From [Leptolyngbya] sp. PCC 7376 (GTDB taxonomy: Bacteria > Cyanobacteriota > Cyanobacteriia > Cyanobacteriales > MRBY01), in assembly GCF_000316605.1 (NCBI RefSeq), contig NC_019683.1, positions 124,001-188,000 on the forward strand: 64,000 nt of DNA, given 5' to 3'. The translations under genes were made by a program, and so were the position numbers. Positions 1 to 64,000 of the stretch are shown piece after piece (position 1 is the stretch's first letter; every line of letters starts with the position of its first letter). The notes beneath the pieces were generated by a model, which made no database searches, was not told the DNA's origin, and saw nothing but the letters and a program-made list of their open reading frames with translations.

Positions 1-345
1 TAGAGCACAGCAGTTAGGACAGTTTTTTACGTAAACTTCATCGTTTCTCCGTGAATTACCTTATATATGAGTGCTCAGTGGCGAATCGATAGAGGCAATA
101 GAAGCAGTAAAGACTGAGCATAAGTCTCACAGGAAAATTTTCACATTCCTGTTACCCTCCTATTTTATTTGCAGACTCTACTTATCGGATTTGGTCTGAT
201 TCTCAGATTTAGCAAATACCAGACTGATTTTTCTTTTGATAAGCCTGGTAGTCTGCCACAAAATCTAATTGATTCAGTTGAGCGATCAACTGCCAATTCA
301 TAATGTCCTGGAAAAGCACACTATAGCCATTTGTATTGGGATGGA

Positions 346-1106
346 GGCGTTGCAGAATAGAGGTATGAATGGAGGTTGTTGACTCAATGGAATGTCCAGA
401 ATGCCAATCTACTCATATCCGTAAGAACGGAAAGAAAAAAGGCAAACAGAATCACATCTGTGTAGATTGCGGTCGTCAGTTTATCGACCACTATAGTCAG
501 CTCGGCTACTCAAATGCCTTCAAACGTGAATGCCTCAAAATGTATGTCAACGGTATGGGCTTTCGAGCCATTGAACGGGTGAAAGGAGTGCACCACACTA
601 CCGTCATCACTTGGGTCAAACAAGTCGGTGCATTGCTGCCTGATGCTTATGAACCGGAAGAGATGCCTCAGGTCGGGGAACTCGATGAACTTCAAACATT
701 CGTCGGTGCTAAAAAAACAAGGTCTGGCTCTGGACAGCAGTAGACCACTTTCAACCAGGTATTCTTGCTTGGACTATTGGTGACAGAAGTGCAGAGACAT
801 TCAAGCCACTATGGGCAATCGTTAGTCTCTGGAGATGCTTCTTTTACGTCACAGATGGCTGGAAAGTTTATCCCATCTTTGTACCCGATGGGGACCAGAT
901 TGTCAGTAAGACCTATATGACTCGAGTCGAAGGAGAGAACACTCGATTGCGGCATTATCTCGCTCGACTCCATCGAAAGACCTTATGTTATTCAAAGTCT
1001 GTGGAAATGTTAGAGCATTCGATTCGATTGCTGATTCACTATCTCAAGTTCTGGGATGTTCCTATCCCTCGACCCTCATAGATTCATACCTCAATTCACC
1101 AACGCC
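346..1106 (+). mobile_element. IS1-family insertion sequence, complete
   Basis: The element is 761 bp, close to the usual IS1 length. The ends are imperfect 25-bp inverted repeats (346-370 and 1082-1106) that agree at 22 of 25 positions and both start GGCGTTG. The flanks carry an 8-bp direct repeat, GGGATGGA (338-345 and 1107-1114), the target duplication expected for IS1. Removing the element rejoins sequence that matches the intact SGNH hydrolase gene at 1690-1970, so it landed in a second, partial copy of that gene. The two-frame transposase inside looks complete, so the element may still be active. Confidence 0.9.
369..1081 (+). CDS. IS1-family transposase made by -1 frameshift (InsA/InsB' type)
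   Basis: The zero frame (369-743) encodes a 124-residue InsA-like protein. It has a zinc-finger-like Cys pattern (CPEC near residue 9, CVDC near 31) and a helix-turn-helix region. Seven A's followed by C at 711-718 give a slippery site like the A6C site of IS1. A -1 shift there opens a frame that runs to TAG at 1079-1081 and carries DDE-type landmarks: TAVDHFQPG, TDGW, and a late GENTRLRHYLARLHRKT segment. The fused product would be about 237 residues, close to the 232 of the IS1 fusion transposase. Frameshifting is inferred from the site and the continuous downstream frame. Confidence 0.85.
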
Positions 1107-1283
1107 GGGATGGAGACCATCGGCACTCAGGTGATCATTTATCCAATGTTTACCACGATTCATCCAGGATCAAAAACATCGAAATAGGAAATATTCAGTT
1201 TTTGGCAAGCTTGTTTTGCGACTTCTTTGTAGCGATATTGATCCGAATGATTGAAATGAAAACAATCAACAAATGGCATTGTG

Positions 1284-1493
1284 CCCTTGGTCTAAACCAA
1301 ATCTTCCAAAGTCATGAAAAAGGTTTGTTGTCTTTCCAGATAACATGCCGCCGCCAATATCAAATTGCGTGCCAGATTGGGTGACTGTTGTATCTGAGTT
1401 ATTTGCTGGTGTGATTGGCTGTGCAGCCACGGGCATGCCTATCCCCAAACCCATAGGGACAATCAACCATTGCAATGCTACTGGGAATTTCAT
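1284..1493 (-). pseudogene. 5' fragment of a filamentous-haemagglutinin-type (two-partner secretion) exoprotein
   Basis: The first ~70 codons read as a signal peptide (MKFPVALQWLIVPMGLGIG, then PVAAQ) followed by TQFDIGGG and NLFHDFGRFGLDQG. That run is typical of the start of the secretion domain of cyanobacterial two-partner secretion exoproteins, normally followed by ~1000 or more residues. Here the frame leaves the family after LDQG and runs into the SGNH hydrolase remnant near 1283, where it stops. The fragment is therefore the start of a large secreted protein joined by recombination to an unrelated gene end. Its own promoter region (1494-1673) may remain. Confidence 0.65.
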
Positions 1494-1673
1494 CTGCCAG
1501 TCCTTTGGTCAAAACAAGGAAATGATGACGATAGACACAACAAGTTATTTAAAGATAAAGAATGACCTCAATCTTTCGATTGAAATGTAGGGTTTATTCA
1601 CATATCCGACTTTTTTAATGTGGCTAAATTATGGGAATTTACTATACCGAAGAATTAGGGCAGGTACGTCTTT

Positions 1674-2393
1674 CTATTGGATAGTAATGTAGTCTGGCGT
1701 AAATTCGATTTGATTTAATTTGGCGATCGCCTGCCAATTCATAATGTCCTGGAAAAGCACACTATAGCCATCTGTGTTGGGATGGAGACCATCGGCACTG
1801 AGATGATCATTGATCCAATGTTCACCACGACTCATCCAGAGATCAAAAACATCGAAGTAAGGAATATTGAGCTTTTGGCACGCCTGTTTTGTGACTTCTT
1901 TGTAGCGATGTTGGTCGGCGTGATTGAAGTGAAAACAATCAACAAATGGCATTTTGCTCTCATTAATAGGCACCATTCCCACAAAAATCACGGGACACAG
2001 GGCCTGAGCTTCTTCTAATAATTTATCGATATGCTGGCTGTATTCTGAGAACTCAGTGTAATTCTTGCCATCGAGACGACCTAACCGCGCTGAATCGTTT
2101 ATACCGACGGACAAAATAATCAAATCAGGCTGTTTATTGCGGAGTTCGCCGCGCTGCTGAAATTCTGCTTTTAGGCGATCGCCCACTTGTTTTACTGTGT
2201 CGCCCCGAACGCCGAGATTGTAGAGAATATGACCTGGTTGACTGCTCATCCACTGCAAACGTAGCTGATCAACCCAACCACCTCGTACCGGATCTCCAAA
2301 GCCATAAACCAGACTGTCGCCAAACGCGAGAACTCGTAGCGGGTGTTTCTGGGCGTAGCTGGGATTGATATGGGCGGAGCTTAGAGCTGTCAT
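1674..2393 (-). CDS. SGNH/GDSL-type esterase or lipase
   Basis: This 239-residue protein has the SGNH hydrolase blocks in order: FGDSLVYG near residue 24 (catalytic Ser in GDSL), NLGVRGDT (block II Gly), SVGINDSAR (block III Asn) and SADGLHPN near residue 207 (block V Asp and His). The family hydrolyses ester or acyl bonds of lipids, sugars or small esters, and the substrate cannot be told here. No clear signal peptide is seen, so it is probably cytoplasmic. It lies 52 bp downstream of menE on the same strand and could be cotranscribed with it. A broken partial copy of its 3' end lies at 250-1283. Confidence 0.85.
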   Translation of the reverse strand: MTALSSAHINPSYAQKHPLRVLAFGDSLVYGFGDPVRGGWVDQLRLQWMSSQPGHILYNLGVRGDTVKQVGDRLKAEFQQRGELRNKQPDLIILSVGINDSARLGRLDGKNYTEFSEYSQHIDKLLEEAQALCPVIFVGMVPINESKMPFVDCFHFNHADQHRYKEVTKQACQKLNIPYFDVFDLWMSRGEHWINDHLSADGLHPNTDGYSVLFQDIMNWQAIAKLNQIEFTPDYITIQ

Positions 2394-2445
2394 CGTGGGC
2401 TGTAGTAAATACTTTACGATTCCTTAACAAATCTACAAGAAAAAA

Positions 2446-3756
2446 TCAGCTTTCTTCGGACTGATAGTCTTTTTCAATCATTTCCCGCAGTATTGTTCGG
2501 TTTAGCTTGCCTTGGGCATTGCGCGGTAGCTTCGACACACATAACCATAATTTAGGCAGTTTATAGCGACTTAATCGATTGGCGATCGCCGTCTTAACCT
2601 CTTCAGACGTTGCTCCAGATTTCAGCACAATTACCGCTGTTACTGCCTCGCCCCAATATTCATCCGGCATCCCGCAAACCGCCACATCCGAAACCATTCC
2701 AGTCGCCTGAATTGTGGCCTCGATTTCATTTGGATAAATATTTTCACCACCACTAATAATCTTCTGACTTTTGCGACCGACAATATGCAAAAAACCTTCG
2801 TCGTCGAAATAGCCGATATCATCCGTCACAAAGGGGCGATCGCCACGCAACTCCGGATAATAACCGTGAAACAAAGACTTCGCTTCAATTGAAATCAGTC
2901 CATCCTCATCAAGATTCACTTTGGCATGGGGAAGAACCTGTCCCGCACAATTCTTTCCTGCAAGAAAATCTTCTGGTTTCAGCGCCACCACCTGCGATGC
3001 AGTTTCAGTCATGCCGTATGTCAACGCAATATTAAGTTGATACTCTCGGGCTTTTTCCAGGAGCGATCGCCAAGCCGGAGCACCACCAATCAAAATCAAC
3101 CGAAATTGTTGCAACCATTCAGGACAAACATCCAACAGAACCTGAAGCTGAGTTGGCACAAGCGAAATACAAAAATCAGAGAAATCCCCTTCCGGTAAAA
3201 TGCCTCGCTTCAGTGAGCCATAATCCCCCAAATAAAAGCTGCCTTCACTCAACAGCGATCGCATCACCTGCATAAACCCACTCACATGGTAAAGCGGCAA
3301 AACACAGAAGCAATTCACTCGCTCCAGCCCAAAAAAATTACGAAAACCTGACACCGAAGTTGAAATCCTCAAAAAGTCATGAATCACCAACTTGATTTCA
3401 CCTGAAGTTCCACCTGTAGGGATCAAAAAAACAGCTTCCTCCTCTAACTTTGGTTTAGATACATCTATATCTATTGATAGAGATGACAAAACTTTTGACT
3501 GACTCTTTACTATTTTTTGCTTTTCCGATAACCACAACGGATTAAACAATGCAGTTATTTTTTTATTCCTAAGACATTCCATTAGAGCTGCAACAAATAG
3601 CAAATTATTTTGAGTATTAATAAGTTGCTCATATTCCTGAATGGAGTTCTTCTGAAATACAAACAAATTTTCAGCATCAACCTGATTGCAAGTTAAAAAT
3701 GCCTGAATAAACAAATCAATTTTCTGTTCAATTTTGTTGTCCACATCACATTCCAT
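2446..3756 (-). CDS. menE: o-Succinylbenzoate--CoA ligase (MenE-type adenylate-forming enzyme)
   Basis: This 436-residue ANL-superfamily protein has a phosphate-binding loop IPTGGTSGE at about 112-120, TYGMTETASQ near 245 and the C-terminal hinge and lid region GRKSQKIISGGENIYPNEIE, with a late catalytic Lys in RNAQGKLNR. MenE activates o-succinylbenzoate to its CoA thioester with ATP. In cyanobacteria this step leads to phylloquinone of photosystem I. The compact length fits MenE better than acyl-CoA synthetases. The N-terminal ~105 residues are poorly conserved in appearance and AT-rich. Assignment rests on family resemblance; no other men gene is in the window. Confidence 0.8.
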   Translation of the reverse strand: MECDVDNKIEQKIDLFIQAFLTCNQVDAENLFVFQKNSIQEYEQLINTQNNLLFVAALMECLRNKKITALFNPLWLSEKQKIVKSQSKVLSSLSIDIDVSKPKLEEEAVFLIPTGGTSGEIKLVIHDFLRISTSVSGFRNFFGLERVNCFCVLPLYHVSGFMQVMRSLLSEGSFYLGDYGSLKRGILPEGDFSDFCISLVPTQLQVLLDVCPEWLQQFRLILIGGAPAWRSLLEKAREYQLNIALTYGMTETASQVVALKPEDFLAGKNCAGQVLPHAKVNLDEDGLISIEAKSLFHGYYPELRGDRPFVTDDIGYFDDEGFLHIVGRKSQKIISGGENIYPNEIEATIQATGMVSDVAVCGMPDEYWGEAVTAVIVLKSGATSEEVKTAIANRLSRYKLPKLWLCVSKLPRNAQGKLNRTILREMIEKDYQSEES

Positions 3757-4169
3757 ACCCTGAAACTCCTGTATATGGAGACCTTTAGCTTTTTAGGAGG
3801 AGAGATCTCCCAAATAAATCATAGAGCTAGAGATTGCAGGGATACAGCATTGACGTCTAAAGAAGCTCATTCCAATCCCATCGAATCAAACTAAGGCTAA
3901 GAAATAAGCAAATTTTTTTATCTCAAAGCCAAAGCTAAGACAGTACATATATAAGGTTCTAAAAGTCATGATTAGCTGAGAATAAAGAAAGAATAAACTG
4001 AACAATAGCCTTTCTTAAAGCGATTAGTATCAATCACGACAGTCAAGATTATTAAAAAAAAATTAAACTCAGGATTATCGAAGTAAAAATGCTGTGTTGA
4101 TTTAAGTAAAAAACTTAAGCGCAGACGCTTCTAATAACAGTTTTAAAGCCATTTCTTCACAATTAAGTC
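3757..4169. other. Intergenic region between divergent menE and the cyclase gene
   Basis: About 410 bp of AT-rich sequence separates two divergently read genes, so it must hold promoters for both. A/T runs are seen around 3910-3960 and 4050-4110, but no operator, small RNA or small ORF could be recognised. Confidence 0.4.
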
Positions 4170-5948
4170 ATGAGTAAGACGACACAAGCTATCCAGACCT
4201 TTATTGCGGAGTTTGAAACAGACTTCCTTTCCCAGACAAAGTTAGAAGAGTCAATCGAAGCCGTTTGTGCGAGTGGCAAATTCAAGGAGCTACTAGTATC
4301 CCTCATCCACAGCCCAGCTTTCAGCCAAGACCTTGGTGCTGAAATTGCTGCTGCTGGCGCGGTAGAAGGGATCTCTGCCTGCCGTAATCTCAGAAGTGGT
4401 TTGAATCTCTCCCTCAGTCGCTTCTTTGGCTTTTTTGCAGAGATGATTACAGCCTTTGATCCGGCAAAAGGATTGAGCTGGTACAAGTTTGCAAACCGCA
4501 TTCACCAGTCCAACTTCGGTTCGATTAAGTTGCTCAATCGTCTTCTACAAACTGAGCAGGCATCTTTTTATGAAGAGCTTGCTGCTGAGTTAGTTGAGAC
4601 TCATCCCCACGCGATTTTCCCAACATCGAGCTATCGTGAAAGTCGCGGCTTCGTGGAGAGTACTGATGATGACCGTGTAATTGAAGCTGTGGTGGGTACA
4701 AGCACCTTTACTTCAGTTCGTCTGGTCGACAAGATTTTAGATCCTGAGCAAACTTTGCTTCGAGATACTTACATTTCTCTTGATCGTTGCGTTTGCCTCG
4801 TTGATGAGAATGTCGAGAAATATTACAGTGAGCAGCTTGATGCCTATTTCGAGCACCATGGTATTCCCCTCGATAAGCTGATCTATCGCGCGATGGAAGT
4901 AGATAAGGGGATTCATACTGTTGAGAAGATGCTCGGTGATTTCAAGCGTCTAGGGGTTTCTCGTAATGAGCCTGTCCTAATTGTTGGTGGTGGTGTTCTT
5001 GCGGATACTGGCGGTTTAGCTTGTGCGCTTTATCACCGAAATACGCCTTATGTAATGCTTTCGACTTCTATTGTGGCGGGTATCGATGCGGGGCCTTCTC
5101 CTCGAACCTGTTGTGATGGTTTCGGCTATAAAAATCTCTTTGGTGCGTACCATCCTCCGGTCTTGTCTATTACTGATCGCTTTTTCTTCAAGAGTTTGCA
5201 TGAGGGATGGTTGCGCCACGGCATTATCGAAATTGTCAAGATGGCGGTAGTTAAGGATGCTGAGCTATTCCGTCAGTTGGAATTGGCTGGTCCTAATTTA
5301 ATCACGACTCGCTTTGGCACAGTGAATTGTCACGAAGAAGATGAGATCAATGATCTATCCCAAAAGATTTTAGGTGGTGCGCTGCGGAGTTATGTCGCGG
5401 CTGAGTATGACAATATGTATGAGACGCATCAATGTCGTCCTCATGCTTATGGTCACACTTGGTCTCCTGGTTTTGAGATCGAGGCAGGTCTGCTCCATGG
5501 TCATTCGGTGGCGATTGGTATGGGATTCGGTGCCTACATGAGCTACAAGTTGGGTTGGCTCTCGGAACGTCAAATGCACCGGGTTATGCGTTTGATTAGT
5601 TCCTTCGGTTTGAGTTTGTGGCATGACATCATGCTCAATAAAGAGACGTTGTGGTCTTCTCAAGAAAAAATTTACCAGAAGCGCGGTCAGAATTTGGCGA
5701 TTCCTCTACCGAAGAATGAGATTGGTCAATGTGCTTATCTCAATGAACTGTCTCAGGATGATCTTTATGCCGCAATTGATGAGTATAAGGTTATTTGTGA
5801 TGAGTATCCTCGCGGTGGTCTCGGAATTGATCCGCTCTGTAGTGATGTGGGTCTAGAGGATCCGTCGACTGTTTCTATGAGACCTCTTGAGCTTGAGGAA
5901 GCGGCTCCCACAGAAGCGAATGGCACTCAGCCCCTCGCATCGGTCTAG
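4170..5948 (+). CDS. Sugar-phosphate cyclase of the dehydroquinate synthase superfamily (C7-cyclitol synthase-like), N-terminally extended
   Basis: The protein has 592 residues. From about residue 165 it follows the dehydroquinate synthase fold: NAD-binding VGGGVLADTGG at 272-282, DGFGYKNLFGAYHPP at 316-330, and metal ligands inferred as Glu354 (GIIEIVK), His429 (AYGHTWSP) and His443 (LLHGHSVAIGM). The second His of the GHxxxH motif of true dehydroquinate synthases is Pro433 here, as I recall for EEVS/DDGS-type cyclases. Those enzymes turn sedoheptulose 7-phosphate into valiolone-type or gadusol-type cyclitols. The ~160-residue helical N-terminal region and the acidic ~40-residue tail are not part of usual ~400-residue cyclases. 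The next gene is glycosyltransferase-like. The product is not known. Confidence 0.72.
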   Translation: MSKTTQAIQTFIAEFETDFLSQTKLEESIEAVCASGKFKELLVSLIHSPAFSQDLGAEIAAAGAVEGISACRNLRSGLNLSLSRFFGFFAEMITAFDPAKGLSWYKFANRIHQSNFGSIKLLNRLLQTEQASFYEELAAELVETHPHAIFPTSSYRESRGFVESTDDDRVIEAVVGTSTFTSVRLVDKILDPEQTLLRDTYISLDRCVCLVDENVEKYYSEQLDAYFEHHGIPLDKLIYRAMEVDKGIHTVEKMLGDFKRLGVSRNEPVLIVGGGVLADTGGLACALYHRNTPYVMLSTSIVAGIDAGPSPRTCCDGFGYKNLFGAYHPPVLSITDRFFFKSLHEGWLRHGIIEIVKMAVVKDAELFRQLELAGPNLITTRFGTVNCHEEDEINDLSQKILGGALRSYVAAEYDNMYETHQCRPHAYGHTWSPGFEIEAGLLHGHSVAIGMGFGAYMSYKLGWLSERQMHRVMRLISSFGLSLWHDIMLNKETLWSSQEKIYQKRGQNLAIPLPKNEIGQCAYLNELSQDDLYAAIDEYKVICDEYPRGGLGIDPLCSDVGLEDPSTVSMRPLELEEAAPTEANGTQPLASV

Positions 5949-6123
5949 TAACTGTTTATTTTTTGGCGATCACCTGTTCATTCAAAATCGCCTGAGTGAA
6001 AAATAGTTTAAATTCCCTTCTGGTGATCCTCTCTTTGAGAGAGATTACCGCGAGGGGATTTACGCTTTTATATTTTGCTATGCCTGTTTTATCAACTGTT
6101 TCTTTTAAGTTAGGACAAAATCT

Positions 6124-7152
6124 ATGCAACCTGAGTTTGATATCGTGATTCCACTGTTCCAGATGCGCTGGAATACTAGGGCTGTCTTGGAAGGACTCAC
6201 ATTTCACTATAAGCCCCGTCATATTCACATCATTACGCCCGAAGCTGGTGCGCAAGATCTTCGAGATGCTGCAACTGATTGGGCGATCGCCCCACTGACA
6301 GTCCATGACGAAGAGCCATTCTTTGCAACCTTAGGTCTGGATAAAGACAAAATTTGTGCAGAAATTGACCTCGGACAATCCCTCTATAACCCCGGTTGGT
6401 TTTACCAGCAGCTCCTCAAATTGGGTGCGTTTGAAGGCATTGAAAATTTGAGTGAATGGTATCTCGTTTGGGATAGTGACTTGTTGCCAGTGGAGACTTG
6501 GCCTGCAATCCAGAAGAAGGACGAAAAGCTCGATTACTCTTTCGCGCTCATCCAACACAATGCCTACGGTAATCCGGCGATCGTTTCGAAGTGGGAAACC
6601 TGGATTAACTCTGTGCTTAGCGTTGAGGCCGCCACCGACATCACCGGGACTTTTGTGCCGCACCACATGTGGTTTAAGCAGGAACACCTCCGCTCCTTCG
6701 CCGCAAAAATCAATGACTATTACCAATCCGAAGATCACTGGCTATTGCTGATGATGCGCTCTGCTAATGATTTTGGAACTTTCAGTGAATTCTGGGCTTA
6801 TGTCTCCTGGGTCGCAACAAAAGCACCTGAGGATTTATCTTTCTACCCCTATGAAACCTACGGCGAAACCACAGAGCGTTTCTTTGACGATGGCACTGGC
6901 ATGTTCTCTGCGGCGCTGCGTCGTTCCCAGGGGATTGAAACACAGATGGAAAATGAGGCAGAGCTATTCTCGCCAGACTATGCAAGCACCATCACCTTCA
7001 TTCAGGATGAGTATGGTTTAGAGGAAATGCCTTCGTCTCTCTCCTTTGAAAGTAGCCCACGCCACCTGAAGAAAAATGAGGAGACAATGCATATCGAAGA
7101 ACGGCGATCGCGTTGGAATCCTCGTATGGCTGCATCACCTGCCATCGTTTAA
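6124..7152 (+). CDS. Glycosyltransferase-like protein (DUF6492-type) paired with the cyclase
   Basis: This 342-residue soluble protein starts with a nucleotide-sugar-transferase-like strand (FDIVIPLFQMRWNTRAVLEG) and has a DxD-type motif in WYLVWDSDLLP at about 112-122, the usual metal/nucleotide-sugar site of GT-A enzymes. Conserved-looking aromatic and charged blocks follow (YNPGWFYQQLLKLGA near 88; HHMWFKQEHL; SEFWAYVSW), resembling the DUF6492 group of glycosyltransferase-like proteins. It lies 175 bp downstream of the cyclase on the same strand and is followed by a terminator at 7199, so the two probably form a transcript. Attaching a sugar to the cyclitol is an inference from the pairing. 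Confidence 0.6.
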   Translation: MQPEFDIVIPLFQMRWNTRAVLEGLTFHYKPRHIHIITPEAGAQDLRDAATDWAIAPLTVHDEEPFFATLGLDKDKICAEIDLGQSLYNPGWFYQQLLKLGAFEGIENLSEWYLVWDSDLLPVETWPAIQKKDEKLDYSFALIQHNAYGNPAIVSKWETWINSVLSVEAATDITGTFVPHHMWFKQEHLRSFAAKINDYYQSEDHWLLLMMRSANDFGTFSEFWAYVSWVATKAPEDLSFYPYETYGETTERFFDDGTGMFSAALRRSQGIETQMENEAELFSPDYASTITFIQDEYGLEEMPSSLSFESSPRHLKKNEETMHIEERRSRWNPRMAASPAIV

Positions 7153-7198
7153 CAATCATCTGTCAGCTTAATGAGGCGATCGCCTTGCCGATATGCTT

Positions 7199-7238
7199 AA
7201 CAGCAGTCCTGATCTTATAGATAGGGCTGCTGTTTTTT
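7199..7238 (+). terminator. Rho-independent terminator after the cyclase/glycosyltransferase pair
   Basis: An 8-bp stem, AACAGCAG (7199-7206) and CTGCTGTT (7227-7234), ends in a T run. It closes the transcript of the gene ending at 7152. Confidence 0.75.
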
Positions 7239-7389
7239 GTCTCAACTAAGGTTCTTACGTCTGATGATCAACAACCTTCGAGCTTTTCTTCTCTATTAAC
7301 ATTACCCGTGATAACTTACATCGCGGTGGTGATTATATCCATAACTTAAAATAATTAACCTCTAAATTTTTTGATTATTTCTAACAAAA

Positions 7390-8199
7390 ATGCAGAACTC
7401 TATTGATCTCATTATCCAGTTTCTGACGACCTTTGGGATCCGTCTGATTACGGCTTTACTGATTCTTTTCATCGGCTTACAGACTGCAAGATGGGTCAAA
7501 AAAAGCGTCCGTTCACTCCTCATAAAAACCCGTCTTGATTCCACGCTCACCAGCTTTGCGGTCAATCTGAGTTATGTTGCTTTCATCGTTCTCGTCATTG
7601 TTGCTGTCCTAGAGCGGGTGGGAGTCCAAACCACCTCATTTTTAACGGTTTTAGGTGCTGCTGGTTTAGCGATTGGTTTGGCTTTGCAAGGCTCGCTTAC
7701 CAACTTTGCCTCTGGGGTCCTCATCATTATTTTCCGGCCTTTTAGCGTTGATGATCTGGTGGTTATTGCGGGGTCAACAGGGTTTGTGGAAGATATTTCC
7801 TTTCTGACGACCACTATTCGAATGCCTGATAATCAAACGGTAATTATTCCAAATAGCGCCATTTATGCCGACAAAATCATCAATATTAGCTTGAAGCAAA
7901 AGATACGAGTCGATTTGATCTTTGGTGTGGGTTATGAGGCTGATATTGATCAGACAAAACAGATTTTGCGGGAGATTGCAGAGGCAGATAAACGTATTTT
8001 GAGTGAGCCTACTCCTCAAATTGAATTGTCAGAGCTGGCCGATAGTAGTGTTAATTTTACGATGCGAGTTTGGATCAAAAGTAAGGATTATTTAACGATT
8101 CACTTTGGCCTCACTGAAACTGTAAAAAAACGCTTCGATGCCGCTGGAGTCAGTATTCCTTTCCCACAACGCGATGTTCATCTCTACTCCACCAATTAG
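7390..8199 (+). CDS. Small-conductance mechanosensitive channel (MscS family)
   Basis: This 269-residue protein has three N-terminal hydrophobic segments (about 8-32, 55-77 and 82-110), the last being the pore helix GAAGLAIGLALQGSLTNFASG with the Gly/Ala packing typical of MscS TM3. The beta domain follows (FRPFSVDDLVVIAGSTGFVEDI, then IPNSAIY) and a C-terminal alpha/beta domain. The length is that of minimal E. coli-type MscS. Such channels open under membrane tension to release solutes on hypo-osmotic shock. No neighbour obviously works with it. Confidence 0.9.
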   Translation: MQNSIDLIIQFLTTFGIRLITALLILFIGLQTARWVKKSVRSLLIKTRLDSTLTSFAVNLSYVAFIVLVIVAVLERVGVQTTSFLTVLGAAGLAIGLALQGSLTNFASGVLIIIFRPFSVDDLVVIAGSTGFVEDISFLTTTIRMPDNQTVIIPNSAIYADKIINISLKQKIRVDLIFGVGYEADIDQTKQILREIAEADKRILSEPTPQIELSELADSSVNFTMRVWIKSKDYLTIHFGLTETVKKRFDAAGVSIPFPQRDVHLYSTN

Positions 8200-8257
8200 G
8201 AGGAGCAGGCGATCGCCCCACTTTCTTGCAACTGGAGTATTGGGAATAATTGGGTGA

Positions 8258-9121
8258 TTATTGGGGGTATACCTGTGGGTAATTGATGGGGTCAATATAG
8301 TTGCCATCGCACTCATCTTTTGCGAGGAATCGATTCACCACTAGCTGCGAACCTTCGAGACGATAGAATCCCAAGCTCCCACAATCTCCTAACCCTCGCC
8401 CTTTTGTGAAAATATTGATGGTTTGTGTGGCTGGATCATACTCAGAATAGCCGGCGATCGCCCGTTCAGATTCTTCGATGAGTTTGCCGTTGAGATCGGT
8501 ATAGAGATAGGTGATAGGTAAAACGGTGATTAATGGCGCATCGGTCGTTTGCTCATAGAGATAATATTCCTGGAGCGACTGATATGCAGTGGAACCACAA
8601 ACAAAATGGGCGAGGTATTGATTTTCTCCGACACGATAAACATTCGACGCCGATTGCGTAAATTCTGGTTCGTATCTAATATCCTGACAAGCACCAATTT
8701 GATTTTTATTAGCGATTAGATACGGAATAATGGTGTCGCTCACATCTGGATTGTCAAATGTCTGGGCGATCGCCACACTTTCATTTTTCTTGTCTTCAAG
8801 TGGATTAACATTCGGCACATTCTGTGGCACTGAACGAACAGCGGCAGGCGGAGTTGTTGAGGGCACGGCTAAAGGATCGTTCGATTTTCCCTCCGCAGAT
8901 TTCGTCGCTGAAGGCGGTGCGACTTTGGGTGGTGTTATATCTGTTGGTGTGAGCGTCTTATTTTCTTCTTTATCTGCAATGCCCTCCGGTCGCTCCGTAT
9001 CTTTCACGGACGTTGTTGGTTGAGATGGATCCGTCGTTGTTGATGTATTTTCTGCTTCATCGCAGCCAAAAGCCAACAGACTTAAGCAGAGAGCGATGCC
9101 GAGATAGCTAATTGATTTCAT
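8258..9121 (-). CDS. Lipoprotein with a DUF1176-like C-terminal domain
   Basis: Read from the inner ATG at 9121, the 287-residue protein begins MKSISYLGIALCLSLLAFGC, a lipoprotein signal with the lipobox Cys at about residue 20. A GGTGGG run just upstream supports this start over the one 15 bases earlier. A low-complexity Thr/Pro/Ser linker (about 25-110) leads to a C-terminal domain with four Cys residues (ACQDIRYEPEF; HFVCGS; GDCGSLGFYRL; AKDEC) that resembles DUF1176. The likely role is a membrane-anchored periplasmic protein of unknown function. It stands alone between convergent and same-strand neighbours. Confidence 0.65.
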   Translation of the reverse strand: MKSISYLGIALCLSLLAFGCDEAENTSTTTDPSQPTTSVKDTERPEGIADKEENKTLTPTDITPPKVAPPSATKSAEGKSNDPLAVPSTTPPAAVRSVPQNVPNVNPLEDKKNESVAIAQTFDNPDVSDTIIPYLIANKNQIGACQDIRYEPEFTQSASNVYRVGENQYLAHFVCGSTAYQSLQEYYLYEQTTDAPLITVLPITYLYTDLNGKLIEESERAIAGYSEYDPATQTINIFTKGRGLGDCGSLGFYRLEGSQLVVNRFLAKDECDGNYIDPINYPQVYPQ

Positions 9122-9252
9122 GTTCCCACCACGCAATGACAGTTGCTTTCTCTATTTTAGTGCGAGGTTTTTGGGAGAATACCGGATGGATACACGCTTA
9201 TTAAACACGAATAAACATTGGCTGGTCTCACTTTCGTCATTCACCGCTTACT

Positions 9253-9666
9253 CTAAACAGAGATTTCAATATTGAGATAGTGATTAAGCAAAGAAATCAC
9301 GTCATTAATTTTGAACGGTTTATATAGGATGTCATTACAGCCGGGAGGGATGGTGCACATCTGTGTTTCATCTGCCTCAGGGCCAGCTGTATAGGCAATG
9401 ATAATCACCTGATTACCTTGTACTCCCTGCCGAATTTTTTTTGCTGCGGCTAAACCATTCATCTCCGGCATCATCAGATCCATGAAAATTAAATCTGGTT
9501 GCCATGCTGAACATTGATAGATCGCCTCTAAACCATTTTTTGCCTCTCGAACCTCAAACTTCAGTAAGGCCAATATCCGCTTCAGCATTAAACGATTGGT
9601 GCGGGCATCGTCAACAATAAGAATTTTCTTCGGAGATGAGTTGGAATCTGGCGAAGGCAGAGACAA
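9253..9666 (-). CDS. Single-domain response regulator (CheY-like receiver)
   Basis: The 137-residue protein is one receiver domain: acidic pair Asp19-Asp20 (ILIVDD), phosphoacceptor Asp63 (FMDLMMPEMNG), switch Thr93 (AYTAG) and Lys116 (LYKPF). There is no output domain, so it must act by protein contact or as a phosphotransfer step. No histidine kinase lies next to it, so its partner is unknown. A Ser/Pro-rich 12-residue leader precedes the domain. A HIP1 site lies just upstream. Confidence 0.9.
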   Translation of the reverse strand: MSLPSPDSNSSPKKILIVDDARTNRLMLKRILALLKFEVREAKNGLEAIYQCSAWQPDLIFMDLMMPEMNGLAAAKKIRQGVQGNQVIIIAYTAGPEADETQMCTIPPGCNDILYKPFKINDVISLLNHYLNIEISV

Positions 9667-9792
9667 AATAATTTCCCACGGGGGCGATCGCCACTAAGGC
9701 TGACTAAAGCGACATAATGGCATAGTCGTTATTGTACAGACTTGTCTAATTCTGGAATCGGCAAAAATGCTGACTTTATCAAGAAAACATAA

Positions 9793-10077
9793 TTAAAGAG
9801 GTGTTACTGCGTTAAATAGCTTTAGAACGCGGAGTAAAAAGATTGTGTGTTGAAGGTCTGCATTGACGGTCGGTGGAAATTCTCGTTCTGCAATTTCTGC
9901 TTGTACCTCTGCATATTCCGCTGCTGTTAAGACAGAGCCATCTTCCGGCGATCGCGCTTCCGTCACAATCTCAGTGCGTAACACTTCTTCCGGCAAATCT
10001 TCTGGAGGCGGCAAACTGACTGCACGAGGTGCAACCCAAAGTCCCAGCGCCAAGCAAGCTAATACCTTTGCGATCAT
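9793..10077 (-). CDS. Conserved cyanobacterial protein of unknown function, exported
   Basis: The ATG at 10077 gives 94 residues beginning MIAKVLACLALGLWVAPRAV, a good signal peptide. A longer reading to 10176 adds 33 residues of unlikely sequence. The mature part is acidic (LPPPEDLPEEVLRTEIVTEARSP near residue 21) and ends in a hydrophobic TIFLLRVLKLFNAVTPL. I recall similar short proteins annotated hypothetical in many cyanobacteria, with the PPPEDxPEEVLRTE block conserved. It lies 150 bp downstream of psbI on the same strand. Function unknown. Confidence 0.65.
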   Translation of the reverse strand: MIAKVLACLALGLWVAPRAVSLPPPEDLPEEVLRTEIVTEARSPEDGSVLTAAEYAEVQAEIAEREFPPTVNADLQHTIFLLRVLKLFNAVTPL

Positions 10078-10228
10078 CTCCCAAAACCTTCCGTCACCGT
10101 TCTGTGTTCTCAATAGCATACCGAATTTGATTATTAATCGGCATAAAAAACGAGGCTGCCCAAAGACAAACCTCACTGATCGAACGCCTATAAATCATGA
10201 CCTCAATAAAGAGGTGCGTTACGAATTT

Positions 10229-10345
10229 CTATTCAAAATCTTTTCTACCGGGGTTACGAGTGGGATCGCTAGATAGAAAACCGAAAATAAACAAGGACAC
10301 GAAGAAAATAACCGTGATGTAAACAGCGATTTTAAGAGTGAGCAT
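10229..10345 (-). CDS. psbI: Photosystem II reaction centre protein I
   Basis: This 38-residue protein reads [15 protein letters not shown], then a transmembrane helix and a C-terminal [14 protein letters not shown], which is a near-identical match to PsbI of cyanobacteria and plastids. PsbI is a single-helix subunit bound to D1 near CP43 and helps early photosystem II assembly. An AGGAG ribosome-binding site lies about 12 bases before the ATG. The gene is alone, as is usual in cyanobacteria. Confidence 0.97.
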
Positions 10346-10777
10346 ATTTTAGGGGTCTCCTACTGACACAAAACTAGGATGAACAATCAGTTTTATGAGC
10401 ATAATTTATGTAACGTAACATATCATATCCCCAGCCTCAATTAGAAAAAAGCTAATCTTGTCTTTATAAATTTTTAGACATGTTCCGAGGCTCTTTAAAT
10501 CATTAATTTTGCCAGAGAGAAGTCCCTCTCCAGAGGCATATTGACTGATGTGTAGCGATTGATCCTCGTCTCGTCACTTGTCATCATTTTTTACTGCATG
10601 TATCTCCATCATCTTCGGGGGTATCGACAAAAATTTATTTGGTGGAGGGGCGATCGCCTCCAGCTTGCATATCTGTCTAAAGCCAACCCTTGTCTCATCA
10701 TAAATTGTGATTTGGGTCTTGCCCCTAAATTTACGTTGCTGGGGACTGAATTATTCGACTCGATGGTTGCATAAATA
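10346..10777. other. Intergenic region upstream of psbI
   Basis: About 430 bp upstream of psbI must hold its promoter. The sequence next to the start is AT-rich (10370-10440). A 71-codon plus-strand frame at 10559-10774 has no ribosome-binding site or family resemblance and is probably chance. Nothing else is recognised. Confidence 0.4.
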
Positions 10778-10805
10778 AAAAACCTGGTATTACTACCAGG
10801 TTTTT
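10778..10805. terminator. Strong hairpin terminator, bidirectional
   Basis: A perfect 12-bp inverted repeat, AAAAACCTGGTA and TACCAGGTTTTT, encloses a 4-base loop with A and T runs on both sides. It lies downstream of the minus-strand gene at 10879-11250 and can work in either direction. Confidence 0.85.
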
Positions 10806-10878
10806 CTTGATATCACTTCAATCAATACTTATGAACTTATACATTTAGGCTCTAGCCAAACATGTGGGATAGATATAC

Positions 10879-11250
10879 CTAAGTCAATTCGCAGGTTAAG
10901 GGACAAGCTGCATACACCGACTCAGATGCCACAACTTCTTTTCCGTGGAGCCAACTCAACCAACTCATTTCCTGGGGATGTACGCCTTTAATTGTAAGCA
11001 TTCCAGCTGCCAAGAAAATACTCATCAATGTGCCGCCGATAATCGTACCAGCTACAACTAGCACCGCGCTAACCGGTAGTACCGATTGCAATACAATTGC
11101 CATCAAAGAACCAACAGTCATCATTAAAACGACAATTGGAAAACCGACAACTAGTAAGCAAACAAGTAGTGTAAAACTCCAGATTAAAAAGCTCTTGAGA
11201 AAAATTGAAAAGTAAGATGTGTCCCAGCTGCGAGTCGATGAGAAGTTCAT
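10879..11250 (-). CDS. Small membrane protein of unknown function
   Basis: The 123-residue protein has a polar N-terminus (MNFSSTRSWDTSYFS) and two or three hydrophobic helices (about 17-48, 50-68 and 70-90), followed by a short cytoplasmic-like tail with HPQEMSWLSWLHGKE and a Cys pair near the end (AACPLTCELT). A GAGGGGAC sequence upstream of the ATG serves as ribosome-binding site. It has its own upstream region and a hairpin terminator, so it is probably a single-gene unit. I do not recognise a family. Confidence 0.6.
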   Translation of the reverse strand: MNFSSTRSWDTSYFSIFLKSFLIWSFTLLVCLLVVGFPIVVLMMTVGSLMAIVLQSVLPVSAVLVVAGTIIGGTLMSIFLAAGMLTIKGVHPQEMSWLSWLHGKEVVASESVYAACPLTCELT

Positions 11251-11984
11251 ATAAAGTGTCCCCTCCGAGGGATTTTTTTCAGTTGTAAAAAATTAGTCAG
11301 GCATCTTGGCTAATATCTACAAAACTGTGCGGATGCCTTTGGTGTTTCCTAGTATAAATAAATTTTCTGTAAAGCTTAGAGAATGGTTACAGAACTTAAT
11401 TTCAGGTCCGAATAAATATGGTAGTTTTTTGCTTGAATAGCTTGTCTGAAAGGGATTTTAAGAGTTTTAAGTATTAATAACTTGTGAGAAATAGGAATAT
11501 ACACCTATTAGAAAGTGATTTGTTCATAGATACATTATTTTCCCTAAGCTATTTATGAGAAACCGTTGTTTTGGATATCATAAATTTACACTACTTTACT
11601 TTGCGTGAGTCTAATTACTTAATCCTTTTGATAAAGCTATGGCAGATGGCTGATCTATCGTTTTTGGCATATCTATTGTGGTTTTGCTGAAGGTTAAAAA
11701 GGTTAGGAAGAGTATTGATGAATCTATTGATTAGCTGCTGATTTGTGTGTAGAGAATTTGTTTCAGAAGCGATTTATATAGTGATTATTTGCCTCGGTTT
11801 GTATAGGTGGTGTGGCGATCGCCGATGGGTTTAGCAATCCGAGTTAACATGGGAAAAATGAATTGGGGCATCCTCCACTCACGTCTGGCTCAGTCAATGC
11901 TGTGAGTCTTTGGAGAACGTAAATGAATGCGCCTTGCCCAGTTTCCGTGCCAATAGAAACCCATTATTGATTCTCGATTTTCCT
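11251..11984. other. Long AT-rich intergenic region upstream of pilT
   Basis: About 730 bp between the divergent membrane-protein gene and pilT. Stretches around 11340-11800 are AT-rich and full of short direct A/T patterns. No ORF with a ribosome-binding site, small RNA hairpin or known operator could be recognised. It must hold promoters for both flanking genes, and its length leaves room for a small RNA. Confidence 0.4.
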
Positions 11985-13319
11985 ATGACACCAACACCAC
12001 CACAACGCCCTGATGCGGGTCAGAAAATGCCGATGCCGCCTCTCAATTCCCAAGGTTCAAGGGAAGAGACTCAGATTGTTAACCCCCGTGGTGGCGGGAT
12101 GCCCCCAATGCCGAAGGATGAAACGCAGATTGTCACACCTCAACAGCAGAAGCGGCGATCGCCCCAACGTCCACCAGCACCAGCTCGCCCTGCAGCTCCT
12201 CCGCCGCCACGGCAAAAAGCCGTGCCAGCCGCACCAGCAATTCCCCAACGTGGCGCTGGACAACCGACGCTGGAGCACATCATTACCCATGCTCACAAAG
12301 AAGGTTTTTCTGATGTGCACGTTGGTGTTGGAGAAAAACCTCGTTTTCGCGATCGTGGTGAAATTTTAACGACGGATTATCCGATGACGGATAACGACAC
12401 CTTCTATGCTTGGCTGCATGAGGTGTTGACTCCCCAAGAAATTCAAAGATTTAAAGACAATCTCGACTTTGATGGGGCAACTCAATACGAATTTGCACGG
12501 GTGCGGATCAATATTTTTGATTCTTTGCTCGGCCCTTCGATGGTGATGCGTCTCATTCCACTGAAAATTTTGACGATGGAGCAGCTACGTTTGCCGCCCG
12601 TCTTTAAAAATATTTCGGATTCTGAGAAAGGTTTAGTGTTAGTGACGGGGCCAACAGGTTCCGGTAAGTCCACAACCATGGCTGCGATGGTGGACTATAT
12701 CAACAAAACCCACCCGAAAAATATTATTACGATTGAGGATCCGGTGGAATTTGTTCACACGAGTAGAAAATCCTTGATTAAACACCGCGAAGTAGGGATG
12801 CATACCCTCAAGTTTGATAATGCGTTGAAGGCGGCTTTGCGGGAAGACCCTGATTTAATCCTTGTTGGTGAGATGCGGGACAAAGAAACGGTCAACACGG
12901 CTCTCAAAGCAGCACAAACGGGTCACCTCGTAATGGGAACGCTCCACACGAACAGTGCGATTAAAACGATTGAGCGTATTTTGAACCTTTATAGTGCTGA
13001 GGAACAGGATGCGATGAAGGTTGCGATCGCCGAATCTTTAGTTTCTGTGATTGCCCAAGGTCTATGTCGGACAACGGATGGCAAACGAGCTGCTTATCAT
13101 GACATTTTGGTGAATACCGATACGATGCGTGACTACATTAAAGAAGCCAAGTATGAGGAGATGCTCGCTCTGATGCAGGATGGTGAGTACGATGGCATGA
13201 TCACGATGAATCAGTCTCTCTTTAACCTTTACCAAGAAGGTCGGATTACTGAAGAAATCGCCCTCGAAAAATCGCCACTCCCGAACGAAATGGCCATGAT
13301 GTTACGAGGTCGAATTTAG
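11985..13319 (+). CDS. Type IV pilus retraction ATPase PilT-like, with a proline-rich N-terminal extension
   Basis: The ATG at 11985 gives 444 residues; the frame stays open to 11910 but the extra codons look random. Residues 1-95 are Pro/Gln-rich and contain two ETQIV motifs (EETQIVNP, DETQIVTP). The PilT core follows: Walker A GPTGSGKST near 221, Asp box IITIEDPVEF, Walker B DPDLILVGEMRD and His box GHLVMGTLHTNSA. PilT hexamers pull pili back by depolymerising pilin at the inner membrane. Cyanobacteria carry pilT1 and pilT2 paralogues, and the extended N-terminus suggests the pilT2 type, which is unproven. A terminator follows at 13375. Confidence 0.85.
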   Translation: MTPTPPQRPDAGQKMPMPPLNSQGSREETQIVNPRGGGMPPMPKDETQIVTPQQQKRRSPQRPPAPARPAAPPPPRQKAVPAAPAIPQRGAGQPTLEHIITHAHKEGFSDVHVGVGEKPRFRDRGEILTTDYPMTDNDTFYAWLHEVLTPQEIQRFKDNLDFDGATQYEFARVRINIFDSLLGPSMVMRLIPLKILTMEQLRLPPVFKNISDSEKGLVLVTGPTGSGKSTTMAAMVDYINKTHPKNIITIEDPVEFVHTSRKSLIKHREVGMHTLKFDNALKAALREDPDLILVGEMRDKETVNTALKAAQTGHLVMGTLHTNSAIKTIERILNLYSAEEQDAMKVAIAESLVSVIAQGLCRTTDGKRAAYHDILVNTDTMRDYIKEAKYEEMLALMQDGEYDGMITMNQSLFNLYQEGRITEEIALEKSPLPNEMAMMLRGRI

Positions 13320-13374
13320 AGATCTGTGCAGCCTAAGACTTCGAAAGGTCTTGCTTAACTAAATCGATTTTTAT

Positions 13375-13407
13375 GGAGTAGTGGCAATCAATGACTACTC
13401 CTTTTTT
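13375..13407 (+). terminator. Rho-independent terminator after pilT
   Basis: An 8-bp stem, GGAGTAGT (13375-13382) and ACTACTCC (13394-13401), is followed by six T's. Confidence 0.85.
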
Positions 13408-13428
13408 ATGCCTGTTTTTTTAGAGATA

Positions 13429-13447
13429 ACGTGAGTTCAGGATAAGA
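13429..13447. repeat. Solitary IS982-type terminal sequence, copy 1
   Basis: ACGTGAGTTCAGGATAAGA matches the terminal repeat of the complete IS982 element at 47631 (which starts ACGTGAGTTCTGGATAAG) except for one base in the shared part. No transposase is near. Confidence 0.6.
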
Positions 13448-13568
13448 ACAATAGGGGAAAAGTCTCTCCCAATCTGGGCTTGAGGCTTTTTGTTCTTTAT
13501 TGAGCAGCAATTATTTTATGCAATATTCTACTGATTGAGCTCAATCAACAAGATATTTTCAATAAAAA

Positions 13569-13585
13569 ACGTGAGTTCGGGATAG
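13569..13585. repeat. Solitary IS982-type terminal sequence, copy 2
   Basis: ACGTGAGTTCGGGATAG repeats the IS982 end in the same orientation as the copy at 13429, 140 bp away and directly against the 3' end of the next gene. The same-orientation arrangement is not that of a simple element with two inverted ends. Confidence 0.55.
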
Positions 13586-13588
13586 TGA

Positions 13589-16096
13589 TTATTCCAATAG
13601 TGTTTGTTGCTGTTCTGTGAGGAATGTTTCAACTTCAGGCACTGGGCGATCGCCAAACAATCCTAAAAGGTCTAGCATTGGCACAGACCGTAAATTTGCT
13701 GGCGGAATAATCCGACTCAAGCCAGCGAGATTCGGATCACGATAGCGAAAGTCTCGGTTTGGGACAGGCGTTGCTGTGACCAGTTCACTGGGAAAAATAT
13801 CGGCAATCCATTCCCGTAAATTGGCGTAGCTTTCACTTGGTTGGCTGACGATGACCGTTTCACCATTCGGGCGCTCAATACTGATGGCAAATTCTGGATC
13901 AAACCAAGCTTTCAGCAATTGCGTTGGCAAATCGTCAGCAATTTCTGCGAGAGCATCATTAATAATTTCTAGGGAACGCTGAGGTTGGGAATCCGCCAAA
14001 ATAATCGCTTGTACTGCAGGTCGGAGGCGACTAGGCGTCACTTGTCCGAGAAAATCATTTTGCCACCATTTTAGTAAAAGCATGGTCTCGTAAAGCTGCT
14101 GGAAATCGCGGCTATTGGGCGGTAATTGTTTCAGTAAAGCCTCATAGTGGGCGATCGCCTTTGGATAGATTTTGTCTCGCAATGCTTTGAGTGTCGGCTC
14201 TGTGTCCCAACGAGGAGCGGTTAGAAATTCAGGGGTACGCAGTAGTTGGAGCGCTAACAATTCTTCAACTTTTTCGGGATAAAGTTCTTGTTCGCTGTAG
14301 CTCTGCGCTAAAAAGTAAAAGACATAAGGAAAGCGATTCGCGTCATTTTTTAATAGGTCTTCAAAAATTTGAGTACTGCGCTCTGGCTCAAAATCAACGG
14401 CGATCGCCCCATCGTTATATTTCAAAAGCACATCATCTGGCACCGCTCGACTTGCTGCCTGAAAATAAGTCCGAATCGAGCCACTTAATATTTCAAATTC
14501 TCCTGGCGCTAGACCTGTCGCTAATTTCTCCTGTCGTTGTTGCCAATAGTGCATCCCCAAATCCACCATATGGCTCTGTTGCCAAGGCACAAGACGATGG
14601 GCTTCTTGTAATTTTTCTTCGTAGCGGTCTGTATTTCTAACCCCTTTTGCTTCTTGAGCTTGATCATTTAAAGCGACTGCAAAGGTCATCGGCAATCCCA
14701 AATACAACACCACCGTCAGGAACCATAACCCCACGAGCTGAATGCCTCGGCGCTGTCGATTGGAAAAAGGCTCTTGTTCCTCAGGACTATAGATTTGGGC
14801 GATCGCCAACAGTAACGCAAGGGTTGCTACCAAAGTCAGGCTAATTGGTAAATATTCCAATTGATAATCGACAAAACAGACCATGCCGTAGCTTGCCCAG
14901 CCAGCCCCGATGCCATAGATCAATAATTCTGCGGCACTGCCCTGCTCAACGTAAGGGAGCATCGAGAGCCACAGTCGCATCACCATAAATAGCAGGAGTA
15001 ATGCTGCTACCACACCATACAGACCCATCTCACTCAAAATCTGTAGAGGAGTACTAAACAAATGTGGTGTTTCAGGGGATTGGCCAGTGAGTGGCCGAAA
15101 GAGATCTAATGATCGCCCGAGATTACCAATTCCAATTCCATTGAGCGGATTTAGCTGTACAAAATCAGTACTTGTGACCCAAAGGAGAAAGCGACTTTTT
15201 ACCGAGCCCACTAAATTTAGGTCAGATGCCACTGTTGGCTGAATATTTTGCCAATTCGCTGATGCAAATACCCTTGGATTTAATCCTGCTGTTAAGAGCA
15301 CCACTGCGAGCAAAAGGCTACGTACCGTTAATTTCTGAAATGAAAAATCCCGCCGTAAATTTGCCAAAGACAAGATATAGCTAAAAACTCCCACAATGGC
15401 GATCGCCACCAACGCAGAACGGGCCGCAGTTGTATACAAATCGAGCAAAATAAGGCCAGCCCCAACACCCCAGAACAATCTTTGCTGACCTTTGCGGGCG
15501 ATCGCCAAAGCTACAACCATCGGCAAAATTAGAACTAGGTAACCACCCATTGCTCCATAGGAGCCGAGAGGCAGACCATTTCGGAGACTAAACCAATCTG
15601 CCTGCGGAAGCCACAATCCCAAACTCACTACCGCTGATCCTGTGCCAACGATGCATAATCCGACCCATAACCTTTGCCAGAGCTGATTTTGCTGTAGCCA
15701 ATTTCGGAGTGCATATAGAGCCAAGCCGTGACCAAGCACCATGACTAAATACCAAGCCGCAGCCTTCGGCGATGCTGCCCCTAGGGTTGAGAGCAGTAGT
15801 GATAACGCCAATGCCCCAATGCCCCAATCCAATCCATAACCTAACGTTTGCCAGGATCGATGGTAATCCCGCAGCGTTAACAAAAACCATAGTCCTACAC
15901 ATAGAAATCCTCCCTGCCAAACCGGTAACCAAAACCAATCCCGCATGGCGACATAACTGTTTGGCAGCCAAGCAAAAATGCCGAGACTAATTAGGCCAAG
16001 ATAAAGAAGCCATTGGTGTGACCAAGGCTTTGGAGATGAGTCAGAAATGTGAGCCATAGACAAAAAAGATAGGTTCGGCACTCTGGCAACCATCAC
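13589..16096 (-). CDS. O-antigen ligase-like membrane protein with C-terminal TPR-like domain
   Basis: The protein has 835 residues. The first ~480 contain about 12 hydrophobic helices, with a large loop carrying LNPLNGIGIGNLGRS and SPETPHLFSTPLQILSEMG (around 310-350), the pattern of the Wzy_C/O-antigen ligase region with its essential His. A last helix near 455 leads to a ~360-residue soluble part with helix-pair repeats resembling TPRs. Such proteins join or polymerise lipid-linked glycans on the outer face of the inner membrane. A start at the ATG at 16057 (MAHISDSSPKPW) is also possible; neither start has a clear ribosome-binding site. The glycan is unknown. Confidence 0.72.
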   Translation of the reverse strand: MMVARVPNLSFLSMAHISDSSPKPWSHQWLLYLGLISLGIFAWLPNSYVAMRDWFWLPVWQGGFLCVGLWFLLTLRDYHRSWQTLGYGLDWGIGALALSLLLSTLGAASPKAAAWYLVMVLGHGLALYALRNWLQQNQLWQRLWVGLCIVGTGSAVVSLGLWLPQADWFSLRNGLPLGSYGAMGGYLVLILPMVVALAIARKGQQRLFWGVGAGLILLDLYTTAARSALVAIAIVGVFSYILSLANLRRDFSFQKLTVRSLLLAVVLLTAGLNPRVFASANWQNIQPTVASDLNLVGSVKSRFLLWVTSTDFVQLNPLNGIGIGNLGRSLDLFRPLTGQSPETPHLFSTPLQILSEMGLYGVVAALLLLFMVMRLWLSMLPYVEQGSAAELLIYGIGAGWASYGMVCFVDYQLEYLPISLTLVATLALLLAIAQIYSPEEQEPFSNRQRRGIQLVGLWFLTVVLYLGLPMTFAVALNDQAQEAKGVRNTDRYEEKLQEAHRLVPWQQSHMVDLGMHYWQQRQEKLATGLAPGEFEILSGSIRTYFQAASRAVPDDVLLKYNDGAIAVDFEPERSTQIFEDLLKNDANRFPYVFYFLAQSYSEQELYPEKVEELLALQLLRTPEFLTAPRWDTEPTLKALRDKIYPKAIAHYEALLKQLPPNSRDFQQLYETMLLLKWWQNDFLGQVTPSRLRPAVQAIILADSQPQRSLEIINDALAEIADDLPTQLLKAWFDPEFAISIERPNGETVIVSQPSESYANLREWIADIFPSELVTATPVPNRDFRYRDPNLAGLSRIIPPANLRSVPMLDLLGLFGDRPVPEVETFLTEQQQTLLE

Positions 16097-16360
16097 GAGA
16101 GAGTCATGGTGTCCTGAGGCAATAGTTCACTAAAATTGCGATATTTCAGCAGGTTCCCGCTAAATATGGGTCGAATCTTATGACATCGCCTGTTTTAAAA
16201 CGATACGTCTTTCACTCATCAAACAACAACGTCTAAATCTATGAAATTGTTTATGGTTTTTATTTGGAGCAAAGGCAGCCGTTGACTTCTACTTCTGACG
16301 GAGATTGGGTGGTCTTCCACTCCTTGGTATATTGTAAAAAAACGTAACAGCTAGAACAGA

Positions 16361-16579
16361 ATGAGCCACTATACAGATTTTTTAGTTACTATTGCCGCCA
16401 AGTCTTTTCCGTTATATTTCACGTTGGTGTATGCCGTTGGTTTGGTGGCTGCTGTTGGCATTGGTCTTGTCGCTTTTTTTAATTCCAAGCGACCTGTAGG
16501 TTGGGAAAATGCAAAAAAACCTGATTTAATCCCTGACTTGAATACCAGTAAGAACAAAGATAAAGAGCCAGATAATTAG
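16361..16579 (+). CDS. Psb35-like small thylakoid membrane protein
   Basis: The 72-residue protein has one transmembrane helix (about 16-41) followed by FNSKRPVGWENAKKPDLIPD and a charged tail. The pattern of a helix followed by NSKRPxGWE and PDxxP is the one I remember for Psb35, a small protein that stabilises the CP47 module and bound Hlips during photosystem II assembly. Without a search this stays a family-level suggestion. It has its own ~260-bp upstream region and converges on the CBS-domain gene 22 bp away. Confidence 0.6.
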   Translation: MSHYTDFLVTIAAKSFPLYFTLVYAVGLVAAVGIGLVAFFNSKRPVGWENAKKPDLIPDLNTSKNKDKEPDN

Positions 16580-16600
16580 TCTGCCAGTCTATCCCTCAAC

Positions 16601-18046
16601 TTATTCAGACTGATTCTCTTCACCACTATCCCTTTCTGGGGATAGCATTTCGTCAAAATTGGTGGCAGGGTCAGTTTTTTGCTGAGCATCCGGTTCGGCG
16701 ATCGCCTCAAACTCAGATTTTGTTTTTACCACTTTAATTTGCTTAATGCGAGGGCCACTGACTTCAGAGACGACGAATTCTAAATCATCAAAGCGGAAAA
16801 TTTCGTTTGTTTTGGGGATTTTTTGCCACTGGTAAAGTAGGAAGCCACTCAAAGTTTGATAATCATCCGTACTCGGCAAATCAATTTGTAGGGCTTCATT
16901 GAGCTCATCAAGATCAATCTGAGCATCAACGAGAAAAGTGTGAGGATTAATCGACTGAATTGGTGGTGTTGAATCGATGCCTTGTTCCGGCTCATCCCCA
17001 ATAATTTCATTGATAATATCTTTAAGTGTGACCAGCCCCGATGTACCGCCAAACTCATCTACGACCATTACCATTGGTTGTTTTGTCCGTTGCATTTTTG
17101 GGAGAAGATCCGCAATAGGCGTTTCTTCAGACACAAAGGGAATCGGTCTAATCCAATCTTCAATAGTGTGATTAAGGCTGGTCTGTTCTTCTGCGAACGG
17201 CACCGCAAAATCTCGAAAACGAACAAACCCGACAATGTCATCAATAGATTCGTTACGGACAGGATAGGCAGAATGATGGGTTTTTCCGACTTTTGCCAAT
17301 AGGTCAGCCAGGGTAGATGTTTTGGCGATCGCATGAATATTAGTGCGGGGGGTCATAATTTCTTCCGCTTTCACATCTCCAAATTCGATCACATTGTTCA
17401 GCAGCTCTCGCTCCTCCGCTTCCAAACCCATTGATTCTTGTTCAGTATTAATAATCAGTTGTAGTTCTTCTGGCGTTACACGATCTTGCCAAAGATTTTG
17501 ATGAATAGGGGCAATGCCGAAAAGCTGTAGCATACGGCGATTTGATTGATTTAGAATCCAGATAAACGGATTGAAAATTCGGGCGATCGTTAAACTTGGA
17601 GGTGCTAACCAGCGAGCGATTTCCTCTGAATGGGATAGAGCCAGGGATTTTGGGCAAAGTTCTCCCAAAATAATTTGTAAATACGCAATTAAAAAGAACG
17701 CAAAAGGAATCGAGACAGAAGCAGCAAAAGGCTTTGTCCAGACCTCTGGTAGCGGCATCTGTACTAGAAGTTGCTCAATGGAGCTGGCCATTGTCTCCTC
17801 ACCGATCCACCCTAAGGCGAGACTGGATAAGGTAATGCCTAACTGCGTTGTCGAGAGGAGTCTTTCCAGTCTTGACTGCAAAGCCTGTACCATTTTTGCT
17901 TTTGTGTCCCCTTCTGCAATGAGCTGACTGATACGCGATCGCCGGACTGAAACAATTGAAAACTCAGCAGTTACGAAAAACGCATTAATCGCAATAAGGA
18001 CAAAAACCGAGCATAGTCGAACTAAAATATCACCGCTGGACAACAT
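16601..18046 (-). CDS. CNNM/CBS/CorC-type membrane protein (HlyC/CorC family)
   Basis: The 481-residue protein has an N-terminal DUF21/CNNM membrane domain with four hydrophobic segments (about 8-30, 65-85, 108-130 and 145-165), then two CBS domains (EIMTPRTNIHAI near 235 and PMVMVVDEFGGTSGLVTLKDI near 325), then a CorC_HlyC domain (about 370-450) and an acidic tail. The family is linked to magnesium and cobalt efflux or to ion homeostasis; the haemolysin name is historical. It is read in the same direction as the next gene upstream (18086-18796), 39 bp away, so the two may be cotranscribed. Confidence 0.88.
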   Translation of the reverse strand: MLSSGDILVRLCSVFVLIAINAFFVTAEFSIVSVRRSRISQLIAEGDTKAKMVQALQSRLERLLSTTQLGITLSSLALGWIGEETMASSIEQLLVQMPLPEVWTKPFAASVSIPFAFFLIAYLQIILGELCPKSLALSHSEEIARWLAPPSLTIARIFNPFIWILNQSNRRMLQLFGIAPIHQNLWQDRVTPEELQLIINTEQESMGLEAEERELLNNVIEFGDVKAEEIMTPRTNIHAIAKTSTLADLLAKVGKTHHSAYPVRNESIDDIVGFVRFRDFAVPFAEEQTSLNHTIEDWIRPIPFVSEETPIADLLPKMQRTKQPMVMVVDEFGGTSGLVTLKDIINEIIGDEPEQGIDSTPPIQSINPHTFLVDAQIDLDELNEALQIDLPSTDDYQTLSGFLLYQWQKIPKTNEIFRFDDLEFVVSEVSGPRIKQIKVVKTKSEFEAIAEPDAQQKTDPATNFDEMLSPERDSGEENQSE

Positions 18047-18085
18047 GAATTTGGCGTAAAGACCCTCAAATTAATCCTTACCTTC

Positions 18086-18796
18086 TTAACGCACCACCGG
18101 AATATCGGCAATCTCTAGGGTGATTTCTTGATTTGGATAATCGCTAAGATTCATTGAAATGGTTTCGACATCTTCCAAAATCACCGCAGGAATACGCACC
18201 TGCCCAGTGTAACTTTGATTATTTGCTGGAATCTCGGCTGGCAAACCCTCTGTTTGGCCACTCACTAGGCGGCCTTGACCATCTTTTAGTTCAAGGAAAT
18301 TGTAGAGAAATCGTACTGCGGAATTGCTATTGTTTTGCAAACTAATATCAAGTACCCAATAATTCCCGAGAAGACGAGAATCGATCACATCAAACTGAAT
18401 ATTTTGTGCTGTGCTCGTGAGAGGAAAGACAGTTTCGGCTTGAGCTTCAGGTGTTGGAGTTCCTTCTTTTTCTATCGTTTTAACGAAATTACTGTCTGTC
18501 TGGGCACTATTGGCTGCATTATCTTTTTTGAGACCTTGCTCACGCGCGTAAATCTTGTCATATACCTCGACAATGACTTCCCGCTCAGAGACAAGCTCAA
18601 TGCCATTGACACTTGCATGTTCTTTGGATGATTTGCGGCTTCGTATTAACTGCTGAGTGGGGTTCCCTTCTGGCTGTCGAACTCCCTGTAAAGCGTCATA
18701 GCCGATGGTAAAGCCATAAAGGGCACTTACTGTTCCAGCACCAACCATTGCCACGAGTAACAGTAGGGTAAAAGCGAGGGTTGTCTGAAATTTCAT
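18086..18796 (-). CDS. Conserved cyanobacterial protein of unknown function with N-terminal membrane anchor
   Basis: The 236-residue protein starts with a hydrophobic segment (TLAFTLLLLVAMVGAGTVSA, residues 5-25), either a signal anchor or an uncleaved signal peptide. A polar, probably disordered part (about 40-115) follows. The C-terminal ~120 residues look like a beta-sandwich (QFDVIDSRLLGNYWVLDISL, then NNSNSAVRFLYNFLELKDGQG and PANNQSYTGQVRIPA), similar in look to DUF4352-type immunoglobulin-like domains. It precedes the CBS/CorC gene on the same strand. Function not recognised. Confidence 0.6.
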   Translation of the reverse strand: MKFQTTLAFTLLLLVAMVGAGTVSALYGFTIGYDALQGVRQPEGNPTQQLIRSRKSSKEHASVNGIELVSEREVIVEVYDKIYAREQGLKKDNAANSAQTDSNFVKTIEKEGTPTPEAQAETVFPLTSTAQNIQFDVIDSRLLGNYWVLDISLQNNSNSAVRFLYNFLELKDGQGRLVSGQTEGLPAEIPANNQSYTGQVRIPAVILEDVETISMNLSDYPNQEITLEIADIPVVR

Positions 18797-18888
18797 GGGC
18801 GATCGCCGTTAAATAAAGAAGAAATTGTTCAAAGCAGTAAAGACAAATTATATTATGATAACCAGCGGGTGCTTTCTCCCGAATATAA

Positions 18889-18961
18889 CCAGGGTTGGCC
18901 GAGCGGTTTAGGCAACGAACTCATAATTCGTGTTAGACAGGTTCAACTCCTGTACCCTGGA
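18889..18961 (+). tRNA. trnI-CAU: tRNA-Ile (anticodon CAU, lysidine type)
   Basis: The 73-base gene folds as a cloverleaf: acceptor CCAGGGT/ACCCTGG with discriminator A, D stem GCC/GGC, anticodon stem ACGAA/TTCGT around loop CTCATAA, and T arm ACAGG-TTCAACT-CCTGT. CCA is not encoded. A CAU anticodon could mean elongator Met or Ile read with lysidine-34 (made by TilS). The loop CTCATAA and the D arm resemble plastid trnI-CAU more than trnM, so Ile2 is preferred. No intron. Confidence 0.85.
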
Positions 18962-19188
18962 CTTGATTCACACGCTCAACCAAAACGGAATTGGGATTTC
19001 CTCAAAGCTTTGGCTGCTAATCAAAAGAGGCATTGAGTCCAATGCCTCAGATCTTGATCCGGACTTATTTGTCTTTCATGGCGAGGAATGTCTCGACGAG
19101 AACATTGATTGACTTATGCCTCCTCAATATCAATATAGATATTTGAGGAAAACACCCGAAAAATCAATAAGCTTTCGTTTAGACTTAC

Positions 19189-19638
19189 TTAGCGGTCGAA
19201 AGAAAAATCGGTGCCGCGTAGAAGCTGTAGTGTGCCGTTTTGAGCTGGAGCTTCACTGCGTATCGAAGAGTTAAAAGGATTCGCCAAATCTGGTGTACGA
19301 ATCACAGGGTCGCTAGCAACTTGCTGGAGCATCACATCACGATACAAAAGATCAACCTTTTTGTAATCTCGTTTTGCTTGATGTTCGGGATAAGCTGGCT
19401 GAGTTAAGGAAAGAGGGAAGACACCGAAATACTCATTCAGCACTTGCCATGTATCGAAACTTGTATCAGTATCACGGAGTTCATAACTGACGGCACGATC
19501 GAATGCATCCGCAGTATGCTCTGGATAGTTGGGGTGGCGACCCTCTAGATGAGTCTGGGCGATCGCCGGCGCTGAAGCCACTTGGATTGCCGCTCCAACC
19601 GCGAAAACTGTGATTAAATGATTAGACCATTTTTGCAT
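19189..19638 (-). CDS. Exported protein of unknown function
   Basis: The 149-residue protein has a signal peptide (MQKWSNHLITVFAVGAAIQ, then VASAPAIAQ; cleavage after about residue 28). The mature part is polar with several acidic and aromatic blocks (HPNYPEHTADAFDRAVSYE; SFDTWQVLNEYFGVFPLSLT; DYKKVDLLYRDVMLQQ). No Cys, no repeat and no recognised domain. The likely place is the periplasm or thylakoid lumen. It lies divergent from pyrE with an 84-bp gap that must hold both promoters. Confidence 0.6.
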   Translation of the reverse strand: MQKWSNHLITVFAVGAAIQVASAPAIAQTHLEGRHPNYPEHTADAFDRAVSYELRDTDTSFDTWQVLNEYFGVFPLSLTQPAYPEHQAKRDYKKVDLLYRDVMLQQVASDPVIRTPDLANPFNSSIRSEAPAQNGTLQLLRGTDFSFDR

Positions 19639-19722
19639 GGTAATTTCGTCCGTAAATCAAATCCTTACCAGCATCTTTGCTCACAAATCTAAATTGGTCA
19701 AGTTTTCTTTTCCCATAGCTTC

Positions 19723-20328
19723 ATGACAACTAATCCTTCCCTTTCAACTCTATTAACTGCTGACACCGCAACCCTTAGACAGTGTCTTTTAAATCAAATT
19801 GCCACTGAAGCTTATAAGGAAGGAGACTTTATCCTTTCCTCTGGTCAAAAGAGCACCTATTACATCAATGGAAAGCTCGTGACCCTCACTGCGGCTGGTG
19901 GCGTGATGACCGGTCGTCTCATTCTCCAGCAGTTGGATCCTGATATTGCTGCCGTTGCTGGTCTAACTCTTGGCGCAGATCCCATTGTTTCTGCTGTAAG
20001 CGTGGTCTCTGCCTACGAAGATCGCCCCTTACCTGCATTAATCATTCGTAAAAAAGCCAAAGGTCATGGGACACAAGCTTATATTGAAGGACCTTCTCTA
20101 CCAGAAGGAGCAAAAGTCGTTGTCCTTGAAGATGTTGTTACAACTGGAAAGTCTGCAGCACAAGCTGTTGAGCGTTTACAAGATATAGGTTATCAAGTGA
20201 CAGAAATTATTGCAGTTGTTGATCGACAACAGGGTGGTTCTGAATTTTACGCGAGCCAAAACTTGAAATTTTCGAGTCTATTTACAATTGCCGATGTCCA
20301 GAAAGCTTACCAAGCATTAAAGAGCTGA
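19723..20328 (+). CDS. pyrE: Orotate phosphoribosyltransferase
   Basis: The 201-residue protein carries the PRPP-binding motif VVVLEDVVTTGKSA near residue 130 and the catalytic-loop region IIRKKAKGHGTQAYIEG near 107 with the essential Lys residues. It makes orotidine 5'-phosphate from orotate and PRPP in the fifth step of de novo pyrimidine synthesis. Length and motif order are typical for bacterial PyrE. It is a single-gene unit with a terminator at 20349. Confidence 0.92.
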   Translation: MTTNPSLSTLLTADTATLRQCLLNQIATEAYKEGDFILSSGQKSTYYINGKLVTLTAAGGVMTGRLILQQLDPDIAAVAGLTLGADPIVSAVSVVSAYEDRPLPALIIRKKAKGHGTQAYIEGPSLPEGAKVVVLEDVVTTGKSAAQAVERLQDIGYQVTEIIAVVDRQQGGSEFYASQNLKFSSLFTIADVQKAYQALKS

Positions 20329-20348
20329 GGTTATCCTCACTAACATCT

Positions 20349-20384
20349 AAAAAGCTCCCAAACATTACGTTTAGGAGCTTTTTA
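20349..20384 (+). terminator. Rho-independent terminator after pyrE
   Basis: A 10-bp stem, AAAAAGCTCC (20349-20358) and GGAGCTTTTT (20374-20383), runs into a T-rich end. Confidence 0.85.
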
Positions 20385-20460
20385 TTTATCTCAAGATTGT
20401 GAGTGTAAAATCTATCTGAATTCGAGTGTCAATCTCAATGAATTAACGATGGACTAATTT

Positions 20461-20805
20461 TTAGAGTCCAGGGATGTTTAGGCCGCTAGTGAGTTCTTCC
20501 ATTCTGGAGCGCATTGTCTCAGTAGATTTTGTGTAAGCGTCAGTGAGTGCTTCAGTGACAGCTGCAGATAGATCCGCAGAACCTTTGGCGATCGCCGCAT
20601 CAGAGATTTCTACACTACGGGGTTCTTGATTACCACTAAGGATGACTTTGACAGAACCATCAGCATTTGTACCTTCAACGTTCATTGCTTCAAGCTCTTC
20701 TTGGAGCTTTTTCGCTCCTTCTTGCACCTGTTGTGCTTTTTGAAACGCATTAGCAAGTTCTTTCATCTTGCCAAGTCCGAGACCAAATCCTTGTCCTTTT
20801 GCCAT
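20461..20805 (-). CDS. YbaB/EbfC-family nucleoid-associated protein
   Basis: The 114-residue protein has the YbaB pattern: a Gly-rich start, a long first helix (MKELANAFQKAQQVQEGAKK, then LQEELEAM), a central strand region (TNADGSVKVILSGNQEPRSVEISD) and a C-terminal helix. YbaB dimers bind DNA and compact it. In many bacteria it is next to dnaX and recR; here it precedes murB on the same strand with a ~130-bp gap between murB's stop-side neighbour and its start, so an operon is not clear. Confidence 0.88.
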   Translation of the reverse strand: MAKGQGFGLGLGKMKELANAFQKAQQVQEGAKKLQEELEAMNVEGTNADGSVKVILSGNQEPRSVEISDAAIAKGSADLSAAVTEALTDAYTKSTETMRSRMEELTSGLNIPGL

Positions 20806-20935
20806 AGTGGTTACAGAGTTAAATGTCTAATATGCTTCAGTGGAGAGATCGAAAAGATACGATGAAATCGATATGACGATCCGTAGACTATCTTAATATC
20901 CTCACGCTCTTATTGGTGAATTTGCGAAAGTTCTA

Positions 20936-21904
20936 CTATTTCAATGGTGAGTTTGCATAGGAAAAATCGCCGAGAATTTTCACTTCAGGTTTTAGTAAAA
21001 TCTCCCAATGTTCTTCAACTTGAGCTTGCACATGCTGAATCAGTTGAAAAATATCCATGGCTTTTGCATCACCACAATTCAAGATAAAGTTTGCATGGCG
21101 TTCTGCAACTTGTGCCCCACCAATGCGATAACCCTTAAGTCCTAGTTCTTCGATTAACCGCCCAGCGGCTTTGGGGTAAGGGTTACGGAAGACACTGCCA
21201 CAGCTAGGGAGGTGATAAGGCTGGGTTTCTTTACGCATCTTGAAGTTGGCGTTGGTTGTGCGCTTAATTTCTTTTGCTTCAAAACCAGTTTCTAGCTTAA
21301 ATGCTGCTTCCAGAACGAGGCGATCGCCTCCCTGAAGATTAGATGTTCGATACCGATAATCAAGGGCTTCCGCCTCTAACTGCGTAATCGAACCATCAGG
21401 CTCAAGTACTTTCACCCATTGCAACACGTCAGCAACGCAACCTTGGTGAGCACCTGCATTCATGACGATACTACCTCCCACACTACCCGGAATACCAACG
21501 GCCCATTCTAAACCACTCCAACCCCGTTTTGCTGCATTCCATGCGAGACGAGCAATCGGTTCCCCAGCACTAGCAATCAATAACCCTTCTGTTTCAGCGT
21601 GGTAATACCTAAGGCGATGTGTATTAAGCACAAATCCAGGTAAACCATGGTCGCTGATTAATAAGTTAGAGCCAGCTCCTAAAATCGTTAACGGTAGATC
21701 CTCGCGATAGTCGACATACCATTCGATACAAGCTTGAGTTTCCTCTAGAGATGTCGGTTCGGCATAGAATTCCGCATCGCCACCGACCCGAAATGATGTG
21801 AACTTCGCTAGATTGATTTTTGACTTGATTAAAGAGGATGAGGGTTGGGGAGTTGAGACAGGGAGTCTCGTGATTGAAGACCGGGAAGGGGGAGAGCAGA
21901 CCAT
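20936..21904 (-). CDS. murB: UDP-N-acetylenolpyruvoylglucosamine reductase
   Basis: The 322-residue protein has the FAD-binding motifs of MurB (FTSFRVGGDAEFY near residue 36; LTILGAGSNLLISDHGLPG near 75; GIPGSVGGSIVMNAGAHQG near 138) and the late LPSCGSVFRNP with the catalytic Ser and a LIEELGLKGYRIGGAQVAE block. It reduces the enolpyruvyl ether to UDP-MurNAc with NADPH for peptidoglycan synthesis. It lies about 105 bp downstream of murC on the same strand, so the two likely form an operon. Confidence 0.93.
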   Translation of the reverse strand: MVCSPPSRSSITRLPVSTPQPSSSLIKSKINLAKFTSFRVGGDAEFYAEPTSLEETQACIEWYVDYREDLPLTILGAGSNLLISDHGLPGFVLNTHRLRYYHAETEGLLIASAGEPIARLAWNAAKRGWSGLEWAVGIPGSVGGSIVMNAGAHQGCVADVLQWVKVLEPDGSITQLEAEALDYRYRTSNLQGGDRLVLEAAFKLETGFEAKEIKRTTNANFKMRKETQPYHLPSCGSVFRNPYPKAAGRLIEELGLKGYRIGGAQVAERHANFILNCGDAKAMDIFQLIQHVQAQVEEHWEILLKPEVKILGDFSYANSPLK

Positions 21905-22010
21905 TCGTTTTGCTGACTTGTTGCTAGGTTACAATTCGCGATGCACGCACCTTAATCTGAAATTTCAAACTTCGTCAATGGACATTTGACTGATCCATCA
22001 TCAAAATTAC

Positions 22011-23414
22011 TTATTCAGGGAAACTCTCATTAAAAAAAACAGCAATAATCTGATTGAGATTTCCAGCACCTAAAAATAAGACTAAATCTCCATGCTGTAA
22101 TTGCGGTGATAGCCATCGGGGTAGCTGACGAAAATCGGGTTGATAAAACACATTATCTTGGTGCTGTGCGATCGCCTGCTGGAGGGTTTCACCTGTAAGG
22201 TTAGCGGTATTTTCCTCTCCTGCACCATAAATATCCGTAATTACCGTAATATCGGCATCTTTAAAGGAGACCGCAAATTCATCAAGGAAACTAGCCGTGC
22301 GACTATAGCGATGCGGTTGGAATATGGCCACAACGCGACGATCCTTGCCTGATCTGATTCTCGCGGCTGCAAGGGTGACTGAAATTTCGCTTGGGTGATG
22401 GGCATAATCATCAATAAAAGTAATTCCCTGACGTTTGCCTTTCACCTCGAAACGCCGTTTTGCGCCGCCAAACGTGGCAAGAGCTTCGGCAATTGGTGCG
22501 AAGGGCACATCAAAATAACGGGCAACGGCGATCGCCGCTAATGCATTATTTAGATTATGTTTCCCAAGTAATGTCAGGCTAATCTCACCGAGGCGATCGC
22601 CCCTTTCCCAAATTGTGGCGGTCGTCGCCATCGCCCCATAATCAATATCTGTTGCCCAATAATCCGCATTTGTGTGGTTATCAATTGCGTAGCTAATGTC
22701 AAAATCTAAAGACCCAGAAGCGATCGTTGGGCAATCAAGACAAGCTACTAATACCTTGCAACGCTCAGCAAAAGTGCGGAAAGTTTCAATGACATCATCA
22801 ATAGACTGGTAATGATCCGGGTGATCCAGCTCGATATTTGTCACAATCCCGATCTTCGGGTTGAGCTTTACTAATGTGCCATCTGACTCATCCGCTTCTG
22901 CGACTAAATAGCCGCTATCTCCTAAACGGGCATTGCCATTCCAAGCATCGACTTCACCGCCGACGATGATTGTGGGATCGAGACCCGCCTTGAGCAAAAT
23001 GTAGCCAATCAAGCTACTTGTGGTTGTTTTGCCATGGGTGCCACCAACCGCGACACTGTCATATTCATTAACTAAAGCCGCCAACACATCAGAGCGGTGA
23101 AAAATATCACAGCCGAGTGACTGTGCTGCTTGGAACTCCGGATTTTCTTTGCCGATTGCTGTAGAGCAAATCACCTGGGGCAATTTCGTTGCTGTGTTTG
23201 CTTCTGGCTCAACAGGATGAAGATTTTCCTTAACTTGCTGACTAAAAATATTTGCACCCGCACCCGCTAGCCTTTCCGTGATATGACTAGATCGACGATC
23301 TGAGCCAGATACCGGTAAATTTCGCTGTGCAAGGACATAGGCAAGAGCGGACATGCCAATACCGCCGATTCCGATGAAATGAAAAGGTTTACCGCTTAGA
23401 TCTACAGTTTTCAA
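22011..23414 (-). CDS. murC: UDP-N-acetylmuramate--L-alanine ligase
   Basis: The enzyme has FHFIGIGGIGMSALAY near its start, the ATP loop AVGGTHGKTTTSSL near 120 and DDYAHHPSEI near 345, as in MurC. It adds L-Ala to UDP-MurNAc in the cytoplasm. The longest reading starts at a GTG at 23438, but a TTG at 23414 has a GAGGAGA ribosome-binding site about 8 bases ahead and gives 467 residues starting KTVDLSGKPFHF, so that start is preferred. The murC-murB order is common in cyanobacteria. Confidence 0.93.
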   Translation of the reverse strand: MKTVDLSGKPFHFIGIGGIGMSALAYVLAQRNLPVSGSDRRSSHITERLAGAGANIFSQQVKENLHPVEPEANTATKLPQVICSTAIGKENPEFQAAQSLGCDIFHRSDVLAALVNEYDSVAVGGTHGKTTTSSLIGYILLKAGLDPTIIVGGEVDAWNGNARLGDSGYLVAEADESDGTLVKLNPKIGIVTNIELDHPDHYQSIDDVIETFRTFAERCKVLVACLDCPTIASGSLDFDISYAIDNHTNADYWATDIDYGAMATTATIWERGDRLGEISLTLLGKHNLNNALAAIAVARYFDVPFAPIAEALATFGGAKRRFEVKGKRQGITFIDDYAHHPSEISVTLAAARIRSGKDRRVVAIFQPHRYSRTASFLDEFAVSFKDADITVITDIYGAGEENTANLTGETLQQAIAQHQDNVFYQPDFRQLPRWLSPQLQHGDLVLFLGAGNLNQIIAVFFNESFPE

Positions 23415-23774
23415 AGATCTTTCTCCTCGCACATACACAACCTAAAATGAAGAACTCTTGTAAAGTTTTTTAGGACACCATTAAGTATGCAGCATTAACG
23501 ATTTTTTACAAGAATTTACCCTTCTAGATTACGGTGATCTCCCCTGTTTTAAGCATTTATGCTGATACTTCGCGCCATTTCAAAGACCTTTTTTAAAGCT
23601 TTGAGATCCCTAGAACAAACGCCAGTAGCCTTTCCTAGACAAAAAGTAAAAAAAATGACCCCATAGAGGGTTTTCATAAATTCGGGGATCGAATTGTGCA
23701 GTCTTTGATATGATTGGGGTCACGAAATGAAAATTTTTATTGCAATTTTAGTCTAAAACAGAGGGTAAGACGCG
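23415..23774. other. Divergent promoter region between murC and gap2
   Basis: About 360 bp holds the promoters of murC and the strongly expressed gap2. An AT-rich part (23640-23760) lies upstream of gap2. No defined operator or small RNA is recognised. Confidence 0.4.
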
Positions 23775-24791
23775 GTGATTAGAGTAGCGATCAATGGATT
23801 CGGACGTATTGGGCGTAATTTCTTGAGATGTTGGGCTGGTCGCACTGACAGTCAGATTCAAGTTGTTGGTATCAATGCTACGACCGATACCAAGAGCAAC
23901 GCTCACATGCTTCGTTACGATACGATGTTGGGCAAATTCGACGGCGAGATTAGCTATGATGCGAATTCCATCACAGTTAATGGTCATGTAATTAAGTGTT
24001 GTTCCGACAGAAATCCCCTAAATCTTCCTTGGAAAGAATGGGGCATTGACCTAGTAATCGAATCTACTGGTGTTTTTAATACTGAAGATGGTGCTTCGAA
24101 GCACTTTGTCGCTGGTGCAAAGAAAGCATTGATCACTGCGCCTGGTAAGGGTGGTCATATCGGTACTTATGTTGTTGGTGTAAATGACGATGAGTATGCT
24201 CACGACAAGCAAAACGTCGTTAGTAATGCAAGTTGTACAACTAACTGCTTGGCTCCCATTGTTAAAGTCATCAATGATCGCTTTGGCATTATCAAAGGTG
24301 TGATGACAACTGTTCACAGTTATACTGGCGACCAGCGTATTCTTGATAACAGCCACCGTGATATGCGTCGTGCTCGTGCGGCAGCTGAGAACATTGTTCC
24401 TACTTCCACTGGTGCTGCGAAAGCTGTTGCTCTCGTGATTCCTGAGATGAAGGGTAAGCTCACTGGTATCGCAATGCGTGTACCAACTCCTAACGTTTCT
24501 GTTGTTGACCTCGTTGCACAGGTTGAGAAGCAGACAATTGCTGAGGAAGTGAACCAGGTTCTTAAGGAAGCTTCTGAGACTTACATGAAAGGTATTCTCG
24601 GTTACACTGACGAGCCTCTCGTTTCTTGTGACTTCCGTGGTACTGATGTTTCTTCCACTATCGACAGTAGCCTTACTCTCGCTCTTGATGGCGACATGAT
24701 TAAGGTTGTTGCTTGGTATGACAACGAGTGGGGTTATTCTCAGCGTGTTGTTGACCTTGCTGAGATCGTTGCTAAGAACTGGGAAGGTTAA
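23775..24791 (+). CDS. gap2: Glyceraldehyde-3-phosphate dehydrogenase, NAD(P)-dependent Calvin-cycle type
   Basis: The 338-residue protein begins with the Rossmann motif [13 protein letters not shown] and has the active-site [10 protein letters not shown] with Cys154. It uses a GTG start with GAGGGTAAG upstream. The sequence around [20 protein letters not shown] lacks the Asp that makes GAPDH strictly NAD-dependent, as in cyanobacterial Gap2, which reduces 1,3-bisphosphoglycerate with NADPH in carbon fixation. The codons CGT, GGT and CTC are preferred, in keeping with high expression. A terminator follows at 24862. Confidence 0.93.
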
Positions 24792-24861
24792 TTTCGAGAT
24801 TATTTAGCTTTAAAAAAGTCTGTAATTTATTAGAAATAACAATTTAATTGTTTGGAAGAGG

Positions 24862-24888
24862 CGAGGTCATTGTGATCTCGCTTTTTTA
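24862..24888 (+). terminator. Rho-independent terminator after gap2
   Basis: A 9-bp stem, GCGAGGTCA (24862-24870) and TGATCTCGC (24874-24882) with one G-T pair, is followed by six T's. Confidence 0.85.
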
Positions 24889-24905
24889 TTGAGGCAATTC
24901 AATCG

Positions 24906-26663
24906 CTAGTCTTGGTTATTGGTTTGGGAGGCGATCGCCTGTTTTGCGCGTTGGGGTTGTCCCCAGAGAATCGTTTCACGTTTATAGATACACATGCCGG
25001 GTTTTGCACCTTTGGGTTTATAAACGTTTTTGGGTTTGGTATAGATGATGGGTACCTGTTCGCTTTGGCTAGCGCGACTATAGTAAGCTGCAAAATCTGC
25101 AGCCCACTGTAATTCTTTTTCGTCAGGCACTTCACCTGGTTGGAGCCTTAACAACACATGGCTCCCTGGAATTTCTTGACTGTGGAACCAAATGTCGTAG
25201 TCATTCGCCATGCGGAAAGTGAGGTTGTCGTTTTGTTGGTTATTGCGGCCGATCCATAGTTCACCGCCGGATGGTGTGGGATAAATATGGGGTTTGGAAA
25301 TGTCTTTGACGCTGGGGTTGCTGCGATCTGAGGCAAGGTATTTTTCTTGAATTAGCTCTGTTTTAATTTCCTGTAATGCTTTCAAGTCATCACGATTTTT
25401 GTACTCAGTCAGTTGTTCTAAACTACCCTCGATCTGTTCTAGGTAGTGAATTTCGGCATTTACTTCATCGAGTAAAGGTTGCACGATTTGATTGGCGCGT
25501 TTTAGTTTTTGGTGTTGTTTATAAAAGGCTTGACCATTCTGAACAGCATTTTTATCGGGCTTGAGAGGAATTTTGATGGGTTCACCTGTTTCAAAGTCGG
25601 TTAAAGTGATTTCTGTCATGCCGACTTGCCACTCGTGCAAAAAAGACATCATTAAATCACCGTATTGCCGGAAGGTTTCGGCGCCTTGGGATTGGGCGAG
25701 GCGATCGCCAAAAGTTTTTGCTTTTTGTCGCAGCTTTTTCAGGATGGTGTTTAGTTTTTGTTGGAGCTGATGACGCAGTTGCTGAAATTGTTGTTCGTTG
25801 AGGCGATCGCCATAATATTGACTCACCACCCCTTGTAAATTATCAGTGGCTTTCCCCTCAGAATTTGGCCAGTTAAGAACGCTATAACCACCGTCAAATT
25901 GTATTGGCGAAAAATCTTCTTTTTCTAGACAATGTAGCCAGTTTTGCCACTGAGTAAATAAAGCTTGCCATTGCTCAGAAGTTACCTCATTGGTATTCTG
26001 AGCCGATGCTAAATCCGCTGCCTGAATCATATTTTCGAGGAGTAATGGACTCACACCACGATAATTAGACAGTAATTGTTTCTTTAAGGCTTTTGGGAGT
26101 AAGGCGACTCGTTCTTGCCAACGTTCAAAAGATTCATCGAGCCTTGGCGCAGTTTTCGTTAAAGCAGGTGGGACTTGATAGGGCTGTCCGGTTTCTACTG
26201 GACGTACAGAGGAGCGATCGCTGGTAATTTGTTGGGCGGTGGTAATAATTTTCTGATCAGCATCTGTGAGAATCACATTGCTGTGTTTCCCCATAATTTC
26301 CACATAAAGATGAAATTTTGCTGGGTCGCCGGGACGTGTACCAAATTGCAAATCCACGACCCGTTCCCAAGGCTGAATAAACTCCAAACCAATTAACGCC
26401 GATCCTTTAATCAGATGGCGCAATTGTTCGCTAAAAGTAAACGTATCGGGATCACGCGGCGGGCGATCGCCCATATGAATGCGTGCCGCTTGGGGATGCC
26501 AAGAAATCCAGAGCCAATCCCGTTTTTTGAGCGTGCGCAGAGCTAAACAAATCGTTTGCTTGTCATATTGATAAACCTGCTCCAATTTTGCTGGAACCCA
26601 ATCCTGCCGAAGTTCCGCCACTAACGCTACCAACGTTGTGTAGTCTACCGCTTGTATTTTCAT
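24906..26663 (-). CDS. rqcH: Rqc2/RqcH homologue (NFACT protein) of ribosome rescue
   Basis: The ATG at 26663 (MKIQAVDYTTLVALVAEL) gives 585 residues. The NFACT-N domain comes first (HMGDRPPRDPDTFTFSEQLR near 65 and FGTRPGDPAKFHLYVEIMG), then coiled-coil helices (about 285-440), then the NFACT-R domain (GGELWIGRNNQQND and DIWFHSQEIPGSHVLLRL near 490-525). RqcH binds split 50S subunits with a stuck nascent chain and directs tRNA-Ala to add alanine tails for degradation. Old annotations call it fibronectin-binding protein. It stands alone on the minus strand. Confidence 0.85.
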   Translation of the reverse strand: MKIQAVDYTTLVALVAELRQDWVPAKLEQVYQYDKQTICLALRTLKKRDWLWISWHPQAARIHMGDRPPRDPDTFTFSEQLRHLIKGSALIGLEFIQPWERVVDLQFGTRPGDPAKFHLYVEIMGKHSNVILTDADQKIITTAQQITSDRSSVRPVETGQPYQVPPALTKTAPRLDESFERWQERVALLPKALKKQLLSNYRGVSPLLLENMIQAADLASAQNTNEVTSEQWQALFTQWQNWLHCLEKEDFSPIQFDGGYSVLNWPNSEGKATDNLQGVVSQYYGDRLNEQQFQQLRHQLQQKLNTILKKLRQKAKTFGDRLAQSQGAETFRQYGDLMMSFLHEWQVGMTEITLTDFETGEPIKIPLKPDKNAVQNGQAFYKQHQKLKRANQIVQPLLDEVNAEIHYLEQIEGSLEQLTEYKNRDDLKALQEIKTELIQEKYLASDRSNPSVKDISKPHIYPTPSGGELWIGRNNQQNDNLTFRMANDYDIWFHSQEIPGSHVLLRLQPGEVPDEKELQWAADFAAYYSRASQSEQVPIIYTKPKNVYKPKGAKPGMCIYKRETILWGQPQRAKQAIASQTNNQD

Positions 26664-26733
26664 CGTCCTACCTCCACGCACAGATTTAGATCATGAACGA
26701 AAAGGCGATCGCCTGCCAAGTGCAGCATTGAAA

Positions 26734-27312
26734 TTAGGCCGCTACTTCCTCAAAACTCTTTAAATAAGAGCGAATATAACCCTGCCCTCGCCCAGTGTAA
26801 TAAGGCGAAAACATTTCCTCATAATCCTGCTTAACCAATGCCATCGCTTCCTCTAAACGCTCATGGCCACAAACAATAAATTGTGCTGTTGAATTCGCAT
26901 AAAAAGCTTTTTTCGCCTCTTCCGAATCATGTTTAAACGCATCCATATAGGTTTCCCGGACCTTACGCACAAAAATTTTTTCCTCGGGCGTAAACTCCAC
27001 CTTGCCAATGCTCGGGAAATCTAATTCCACTTTCTTCATAAAGCCCATGACGACATTCATGCAAATTCGCGCTTTTTCCACAGAGATCGCCTTCTCATCA
27101 CCCCGTCGAAACGCCCATTGCGTCACACCATTGGTAACCTCTAGCGCCCGTAACTTCGCAATTTTTTCTAACGACTCATCGGAAAACTGCTCAATATCTT
27201 TTATGTCTCCCTCAATATGAGCTTTGAATCCCTCAAAATCAGCCTCAAAAAATTCTTCTAACTCTGGAATTTCTGCTAATTTTTGCCAATCAATTTTTCG
27301 TAGAGTAGCCAT
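26734..27312 (-). CDS. Protein of unknown function, partner of the upstream GTPase gene
   Basis: The 192-residue protein is soluble, acidic and helical, with no signal peptide. Conserved-looking blocks are VTQWAFRRGDEKAISVEKAR near 60, FTPEEKIFVRKVRETYMDAF near 108 and FSPYYTGRGQGYIRSYLKSF near 167. Its start is only 20 bp after the stop of the GTPase gene, so the two are surely one transcript. It is not Psp29/Thf1, whose sequence I recall as different. The neighbourhood suggests a job linked to the membrane GTPase, but no function can be named. Confidence 0.6.
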   Translation of the reverse strand: MATLRKIDWQKLAEIPELEEFFEADFEGFKAHIEGDIKDIEQFSDESLEKIAKLRALEVTNGVTQWAFRRGDEKAISVEKARICMNVVMGFMKKVELDFPSIGKVEFTPEEKIFVRKVRETYMDAFKHDSEEAKKAFYANSTAQFIVCGHERLEEAMALVKQDYEEMFSPYYTGRGQGYIRSYLKSFEEVAA

Positions 27313-27332
27313 TCCCTAGTCCTCTTAAGGCG

Positions 27333-28946
27333 TCACCATTCGTCATGACGGCGACGTTTTGGTGCTGTCCATTCTAATTCTGAAAGCTCCGGATCTTCTT
27401 CGAACTCAATTTGCCACATATCTTTAAAGGGATTTACAACTTTTAGGATCGCATCCCCCACAAAATCTTTGACGAATTCATCCTTTTTGCTGAGCTGAAA
27501 TTGCTCTTGCACCACTTCTGTAATGCCACCATCACCCCAATCTTGATCATTGCTGAAATATTCGATAAAACTTTTGCCTGCAATGCGTGTTAAATAGGCT
27601 GCCGTAACCCCTTGAATCGCTTTTCCTACGACAAACGTTGCGACGTTAGTTTGCAAAACCCGCGCCAGCATTTCTACTGCACCTTTTACAACACCTAAAC
27701 TTACCAACGTTTTACCGAGAGACACTGCTAATTCTTTGCCGCGATCGCCATCAATTTCACAACCATAAACCCGTCCAATTTCCATCACCATCTGAGCATT
27801 TACCGCCGCTGTCGCTAACATATCCACCACAGGCAAAGGCGTAACTGCAATGACTCCTGCCCCAATCCATTGGTAACGCTCAATCACTTGATCCGCCTGT
27901 TTTTTGCGTTGATGATCGATAATACGGCGAGTTTCCTCGGTGAGACGTTTCGATTGCAACAATAAATTATCCGCCAACAAATCATCCCCTTCTGCCCGTA
28001 ATACTGTCGCTAACCGCTCCATTAATAAGACAACTTCTGGTTCTGGTTCATAGAGTTCGCCATCTTCCAGCTCAAAGGGTTGCGGATTGGCACATGCAGG
28101 AATTACATCTTCTTCGGCAATGAGATGATGCACTTTACTTTTGAGGCGATCGCAAATAATTTCTTGGTCTTCGGCGGTATAAAGATCAATTTTATTGAAA
28201 ACTAGGAGCGATCGCTTCCCCAGTTCAGCCAACTCACAGAGCGGCTCAAACTCCGATTGGCGGAGATCGTTATCTACTACAAATACTAATAAATCCGCTT
28301 CCGTTGCTAAATTTCGTGCCAACTCATCTCGTTGGACACCGGCCTCTCCTATCTCCAAAATTCCGGGAGTATCCGTAATCACAATGCCGCGTTTGAGACC
28401 TTTGAGCTTGAGACGAAACTGTTTGCCGAGTTTGGTTGTGCCCATCGTCGCTTCAACGTTGCCAACAATCTCACCAATCATCGCGTTAACCAGCGAAGTT
28501 TTACCCGCAGAACCTGTTCCAAATACTGCTACCTGCAATTCATTACGCTCGAAACTCGCCTGAATTTCTTGTGATCGCCCCAACAGAACCTTGCGTGCAA
28601 CCTCATCTTGAATTTGCGAAACTTGTTGCTGTACAACCTGAAGATTTACTGCCGCTGCCTCTGTTTTCTCTGTCGGTAATTGCGGCACATTTTGCGAAGA
28701 GACTGACCGACGAACCTTACGTTTCCCCGATTTTTTTAGATCAAACAGATTGAAATAGCGAATAAATGTCCAAAGAATCAGCCCAATTAGCCCAATCAGC
28801 AGCAAAATCAGGATATTTGCCAAAAATGGAGCTGTAAACGAAACCTGAAGATAAAGTCGATAGAGCGAATTGATTAACCACAAAATTAATCCCAGCACCA
28901 CACTGAGACCAACAAAAAATAGAGTTAACCGAATCGGATTCATCAA
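27333..28946 (-). CDS. Membrane-anchored Era-like GTPase with DUF697
   Basis: The 537-residue protein has two N-terminal transmembrane helices (about 8-30 and 40-63), a basic linker (72-82) and a GTPase domain: P-loop FGTGSAGKTS at 142-151, G3 DTPGILE near 193 and G4 NKID near 252. The C-terminal ~200 residues match DUF697, with hydrophobic segments around AVTPLPVVDMLATAAVNAQM that may enter the membrane. Such proteins are widespread in cyanobacteria with no fixed role; involvement in membrane or envelope organisation is inferred from the architecture. It is the first gene of a pair with the gene at 26734. Confidence 0.82.
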   Translation of the reverse strand: MMNPIRLTLFFVGLSVVLGLILWLINSLYRLYLQVSFTAPFLANILILLLIGLIGLILWTFIRYFNLFDLKKSGKRKVRRSVSSQNVPQLPTEKTEAAAVNLQVVQQQVSQIQDEVARKVLLGRSQEIQASFERNELQVAVFGTGSAGKTSLVNAMIGEIVGNVEATMGTTKLGKQFRLKLKGLKRGIVITDTPGILEIGEAGVQRDELARNLATEADLLVFVVDNDLRQSEFEPLCELAELGKRSLLVFNKIDLYTAEDQEIICDRLKSKVHHLIAEEDVIPACANPQPFELEDGELYEPEPEVVLLMERLATVLRAEGDDLLADNLLLQSKRLTEETRRIIDHQRKKQADQVIERYQWIGAGVIAVTPLPVVDMLATAAVNAQMVMEIGRVYGCEIDGDRGKELAVSLGKTLVSLGVVKGAVEMLARVLQTNVATFVVGKAIQGVTAAYLTRIAGKSFIEYFSNDQDWGDGGITEVVQEQFQLSKKDEFVKDFVGDAILKVVNPFKDMWQIEFEEDPELSELEWTAPKRRRHDEW

Positions 28947-29087
28947 CCGCGAACAGACAAAAACATCGAATGATTATCATAGCCTGTCCTTTTTCAGACC
29001 ACATGAATGAGTTTGCAGTGGAAACAATAATGACCTATGACAAAATAGATGAAGACAAAAGCACTTTAACTAACCACAAGATTGCCC

Positions 29088-29690
29088 ATGAAACGTTCCC
29101 CATCAGGAGCCTTAGCCGGTAGCTCAATACCTGCCGCCATTCTTCGAGCCTCCGCGACCTTGAAATTCGCAGGCAATATCGGTTTTTGGGTACAGCTTGT
29201 TTTAGGTGTTATTGCAGCGTTAATTTTGCTTTTTGCTAGCGCTAGCCTCGTCGGCGGTGATGCCTCTGCAGCCCAACAAGACCCCACATTCAGTCAAGGT
29301 AGTAGCTTTGGCGTTTTTTGTGCAGCGGGTGGCATTGTTGCTTTAGTGGTCAGCATTTTCTTTTTCTTTCGCTATAAAACCATTGCCCGCTTGATGCTTG
29401 TTAATGACAATGCTTTGCGACCGAAGAAATCCTACACCCTACAGACCATTAAATTCGGGTTACTCGCGAATCTAATAGGTATGATGGCTGCGATCATTGG
29501 TGCAGAATCTTTCGTCGGACTCGTAATTGGTAAAGCCCTAACGATTCCCCAAGGTGCGGTTTTTTCGAATACATCCCAGCTTATTCAACCCAAAGATCTC
29601 TTTATCATTTTGGCCAATACCCATACGATCGCCTCTCACTTCACAGGGATCGTTGTCGCCCTTTGGTTGCTGAACCAACTCAACAAGTAA
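29088..29690 (+). CDS. DUF3611 membrane protein (chloroplast-shared)
   Basis: The ATG at 29088 (MKRSPSGALAGSSIPAAILR) is preferred over a TTG two codons earlier and gives 200 residues. Four hydrophobic helices lie at about 28-52, 70-90, 118-142 and 170-192. The order of helices and the block RYKTIARLMLVNDNALRPKKS match the DUF3611 family, found in cyanobacteria and plants, whose function is not settled. It is followed by the DUF565 gene 43 bp downstream, so the two may be cotranscribed. Confidence 0.78.
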   Translation: MKRSPSGALAGSSIPAAILRASATLKFAGNIGFWVQLVLGVIAALILLFASASLVGGDASAAQQDPTFSQGSSFGVFCAAGGIVALVVSIFFFFRYKTIARLMLVNDNALRPKKSYTLQTIKFGLLANLIGMMAAIIGAESFVGLVIGKALTIPQGAVFSNTSQLIQPKDLFIILANTHTIASHFTGIVVALWLLNQLNK

Positions 29691-29733
29691 CTCCTGACTA
29701 TCCATACAACTAACAATTGGCTAATCCCCGACC

Positions 29734-30096
29734 ATGCAACGCACCAGACTCAATACTCTGTTTGATGAAAGCCTTGGGAAATTTGGACGATTTTTCCAAA
29801 ATCCATGGCGGCGCTTTGCGCTAACTATTATTAGTCTGCTGTTTGGAAATTTTATTGGCACGGTTGTTCCCACCACCTCAGGACAGAAAGCGGCTTGGGA
29901 TCCGGTTGTCGGTGCTGGCATCCTGATTTTTATTGAGCTCGTAAGTCGTATCTATTACAGCCGCCCAAAACTCTTTCAGACTTCTACAGATCAGGACATC
30001 AGCAAAGGTAATCATTTATGCTTCGATCTGCTTAATATTTTTAAGATTGGGTTGATTTACGGGTTGATTGTTGAGGCATTAGAGCTGGGTTCGTAA
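29734..30096 (+). CDS. ycf20: Ycf20/DUF565 family membrane protein
   Basis: This 120-residue protein begins MQRTRLNTLFDESLGKFGRF, followed by a hydrophobic stretch with SLLFGNFIGTVVPT (about 38-52) and a second helix with GAGILIFIELVSRIYY (70-85). The order and spacing are those of DUF565, the plastid ycf20 product family. Work in algae links Ycf20 to non-photochemical quenching, but the cyanobacterial role is unclear. It lies between the DUF3611 gene and clpC, all on the plus strand. Confidence 0.8.
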   Translation: MQRTRLNTLFDESLGKFGRFFQNPWRRFALTIISLLFGNFIGTVVPTTSGQKAAWDPVVGAGILIFIELVSRIYYSRPKLFQTSTDQDISKGNHLCFDLLNIFKIGLIYGLIVEALELGS

Positions 30097-30227
30097 CGAA
30101 TGATACGGGATGCTGCCAAGGGGTAGAAACCGAATCAAAAACCGTTCTATGAGCGCGAAAACAAAAATTTCCCCTGTGCTAGAATCAACCTTACATACGG
30201 GACTAGCAGCAGGTACAAGAACAGATC

Positions 30228-32690
30228 ATGTTTGAACGCTTCACAGAAAAAGCAATTAAGGTGATTATGCTTGCCCAAGAGGAAGCGCGTCGCCTTGGCC
30301 ATAACTTCGTTGGCACGGAGCAAATCCTCCTCGGTCTCATTGGTGAGGGGACTGGTGTCGCCGCAAAGGTGCTCCGGTCTATGGGAGTTAATCTTAAGGA
30401 TGCTCGCATCGAAGTTGAAAAAATAATTGGACGGGGATCTGGCTTTGTTGCCGTAGAAATTCCTTTCACACCTAGAGCAAAAAGAGTTTTAGAGCTCTCC
30501 CTTGAAGAAGCCCGTCAGCTCGGCCATAATTACATCGGCACTGAGCACTTATTGTTAGGCCTTATTCGTGAGGGTGAAGGTGTTGCCGCTAGAGTTCTAG
30601 AGAATTTAGGGGTTGATCTTTCGAAGGTAAGAACCCAAGTTATCCGTATGTTGGGTGAAACTGCCGAGGTCGCGGCTGGCAGTGGCGGCTCTCGTAGTAA
30701 TAAGACACCAACCCTTGATGAGTTTGGCTCCAACCTTACTCAGTTAGCCAAAGACAGTAAACTTGATCCCGTTGTCGGTCGTCAAAAGGAAATTGAGCGG
30801 GTTATCCAAATTCTTGGTCGTCGGACAAAGAATAATCCTGTTCTAATTGGTGAACCGGGTGTTGGTAAAACGGCGATCGCCGAAGGTTTGGCACAGCGTA
30901 TTTCTACTGGTGATGTACCAGATATTCTCGAAGAAAAGCGTGTCGTTACCCTTGATATTGGTCTGCTCGTTGCGGGTACAAAATATCGCGGTGAATTTGA
31001 AGAACGCCTTAAAAAGATCATGGATGAAGTCCGCCAAGCGGGTAATGTAATCCTTGTGATTGACGAGGTTCATACCCTTATTGGCGCTGGTGCAGCAGAA
31101 GGGGCGATCGACGCAGCGAATATCCTCAAGCCTGCTCTCGCTCGTGGTGAACTGCAATGTATTGGTGCTACCACTCTCGATGAGTACCGCAAGCATATTG
31201 AGCGAGACGCGGCTCTCGAACGTCGTTTCCAGCCTGTAATGGTTGGTGAGCCTTCCGTTGAAGAAACCATCGAAATTCTCTTCGGTCTTCGCGAACGTTA
31301 TGAGCAACACCACAAGCTTAAAATTCTTGATGAAGCTCTCGATGCGGCAGCAAAATTGGCAGATCGTTATATCAGTGATCGCTTCCTTCCTGACAAGGCG
31401 ATTGACTTGATTGATGAAGCTGGTTCTCGCGTCCGTCTAATCAATTCTCAACTTCCTGCTGAAGCAAAAGAACTTGATAAGGAACTCCGCGGTGTCCTTA
31501 AAGAGAAGGACGAAGCAGTTCGTTCCCAAGAGTTTGATAAAGCCGGTGAACTCCGTGATCGTGAAATGTCGATCAAGGCAGAAATTCGGGCGATCGCCGC
31601 AAGCCAGAAAGAGAAAAAGACTGACATCGATGCCGTGGTTGACGCTGAAGAAATCGCCCATATCGTTGCATCTTGGACAGGTGTTCCCCTCAACAAACTT
31701 ACTGAGAGTGAATCCACCAAACTCCTCAATATGGAAGATACCTTGCACCAGCGTTTGATTGGTCAAGAGGAAGCAGTAAGAGCTGTATCCCGCGCCATCC
31801 GCCGTGCCCGTGTTGGCCTGAAGAACCCCAACCGTCCTATTGCAAGTTTTGTTTTCTCTGGTCCTACCGGTGTTGGTAAAACTGAGCTAACCAAATCTTT
31901 AGCAGCCTACTTCTTCGGTTCTGAAGATGCCATGATTCGCCTGGATATGTCCGAATTCATGGAGCGTCACACCGTATCCAAGTTGATCGGTTCTCCTCCA
32001 GGATATGTTGGCTATAACGAAGGTGGTCAATTGACTGAAGCCGTTCGTCGTCGCCCTTACACTGTCATTCTCTTTGATGAGATTGAGAAGGCACACCCCG
32101 ATATCTTCAATATGCTTCTGCAAATCCTTGAAGATGGTCGTCTAACCGATGCGAAAGGTCGTACCGTTGACTTCAAAAACACCCTCATTATCTTGACTTC
32201 GAACATTGGTTCTAAGGTCATTGAGAAAGGTGGTGGTGGTCTCGGTTTTGAATTCGGTGATGATGCAGCTGAATCTCAATACAACCGCATTCGTTCTCTT
32301 GTGAATGAGGAATTGAAACAATACTTCCGTCCTGAATTCTTGAATCGTCTTGACGAAATCATTGTCTTCCGTCAACTCACTAAGGATGAGGTTAAAGAGA
32401 TTTCTGAAATTCTTCTCAAGGATGTTTTCCAACGTCTTACTGAACAGGAAATCGAGCTGCAAGTTACTGAGAAGTTCAAAGAACGTCTTGTGGAAGAAGG
32501 TTACAATCCTGCTTACGGTGCACGTCCATTACGCCGAGCAATTATGCGTCTCTTAGAGGATGTCCTTGCTGAAGAAATTCTCTCTGGTCGTGTTAGCTCT
32601 GGCGATACGGCTCTCGTTGATATCAACGAAGAAGGCAAAGTTGCTGTCAGTAAAGAAGAGCGTAAACCTGAACTCGTAGAGCAAGTTTAG
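30228..32690 (+). CDS. clpC: ATP-dependent Clp protease ATP-binding subunit ClpC
   Basis: The 820-residue protein begins [20 protein letters not shown], the standard start of ClpC. It has two N-domain repeats (1-145), AAA1 with GEPGVGKT near 208, a central UVR-type coiled-coil ([15 protein letters not shown], near 430) and AAA2 with [15 protein letters not shown] near 545. ClpC unfolds substrates and feeds them to ClpP/ClpR. In cyanobacteria it is essential and shares ancestry with the chloroplast stromal ClpC. CGT and CTC codons are frequent, fitting high expression. A terminator follows at 32745. Confidence 0.96.
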
Positions 32691-32744
32691 TGACACTCAT
32701 TATTCGGTTCAGACAAGTCATCTAACACAATTTTATAAACTTCT

Positions 32745-32770
32745 AAAGAAGCCTCCGGGCTTCTTTTTTT
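32745..32770 (+). terminator. Rho-independent terminator after clpC
   Basis: A 9-bp stem, AAAGAAGCC (32745-32753) and GGCTTCTTT (32758-32766), closes with a T run. Confidence 0.85.
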
Positions 32771-32883
32771 GTGGGGATCAAGATAATTGAGAATATAAAG
32801 TTTTCCTGATATTTCAGATAAGTAAAATTTAATTGTGTAACAATGATTACAGAAAGAGTTATGAGATTTTGAAGAGGCAAAAT

Positions 32884-33306
32884 ATGAAATTGACATATCG
32901 TGGTGTTTCTTATGATCGCGCTCCCGCCTCATTAGAAGTGACTGAAGGAAATATTCTTGGAAAGTACCGTGGCCAAGTGACTCGTCGCCGTTGTGTTGTG
33001 AGTTCTGTTGAGCGTCCTGATGTTGAGTCTGTATTGCTCCACTATCGTGGTGGATCATACGCAACAATGCAGCCAGCGATTCCAGCCTCTTTGCGAGAGC
33101 GTCGTGTCAATCAAGCGCCTGCTCCGTCTTGTCCTGTAAGACTGCCTCAATTATCAAGATTGATGAGTCAGGATGTACGACAGGTTCATCTTGAAAATAT
33201 GCGCCGCAGTTTAGAGAGTCGGATTCAGTCGGCACAAGCCAGAGGTGATCAGCATCTCGTTAGCTTATTGCGCCAAGAATCAAGCAATTTATGGTTATCT
33301 CATTAG
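32884..33306 (+). CDS. DUF4278 protein
   Basis: The ATG at 32884 with GAAGAGG upstream gives 140 residues beginning MKLTYRGVSYD, the signature start of the cyanobacterial DUF4278 family. The region GKYRGQVTRRRC and LLHYRGGSYATM repeats the YRG pattern, so the family motif appears about three times (residues 4-7, ~27-30 and ~53-56). The C-terminal half is helical and basic (about 95-140). No function is known for the family. It is a single-gene unit flanked by terminators at 32745 and 33376. Confidence 0.75.
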   Translation: MKLTYRGVSYDRAPASLEVTEGNILGKYRGQVTRRRCVVSSVERPDVESVLLHYRGGSYATMQPAIPASLRERRVNQAPAPSCPVRLPQLSRLMSQDVRQVHLENMRRSLESRIQSAQARGDQHLVSLLRQESSNLWLSH

Positions 33307-33375
33307 GCGATCGCCTGTGGTATTGGCCAAGATGAAAGATTAATTCAACTTTGATTCTCCATTTCATTGTTTTAG

Positions 33376-33402
33376 AGAAAGCCTTCGTGGCTTTCTTTTT
33401 TT
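33376..33402 (+). terminator. Rho-independent terminator after the DUF4278 gene
   Basis: An 8-bp stem, AGAAAGCC (33376-33383) and GGCTTTCT (33389-33396), is followed by T's to 33402. Confidence 0.85.
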
Positions 33403-33495
33403 GTGGGTGTCCGAAAAAAAAATTCTTCATGGGGTCAAAGGCTTGATTCATAATGGAGTTATGCAGTTGTGGTGTGGTATTTGTAAACGGCGATT

Positions 33496-34917
33496 ATGAT
33501 TGGGCAACTTCTTGACGGACGATACAAAATTACAGAGTCCCTTGCAGCTGGGGGCTTTGGCCAGACTTTTTTGGCAGAGGATATAAAGCAGTTCAACAAG
33601 ATCTGTGTCGTAAAGCAGCTCAAGCCGAGTTTTAGTAATCCAGAGGCCTTGCTTGTGGCGCGACGATTATTTGAAGCTGAAGCTCAGTTACTGAATCGTC
33701 TGGGAGATCACGATCAGATTCCTCATCTTTTGGCCTATTTTGAGCTCAATCAAGAGTTTTTCTTAGTTCAAGATTTTGTGGAAGGCCACAGTCTCGAAAA
33801 GGAAATTACGGTTGGAAAAAAGCACAGTGAAGCTTATGCGATCGCCCTCATCGAAAGTATGTTGGAGCCACTGGCTTTTATCCACGAGCAAAATGTGATT
33901 CACCGCGATATTAAACCAGCGAATTTAATTCGGCGGCAACAGGATGGCAAAGTTGTACTGATTGATTTTGGCGCGGTAAAAGAGCTCGCTGCGACACAGG
34001 TGAATGCCCAAGGCCAAACGCAAATTGGCACAATTATCGGAACCCCAGGCTATATGTCTAGTGAGCAGGGGCGCGGCAAACCTAAACTCAGTAGTGATAT
34101 TTATGCGGCAGGCATGATCGTGGTGCAAGCTCTCACTGGAAAAATTCCACCAGTGGGTTACAACACGGCTGATGAGCTTTACGAAGACCCGAATACCGCC
34201 GAAATTATTTGGCATCAGGATGCCAGTGTTTCACCAGAGTTTGCGGGCATTCTCGACAAAATGATTTGCTATGATTTTCGCCAACGGTATCGTTCTGCAA
34301 TGGAAGTCAAACAGGCGATCGCCCAACTCTCCACAAATTCCCGCACCATTGCCACTACATCCGATAAAGGCGGGATCGCTACCGTTTTTCAAGAAGAAAT
34401 TCCCGCCACTTCTATTAATATCCCCAAACCACCCATCAATCTTGCGAAGTCTCCACAGGGTGTAGGTGTACCTGCTCCGATTAAAAGACATTGGGCAAGG
34501 GTTGCATTTCGTGGGTTTCAGCGGTTCATTGCCGTGTGCTTTCTGATTTTAGGTTTACCGATCAGCATCTACGCCGTTTTCGAAGTGAATAATATGTCAG
34601 TCCCGAAAAATGAGCGAGACGACGCGATGGCTGCCCTCGTGATTTTAGGGTTGCCTCTGACAGGTTCCGGAAGCTGGATGCTTTGGAGTTTGCATCAGCG
34701 GGTGCGTAAAGAAAAATTTGACTCAGATTGGTTGCGGCACAATTTTTATCAAGTGATTGAGGCTAATCAAGGTGAAATATCATTGTTGAAATTTGCCCAA
34801 ACGTCTAGATTATCAGGCAAAGAATCCCAGCGTTACCTCGAAGCGAGGGTAAAAGAGTTTAATGGCGATGTGCGTCAGATGCCCGATGGTGAGACCATCT
34901 ATCGGTTCAAGTTGTAG
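33496..34917 (+). CDS. Serine/threonine protein kinase with C-terminal membrane segments
   Basis: The 473-residue protein has a Hanks-type kinase domain: Gly loop LAAGGFGQTF near 17, catalytic HRDIKPANL near 138, DFG in LIDFGAVKEL near 155 and GTPGYMSSEQ near 190. Two hydrophobic helices at about 343-362 and 377-396 anchor it, with a ~75-residue C-terminal domain after them (FYQVIEANQGEISLLKFAQT, then a RYLEARVKEFNGDVRQM block), a small winged-helix-like unit. Substrates are unknown. Such kinases are numerous in cyanobacteria. The gene stands alone, 66 bp before the ABC exporter gene. Confidence 0.87.
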   Translation: MIGQLLDGRYKITESLAAGGFGQTFLAEDIKQFNKICVVKQLKPSFSNPEALLVARRLFEAEAQLLNRLGDHDQIPHLLAYFELNQEFFLVQDFVEGHSLEKEITVGKKHSEAYAIALIESMLEPLAFIHEQNVIHRDIKPANLIRRQQDGKVVLIDFGAVKELAATQVNAQGQTQIGTIIGTPGYMSSEQGRGKPKLSSDIYAAGMIVVQALTGKIPPVGYNTADELYEDPNTAEIIWHQDASVSPEFAGILDKMICYDFRQRYRSAMEVKQAIAQLSTNSRTIATTSDKGGIATVFQEEIPATSINIPKPPINLAKSPQGVGVPAPIKRHWARVAFRGFQRFIAVCFLILGLPISIYAVFEVNNMSVPKNERDDAMAALVILGLPLTGSGSWMLWSLHQRVRKEKFDSDWLRHNFYQVIEANQGEISLLKFAQTSRLSGKESQRYLEARVKEFNGDVRQMPDGETIYRFKL

Positions 34918-34983
34918 CGAGAAAGGGAGAGGGAATACTGAAAAGGTTATGATCGCTGGATACGAAACCAGTTTTCTGCCTTT

Positions 34984-36753
34984 ATGTCATCCCCCCTAAA
35001 ACGTTTATTTACCTATAGCGATCGCCATCGCACTCAGATTAATCAAGCGATCGCCTGCTCTGTCCTAAACAAGATTTTTGATCTCGCACCTCCAGCACTG
35101 ATTGGGATGGCAGTAGACACCGTCATCGAAAAAGAAGACTCGTTTGTGGCGCAGTTTGGGGTGACTAGTTTAATCGGGCAACTATTTGTGATTTGTACGA
35201 TTTCACTCATTATTTGGGGGGCTGAATCGGTTTTTGAATATCTCTACCAAAGGTTGTGGCGTAACCTCGCCCAAAAAATGCAGCATGAGTTGCGATTGGA
35301 TGGATACAGCCATTTACAGGATTTAGAGCTGGCTTATTTTGAGGAGCGCAGCACTGGTGAACTTTTAGCGTTATTAAATGACGATATTAATCAGCTTGAA
35401 AGATTTTTGGATGTTGGTGCCAACGAAATTTTGCAGGTGTTGACCACTGTCGTTCTCATTGGTGGTGTATTTATTTACTTCACGCCATCGGTTGCTTGGA
35501 TGGCTTTGGCTCCAATCCCTGTGATTATTTGGGGATCGATTGCGTTCCAGAAAAAATTAGCGCCGCTCTATGGAGATGTCCGCGAAAAAGTCAGTTTGCT
35601 TAGTACCCGCCTATCCAATAATCTCAGTGGCATCACCACCATTAAAAGTTTTACGACAGAGCATTTTGAGCTAGATCGATTGCGGTTTGATAGCCTTGCT
35701 TATCTGAAAAGTAATAATCGGGCGATCGCCTTCAGTGCCGCATTTGTCCCCTTAATTCGCATCGCAATTTTGGCTGGTTTTACGGCAATTCTATTTTTTG
35801 GTGGTTTACAAGTAGAGAATGGAACCCTTGCGGTGGGAACCTACAGCGTTTTGGTGTTTATGACCCAACGACTGCTTTGGCCGTTAACTCGTTTAGGACA
35901 AACCCTAGATCTTTACCAACGGGCCATGGCCTCGACTAAGCGCGTTTTTAATTTGCTCGATACGTCTATTCAAATTCGCTCTGGTGAAAAAGAATTACCA
36001 ACCCATACGGTTAAAGGTGCAATCAATCTCGCTAATGTGCAGTTTGCTTATAAAGATCGTCCAGCTGTACTCGAAAATTTTTCGTTGAGTGTGCCAGCGG
36101 GTCAAACCATTGCTGTTGTTGGGGCGACGGGTTCCGGTAAAAGCACCATTGTGAAATTATTATTGCGTTTCTACGAAATCGAGCAAGGCAAAATTACCCT
36201 TGATGGTCTTGATATCCGCGATATTTACTTGAAAGATTTGCGGAGAGCCATCGGTTTAGTGAGTCAAGATGTTTTCCTCTTTCACGGCACGGTGGCTGAA
36301 AATATTTCCTACGGTAGTGCGGATGTTTCCCTCACCGAGATTATGCAGGCAGCAAAGCAAGCGGAAGCCCATGAATTTATTGAGGCGCTACCAGATAAAT
36401 ATGACACGATTGTTGGGGAACGGGGCCAACGCCTATCTGGTGGTCAACGCCAACGACTGGCGATCGCCCGTGCCATTCTCAAAGATCCACCAATTCTCAT
36501 CCTCGATGAAGCAACTTCTGCAGTGGATAACGAAACCGAAGCTGCCATTGCCCGCTCTCTCGAAAAAATCACCCAGCATCGGACAACTGTGGCGATCGCC
36601 CATCGCTTATCCACGATTCGCCATTCTGACTGCATCTATGTGATGGATCAGGGCAAAATTGTCGAATTTGGCACCCATGAAGAACTACTCGAAAATCGAG
36701 GTATCTACAATAATCTTTGGCAAGTACAAACAGGCGCCAAAATCACTGCCTAA
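34984..36753 (+). CDS. ABC-type exporter, fused permease and ATPase
   Basis: This 589-residue half-transporter has six membrane helices in residues 1-320 (type I exporter fold) and a nucleotide-binding domain: Walker A GATGSGKST near 380, Q-loop LVSQDVF, signature LSGGQRQRLAIARA near 485, Walker B ILILDEAT near 505 and H-loop IAHRLSTI. It should work as a homodimer exporting lipids, peptides or drugs; the substrate cannot be told. It follows the kinase gene closely on the same strand. A hairpin lies at 36806. Confidence 0.9.
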   Translation: MSSPLKRLFTYSDRHRTQINQAIACSVLNKIFDLAPPALIGMAVDTVIEKEDSFVAQFGVTSLIGQLFVICTISLIIWGAESVFEYLYQRLWRNLAQKMQHELRLDGYSHLQDLELAYFEERSTGELLALLNDDINQLERFLDVGANEILQVLTTVVLIGGVFIYFTPSVAWMALAPIPVIIWGSIAFQKKLAPLYGDVREKVSLLSTRLSNNLSGITTIKSFTTEHFELDRLRFDSLAYLKSNNRAIAFSAAFVPLIRIAILAGFTAILFFGGLQVENGTLAVGTYSVLVFMTQRLLWPLTRLGQTLDLYQRAMASTKRVFNLLDTSIQIRSGEKELPTHTVKGAINLANVQFAYKDRPAVLENFSLSVPAGQTIAVVGATGSGKSTIVKLLLRFYEIEQGKITLDGLDIRDIYLKDLRRAIGLVSQDVFLFHGTVAENISYGSADVSLTEIMQAAKQAEAHEFIEALPDKYDTIVGERGQRLSGGQRQRLAIARAILKDPPILILDEATSAVDNETEAAIARSLEKITQHRTTVAIAHRLSTIRHSDCIYVMDQGKIVEFGTHEELLENRGIYNNLWQVQTGAKITA

Positions 36754-36805
36754 AACTCAATCACTCAATTTGATCATTTTCTATTACAGAAAATCCACAT
36801 AAAAC

Positions 36806-36835
36806 TAATCCCCCTTGTTATCTCAAGGGGGATTA
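36806..36835. terminator. Hairpin between convergent genes, probable terminator
   Basis: A perfect 11-bp inverted repeat, TAATCCCCCTT and AAGGGGGATTA, with an 8-base loop lies between the ABC exporter and a convergent gene. It lacks a clean T run, so termination is likely but not certain. Confidence 0.6.
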
Positions 36836-36903
36836 TTGCTGGAAATATTTAATGACGCGACTTTTCTAATAATAAAAATAGAATACGTCTAAATACCTAA
36901 AAC

Positions 36904-37389
36904 CTAAATTGCTAAAGAATTATCAGCTGAACATTGAGCAAGAATAGTACTGGCTAAATCAGTGACAATATCAATCAAATGAAATCCTTCGGGCACGATT
37001 TGAGTTTGGGTTTGTTCTTCGGAATTGGCAATTAAAGCACTATCTGTATAATCCATTTGATAGTCATAGGCGACTTCTTCGTAAGGATCAATCACTGCAA
37101 GGTTTAATTTTCCTTCTGCGACCTCACCAGAAAAGCAAGCATACTCAGAATTGATTTGATAGAAAGCGCCTTGGATATTGTCTCCTTCGCCTTTCTGCAT
37201 CACAATATAGTCGTGACCAATCTGTCCAGCTTCTGGTGTTGTGCCAAAGAGATAGGCATTTATGCTGTCGCCTGCAGGCATTGCTAAAGCCATACTTGGG
37301 GCGATCACGATTAAACCTAAACTTAAAGCAATTTTTGCTGCACTACGAGAAAAAAAACGAGAATTTTTTTGAAATTGTTGCCGAATCAT
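36904..37389 (-). CDS. Exported protein of unknown function
   Basis: The 161-residue protein has a basic N-terminus and a hydrophobic signal segment (IALSLGLIVIAPSMALA, about 20-36, with ALA cleavage). The mature part is acidic, with a block GHDYIVMQKGEGDNIQGAFYQI near 58 and two Cys (ACFSGE near 83; AQCSAD near 154) that could pair in the periplasm. I do not recognise a family. It is a single gene, convergent with the exporter. Confidence 0.6.
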   Translation of the reverse strand: MIRQQFQKNSRFFSRSAAKIALSLGLIVIAPSMALAMPAGDSINAYLFGTTPEAGQIGHDYIVMQKGEGDNIQGAFYQINSEYACFSGEVAEGKLNLAVIDPYEEVAYDYQMDYTDSALIANSEEQTQTQIVPEGFHLIDIVTDLASTILAQCSADNSLAI

Positions 37390-37699
37390 TGTTCCCTTAC
37401 ACCTCTACCATTTAACGCCCATAGAAATAATCGATCACTTTATTGAAATAATTCATTGATGAGTTAAAACAATAAATATTTGACGATATCTATTTCTATT
37501 TCCCTGTCTCGAATGTAACGTAAAAGCAAATGCGAATGGAAGCAAAAGAGCGCCTTTCTTCTCATAAGTTTACGAAGTATTTTCTAAGCAGAAAAAAGAC
37601 GTGAAGTATAAGTTAAACCTTAAGTTTTCGAAGTGCTCGTCACAATGATCGGCGTCACAAGAATGGGCGTTTTGGAACAGGGCAGAGTCGTGATCAAGG
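37390..37699. other. Intergenic region between the exported-protein gene and thioredoxin gene
   Basis: About 310 bp, AT-rich at 37430-37500. It holds the promoter of the exported-protein gene on the minus strand and the end of the thioredoxin transcript. No hairpin or ORF of note is seen. Confidence 0.4.
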
Positions 37700-38898
<1,199 letters not shown>

Positions 38899-38946
38899 AT
38901 ACTTTTTCCAAATGTACTCAGTATTTAAAACAAAACACGAATAATA

Positions 38947-38983
38947 AAAAGCCTCTTTACTTCAATGAAATAAAGAGGCTTTT
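38947..38983. terminator. Terminator between fabG and the sigma factor gene
   Basis: A perfect 13-bp inverted repeat, AAAAGCCTCTTTA (38947-38959) and TAAAGAGGCTTTT (38971-38983), lies between convergent genes and can serve both. Confidence 0.85.
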
Positions 38984-39024
38984 GCATCAGTGTGCCAAAC
39001 AAACTCAAATTTTTAAAATCTCAA

Positions 39025-39792
39025 TTAGGCAGCTTGCGGTTCGAGCAGTTGATTCATTTGCTGCATACCTTTTTTGAGATGACGCGAGACAGTCATTGGA
39101 CTAATGCCAATTAATTTTGCGGCTTCTGTCCTCGGTAATTCTTCTAAACACACAAGTTGAATTGCTTTTTGTGTCCGTTCTTCTAAGTGAGTAAAAACGT
39201 CTTGGAGTTGTAGTTTGATTTCTTCGCGTTGTTGTTGCTCTAGATTGTGAGTATCGGGTAATGTTTCGCCGAGGGTAACTGTGTCGTCTGCACTGCTACC
39301 AAAGCTCACATCAAGGCTAATTAAAAGACGGTTTTTCCAAGCTAACTGGCAATCTTGCCAATCTTTTGTGCTGACACCAAGTGCTTCTGCTAGCTCGTAA
39401 TCGTAAGGCGATCGCCCAAGTTGAGTGCGGAGCTTACGGCGTAACTTTTGACCTTTAGAATGTAGCTCCTGCCAAACCCGAGGAATTTTAATCACACTGC
39501 CGCGGTCACGAAGATAATGTAAGATTTCGCCTCGAATATAGGGCATCGCAAAAGAACTGAAGGCGACTCCTCGTTCTGGATTAAAGCGTTCCACTGCCCG
39601 AATCAGACCGAATGATGCGACCTGTTCTAGGTCTTCGTAAGTTTCTGCGCAGGTGCGACTCATTTGATAAGCCACCTTACGAACAAGCCCTAGATTTGAT
39701 TTCACCAGACGATTGCGGAGGCAAACCGTTGGCTGTTGCGCATAACGCTTAAATAAAGCTAGATCTTCAGAAAACTGGGAGCGTCGATTCAT
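39025..39792 (-). CDS. sigF: RNA polymerase sigma factor, group 3 SigF type
   Basis: The 255-residue protein has sigma-70 regions in order: region 2 (NLGLVRKVAYQMSRTCAETY, then EDLEQVASFGLIRAVERFNP with SSFAMPYIRGEILHYLRDRG, about 34-97), region 3 (RSPYDYELAEALGVS near 126) and region 4 with helix-turn-helix (RTEAAKLIGISPMTVSRHLKK near 219). It lacks region 1, as in group 3 sigma factors of the SigB/F/G class. In Synechocystis SigF controls type IV pilus genes and motility; the same role here is inferred. It is a single gene. Confidence 0.82.
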   Translation of the reverse strand: MNRRSQFSEDLALFKRYAQQPTVCLRNRLVKSNLGLVRKVAYQMSRTCAETYEDLEQVASFGLIRAVERFNPERGVAFSSFAMPYIRGEILHYLRDRGSVIKIPRVWQELHSKGQKLRRKLRTQLGRSPYDYELAEALGVSTKDWQDCQLAWKNRLLISLDVSFGSSADDTVTLGETLPDTHNLEQQQREEIKLQLQDVFTHLEERTQKAIQLVCLEELPRTEAAKLIGISPMTVSRHLKKGMQQMNQLLEPQAA

Positions 39793-40120
39793 AAGTCAGG
39801 TCGGTACAAACCGCAGTAAATGTAGACTTTACGAGATGCACATCAAAAGTTTATGCTTCCTTCATTTTCAGCGCTTCTACTGACTCGCACAATTGTTTAT
39901 TCACGGAACTTTGCTCACTTTCGGATATGCGTAGTGGTAGCAAATCCCCTGAATATTTTGATGTTTTTGGTTTCAAATCAAACAAATGAAACCTACGTAC
40001 CCTGACATTTACACTGAAAAAATCACTGAAATCAATTAGAGCAGAAAATGAAGACTAGTGGCAGTCTCGACGAGATCAATCCAATAAAAGTTCATGGCGA
40101 TCGCCCTAAAATCTTTCTGA
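39793..40120. other. Intergenic region between the sigma factor gene and the ars operon end
   Basis: About 330 bp. It holds the upstream region of the sigma factor gene and the downstream end of the arsM-arsS-doxX transcript. No hairpin with a T run or ORF with a ribosome-binding site is recognised. Confidence 0.4.
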
Positions 40121-40528
40121 CTAGCGCTCAATAGACCATTGTGTGTCGAAATCTTTTAGGTAATAAAGCGCAAAGCAAGCCGCTAACATTGGCCAAGCTG
40201 TGAAGAATAAAAGGTTTGGCCCATCAGCATAGGGCGTGAGGTAAATCTTAAAACTAGAAAATGTTGAGATAGCATGCATAAACAGCACGAGAAGATAACT
40301 GATTTTCTTCTGAAATCCCGCGACAAAAGCCAAGATAATCAGTAATTGAACCGCACCGATTATATAAACAGGAGTATTCCCTAAACCACCAATAAAATAA
40401 AATTTCTCAAAAACCGCTGCACCATGTTCTGGACGAAAGAATTTGTCTAATGTCCACATCAATAGAACGAGAAAAACACTGATGCGAAGGAAAAAGAGAG
40501 CTAATGGTAAACGCTTTTCTAAAGTCAT
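40121..40528 (-). CDS. DoxX-like membrane protein at the end of the arsenosugar operon
   Basis: The 135-residue protein has four hydrophobic helices (about 10-28, 48-70, 75-97 and 105-125) and the pattern FLRISVFLVLLMWTLDKF near 13 of DoxX-like proteins. Its start is 30 bp after arsS ends, on the same strand, so it is very probably part of the arsM-arsS operon. DoxX relatives are linked to quinone-coupled redox or to sulfur and arsenic metabolism in other bacteria. The role in arsenosugar formation is not known. Confidence 0.65.
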   Translation of the reverse strand: MTLEKRLPLALFFLRISVFLVLLMWTLDKFFRPEHGAAVFEKFYFIGGLGNTPVYIIGAVQLLIILAFVAGFQKKISYLLVLFMHAISTFSSFKIYLTPYADGPNLLFFTAWPMLAACFALYYLKDFDTQWSIER

Positions 40529-40558
40529 GGTTTTAGTAGGATTAGGGAAAGTTTAGGA

Positions 40559-41557
40559 TTAAACAAGTGCGCCACCACAGCTAGAGCCGCTGCCCGCTGT
40601 ACAGCCGTAGCAGTAAGGTTTTGTTGCAACGAGGTCGATGAGATCTAATGTGTTCGCTGCAAGTAATTTGCTGACAGTGAGGCGATCGCCAGATTTGGTG
40701 CGGGCGGGTAGATTTTCCATCTGATTAAAATCACAATCGAAAATATTGCCGAGATAGTCGATGGAGAGTTGGTTTCGACACATCAAATTAGTAACGGTAG
40801 ACTCATTATGGTGCGTTTCTAAAAATCTCAGATAGGGCAAATATAAGTCTTTTGTTTCTAAATAATTTCTTACTCGTCCAATGGGCAAATTGGTGATGGT
40901 GAATAAATGGTTGAATTTAATATCAAAGTGCTCAGCGAGATATTTTTTGTAGTCTTTTTCTAGGGCAACTTGATCGGGTGTTAAAGAAAAATCAGCATTG
41001 CGAGGAACCGGTGGATTATAGACGAGATCTAAATTTAGATTTGGATCAGTACCATAGCCTAAGGCATTAAGTTTTTGGATCGCGGTGATGGAGTCTTGGT
41101 AAACGCCTGCCCCCCGTTGTTTATCGACATTATCTTCGAGGTAACAAGGTAAAGACGCTACCACTCGTACTTTGTGCTCCGCAAAATACTCGGGTAAATC
41201 CTCGTAGCCTTCAACAAAAAAAATGGTTAGGTTTGAGCGGACAATTACTTCCTTTCCGTAGGCGATCGCCGTGGCGACAAGCTCCCGAAAACCATAGTTC
41301 ATCTCCGGTGCGCCACCCGTTAAATCCACTGTTTTTATCTGAGGAAAACGCCGCAACAGTTCGAGCAACTGATCACAAATTTCTGGAGACAATTCCTCTG
41401 TTCGTTTGGGGCCAGCCTCTACATGGCAATGGATACAGGCGAGATTGCACTTTTTGCCGAGGTTGATCTGGAGGGTTGTGATCGGTTGCTTTGTGAGGGG
41501 CTGAGAAATCTTGTTTTCGAAGGGAGTGACAGTGGTTTTTGTCGGAGTCTGAACCAT
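40559..41557 (-). CDS. arsS: Arsenosugar biosynthesis radical SAM protein ArsS-like
   Basis: This 332-residue radical SAM enzyme has the cluster motif CNLACIHC (Cys37, Cys41, Cys44), a VDLTGGAPEMNYGFRELV block near 85 and a C-terminal Cys-rich motif (YCYGCTAGSGSSCGG) likely to bind a second cluster. This is the layout of ArsS, which adds the 5'-deoxyadenosyl group to dimethylarsinous acid to give the arsenosugar precursor. It follows arsM by ~100 bp in the same direction, the order found in other cyanobacteria. Older annotation names it a selenobiotic or SAM-domain protein. Confidence 0.85.
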   Translation of the reverse strand: MVQTPTKTTVTPFENKISQPLTKQPITTLQINLGKKCNLACIHCHVEAGPKRTEELSPEICDQLLELLRRFPQIKTVDLTGGAPEMNYGFRELVATAIAYGKEVIVRSNLTIFFVEGYEDLPEYFAEHKVRVVASLPCYLEDNVDKQRGAGVYQDSITAIQKLNALGYGTDPNLNLDLVYNPPVPRNADFSLTPDQVALEKDYKKYLAEHFDIKFNHLFTITNLPIGRVRNYLETKDLYLPYLRFLETHHNESTVTNLMCRNQLSIDYLGNIFDCDFNQMENLPARTKSGDRLTVSKLLAANTLDLIDLVATKPYCYGCTAGSGSSCGGALV

Positions 41558-41659
41558 GGCGATCGCCTAATTTTTAAAAGGTGGTGAATAAAAAAGGGGC
41601 ATTGTTGAGTGACCCTTTTAGAAGTTTTAGTAGATGATTTTTCGTATTCTATATGGCCT

Positions 41660-42847
41660 TTAACAACAGCTATCAGTCGAACAAGAAGCCGCTCCATCCG
41701 CTAAATCAGTCACGTTATAATCCTGACCCTTGCTTTCTTTCGGGTGACGGCGAGCATCCACACGACAATTGAAAGTAGCTGCATTTTCTAGCTCAATATT
41801 GTCGTAGGGCAATACCGAAATAAATTGACCCGCATAAGGGCTATTTTCGTTGGTCAATAAATTAAAAGTTTTGTCGCAAACCGCCATTCTTTCGCCGCGA
41901 TAATAGGTGTGGCCATCGTCATCTTTAATCTCTTTCCAAGGGCCTTTATAAATCACCGCTTGATTTCGTTCTAGGCAAACACCCTCTTTTCCTTTGTAGG
42001 CACGCACTGTCATAGAGCGAAATTCGATGCCATCAATCGTTTGCCAAGGCTCTTTCTCAAAACTGAGAATTTCAATGCCATGGAAACCCGCATCCGCAAA
42101 CATTTCAAGGAATTCTGACTCTAAAAATGCTCCAGAAATACAACCACTCCACAACTCTGGATCATTCATGATCTTGGCAGTGGGCACTTCGTCGCAAACA
42201 ATGTCAGAAATGACCGCTCGGCCACCTTTTTTGAGTACGCGGTAAATTTCTTGAAATAGCTGTTTTTTATCACTCGGTTTGACGAGATTAAGCACACAAT
42301 TGGAGATCACGAGATCCACGCTATCGTCAGCAATGAGAGGCGTTTTTTCGCGTAACCGTTCGGCTTCAGCTTCGTAATTTGCTAACTGCTCGACAGACGT
42401 GATGGGATTCTCTGTGAACCATGTCTGCAATGCGTCTAGAGGTAATTTGAGATCTTGGATTTTACCTTTAACAAACTCTGTATTGGTAAAGCCAATTTTT
42501 CCACCAATATCCTGCTGATATTTGCGGGCGAGGGTGAGCATCACATCGTTAAAGTCAACCCCGATAACTTTACCTGTGGCGCCAACTTTCTGGGCAACCA
42601 TATAGCAATTTTTGCCTGCACCAGAGCCTAAATCAACGACCACATCACCTACTTCGGCATAACGAGTGGGGTCGCCACAACCATAGTCCTTCGTTAAAAT
42701 TTCGTCGGGAATAACGTCGAGGTACTGGACATCTTGATAATCGGTAGGACAGCAGAGGCTGGGTTCATGTTCTTGGGCACCTGCTTGGTAACGGCTGAGA
42801 ACTTCATTCTCGATATCGTAGGTGGGGGTTGTGCTCTGATCTAGCAT
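41660..42847 (-). CDS. arsM: Arsenite S-adenosylmethionine methyltransferase ArsM-like
   Basis: The ATG at 42847 (MLDQSTTPTYDIENEVLSRY) gives 395 residues, preferred over 429 by family pattern. SAM-binding motifs are VVDLGSGAGKNCYMV near 90 and VIGVDFNDVM. Cys residues lie where ArsM binds arsenite: near SLCCPTDYQ (about 47-48), SNCVLNLV and GCISGAFLE. A ~100-residue C-terminal addition with PYDNIELENAATFNCRVDAR ends CSTDSCC, a Cys-rich tail likely to bind metal or arsenic. The enzyme methylates As(III) to mono- and dimethyl forms, the first step of the arsenosugar path with arsS next to it. Confidence 0.85.
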   Translation of the reverse strand: MLDQSTTPTYDIENEVLSRYQAGAQEHEPSLCCPTDYQDVQYLDVIPDEILTKDYGCGDPTRYAEVGDVVVDLGSGAGKNCYMVAQKVGATGKVIGVDFNDVMLTLARKYQQDIGGKIGFTNTEFVKGKIQDLKLPLDALQTWFTENPITSVEQLANYEAEAERLREKTPLIADDSVDLVISNCVLNLVKPSDKKQLFQEIYRVLKKGGRAVISDIVCDEVPTAKIMNDPELWSGCISGAFLESEFLEMFADAGFHGIEILSFEKEPWQTIDGIEFRSMTVRAYKGKEGVCLERNQAVIYKGPWKEIKDDDGHTYYRGERMAVCDKTFNLLTNENSPYAGQFISVLPYDNIELENAATFNCRVDARRHPKESKGQDYNVTDLADGAASCSTDSCC

Positions 42848-43285
42848 AGATTTCGTCGCTATCTCTTCGATCTCTAATTTGGTTTGAAACGTGTTGATCA
42901 TCTTAAGGGCGATCGCTGAGATTCTGCTGAGATTCTGAACAAAATTCAAGGCTTTTTAGTGAATAATCTTGAAGCCAGCCCATCTAAACTATGTGGAAGA
43001 TTTGCTCATGGCTGATTCGATATGTTTGATTGGCTGGTTGAGTTAGAGCAACGATGAAAAGCGTTTAAGCTTGAGGATCATGAATCCTTTCGTTTGGCTG
43101 AAATTGATGCAATAGAGGCAATCGCCCTGAGAGAAAGCATGATTGAGCAGAGGGTGAAAATGCCCTCTTATCATGATGTCGATTGGTCTGAGTGGCGATC
43201 GCCATAACGGCTCTATTTATAAAGAAGTGATGGGACAAACCGGACATCCTTTTACAATGAAGAATGGAAATTTTGTATTATCACC
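42848..43285. other. Intergenic region between arsM and ribD with a possible broken short ORF
   Basis: About 440 bp. A plus-strand frame at 43022-43207 begins MFDWLVELEQR and, past one TGA at 43055-43057, goes on with AFKLEDHESFRLAEIDAIEA and ends in SYHDVDWSEWRSP. It reads like a small protein with a nonsense codon, but its family is unknown, so I list it only as possible. The rest must carry the arsM and ribD promoters; no ArsR-type operator was recognised. Confidence 0.35.
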
Positions 43286-44404
43286 ATGACCTCAAATCCT
43301 GTTGAAGTTGGAACTGCCTTTGACCGTAAGATGATGCGGCGATGTATTGAGTTGGCACAGAAAGCAGCAGGTCGCACAGCTCCAAATCCTATGGTTGGTG
43401 CAGTTGTCGTCAAAGATGGTGAAATTATTGGCGAGGGTTTCCATCCAGGAGCCGGAAAGCCCCACGCAGAAGTTTTTGCCCTCAGAGAAGCAGGGGATGC
43501 CGCAAAAGGGGCGACGATTTATGTCAGTCTGGAGCCTTGCAACCATTATGGTCGGACACCTCCCTGTAGTTTGGCAGTGGTGAAGGCCGGATTGGCGAAA
43601 GTGGTTGTGGGTATGGTTGATCCCGATCCACGGGTGTCAGGTGGTGGCATCAAAACAATTCAGGATGCCGGGATTGAAACCCTTGTCGGTGTGGAGGAAG
43701 TGGCTTGTCAGCAGCTTAATGAAGGGTTTATTCACCGGATTTTACAGAAGCAACCCTTGGGCATTCTGAAATATGCGATGACTTTAGACGGCAAAATTGC
43801 GACAACAACAGGCCACAGTGCTTGGATTACCCACCAAGAAACTCGTAATCGAGTGTATGAATTGCGGTCGGTGTGTGATGCGGTTATTGTCGGTGGTAAT
43901 ACTGTGCGGCTGGATAATCCTCACCTAACGACTCACGACACCACAGACCATAATCCCCTCCGGGTGATAGTGAGTCAGACGTTAGATTTCCCGAAAGATC
44001 GTCATCTCTGGGATGTGGCGATCGCCCCGACGGTTGTCATTACGAAGCCTGAAATTAATCCCGAGATGCAAAGCTTCCTCAAAGAACAAGGTGTCGAAAT
44101 TGCCCATCTCGACCTTGTCTCTCCAAAAACAGTGATGCAATATCTCTATGAACGCGGTTGTTTGCAAGTGCTTTGGGAATGTGGTGGCACGCTCTCTGCC
44201 CAGGCGATCGCCGAAGGTACAGTCCAAAAAGTAATGGCCTTTATTGCCCCGAAAATTATTGGCGGTAAATCTGCACCGACTCCGGTGGGTGATTTAGGGC
44301 TAACGCTGATGGATGAGGCACTGGTTCTTGAACAAATGCAATTACAACAGTTGGGGGAAGATTTTCTTCTCGAAGGCCGATTAGTGCAAGAAAAATCCGA
44401 TTAA
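43286..44404 (+). CDS. ribD: Bifunctional diaminohydroxyphosphoribosylaminopyrimidine deaminase / 5-amino-6-(5-phosphoribosylamino)uracil reductase
   Basis: The 372-residue protein joins an N-terminal zinc deaminase (His60-Ala-Glu62, Cys85 and Cys94 in SLEPCNHYGRTPPC) to a C-terminal reductase (KYAMTLDGKIATTTGHSAWI near 155; VIVGGNTVRLDNP near 200). It performs the second and third steps of riboflavin synthesis. Both halves look complete with the expected length. It is a single gene, with no rib neighbours in the window. Confidence 0.94.
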   Translation: MTSNPVEVGTAFDRKMMRRCIELAQKAAGRTAPNPMVGAVVVKDGEIIGEGFHPGAGKPHAEVFALREAGDAAKGATIYVSLEPCNHYGRTPPCSLAVVKAGLAKVVVGMVDPDPRVSGGGIKTIQDAGIETLVGVEEVACQQLNEGFIHRILQKQPLGILKYAMTLDGKIATTTGHSAWITHQETRNRVYELRSVCDAVIVGGNTVRLDNPHLTTHDTTDHNPLRVIVSQTLDFPKDRHLWDVAIAPTVVITKPEINPEMQSFLKEQGVEIAHLDLVSPKTVMQYLYERGCLQVLWECGGTLSAQAIAEGTVQKVMAFIAPKIIGGKSAPTPVGDLGLTLMDEALVLEQMQLQQLGEDFLLEGRLVQEKSD

Positions 44405-44841
44405 AGGTGCAAATTTTGGCAAAAGTAATGCCAACTGAGCTTTTTAATACTTTTTGCGCTTGACAGCCAAATTAGACTTTTCTGAGCTAGTTTAATCGTC
44501 TATTTTCCGCTTCTGGGTGGCGTTTATAGTCTCAGCTGCTTTTTTGCTTCAGTATTTTGTTTGATAAATTTCTGTGATCTGGGGAACTATATCAGCAGAA
44601 ATACGGACTAAGATTGGTAGTAAACGATTTTTCTCTCGGTATTTTTGTCAAATAGCGTGATTCCGATCACACTTTTGGGACGATTTTTGTCTCAATTCCA
44701 CGTAATTTCCGTGGGGTGATCGCCTGATAAGATTCACAGAAAATCTAACTACAGGCTCACACGAATCACGACATTCTTAGAAGATACTGAATATAACAAA
44801 AGATTTTGGCAATACTCTCTTCTTTCTCCTGGAGATCTACC
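44405..44841. other. Intergenic region between ribD and the peptidoglycan-binding gene
   Basis: About 440 bp without a gene. A region rich in T around 44515-44570 and 44630-44690 and a GAGAT-type ribosome-binding site before the next start are all that is seen. No hairpin terminator of clear quality, operator or RNA is recognised. Confidence 0.4.
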
Positions 44842-45123
44842 ATGACTGCCTTTTCAGAGACTTTCGTAAAATTACCAGAACGCTCAATAAAACTTAGGGC
44901 CTCGGGCGAGCTGGAACTCGGGGATTTTGGCTTCTCAGTACAAAAATTACAAGAACATTTAATTCGTTTGGGATTTTATGACGGCCCCATTGATGGTTAT
45001 CTCAGCCCCGAAACAGCTGTATCTCTCCGCCAAGCTCAAGCGTATCTAAGGCTTCAGGTGACGGGTTGCTGCGATGCTATGACATGGCAAACGCTTCGCC
45101 AAATCGGTCTAAAAAGGGCATAG
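44842..45123 (+). CDS. Peptidoglycan-binding domain protein
   Basis: The ATG at 44842, with CTGGAGAT ahead, gives 93 residues. From residue ~27 it has a PG_binding_1-type repeat: GDFGFSVQKLQEHLIRLGFY, DGPIDGYLSPETAVSLRQAQ and a closing TWQTLRQIG. Such domains bind cell wall or mediate interactions. There is no signal peptide, which is odd for a wall-binding protein, unless it acts in the cytoplasm or has non-classical export. Cys pair TGCCDAM near 75. It is a single gene. Confidence 0.75.
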   Translation: MTAFSETFVKLPERSIKLRASGELELGDFGFSVQKLQEHLIRLGFYDGPIDGYLSPETAVSLRQAQAYLRLQVTGCCDAMTWQTLRQIGLKRA

Positions 45124-45413
45124 TGGCGCTAGGTTTCTAGAAAAAAGTTTGAATTTCGTTCAAGATTGTTTTGGTGAAGTCGTCAGTCAGGGTGTGGCGA
45201 TCACCTGATCTTAGGACTGAGATTTATAGGGATTTGAAGATGAGAAAATAATGTCGTTGCTTTAAGGACTACAACATTTCCCAACAAAAGTGACTGCAAC
45301 GGTCACGTCATAAATTTTCAGAGAGAGAATAAAGGTAAAGAACAGCGTCTACCACTGTCCTCCACCTATACAGCAATTAACAGGCTCTATCATCGGTAAC
45401 CTGAGGAGATATT

Positions 45414-45527
45414 ATGCTGAGTTCTTACCTGTTCCATAGCGGTTCACTCTACATTCTTTCCAAGTTATTAGTGCTCGCTTTAGTCCTCATTCTCTGGTTT
45501 ACGATCAAGTCTTATCCAGTGATCTAA
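45414..45527 (+). CDS. Single-helix membrane peptide, 37 residues
   Basis: An ATG at 45414 follows a strong GAGGAGA ribosome-binding site and opens a 37-codon frame. The product starts MLSSYLFHSGSLYILSK and has a helix LLVLALVLILWFTIK (about 18-32), then SYPVI. The size and shape resemble small subunits of photosystems, cytochrome b6f or NDH-1, but it matches none that I remember (PetL/M/N, PsaI/J/M, PsbX/Y). Its last 4 bases overlap the end of the convergent redoxin gene. The ribosome-binding site argues for a real gene; the identity is open. Confidence 0.55.
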   Translation: MLSSYLFHSGSLYILSKLLVLALVLILWFTIKSYPVI

Positions 45528-46105
45528 CCGAAATAGCTCGGTTCGTTGCCGGGCTTCCACTTGATATTGCAGCCAATGCTCGGTTTCTGATCAGCACTGA
45601 CAGATTCGCCTGCTAATACTTGGGCGATCGCCTCTCGTAGATCTTTGCCCGTGACAGGTTTGTCATTGCCGGGGCGAGAATCATCGAGTTGACCACGGTA
45701 AGCCAATTTCAAATCTTTATCAAACAAGAAAAAGTCAGGGGTACAAGCCGCCTGATAAGTTTTTGCTGTTTCTTGGGTTTTGTCGTAGAGAATTGGGAAA
45801 TTAAAGTTTAGCTCTGCCACCATCTCTTTTAGTTTGTCGGGCGCATCAGCCGGGTGAGTCTCAACACTATTCGCACTAATGCCCACCATTCCTAAATTTT
45901 TCGGGATAAAATCTTGTCCAATTTTTGCTAGCTCATCCTGCAAATGAATCACGAAGGGGCAGTGGCGACACATAAAAATCACCAATAATCCGTCTTTCCC
46001 TTGAAAATTTTCGAGGGTGACATCTTCGCCTGTAGTCACATCCGGTAAGACAAAATCGGGAGCAGCAGAGCCAAGAGGCATCATTGTAGAGGCTGTTCTA
46101 ACCAT
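45524..46105 (-). CDS. Redoxin of the AhpC/TSA-thioredoxin fold
   Basis: The 193-residue protein has a peroxiredoxin-like start (PLGSAAPDFVLPDVTTGEDV), the block DGLLVIFMCRHCPFVIHLQD with CRHC at about 47-50 and a conserved-looking TYQAACTPDFFLFDKD near 118. The CxxC-type motif in place of the single peroxidatic Cys points to a thioredoxin-family reductase-like protein, one of a group found in many cyanobacteria. The exact substrate is unknown. It overlaps the small peptide gene by 4 bases at its 3' end. Confidence 0.75.
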   Translation of the reverse strand: MVRTASTMMPLGSAAPDFVLPDVTTGEDVTLENFQGKDGLLVIFMCRHCPFVIHLQDELAKIGQDFIPKNLGMVGISANSVETHPADAPDKLKEMVAELNFNFPILYDKTQETAKTYQAACTPDFFLFDKDLKLAYRGQLDDSRPGNDKPVTGKDLREAIAQVLAGESVSADQKPSIGCNIKWKPGNEPSYFG

Positions 46106-46341
46106 TCTTATTTTCTCAATAAAAGTGTTCGTCCCTCGACTGTAGCAATTGTCGGGCGATCGCCAACAAAATTATCGTAGGGGTGTCATCGTGATGCGCA
46201 CTCCGTTAACTGTGACAAACCTCAAGGGATGACAAGCAGGTTAGAAAGTGTTCTGGAGGTGGGATAGAGCGATGAAACATCTGTGGAAATAGAGCCACTT
46301 ATGAGGTTTAGTGGCAATTAAGTGATGAACCAAGTCTGTTA

Positions 46342-46473
46342 GAGGTTGTCTGAAAAGTCTTTATGTTCGATAAATGCTGCGTAAATTCCGCCAGGTTGAT
46401 CGCCTGAAGTGCTTATTTTTACGTGCAACTCATTCCGACAAAAGTTACGGTCAGACCCTTTTCAGACATCCTC
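46342..46473. repeat. MITE-like inverted-repeat element
   Basis: A 132-bp unit without an ORF is bounded by 16-bp inverted repeats, GAGGTTGTCTGAAAAG (46342-46357) and CTTTTCAGACATCCTC (46458-46473), differing at one base. The flanking TTA (46339-46341 and 46474-46476) is a 3-bp target duplication. The interior has no coding capacity. It sits at the 3' end of an IS4-type fragment. IS5-related elements often leave 3-bp TNA duplications. Confidence 0.65.
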
Positions 46474-46759
46474 TTAAAAGTGGATGAATATATTGGTATC
46501 CGTAGCGAGCTAATCCAAGAGTAAAAGAACTATAACGAGGATTAGAGCGCCGTTGTTTCGAAGCAAAGCATACAAGATAAGATTTCCAACAGCTATCGTG
46601 AAGAAGATTGTCTGTAATAGGGGCTAGGCTATAAGCCATCATGACCAGTAGAAATATAGCCGAAAATCTGGGTAGGTTGACCCGACTAGACTCAAGATTG
46701 TAGCCACCAGTTTTACAATCTTTGAACATCGTTTCAATAACCCAGCGTTGTCGATAAAG
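46474..46759 (-). pseudogene. IS4-family transposase, C-terminal fragment
   Basis: The minus-strand frame reads LYRQRWVIETMFKDCKTGGY, then NLESSRV and LLVMMAYSLA, the C-terminal signature of IS4-type transposases, with the catalytic Glu in RQRWVIE. The upstream part ends where the IS5-family element begins at 46760, and the 3' end runs into the MITE-like repeat near 46473. It was cut by both. Confidence 0.65.
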
Positions 46760-46784
46760 AGTTGACCTCTTGCAAAAGGTTGTA

Positions 46785-47589
46785 GCAATTCAAAATTGTA
46801 GAGACCAGCAATGAGATTAAGTCTTAATCCCCATCTCCGACGGCGGTTACGATATCGACTGGATAATATACGAAATCTTTTGAGCATTCTGAATACCATC
46901 TCAATGATGATTCTTTGAGCTGCTAAGAGCTGATTCTCCTGTTTCTGCTCCGCACCTTTAGGCTTCTTGTGAGGAGTGTGACTCCGCTGATGTCGCTTGT
47001 GTAGACCTTGATATCCAGCGTCGGCAAGGCAGAGTTGTCCCTGCTGAAAATGCACTCTACTCTTTTTGAGTAGTTTGAAGTCATGGGTGCTACCTTTCTC
47101 ACAGTCACAACAGATAATCTGTGCCCACTGCCAAGCAATAACTATTTGAGCTTTAAGGGAATGATGCTTCTTTTTCCCTGAGTAGTAAAGATGTTGTTTT
47201 TTTGGGCTTTTCAATCGCCTGTTCTGTGGCATCCATACCACTACTGTTAGAGATAACTCTTCTGAACCATGGAGCTGTTTCATGCCGGGTCAGTGGCAAT
47301 CGGTTTCTTTGATGAGTGTATTCTCTGTTTTTTGCACCATGCGACAAACTGTTGATTCATGAATGCTCCATGATTGAGCGATAGGAAAATAAGTGCGATA
47401 TTCCCTCGGATATTCCAAGGTGAGGAGTAACTGATTTTCCAGGGATAAAACACTGGGACGACCGGGTTTTTGCTTTGCTTTAGCTTCTGCTAGGACTTCT
47501 ACCAGACGATTGAAAGTCTGAAGTTTAACTCCACAAGCTCTCCTGAATTGTTCTGTCGATAAATGTTGGAGCTGTTCGTAAGTTGACAT
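46785..47589 (-). pseudogene. IS5-family transposase, broken by frameshifts
   Basis: The N-terminal half begins at 47589 with MSTYEQLQHLSTEQFRRACG and a helix-turn-helix (WSIHESTVCRMVQKTENTLI), then stops at 47290. The DDE half resumes in other frames: GMDATEQAIEKPKK is in one and QHLYYSGKKKHHSLKAQIVI in another, separated by an A7 run near 47199. Later blocks CLADAGYQGL and RIIIEMVFRMLKRFRIL fit an IS5-type DDE transposase. At least two indels are needed to repair the frame, so it is probably dead. The 3' end is read through the left terminal repeat. Confidence 0.7.
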
Positions 47590-48549
47590 TTTTATCGCTA
47601 TGGCTCTGTTACTTTCCTCTTTTTTACCTAACGTGAGTTCTGGATAAGGAATGATAGGTCTAATCAAGCTGTAAAGAAGGTTTTTGGGTTGATGGCAGTA
47701 AGCAATCAGCCCACACAGCAAGTTCACACAAAAGTTTGTGGGACTGCGATGTCGGGAATGTTCAATCTGTGAGATGTTCTTCAGTTGGTCAATAACTGTC
47801 TCAATCAAAGCCCGCTTACGAGCAAAAAGTTTATCTTGATAAACCATCAAATGATGCTTCATATTTCGACGAGGTTTAGCCATTAGGGTCACCTCATGTT
47901 CCTCTTGAAGATGCTGGGCTAAAGATTGTGAGACATAGCCTTTATCGGCAAAGACTTTACCCCATAAGTCTTGCCATAACTCCACTATAGGTTGGCGGTC
48001 ATCGGTATTTCCGGGCGTCACTTGGACGTTGAGTAATTCTCCTCGCTCATTGATGACCAGGTGTAGTTTGAAGCCGAAGAACCATCCCACCGAAGTCTTG
48101 CCCCTTGCCGCGCAACCTTCAAAAACACGATGTTGAGAGATACGGCGATTATGGCAAACCTTGATGCTGGTGGCATCAATGAAGCTAATACCAGTGCATT
48201 GTCCGAAGCATCGTCGCAGATATGTACAGAGAGGAATCAAGCTCGAAGGTATCCATGTCACAAAGCGTTGATAGCTCACAGCTAGAGGAAACTCTTGTTG
48301 CCAATCGCATTTCACCTTGATGAGATAGAAATGCTTGAAATTTCGATAGTGAGATTGATGGAAAGCAATGAGAATAGTCATCACCTCACTCAGACTGAAG
48401 CTTCTCTGACGGCGACGGTATTTTTTGCCAGAGCTGAGTAACGCTTGATGCCATAAGGGTTCAAAGACTTGGCAGAAATCATCAACATGGCAAAACAGAG
48501 CCTCTAGACTGGACATGGGAGAAAGCCGTGGATTCGTTACAACTTCCAC
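47290..48549 (-). CDS. IS982-family transposase, reading on into the IS5-type first ORF
   Basis: The first ~300 residues form an IS982-type transposase: SLEALFCHVDDFCQVFEPLW at the start, FIDATSIKV near 125, GWFFGFKLHLVINERGELL near 152, FADKGYVS near 197 and RALIETVIDQLKN near 243, giving the D-D-E residues. There is no stop codon before the element end; the frame crosses the left terminal repeat (YPELTLGK) and continues in frame into the IS5 ORF from MSTYEQL, stopping at 47290. The result is a 419-residue chance fusion of two transposase parts. The IS982 part is probably active; the tail likely adds nothing. Confidence 0.78.
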   Translation of the reverse strand: MEVVTNPRLSPMSSLEALFCHVDDFCQVFEPLWHQALLSSGKKYRRRQRSFSLSEVMTILIAFHQSHYRNFKHFYLIKVKCDWQQEFPLAVSYQRFVTWIPSSLIPLCTYLRRCFGQCTGISFIDATSIKVCHNRRISQHRVFEGCAARGKTSVGWFFGFKLHLVINERGELLNVQVTPGNTDDRQPIVELWQDLWGKVFADKGYVSQSLAQHLQEEHEVTLMAKPRRNMKHHLMVYQDKLFARKRALIETVIDQLKNISQIEHSRHRSPTNFCVNLLCGLIAYCHQPKNLLYSLIRPIIPYPELTLGKKEESNRAIAIKMSTYEQLQHLSTEQFRRACGVKLQTFNRLVEVLAEAKAKQKPGRPSVLSLENQLLLTLEYPREYRTYFPIAQSWSIHESTVCRMVQKTENTLIKETDCH

Positions 48550-48592
48550 GATATGGGCTTTCTCCTTTTCTTTCCTTATCCAGAACTCACGT
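47631..48592 (-). mobile_element. IS982-family insertion sequence, complete, nested in the IS5-family element
   Basis: The element is 962 bp with perfect 21-bp terminal repeats that start ACGTGAGTTCTGGATAAG (47631-47651 and complement at 48572-48592). A 6-bp target duplication, TACCTA, flanks it (47625-47630 and 48593-48598), which shows direct insertion into the 5' region of the IS5-family transposase. It has one full-length transposase frame and could be active. Confidence 0.88.
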
Positions 48593-48626
48593 TACCTACT
48601 CTCACCCCTTTTGCAAGAGGTCAACT

Positions 48627-49417
48627 GTAATACCAAGGCAGTGATGGAAGAAATCAAAGCATGGCAGCATCGTCCTCTGGAGGAGATATATCCGATATTG
48701 TGGCTAGATGGCATGAGAATAAAAATCAGAGAGGAAGGACGAGTCACGAATCAGACTCTCTATCTAGCACTGGGAGTGAAGCAGTCCGGTCACAAGGAGG
48801 TCTTAGGAATGTGGCTATCCTCGGGAGGAGAGGGGGCAAAATTTTGGTTGTCAGTGCTGAATGAAATCCACCATCGGGGGGTCGAACATATCTGCATAGC
48901 TTGTGTGGATGGGTTGAAGGGATTTCCCGCTGCCATTGAAGCGGTGTTCCCAAAAACGAGAGTGCAATTATGTATCGTTCATCTGATACGAAATAGCCTG
49001 AAATTCGTTTCTTGGAAAGACCGTAAGTCCGTGGTGTCAGACCTCAAGCCCATTTATCCGGCCGCCACAGTTGCCGAGGCAGAATCTGCCTTAACTGCTT
49101 TTGCGGAGCGTTGGGACGGCATCTACCCCACTATTTCCCAGACATGGCTGAATCATTGGGAAAACATCATTCCATTATTTGATTATCCAGCTCCCATCCG
49201 TCGCATCATTTACACCACTAATGCCATCGAAGCAGTCAATCGCTCTTTGGGCAAGGTGTGAAAAACCAAGAGCATGTTCCCCCATGCAGATGCTGCCCTG
49301 AAATTGCTGTATTTAGCCCTGAAGAATTTGATGAAGAGATGGACGATACCAATACTCCATTGGAAAAGAGCTTTGAGCTATTTTGCCATTGATCATCCAG
49401 AGTATTTTCTTCACTAA
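48627..49417 (+). pseudogene. IS256-family (mutator type) transposase, truncated and with a nonsense codon
   Basis: The plus-strand frame carries IS256 landmarks: WLDGMRIKI (first Asp), CVDGLKGFPAAIEAVFPKT (second Asp), LCIVHLIRNSLKFVSWKDRK and TTNAIEAVNRSLGKV (Glu). The 5' half is missing because the IS5 end replaces it. A TGA at 49259-49261 interrupts the frame where related proteins continue (KV-stop-KTKSMFP), then the normal end follows (ALKLLYLALKNLMKRWT) to TAA at 49415. Two lesions make it inactive. Confidence 0.8.
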
Positions 49418-49450
49418 TTTTCTTTGCTTACACAAAATTCTTGACGCTCC

Positions 49451-49581
49451 CAAGACTTGGCAAAAATCATCAATGGAACAAAACAAAGGTTCTAGACCGG
49501 TCATGGGAGAAGGTAGTGGACTGCTTATCAACTTCCACAATATGCACTTTCTCCTTTTTCTTTCTTATCCCGAACTCACGT
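49451..49581 (-). repeat. Remnant of a second IS982 end
   Basis: A ~130-bp stretch matches the right end of the complete IS982 element. It encodes, on the minus strand, a decayed start MTGLEPLFCSIDDFCQVLG like the intact SLEALFCHVDDFCQVF, and ends in the terminal repeat TTATCCCGAACTCACGT. Only this end is left. Confidence 0.7.
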
Positions 49582-49732
49582 TAGTTATCCTATTTTTTTT
49601 CTTGCTTGGTTGCCTAACGCCCCTTCTCTATATGCTTTTCACTCCGCTTGTCATCTCCTAAGCTTTTTTCCCGAGAAAACAAAACGAATCTTGCTAAATA
49701 AAATATTTTCAAATAACAGTTTAAAATCATCG

Positions 49733-52700
49733 TTAGACAATATCTAAATCCTCACCCCATCTTTGCAACAACTGTTGATAAATTTCCTGCAATGGTTCAC
49801 TCCAGTCACCACGAACTTTTTGTCGGAAAAGGCGAGCTGTTGAGTACCAAGGACTATCATTTCGCTCAATCTGCCATCGCCAATCTGCATTAAATGGCAG
49901 CAATATCCACACAGGTTTGCCCATCGCTCCTGCTAAATGTGCCACAGCTGTATCGACAGTAATAACTAAATCTAGTTGATGAACCACACAAGCCGTATCG
50001 TAAAAATCGTTAAGGCGATTGCCTAAATCAAAGACCGTCTGATTATCGACCCATTTATTAATTTGCGCGGCATCTTCACCAACCTGTAAGCTCCAACAAG
50101 ATAGGCATTGATCTGTAAATAATCCTTGCCAATTTTCCATTATTAATTCTAAAGACAGAGATTTATTGGCATACATACCAGTGTTTTGACGTCCACTTGC
50201 CCATACTAAACCTATCTTTTTACGCTTAGAGTGTTGTTCCAGTCTTAATGTATTTGGTATCGAATCAAAAATGCTCAGATAAGAGTCTATGTAAGGAATA
50301 CCTGTTTCAAGAGGAGCAAGAATACGAGGTAAACTCATTAATGGGATATGTTTTTTATATTGCTCGAAATCATTGTTCGCATCGTTTTGATCAAAAATTT
50401 CAACATCAATAGAGAGACATTTTTCAAAGAGTTTGATGAGCGGCAAAAATGTGGCAATCTTCACATCTAATCCTTGCTTTAAAAGTAGCTCAATATATCG
50501 AATAAACTGGATCGAATCACCCATACCCTGTTCACCCCAGACCAATAAAGGTTGATTGATAAACTCTCCATTCCACATTTTGGTATTGAGAAATCTAGGT
50601 TCTGTGGGATTAAAGCGCCATTCATACTCAATCCATCCTCTAGAAAATTCACCTCTTAAAAGTAAAATCAAACCTAAATTATGGTGACTCTTTACATCAT
50701 TAGGATCAATAGTAATCACCCGTTCATAAGCCTCGATAGCATCTTGATATCGTCCCAAATCTTGTAAAACCCGCCCTAAATTATACTGAGCTGCGAGATT
50801 TCCAGGTTCCGTTTCCACAATCTTTTGATAGAGTTCACGAGCTTGCTCAAAATCAGATAAGCGGTGAAAAGAATTTGCCAGATTATAGAGAGAACAATTA
50901 TCTTGAGAATTCAGTTTTACTGCCTTTTGAAAGTATTGAACTGCTTCATCTTCTTTATTTTGTTCTGATAATATATTTCCTAATTGATTAGGAATATTTG
51001 GATTCTCAGGTTCCAATAGCTGAAATTTTTCTAGATAACCAATTGCTTCATCAAACCGTTTTAATGAGGTCAAGGCAATAGCAAGATTGTTTAAAGTCCC
51101 CCCACTTTCTGGATTGAGTTCAAGAACTCTTTGATAAGCTTCCACTGCTCGACTATATTTTTGTTCCAGCAGAAGTACATTCCCTAAATTATAGAAGAGA
51201 TCTGGATTATATGGCTCTATTTGAGTCGCACGCAGAAAAAGTTCTTGAGAAGCGATGTAGTCTTTCTCTTGTAGATAAGCATTACCTAATGCATTGATTA
51301 AAATCAAGTTCTCTGGAGATATATCTAGTCCTTCTAGATAATATTTAATCGCCTCTTCAATATTTTCATTAGCGAGGCAGTCATTACCAAGGGTCAAATA
51401 TTTACTGGCAGTATTAACTTGCGAAGTATCGAATGAAGATTTGATAGATTTTTCTGAAGGTGTAAGAGAGAAAGATTGAAGAAGCTCTTGGTACACTTCA
51501 TGCAAAAGATTTGGCCAATCACCATGATGACCTTGGCGAAAAAGTTTAGCAGTAGGATACCAGGGACTATCTAATCGTTCTAACTGCCAACGCCAATCTG
51601 CTTTCATAGGCAGTAAAATCCAGAGAGGTTTACCCATTGCACCAGCTAAATGAGCAACAGCTGTATCAACAGTGATCACTAAATCCAACTGTTTCATTAG
51701 ACAAGCTGTGTCATAGAAATCGGTAATTTTTGGACTTAGGTCAAAAACATTTTCGTAATTCAAAAAAGGCTTGATTTTCTGACTATCTTGACCAACTTGC
51801 AAACTCCAGAACGAAATTTCTTGTGAATTTAGTAATGGATTAAAAACATCAAAGAAAAGTTTTGCTGTCGTTGCACGGTTAGCATAGGTCCTATTGACAG
51901 CACCACTTGCCCAGACGATACCTACCTTTAATCCTTTATTATTTGGCAATTCCAAATGTTGAGGAATATCTTCGTTGATCTGAAGATACGATTCTATTGG
52001 TAAAGTTTCATTGTTTGCATTAAATATATGAGGCAAACTCGTGATCGCAATATGCTGACGATATTCTCCTAAACCACCTTGGTTAATAGGAACAACATCA
52101 ATCTCTTTTTCTGTCTTCAAACATTTTGCAAACAGTTTGACTAGAGGTTTTGCTGCTGCAATCACAATCCGTTCAACAGATTCTTCTAAAGCAGTAATAA
52201 AACGAATGAATTGAATTGAATCTCCAAAGCCTTGTTCAGTCCAGAGTAAGATTTCTGATTTTGCCAGAGTCTCTCCTTGCCACATGGGGTGAGAGCTTGG
52301 CATTTGCCAACCCTTTAATCTCCATTCATATTCTTCCCAACCCTCTTTAAAGTTCAGTGTTTGAAGTAAAGCCATTCCCAAATTACAGTGGGTTTCTACA
52401 TTATTTGGCTCAAGAGCGAGTACTTGGCGATAGGCTTCAATTGCTTCTAGATATCGATTTTCCATCTCTAATGAAAAACCTAGGTTATTTAATGCACTAG
52501 TATGGTGAGAGTTTTGTTTAATAATACGATTAAATACATCTATAGCATCTAAATATCTACTTTGCTTCTGTAAAGCACAACCATAGTTATACTGAAAATC
52601 AATATTTCCAGGTGCAAGCTGAACGATTTCAAGGTAGGTATCAACAGCTTCTTCTAAATAGTCTGCCTGTAGTAGTGTATTAGCTAAATTATAGGTTAGA

Positions 52701-55700
52701 TCTAATTGTTTAGGTGCAAATTTTAAGGCTTGTCGAAATGCGATGATCGCCTCATCGTATTTTTCGTGAGCTTGAAAAAAATTCCCAAAATTATTATAGA
52801 GATTTAAATCACTTATTTCTATCTTAACTAACTGCTTAAAAATTTCCTGAGCAAGTTCAATATCATTAACTTCATTAATCAATTCTGCTAATAGTAAGCA
52901 AAGTTGAGTGTTATGAGGAAACAAATTCAACCCTTCTTGGTAAACTTTAATGGCAGCCTGTATATCTCCAGATTGTTTTAATGCATCACCGGATAATAAG
53001 TAACCATGCATTACCTCAGGATAAAGTTCAACAACTTGATTAAAATATTTTAGTGACTCTGAATATTCTTCTCGACTTGCAAAAGCTTCACCTAATTTGA
53101 TCAAAGATTCTTGATTTTTAGGCTGACATTCCAAAGCTTTCTGTAAGTAGATGATCGCCCCATCAATACGATTTACCTCTAAAAAAGCTCCTCCTAAATT
53201 CTGAAAGAAGGATGCTTCTTGATTTGCTGCAAGAATTAATAGATCTAAATGCTGATTTTCGAATACTGAGTTGGCAAAACTCTCTAGGAGCAACTCTCCA
53301 CATAACTGTTCATAAATAGCATCAAAGACAGTTTGCCAATCGCCATGTTCAGGCTGACGAAAAAGTTGCATAGTCGGATACCAAGGACTATCTTTCCTCT
53401 CTAGCATCCAGCGCCAATCAGGCAAATAAGGCAGCATTAACCAGACTGGTTTTCCCAAAGCGCCAGCTAAGTGAGCTACGGCTGTATCGATCGTAATAAT
53501 CAAATCCAACTGTTCAATGATACAGGCCGTATCATAAAAATCAGTCAGAATTGGACTGACATCAAAAATACCTTTATTTCCCAGCCAAGGCTCAATATAA
53601 GCGGAGTCTTCGCCAACCTGCAAACTCCAGAAAGTGATTTGTTCTTCTTCAAGTAGATCCTGCTGAGTTCTGAGAAAAACATCTAACTCAATGGATTTAT
53701 TTTTGTACATTGAAGTGTTACTGACGCTACTTCCCCAAACAATGCCTATTTTCTTATTTTTTGTTTTTGGCAATGTGAGTTGTGGTGCAATAAACTGTGG
53801 TGCTTTGAGATAGGGATTCTGATCAGGAATTGAAGCTGAGGTTGTTTTGAAAATTCTTGCCAAACTCATCAAAGAAGCATGAGCAGTATATTGCTGTATA
53901 TCCTTAATTTCCAATTGGTCAATTACAGAAATAGACGAATCCAAACACTCTTGAAATAGCTTTACCAGAGGTGATCGCGTTGAGACTGTTACTTTTATCT
54001 CTAAATCCTTACAGATGGAAATGTAACGAGCAAATTGGATTGTGTCACCAAAACCTTGTTCACTCCAGAGTAAAAGGTGAGTATTTTTATCGACTGCACC
54101 TGTCCACATCGGTGAACCTAACAGTTTACAACTGGAGTAATTCGGATCGAATCGCCATTCATAGGCTTCCCATCCTTCTGCATATTGCTCACTCAGTAAT
54201 AAAACCCAGCTTAAATTGAAATGTGCACTCTGATTTTCTGGATCTTTCTCTAATACTTCTCGATAATATTGGATTGCCTCGGTAATTTCTTTATCTTGCT
54301 GGAGTGCATTAGCTAAATTGTATTTAAAGTCTATAGTATCGGGGCTTAATTGAATTGCCTTACGGAAATGGGCGATCGCCTCATCAAAGTTTTGTTCTGC
54401 TTGATAAGCGTTACCAAGATGATTCCATGCTTCCGCATCTTCAGGTGCAAAATCTAGAATAGCTCGGAAAGCAGATCTTGCCTCTGTATAAGCATTGATA
54501 CCTAAATATGAATGACCTAAATTATTTAAAATCCCTCTATCTTTCGGGTTGATTTCTAGTCCAGTCTCATAGGTAGCGATCGCCTCTTGATAGTTACTAT
54601 CTAATAAATAAGTATTCCCGAGATTAAAATATAAAGCTGTCGCGTCGGGTCTTAATTCGAGAGCTTCCTCAAAAACGGCAACAGCTTCACTAAATTGCTG
54701 ATTATTCTGTAAAACTGTTCCCAGCTTATTAAGCAGATCAATATTATGGGGTTCCTGTTTTAATGCTTGTCGATACTCCCAAATAGCACCAATTAAGTTT
54801 CCTTGACTTTGATGAACATCACCCTTTTCAATATGGCTTTGAGCAGAATTCAAAATATCTTTTATGACTTTCAATGGTAGATTTTCAATAGCCTGATTAT
54901 CCAGAGTTTGTGCAATAATTTCAGGCAGATTAACTTCACCAGAAACTAATTTCTGAAGCTGGGCACTAATATCTTCAAAAACACTCTGCCAATCATCAAA
55001 GTCAGGCTGCCTAAATAATTGAACAGTGGGATACCAAGGACTATCTGTTCGCTCCAATAACCAACGCCAATCTGAAACTTTTGGCAGCAAAATCCAAGTT
55101 AGTTTGCCCATAGCTCCAGCCAAGTGGGCAACAGCAGTATCTACCGAAATCACTAAATCCAACTGTGAAATAATTGCAGCAGTATCAGAAAAATCACCAA
55201 TCTTTTCACTTAAATCAATAATATTTTCGCCATCTGACCAATCCCGAATCTGCTTTGCATCATCACCCACTTGCAAGCTATAAAAGGCGACTTTCTCTGA
55301 AGCAATTACATCTCCTTGAGCCTCGATAAACTCATCGATATTGATCGATTTGGAAGCGTACCACCTTGTTACAAGATTGCCGCTCGACCAAACCAAGCCA
55401 ATTTTTATTTTTTTAGTATTGCCAAGCTGCAGTTTTTGTGTGGTTTCTGGTGGAGCAGATATATAGGGAATATTGTTAGGAGTAGAAGCCGAATCCGTCT
55501 GAAAAAGCCTGGGCAAACTCATCAAAGATGTGTGATGCTGAAATTGACTTAAGGTCGCACTATTTTGATCTATAACCTCAATATCTTCGGGCAAAGAATC
55601 TCTAAAAAGCTTCACTAATAAAGGTCTTGTTGCCACTGTAACCTTGATACCTTTTGACTTTACTAGCAGTGCGTAACGGACAAACTGAATCGCATCTCCG

Positions 55701-56701
55701 AAGCCCTGCTCACTCCACAGCAATAAGGGCTCTTGTGCTGAAAGATTTTCTCCCTGCCATACATTTTGATTGAGTCCAAGGGGAATACAGGTTGGTTGTT
55801 TTAAAAAACGCCATTCATGTTCTTGCCACCCTTCCGCAAATTCACCATTAAGCAACAGCAATAAGGCAAGATTAAGGTGATATTCAGGATTGTTTTTTTC
55901 TGTTTGAATTGCTTGTCTATAGCATTGAATTGCCGAATCAAATTCGCCATATTCTTTGAGAACATTAGCGTAATTATTTAAGAGTCCCGGATGTCTTGGA
56001 TGAGTCTCTAAAATTTTTTTGTAATGTTGAATAGCATCTTTATAGTCGCCTTTTTCATGCAAAACCATCCCTACATGTATTTTGGCATCAAGGCGATTTG
56101 GATCTATTGCTAAGACTTTCTTAAAAGTGGCGATCGCCTGTTCATATTGATCAAGACCAAGCAGAGCGTGACCTAAATTATTATGGAAGTTGGCGTTCCG
56201 AGGCTCAAGCTTTAAAGCGATATTATATGCTTCTACGGCAAGCTGATATTGATTATTCAGCAGATACGCATTACCGATGTTAAAGTGAGCATCAACATAG
56301 TTTTCATCAAGTTGAATAGCTCTTTGAAATGCCTCAATCGCCTGTGGCATATCGCCTAAGGCTTGCCAATTATTACCAAGGAAAGAATAATATTTAGCTT
56401 CCTTTGAATTGAGTTCAATCGCCGTTTTCAGCGCTTTTATTGCTAGGGCTGGCTGTGAATCCTGGCCGAGTGATGCACCGTATAAAAAATGAAACTCGCT
56501 ATTATTGGGTTGACTGCGAACAAGCTGCTCGAAGGTCTGAGTCGCTCGTTTAAAATCGTGCTGATTATATTGAGCAATTCCTTGATTGCAGAGGGCCGAA
56601 ATTTGTTGTGAGCTCGCCCCCATATTGGCAGATTTTGGCGTGAAAGCTTTGGACTTAGCTTGATTTCGAGAACGAGATTTCTTTTTACGGGATTTGCTCA
56701 T
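49733..56701 (-). CDS. Giant protein of four tandem TPR plus GT9-like glycosyltransferase modules
   Basis: The protein has 2322 residues with no signal peptide or membrane helix; its first ~25 residues are very basic (SKSRKKKSRSRNQ). Four modules follow, each of a TPR array (FxxAIxxYxxALxxxP repeats) then WEEYEWRF, a block like LLLWSEQGFGDAIQFVRY (near residues 335, 885, 1492 and 2060) and LVITVDTAVAHLAGAMGKP with a closing SPWYPTxxLFRQ (near 527, 1075, 1683 and 2254). The C-terminal halves resemble GT9/heptosyltransferase-type folds attached to TPRs as in bacterial O-GlcNAc-transferase-like proteins. Modules are 550-610 residues. Single-module relatives are common; four in one chain is unusual. 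It lies beside the IS cluster and has no close operon partner. Acceptor and donor are unknown. Confidence 0.8.
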   Translation of the reverse strand: MSKSRKKKSRSRNQAKSKAFTPKSANMGASSQQISALCNQGIAQYNQHDFKRATQTFEQLVRSQPNNSEFHFLYGASLGQDSQPALAIKALKTAIELNSKEAKYYSFLGNNWQALGDMPQAIEAFQRAIQLDENYVDAHFNIGNAYLLNNQYQLAVEAYNIALKLEPRNANFHNNLGHALLGLDQYEQAIATFKKVLAIDPNRLDAKIHVGMVLHEKGDYKDAIQHYKKILETHPRHPGLLNNYANVLKEYGEFDSAIQCYRQAIQTEKNNPEYHLNLALLLLLNGEFAEGWQEHEWRFLKQPTCIPLGLNQNVWQGENLSAQEPLLLWSEQGFGDAIQFVRYALLVKSKGIKVTVATRPLLVKLFRDSLPEDIEVIDQNSATLSQFQHHTSLMSLPRLFQTDSASTPNNIPYISAPPETTQKLQLGNTKKIKIGLVWSSGNLVTRWYASKSINIDEFIEAQGDVIASEKVAFYSLQVGDDAKQIRDWSDGENIIDLSEKIGDFSDTAAIISQLDLVISVDTAVAHLAGAMGKLTWILLPKVSDWRWLLERTDSPWYPTVQLFRQPDFDDWQSVFEDISAQLQKLVSGEVNLPEIIAQTLDNQAIENLPLKVIKDILNSAQSHIEKGDVHQSQGNLIGAIWEYRQALKQEPHNIDLLNKLGTVLQNNQQFSEAVAVFEEALELRPDATALYFNLGNTYLLDSNYQEAIATYETGLEINPKDRGILNNLGHSYLGINAYTEARSAFRAILDFAPEDAEAWNHLGNAYQAEQNFDEAIAHFRKAIQLSPDTIDFKYNLANALQQDKEITEAIQYYREVLEKDPENQSAHFNLSWVLLLSEQYAEGWEAYEWRFDPNYSSCKLLGSPMWTGAVDKNTHLLLWSEQGFGDTIQFARYISICKDLEIKVTVSTRSPLVKLFQECLDSSISVIDQLEIKDIQQYTAHASLMSLARIFKTTSASIPDQNPYLKAPQFIAPQLTLPKTKNKKIGIVWGSSVSNTSMYKNKSIELDVFLRTQQDLLEEEQITFWSLQVGEDSAYIEPWLGNKGIFDVSPILTDFYDTACIIEQLDLIITIDTAVAHLAGALGKPVWLMLPYLPDWRWMLERKDSPWYPTMQLFRQPEHGDWQTVFDAIYEQLCGELLLESFANSVFENQHLDLLILAANQEASFFQNLGGAFLEVNRIDGAIIYLQKALECQPKNQESLIKLGEAFASREEYSESLKYFNQVVELYPEVMHGYLLSGDALKQSGDIQAAIKVYQEGLNLFPHNTQLCLLLAELINEVNDIELAQEIFKQLVKIEISDLNLYNNFGNFFQAHEKYDEAIIAFRQALKFAPKQLDLTYNLANTLLQADYLEEAVDTYLEIVQLAPGNIDFQYNYGCALQKQSRYLDAIDVFNRIIKQNSHHTSALNNLGFSLEMENRYLEAIEAYRQVLALEPNNVETHCNLGMALLQTLNFKEGWEEYEWRLKGWQMPSSHPMWQGETLAKSEILLWTEQGFGDSIQFIRFITALEESVERIVIAAAKPLVKLFAKCLKTEKEIDVVPINQGGLGEYRQHIAITSLPHIFNANNETLPIESYLQINEDIPQHLELPNNKGLKVGIVWASGAVNRTYANRATTAKLFFDVFNPLLNSQEISFWSLQVGQDSQKIKPFLNYENVFDLSPKITDFYDTACLMKQLDLVITVDTAVAHLAGAMGKPLWILLPMKADWRWQLERLDSPWYPTAKLFRQGHHGDWPNLLHEVYQELLQSFSLTPSEKSIKSSFDTSQVNTASKYLTLGNDCLANENIEEAIKYYLEGLDISPENLILINALGNAYLQEKDYIASQELFLRATQIEPYNPDLFYNLGNVLLLEQKYSRAVEAYQRVLELNPESGGTLNNLAIALTSLKRFDEAIGYLEKFQLLEPENPNIPNQLGNILSEQNKEDEAVQYFQKAVKLNSQDNCSLYNLANSFHRLSDFEQARELYQKIVETEPGNLAAQYNLGRVLQDLGRYQDAIEAYERVITIDPNDVKSHHNLGLILLLRGEFSRGWIEYEWRFNPTEPRFLNTKMWNGEFINQPLLVWGEQGMGDSIQFIRYIELLLKQGLDVKIATFLPLIKLFEKCLSIDVEIFDQNDANNDFEQYKKHIPLMSLPRILAPLETGIPYIDSYLSIFDSIPNTLRLEQHSKRKKIGLVWASGRQNTGMYANKSLSLELIMENWQGLFTDQCLSCWSLQVGEDAAQINKWVDNQTVFDLGNRLNDFYDTACVVHQLDLVITVDTAVAHLAGAMGKPVWILLPFNADWRWQIERNDSPWYSTARLFRQKVRGDWSEPLQEIYQQLLQRWGEDLDIV

Positions 56702-56891
56702 CGGCGGCTTAGCTCAGCTTTATTACAGCAGTGATGGTGACACAAATCATCAACTATCAACTCCCTTTATACAACAACTGTCCTACCATTTCGAGCGCTG
56801 GACTATTCGCAATCAAATGAATTGAAGTGCTTCAGCAGAGAATAATGTCACAAGAAATTCAGGCGACCAAAAATTCAGGCAAGTTTCAAAA

Positions 56892-57536
56892 TTAGCCGCG
56901 AGATTGGATTACGTAGCCACACTGATGTTCGCCTTCATTAATCCATTGCGTGCGTTCCACTTTGCAATCGGGCAAAATTGCCTCAAACATTTCGAGCTCA
57001 TTCCCACAAACAACAGGAAAGGACTCAGCAACTTCGGCGATCGCACAATGATGTTCCATCAAGAAAAAACCTTGTCGGCCATGCTCTTCCGCAGGTTTAA
57101 TTTCAGCCATATAACCTTCAGCCTGTCGTAACCCAACTAATTTTTTTAACCGCTGCGCCAATGTTCCATCTCCGAGGCGATCGCGGTACTCTTGAGCCTT
57201 TTTTTGCCACTGCCTACGCAAAATTATTTCGACTTGCTCTTCCCCAGCCGTTTCCACCACCGCATCCAGAAAAGACACCGCAAAATCCCCATGGCGATTG
57301 GGAAAGCGATCGCGGCCTGCTCGACTTAACCCGTAGAAAAAATTTGGTCGTCCCTTACCTGCTCGCTGCGCCTTATGCTCAATCAACCCCTCAGACTCCA
57401 AGTCCTTAAGATGACGTCGTACTGCCTGGGGGCTAATCTGTAGCGACTCCGCCAGTTGCACAGCCTTCACTTGACCATGCTTTAATAAATGGTTCAGAAT
57501 ATCTTGCTTAGTTGAACGAGTTTCGGAAATAGTCAT
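56892..57536 (-). CDS. sufR: SufR, [4Fe-4S] repressor of the suf operon
   Basis: The ATG at 57536 gives 214 residues. A winged helix-turn-helix lies in residues 1-80 (ILNHLLKHGQVKAVQLAESL and QISPQAVRRHLKDLESEGLI), and Cys164, Cys177, Cys191 and Cys206 lie in the C-terminal part, with the spacing known for SufR cluster ligands. In cyanobacteria SufR with its cluster represses sufBCDS and itself; loss of the cluster derepresses under iron limitation or oxidative stress. It is divergent from sufB with two CAAC-N6-GTTG sites between them. Confidence 0.92.
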   Translation of the reverse strand: MTISETRSTKQDILNHLLKHGQVKAVQLAESLQISPQAVRRHLKDLESEGLIEHKAQRAGKGRPNFFYGLSRAGRDRFPNRHGDFAVSFLDAVVETAGEEQVEIILRRQWQKKAQEYRDRLGDGTLAQRLKKLVGLRQAEGYMAEIKPAEEHGRQGFFLMEHHCAIAEVAESFPVVCGNELEMFEAILPDCKVERTQWINEGEHQCGYVIQSRG

Positions 57537-57575
57537 AGATCCAGCGATCAGCAAAATAGATTTCAGTAGGTTTGA

Positions 57576-57589
57576 CAACTTTTTTGTTG
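57576..57589. promoter_or_regulatory. SufR operator, sufR-proximal
   Basis: CAACTTTTTTGTTG matches the SufR palindrome CAAC-N6-GTTG. It lies 40 bases upstream of the sufR ATG, so binding should repress sufR. Confidence 0.8.
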
Positions 57590-57615
57590 TTAAAGTACCT
57601 TAGAATAAATTAAAG

Positions 57616-57629
57616 CAACACATTTGTTG
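57616..57629. promoter_or_regulatory. SufR operator, sufB-proximal
   Basis: CAACACATTTGTTG is a second CAAC-N6-GTTG palindrome, 40 bp centre to centre from the first and about 120 bases upstream of the chosen sufB start, on the suf-operon side. Confidence 0.8.
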
Positions 57630-57747
57630 TTTTAATCATCATAATCGCGTTTCTCCATTTGGACAACGCCGATGGTCAGAAGAGCATTTTTATTTGACTG
57701 CTCTTACGAAAGCATTACCCAATACGTCAACGAGAAACTCCCTAGCA

Positions 57748-59187
57748 ATGAGCGCGACTGTCAAAACCCTTGTCAATCAGCCATACAAGTACGGTTTCGT
57801 CACAGATATCGAGACCGAAAAAATTCCCCGTGGATTAAGCGAAGATGTGATTCGCCTTATTTCCGCGAAGAAAAAAGAACCGGAATTCATGCTGGAGTTT
57901 CGCCTCAAAGCTTATCGTCAGTGGAAAAATATGACGGAGCCAAAGTGGGCTCACGTTAACTATCCGCCCATCGACTACCAAGACATCGTTTACTACTCTG
58001 CGCCGAAGAAAGATATTAAGAAAGCAGAGAGTCTTGATGAGATTGATCCTGCTCTCCTTGAGACCTTTGAGAAGCTTGGTATTCCTCTTGATGAGCAAAA
58101 GCGTTTATCAAATGTCGCCGTCGATGCAGTATTCGATAGTGTTTCTATCGCGACAACCTTCAAGAAAGATCTTGCAAAATATGGTGTAATCTTCTGTTCC
58201 ATTTCAGAAGCGTTAGAAGAGCATCCTGAGCTTGTCAAAAAATACTTGGGCACTGTTGTCCCCACCGCAGACAACTATTTCACCGCACTAAATTCAGCTG
58301 TCTTTAGTGATGGCTCGTTCGTTTATATTCCTAAGGGTGTTAAATGTCCGATGGAATTGTCCACCTATTTCCGGATTAATGATGGTGATTCGGGGCAGTT
58401 TGAGCGGACGTTAATCATTGCTGAGGAAGGTGCTTCGGTTAGTTATCTCGAAGGCTGTACAGCGCCGATGTTTGATACAAATCAGCTCCATGCAGCCGTG
58501 GTTGAATTGGTGGCCCTCGATAATGCGGACATCAAATATTCCACAGTACAAAACTGGTTTGCTGGCGACGAAAACGGTAAAGGTGGTATCTACAACTTCG
58601 TAACGAAACGTGGTTTATGTAAGGGGGTCAACTCAAAAATCTCTTGGACACAGGTGGAAACAGGTTCTGCAATTACTTGGAAATATCCAAGTTGTGTATT
58701 ACTTGGTGATAATTCTGTCGGTGAGTTTTATTCCATCGCGCTAACGAATAATCTACAACAGGCCGACACTGGCACGAAGATGATCCATGTGGGTAAAAAC
58801 ACCCGCAGCACCATTATCTCCAAAGGTATTTCTGCTGGTAAGTCCAAAAATAGCTACCGTGGCTTGGTGAAAATGAATCCTAAAGCTGACGGTGCGCGTA
58901 ACTATTCTCAGTGTGACTCGATGTTGATCGGCGATCGCGCGGAAGCAAATACCTTCCCTTATATTCAAGTGGATAACAAAAACGCCAAGGTAGAGCATGA
59001 AGCTTCGACGGCGAAAATTGGCGAGGAGCAGCTTTTCTACTTTGCGCAACGAGGCATTTCTGAAGAAGATGCCATTTCGATGCTAGTCAGTGGCTTCTGT
59101 AAGGATGTCCTCAGCGAATTACCAATGGAGTTCGCGGCAGAAGCTGATAAACTTTTGAGCTTGAAGCTAGAAGGTACTGTCGGGTAA
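57748..59187 (+). CDS. sufB: Fe-S cluster scaffold subunit SufB
   Basis: The ATG at 57748 ([20 protein letters not shown]) is the usual cyanobacterial SufB start and gives 479 residues; an ATG 54 bases earlier adds residues not seen in the family. Conserved blocks are [19 protein letters not shown] near 210, [20 protein letters not shown] near 250 and QCDSMLIGD near 390. SufB works with SufC and SufD as the SufBCD scaffold that assembles Fe-S clusters from sulfur supplied by SufS. First gene of the suf operon, 77 bp before sufC. Confidence 0.95.
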
Positions 59188-59264
59188 GTCTGTAACGAAT
59201 CGACTTAAACGGAAGGAAACGTATCAATTGTATTTGTGAGTTGTTGAGGAGCCTTTATTAGGTA

Positions 59265-60038
59265 ATGAGTGACGTTATTTTATCGATTAAAAATCTGACT
59301 GCGACTGTGGATGGTCAGCAAATCCTGAAAGGGGTAGACCTCGAAATTAAAGCGGGCGAAATCCACGCAATTATGGGTCGTAACGGTTCTGGCAAAAGCA
59401 CACTTTCCAAGATTATTGCGGGTCATCCTGAGTATGAAGTGACAGGTGGTGAAATCATCTATAAGGGTGAAAATCTTTTAGAGAAGGAAGCTGAAGAGCG
59501 ATCGCTGGATGGTATTTTTCTAGCGTTTCAGTATCCTCTTGAAATCCCCGGCGTGAGTAATCTTGATTTTTTGCGGGTTGCCTACAACGCAAAGCTCAAG
59601 CATCAAGGCAAGGAAGAAATCGATGCGTTTGATTTTGAGGATCTCGTCGAGGAAAAACTCGACGTGGTCAAGATGAACCCCAGTTTTCTGGAACGTAGTC
59701 TCAATGAGGGTTTTTCTGGTGGTGAGAAAAAGCGTAATGAAATTCTTCAGATGGCGCTTTTAGAACCGAGTCTTGGGATTCTTGACGAGATTGATTCTGG
59801 TCTGGATATCGACGCGTTGCGAATAGTTTCTGAGGGCGTCAATTTTCTCGCGAATAGTGAAAATGCATTCCTTCTCATTACCCACTATCAAAGACTACTG
59901 AATTACATTACGCCGCAATTTGTGCATGTGATGTATGACGGTCGGATCGTAAAGAGTGGTGGTAAGGAATTAGCACTTCAACTGGAAGAAACAGGTTATG
60001 ATTTCCTCGACCAAGAACTTACGACAGGGGCTGTGTAA
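59265..60038 (+). CDS. sufC: Fe-S assembly ATPase SufC
   Basis: The 257-residue ABC ATPase has Walker [10 protein letters not shown] near 38, signature [11 protein letters not shown] near 149 and Walker [13 protein letters not shown] near 170. SufC binds SufB and SufD and its ATP turnover drives cluster assembly on the scaffold. A GAGGAG ribosome-binding site precedes the ATG. sufD starts 5 bp after its stop. Confidence 0.96.
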
Positions 60039-60043
60039 TTGTT

Positions 60044-61396
60044 ATGGCAAAAGGTGAACAGGCGATCGCCTCCTTTGACAACCCCATCACAATGCTTGAT
60101 TTGTCTCTCTCCCCTCTTTTGCAGCTTGCAGAGACAAATAAAACAGTCTTTAACCAAGGCAGTACAGGTTGGCTAAAGGAATTGCGAACACAGGGTGCCT
60201 ACAAAGTTTCCCACGCAATATTTCCGACTAAACGCGATGAAGATTGGCGAGTTACTGATATCTCAACCCTCAGGGCAACGAGATTTTTAAATGCGAAAAC
60301 TTACGAACTCGATGCCGCAGATATCGCTACTGAGCTTGTCGGAGAAGCGATTCATCAATTGGTCTTTGTCAATGGTAAATTTTCTGCTGAGCTTTCCAAT
60401 ACAGAAGAGCTTCCAGAAGGTTTGTTCGTTGGCAATTTAGCGCAGTTATCCGCGGATCAGGCTGAAGAACTAATCAAATATATCGGTGTCCATAGCCGTG
60501 AGCGGGATGTTTTTGCCGCACTTAATAATGCCGGTTTTCATGATGTGGCGATTATCTGGGCTGAAAAAAATGTTGTGGTCGAAGCACCGATTCAGGTGTT
60601 ATTTGTCAACCAAGCAGCTGGGCGACCTACGGCAATGCAAACAAGATGTTTGGCGATCGCCTCTCCATCCTCTAGCTTTAGCCTTATTGAGCAATATGTT
60701 GGTCGGGGTAGCGGTGAGCAGACCTATTTCAACAACGCATTAACTGAAATTTTTGTTCAGGAAAATGCGGAGATCAAACATGTGCGAGTGCAACAGGAAA
60801 TCCCCAATGCCACCCACATCAGCAATACGATTGTTGGCCAATCCCAACACAGCCGTTACAGCATCACAGAAGTAAATCTGGGCGGCAAACTCAGTCGCCA
60901 TAGCCTCACTATCCATCAGGAAGGGGTACAAACAGAAACCAACCTTAAGGGCTTAGCGATATTAGACGGTGAACAGGTTTGTGATACCCACAGTGATGTT
61001 CAGCTCAACTTCCCCCATGGCACTGTCGATCAACTCCATAAATGTATTGTTGATGATTCCGCCCGCTCTGTCTTTAATGGCCGAGTTTGTGTCCCTCAAA
61101 ATGCCCAGATGACTAATGCAGCTCAGCTAAATCGCAATTTGCTGTTGTCCTCAAAAGCGCGGGTAGATACGAAGCCTGAATTAGAAATCACTGCGGACAA
61201 TGTGAAATGTGCCCACGGTGCAACAGTGAGTCAACTTGAGGCCGATGAAATCTTTTATCTAAGGAGTCGTGGACTGGATGAGAATGCCGCTCGCTATCTC
61301 CTAGTTGATGCTTTCGCTACTGAAATTTTGGCGGCGATCACCATCCCATCATTACGAGAAAAAATTTCTAAACAAGTGCGTATCCAAGACAGCTAG
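60044..61396 (+). CDS. sufD: Fe-S assembly scaffold subunit SufD
   Basis: The 450-residue protein has the SufB/D-type beta-helix core (late blocks LKGLAILDGEQVCDTHSDVQ, then NFPHGTVDQLHKC near 318, NVKCAHGATVSQLEADEIFY near 385). It pairs with SufB and SufC in the scaffold complex, and its conserved His (CAHGA) has a role in iron delivery in the family. It lies between sufC and sodC in one tight operon. Confidence 0.94.
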   Translation: MAKGEQAIASFDNPITMLDLSLSPLLQLAETNKTVFNQGSTGWLKELRTQGAYKVSHAIFPTKRDEDWRVTDISTLRATRFLNAKTYELDAADIATELVGEAIHQLVFVNGKFSAELSNTEELPEGLFVGNLAQLSADQAEELIKYIGVHSRERDVFAALNNAGFHDVAIIWAEKNVVVEAPIQVLFVNQAAGRPTAMQTRCLAIASPSSSFSLIEQYVGRGSGEQTYFNNALTEIFVQENAEIKHVRVQQEIPNATHISNTIVGQSQHSRYSITEVNLGGKLSRHSLTIHQEGVQTETNLKGLAILDGEQVCDTHSDVQLNFPHGTVDQLHKCIVDDSARSVFNGRVCVPQNAQMTNAAQLNRNLLLSSKARVDTKPELEITADNVKCAHGATVSQLEADEIFYLRSRGLDENAARYLLVDAFATEILAAITIPSLREKISKQVRIQDS

Positions 61397-61441
61397 GTGG
61401 CGCTAGCATAAGTGGATTCTATCTACCAAAAGCAAAAAATC

Positions 61442-61996
61442 ATGATGACTAATACCATCAAACTCGCTCTGGTTAGTACCCTCACCACCCTTGCTTTTCC
61501 GGCAGCGGCGATCGCCGGTAGCGTAACCGTTACCATCAACCTCACCAGTACCCAAGGCATCGGCCCCGAAGTAGGCAAAATCACCTTAGAAGATACAGGC
61601 TATGGTCTAATCCTCACTCCTGATCTAGAAAATATTGTGCCCGGAGCTCATGGCTTTCATGTCCATAAAAACCCTAGCTGTGAACCCGCAGAAAAGAATG
61701 GCACGATTGTCCCTGGTTTAGCCGCTGGCGGACATTATGATCCTCTCAATAGTGGTTACCATGGTGGCCCCTATGAAGATGGTCACTTAGGAGATCTGCC
61801 TCCTCTTTATGCCGATAAAGATGGTAACAGCACCATACCTGTCCTTGCACCACGCCTGAATGTGGCAAATGTTCTCGGTCGTTCACTGATGATCCATTTC
61901 CACGGTGATAACTTCTCCGACGATCCGAAACCTCTCGGTGGTGGTGGTCCACGACTTGCTTGTGGTGTAATCCCTGCGACCATACCCGCTTCCTAA
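61442..61996 (+). CDS. sodC: Exported Cu/Zn superoxide dismutase, inside the suf operon
   Basis: The ATG at 61442 gives 184 residues, starting with a signal peptide (MMTNTIKLALVSTLTTLAFP, then AAAIAG). Metal ligands are in place: FHVHKN (Cu His pair), GGHYDP, YHGGP and GHLGDLP (bridging and Zn His/Asp) and MIHFHGDNF (Cu His), with Cys at NPSC and LACGV for the structural disulfide. It removes superoxide in the periplasm or lumen. It lies 45 bp after sufD and 33 bp before sufS, same strand, so it should be made under suf control. Cu/Zn SOD is uncommon in cyanobacteria. Confidence 0.9.
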   Translation: MMTNTIKLALVSTLTTLAFPAAAIAGSVTVTINLTSTQGIGPEVGKITLEDTGYGLILTPDLENIVPGAHGFHVHKNPSCEPAEKNGTIVPGLAAGGHYDPLNSGYHGGPYEDGHLGDLPPLYADKDGNSTIPVLAPRLNVANVLGRSLMIHFHGDNFSDDPKPLGGGGPRLACGVIPATIPAS

Positions 61997-62029
61997 CCAA
62001 CCCTTTCTTCCCTACAGAGATGTAATCCC

Positions 62030-63292
62030 ATGATTGTGATGCCAACAAAATCTTTAGCTGCTGAAGTCAGAGATGATTTTCCCATCCTGAACCAAGAGGT
62101 GCATGGCAAGCCCCTTATCTATTTTGATAATGCGGCGACATCCCAAAAACCTCAGGCAGTCCTAGATGCGTTGATGCATTACTACACCAGTGATAATGCC
62201 AATGTCCATCGTGGGATTCACTCCCTCAGTTCCCGAGCCACAGATGCTTATGAAGGAGCACGGGATAAGGTGGCCAAGTTTATTAATGCCACTAGTCGAG
62301 ACGAAATTGTTTACACCCGCAATGCTAGTGAAGCGATTAATATTGTTGCCTATACGTGGGGTTTAGCGAATTTAACCGCTGGGGATGAGATTATCCTCTC
62401 GGTTATGGAACACCACAGCAACATTGTGCCTTGGCAAATGATCGCTGAGAAAACTGAGGCTGTTTTGAAATATGTGCAGCTGACCAACGAAGAGGCTTTT
62501 GATTTTGAGCACTATGAAAGTTTGCTCTCAGAACGAACAAAGCTGGTTTCTGTTGTCCACGTTTCTAATACTCTCGGCAATATCAATCCGGTTGAAGCGA
62601 TTATTAAATCAGCCCGTCGTTTTGATGCAAAGGTTTTGATTGATGCCTGCCAAAGTTTGCCCCACATGCCTATCGATGTGCAGGCCATGGATTGTGACTG
62701 GCTTGTCGGTTCTGGCCACAAAATGTGTGCCACGACCGGGATTGGTTTCCTCTACGGCAAAAAGGAGATCCTAGAAGCGATGCCGCCTTTCCTCGGTGGT
62801 GGCGAAATGATCTCGGAAGTTTATTTTGATCATTCAACCTATGGTGAGCTGCCCCACAAGTTTGAGGCTGGTACTCCTGCAATTGGTGAGGCGATCGCCC
62901 TCGGTGCAGCAGTGGACTATTTATCTGGCATTGGGATGGAGCGCATTCAAACCTACGAAGCAGAATTAACTGCTTACCTATTTAAAAAATTAGCGGATAT
63001 ACCCAAGCTTAAAATCTATGGCCAACAGCCTGACAGTAAAGGTCATGGCAGAGCAGCCTTAGCAGCCTTTAATGTTGAGGGTATTCACGCCAATGATTTA
63101 GCAACATTGCTCGATCATGAAGGAGTCGCTATTCGCTCCGGACACCATTGTACTCAGCCTTTACACCGTTTATTTGAAGCATCTGGTAGCGCTCGCGCGA
63201 GTCTCTATTTCTACAATACTTTCGCTGAAATTGATTCTTTTGTGGCAGCACTCAAAGAAACAATCGACTTTTTTACGAGTATGGCTGAGTAA
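62030..63292 (+). CDS. sufS: Cysteine desulfurase SufS
   Basis: The protein is 420 residues from an ATG at 62030 (a start three codons later, [10 protein letters not shown], is also possible). PLP Lys is near residue 230 ([17 protein letters not shown]) and the persulfide Cys is near 373 ([10 protein letters not shown]), the SufS-type loop. It takes sulfur from cysteine and passes it to SufBCD. It closes the operon; a hairpin follows at 63331. Confidence 0.94.
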
Positions 63293-63330
63293 CTCCTCAA
63301 AATTTCATCGAGCATAAAAAATCAAACACA

Positions 63331-63362
63331 AAAAAGGGGAGGCGATCGCCTTCCTCTTTTTT
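63331..63362. terminator. Terminator after sufS built around a HIP1 octamer
   Basis: An inverted repeat, AAAAAGGGGAGGCGAT and ATCGCCTTCCTCTTTTT, has its centre on GCGATCGC and ends in T's; a one-base bulge is present. It lies between the convergent sufS and the next gene and can serve both. Confidence 0.75.
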
Positions 63363-63375
63363 TAGACTTAATCCC

Positions 63376-64000
63376 TTATTTATTTTTAGAAGATCTACGT
63401 CTTTGTTGGTTTGCTGATGAGGATGAGCGACGACGCTGCTGTTGGGTATTTCCTCCTCCAGCACTCCGCTTTTTCTGCCTCGTTGCAGATTGAGAACGCG
63501 TTCGGGAGGATGGACGAGGGGGACGAGCAGTTTGCGTCCGGAAACTAACATTACCACCTTCCTCAGATTGCCTTAACACAAGCAATGGGGTCGGTTTTGC
63601 CTTTTGATCCCATTCCAAAACGGCGACTCTCCCTTGTACACTGGGTTGCCAATTTTCTTGATCTTCAGAAGGATTGAGAAACGTTTTGATGCAAGCGATA
63701 ATCTGCTCAACTGTACTACTGGAAGATTGAGTAGGTAGTTTTGTGAGTTTAATATGAACCCGAAACAGAACACCTTTAGCACGCTTGCCCTGACCATCAT
63801 CCGTCTCATAGTGGACATCAAACATTTCATCCACTTGTCGTCCACCAGTTGCAGCAATTCCCACGGTCGCAATATCAGCAGTACTTGGACGCAGAGCAAC
63901 GCTAATAATTTGCTTGACTTTGACCTGCATCTGGTTCACGATCGCCGAATTAAACATCCCCTCTTCCATCCGCATCCGGAGGTAGTCGAGGTTAAAGTCA
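63376..64000 (-). CDS. Protein of unknown function with basic Ser/Arg-rich tail, cut by the window end
   Basis: At least 200 residues are visible; the frame remains open to the end of the window (DFNLDYLRMRMEEGMFNSAI), so the true start is probably beyond 64000. The N-terminal ~140 residues look folded (VKVKQIISVALRPSTADIAT, then GRQVDEMFDVHYETDDGQG). The last ~60 residues are low-complexity and highly basic (RPPRPSSRTRSQSATRQKKR, later NQQRRRSSKNK), which suggests nucleic-acid binding. No family is recognised. Confidence 0.6.
   Translation of the reverse strand, partial: DFNLDYLRMRMEEGMFNSAIVNQMQVKVKQIISVALRPSTADIATVGIAATGGRQVDEMFDVHYETDDGQGKRAKGVLFRVHIKLTKLPTQSSSSTVEQIIACIKTFLNPSEDQENWQPSVQGRVAVLEWDQKAKPTPLLVLRQSEEGGNVSFRTQTARPPRPSSRTRSQSATRQKKRSAGGGNTQQQRRRSSSSANQQRRRSSKNK

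Follow-up and report, generated by a model that had tools for sequence, protein, structure and literature searches.

A four-module tetratricopeptide repeat–glycosyltransferase chain in [Leptolyngbya] sp. PCC 7376, a candidate protein O-glycosyltransferase

Multi-domain glycosyltransferases are usually formed by two enzymes fused in one chain. The closest described system in terms of layout is FlmG of Caulobacter crescentus, a cytoplasmic protein of 596 aa in which N-terminal tetratricopeptide repeats (TPRs) bind flagellin and set the acceptor specificity, while the C-terminal domain is a GT-B enzyme that uses pseudaminic acid as the donor (PMC7591256). The same order of TPRs and GT-B domain is found four times in the protein described here, whereas FlmG contains a single module; the two are compared here by the layout of TPRs and glycosyltransferase (GT). 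A second system, TibC, heptosylates an autotransporter protein and groups many catalytic sites on a repetitive surface-protein acceptor, since its 12-subunit ring provides twelve linked sites that decorate the repetitive autotransporter (PMC4358343). TibC shares the heptosyltransferase-type GT-B fold with the protein analysed here (Z 15.3 against GT domain 4), but it is a one-domain enzyme with a beta-barrel and an iron finger, devoid of TPRs, and its multivalency arises by oligomerisation instead of tandem fusion (PMC4358343).

Other comparable proteins include the heptosyltransferases WaaC and WaaF (GT9, PF01075), the best structural matches (Z 17–18), which have the GxGD and D-T/S-x-x-x-H motif regions in common with the modules; however, their identity to them is only 11–14%, PF01075 covers just 30–41 residues per module, and WaaC and WaaF lack TPRs and act on LPS. 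OGT and SPINDLY (GT41 and related) also place a TPR superhelix before a protein-acting GT-B domain, and the TPR part of the present protein aligns to both by sequence, although they have one module and belong to another GT-B family, GT41 genes being separate neighbours of some relatives. Finally, the same TPR + GT module occurs in many phyla in proteins annotated as "tetratricopeptide repeat-containing glycosyltransferase family protein", e.g., on an Azospirillum plasmid; these differ in being mostly single-module, 450–900 aa long and annotated without function.

Reading frame, modules and predicted fold

The window (the whole stretch of 64,000 nucleotides that was analysed) contains, at positions 49733–56701 on the minus strand, a frame of 2322 aa that starts with ATG and has no internal stop, while the plus strand across this interval contains many stops. 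Since the source genome is a single contig of 5,125,950 bases, 99.99% complete, in which the 2322-aa frame is matched without an internal stop, the frame is unlikely to have arisen by the mere misjoining of separate genes. Pfam searches identified TPR families in approximately 20–25 stretches of the protein and Glyco_transf_9 in four. The TPR arrays rest on Pfam and on a custom-built repeat profile, which also served to count the repeats, and the GT-B domains on motifs and alignment. From the N-terminus, all on the minus strand, these are TPR array 1 (residues 35–281, positions 55859–56599, about 7 repeats) and GT-B domain 1 (residues 282–591, 54929–55858); TPR array 2 (residues 620–832, 54206–54844, about 6–7 repeats, of which the profile counts about 6), also seen in a structural model, and GT-B domain 2 (residues 833–1142, 53276–54205); TPR array 3 (residues 1160–1444, 52370–53224, about 8–9 repeats) and GT-B domain 3 (residues 1445–1749, 51455–52369); and TPR array 4 (residues 1765–2011, 50669–51409, about 7–8 repeats) and GT-B domain 4 (residues 2012–2319, 49745–50668).

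Each module carries the same series of motifs. W-x-E-x-EWR lies at residues 292, 1455 and 2023, with the variant WEAYEWR in module 2; EQGxGDxIQF lies at residues 331, 881, 1489 and 2057 (spacings of 550, 608 and 568), and DTAVAHLAGAxGK at residues 521, 1072, 1679 and 2250 (spacings of 551, 607 and 571), module 1 having GKL in place of GKP. The Asp of GxGD, which in view of the fold alignment and of the general features of these enzymes would be the equivalent of the catalytic Asp of WaaC, is invariant in all 171 domains compared and kept in all four modules, as are the D, T and H of DTAVAH and the DWRW motif. In module 3, an R occupies the position held by K in the other three, R being the commoner residue of the family there. 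The initial annotation had proposed a single gene of 2322 residues with four TPR and motif modules, which holds, with motif spacings that agree within a few residues and a minus-strand orientation that it did not state; the assembly error that it had raised as an alternative was checked against the uninterrupted frame and the single-contig genome.

Structure prediction for GT domain 4, modelled from an alignment of 96 domains, confirmed a heptosyltransferase-like GT-B fold with two Rossmann-like halves (pLDDT 91.2, pTM 0.91). The best solved match of the model is WaaF (1psw; Z 17.8, 251 aligned residues, rmsd 3.5), followed by 3tov, a GT9 protein of Veillonella (Z 17.5), and WaaC with ADP (Z 17.2). 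All four named matches, including TibC, cover 241–254 residues at 10–14% identity, and families missing from such fold-match lists provide no evidence of absence. Regarding the features of the bacterial autotransporter heptosyltransferases (BAHT, the family of TibC), TPRs stand where the barrel would be, the GT is about 300 aa long, and no barrel is present in the model of GT domain 4. In a two-module model that extends from the tail of TPR array 1 through the whole of GT domain 2 (pLDDT 90, pTM 0.59, linker under 50), GT domain 2 again matched 3tov and WaaC, whereas its TPRs matched OGT-type and designed TPRs. The modules are thus each predicted with confidence but loosely placed with respect to each other, i.e., as beads on a string.

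The assignment to a family is less direct. PF01075 matches 30–41 of its 247 positions in each module, near the cut-off, and a full-length match to this profile (CAZy GT9) was not found in any of them, while an ordinary 328-aa GT9 protein encoded at 3.87 Mb in the same genome matches over 237 positions. Therefore, the domain represents a sister family, GT9-like rather than textbook GT9. Moreover, WaaC is hardly reached by the family profile at the sequence level (E 0.17), and thus the link to WaaC rests on fold and motif. The GT9-like domain of the initial annotation consequently stands as a heptosyltransferase-type GT-B fold, which structure prediction recovered, while its GT9 membership is only approximate.

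Age and distribution of the tandem arrangement

The four GT modules share 43–51% protein identity and 54–58% DNA identity. Their third-position identity is 39–46%, dN is about 0.5, and dS is 1.8–2.1 or beyond estimation, so that synonymous change between them is near or past saturation and the amplification is old, in line with the old or diverging amplification of non-identical copies suggested initially. No exact DNA repeat within the gene exceeds 18 nt, and when modules are compared in 60-nt windows, the best window of any pair shows 77–85% identity. These values, together with the DNA identity and dS, rule out recent duplication or gene conversion. Hence, the near-identical blocks between modules that had been reported correspond to conserved motifs and not to recent copies, recent growth by recombination finds no support, and nothing links the neighbouring insertion sequences, to which a role had been ascribed, to the growth of the gene.

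In the tree, the four modules form one clade with the three of a congener's protein (SH-aLRT 99), which indicates that the expansion in this lineage preceded, at least partly, the split of the two species. Module 4 pairs with module 3 of the congener (support 90); identities between modules of the two proteins are 42–50% in all pairs, and only this pair is recovered in the tree.

The survey comprised 142 frames carrying the domain, 127 of which are single-module, so that the expectation that such domains usually occur once is borne out. Ten frames in nine genomes, including this gene, have at least three TPR + GT modules. The congener's protein (L119:6594-13904) has three modules in 2437 aa and carries GT4-type and FkbM methyltransferase domains at its C-terminus; two genomes of another family encode five modules each; a genome of the same class contains giant adjacent genes of four and seven modules on the same strand (G081:C1:380211-401812, L172–L174); three further frames have four, at least five and three modules; and a Telmatospirillum metagenome-assembled genome (MAG) encodes ten modules in a frame of 5379 aa (L013:9998-26134), with flagellar hook and flagellin-type genes before it and two further single-module genes after it. 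Cyanobacteria besides the congener have frames of 3–7 modules, and at least one strong domain match was found in 57 of the 146 genomes of the phylum sample. The ten Telmatospirillum modules group with the two genes that flank them in a clade of support 100, and the modules of the five-module pair in another; these separate clades imply several independent expansions. Furthermore, the modules of the five-module pair are orthologous by position and each of the five is under purifying selection (dN/dS 0.15–0.29), which means that no module is decaying there.

The database check thus weakens the novelty initially attached to a four-module chain, given that proteins of three to ten modules exist in several lineages. 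The tandem-array form of TPR-linked heptosyltransferase-like GTs is more widely spread than had been assumed and, as far as the literature was searched, undescribed: our searches found no account of such arrays, in cyanobacteria or elsewhere. Single TPR-GT relatives are also encoded by cyanophages and other phages (MW015081, MW202512 and ON615601; 24–26% identity), the model of one of them giving a TM of 0.77.

The locus and the neighbourhoods of relatives

The gene has a GC content of 37.9%, compared with 43.5% for the window, and a GC3 of 0.29 versus 0.40–0.46 in four neighbouring housekeeping genes. Insertion-sequence transposases (DDE_Tnp_4, DDE_Tnp_1_3 and Mutator) occupy positions 46639–49261 on its 3' side, and 190 bp upstream of it a gene for a SufR-like regulator (56892–57542) is likewise read on the minus strand. 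Nested insertion is suggested among the transposases by a 419-aa frame in which a DDE_Tnp_1_3 transposase runs into the HTH of a second element, and by the incomplete Mutator transposase. The border with sufR is not common to the congeners: in all five, the gene is absent there and the border genes differ among them, and at E 1e-40 only one of the five gives any match. The gene looks like an acquired or mobile AT-rich orphan. No surface-protein gene adjoins it, its neighbours being insertion sequences and sufR; there is likewise no adjacent flagellin gene and no flagellar context at the locus, and scans for promoters and terminators around the gene yielded nothing above chance. Elsewhere in the window (40121–42949), genes for DoxX-like, radical SAM/DUF3641 (ArsS-like) and methyltransferase (ArsM-like) proteins stand in a row that resembles an arsenosugar cluster.

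Relatives of the gene repeatedly adjoin genes of exported surface proteins. Next to the ten-module gene, the flagellin-type gene is accompanied by flgK, flgE-like and flgD genes, and flagellin neighbours occur at four further loci (L015, L017, L037 and L048). An autotransporter gene adjoins a relative in L087 and likely in L044, cyanobacterial homologues in L133 and L138 have RTX proteins 1864 and 2594 aa long beside them, with RTX motifs also in L137, and a YadA-anchor gene lies upstream of the congener's three-module protein. On an Arcobacter plasmid (CP146529.1; L161:1-18772), the TPR-GT gene is grouped with a 25.7-kb gene and genes for a SapC family protein, an FkbM methyltransferase and type I secretion, and the Azospirillum plasmid homologues have a 20-kb Ig-like gene and GT2, GT4 and FkbM genes alongside. 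In one set of 112 near neighbours, Flagellin_N occurred in 4 cases and GT41 in 8, while a second set of 94 had 8 cases of sulfotransferases; all were counted without a matched background rate, so that the bearing of these neighbourhoods on the acceptor is suggestive only. Moreover, the multi-module gene of several cyanobacteria lies among housekeeping genes, and some relatives sit in gene groups of the polysaccharide type, which would suit a glycan acceptor.

Two candidate acceptors were considered individually. YadA genes are present in congeners with and without TPR-GT genes, which weakens a YadA autotransporter as the cognate acceptor and means that its adjacency may be due to chance. For an RTX protein, presence and absence across the genus are not clean, since RTX genes also occur in a congener that lacks the enzyme. 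Two other neighbourhoods are of note: in a Burkholderiaceae MAG, a TPR-GT gene is adjoined by a 1321-aa flagellin (Flagellin_N and Flagellin_C with a long middle; L079:4421-8383), and a small cyanobacterial genome carries a pair of almost identical type IV pilin-like genes within a group of TPR-GT, GT2/GT4 and methyltransferase genes (L176:7361-8473).

Proposed function and competing readings

With moderate confidence, and by analogy with FlmG and TibC, we regard the protein as a protein O-glycosyltransferase, soluble and cytoplasmic, whose four TPR + GT-B modules would act before export. Each TPR array would hold a stretch of the acceptor polypeptide, most likely a large, exported and repetitive surface protein, e.g., an RTX adhesin. 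The GT-B domain that follows each array would then transfer a sugar from a nucleotide-sugar onto Ser or Thr side chains. A protein, and not a lipid or glycan, is the presumed acceptor of presumably active catalytic domains in the cytoplasm. The donor prediction identified no sugar; an rfaE-like kinase domain in the genome matches below its cut-off, so that a supply of ADP-heptose is no more than possible. Four catalytic sites linked in a flexible chain would make active sites locally more concentrated along a long acceptor, and their number may reflect a repeated acceptor, avidity or separate specificities, the first and last of which the initial annotation had also put forward. More speculatively, such proteins might form a class of catalytic arrays on one chain, whose module count, from 1 to 10, would rise and fall independently from lineage to lineage in step with the length of a giant exported acceptor or with its number of repeats. 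Each would then be a covalent equivalent of the TibC ring and glycosylate many sites per binding event; we consider this extension improbable.

The main rival is an assembly line whose modules differ in donor or linkage specificity and build one oligosaccharide stepwise on a protein or lipid, with the GT4 domain and methyltransferase of related chains finishing it. The C-terminal Glycos_transf_1 and FkbM domains of the congener's protein and the GT4-type domain that ends L120 would suit such a scheme, as would the one-to-one conservation of modules by position in G006 and G037 and the divergence of the modules here at about half of their residues. However, modules cluster within their own protein or with those of the congener and not in position-specific clades across lineages, their core motifs are the same in all four, and their number varies freely between lineages, which makes this reading unlikely.

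Also unlikely is an envelope polysaccharide or LPS enzyme, i.e., a heptosyltransferase-like multi-GT acting on a glycan with the TPRs as a mere scaffold. It would agree with WaaF and WaaC as the nearest folds and with the relatives found among GT2, GT4 and methyltransferase genes, but TPR arrays are peptide-binding modules, a like layout binds flagellin directly in FlmG, the genes next to several relatives are those of flagellins, autotransporters or RTX proteins, and the genome encodes a separate, ordinary GT9 protein. A degenerate array, in which some or all GT-B domains persist as non-catalytic binding modules of a scaffold, is highly improbable: the GKP deviation of module 1, the R of module 3 and the dN between modules could be read in this way, but the core residues are kept in all four modules, R is the prevailing family residue, and selection maintains every module of the five-module relative.

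The candidate protein O-glycosyltransferase thus belongs to a group in which one TPR-GT unit, instead of two different enzymes, has been multiplied on a single chain, several times independently and up to ten times, and has been kept under selection where this is measurable. These arrays offer a direct test of whether extra catalytic sites divide the labour or increase speed and avidity where the acceptor is repetitive. Moreover, they hint at an unexplored cytoplasmic route for the glycosylation of surface proteins in cyanobacteria and other bacteria.
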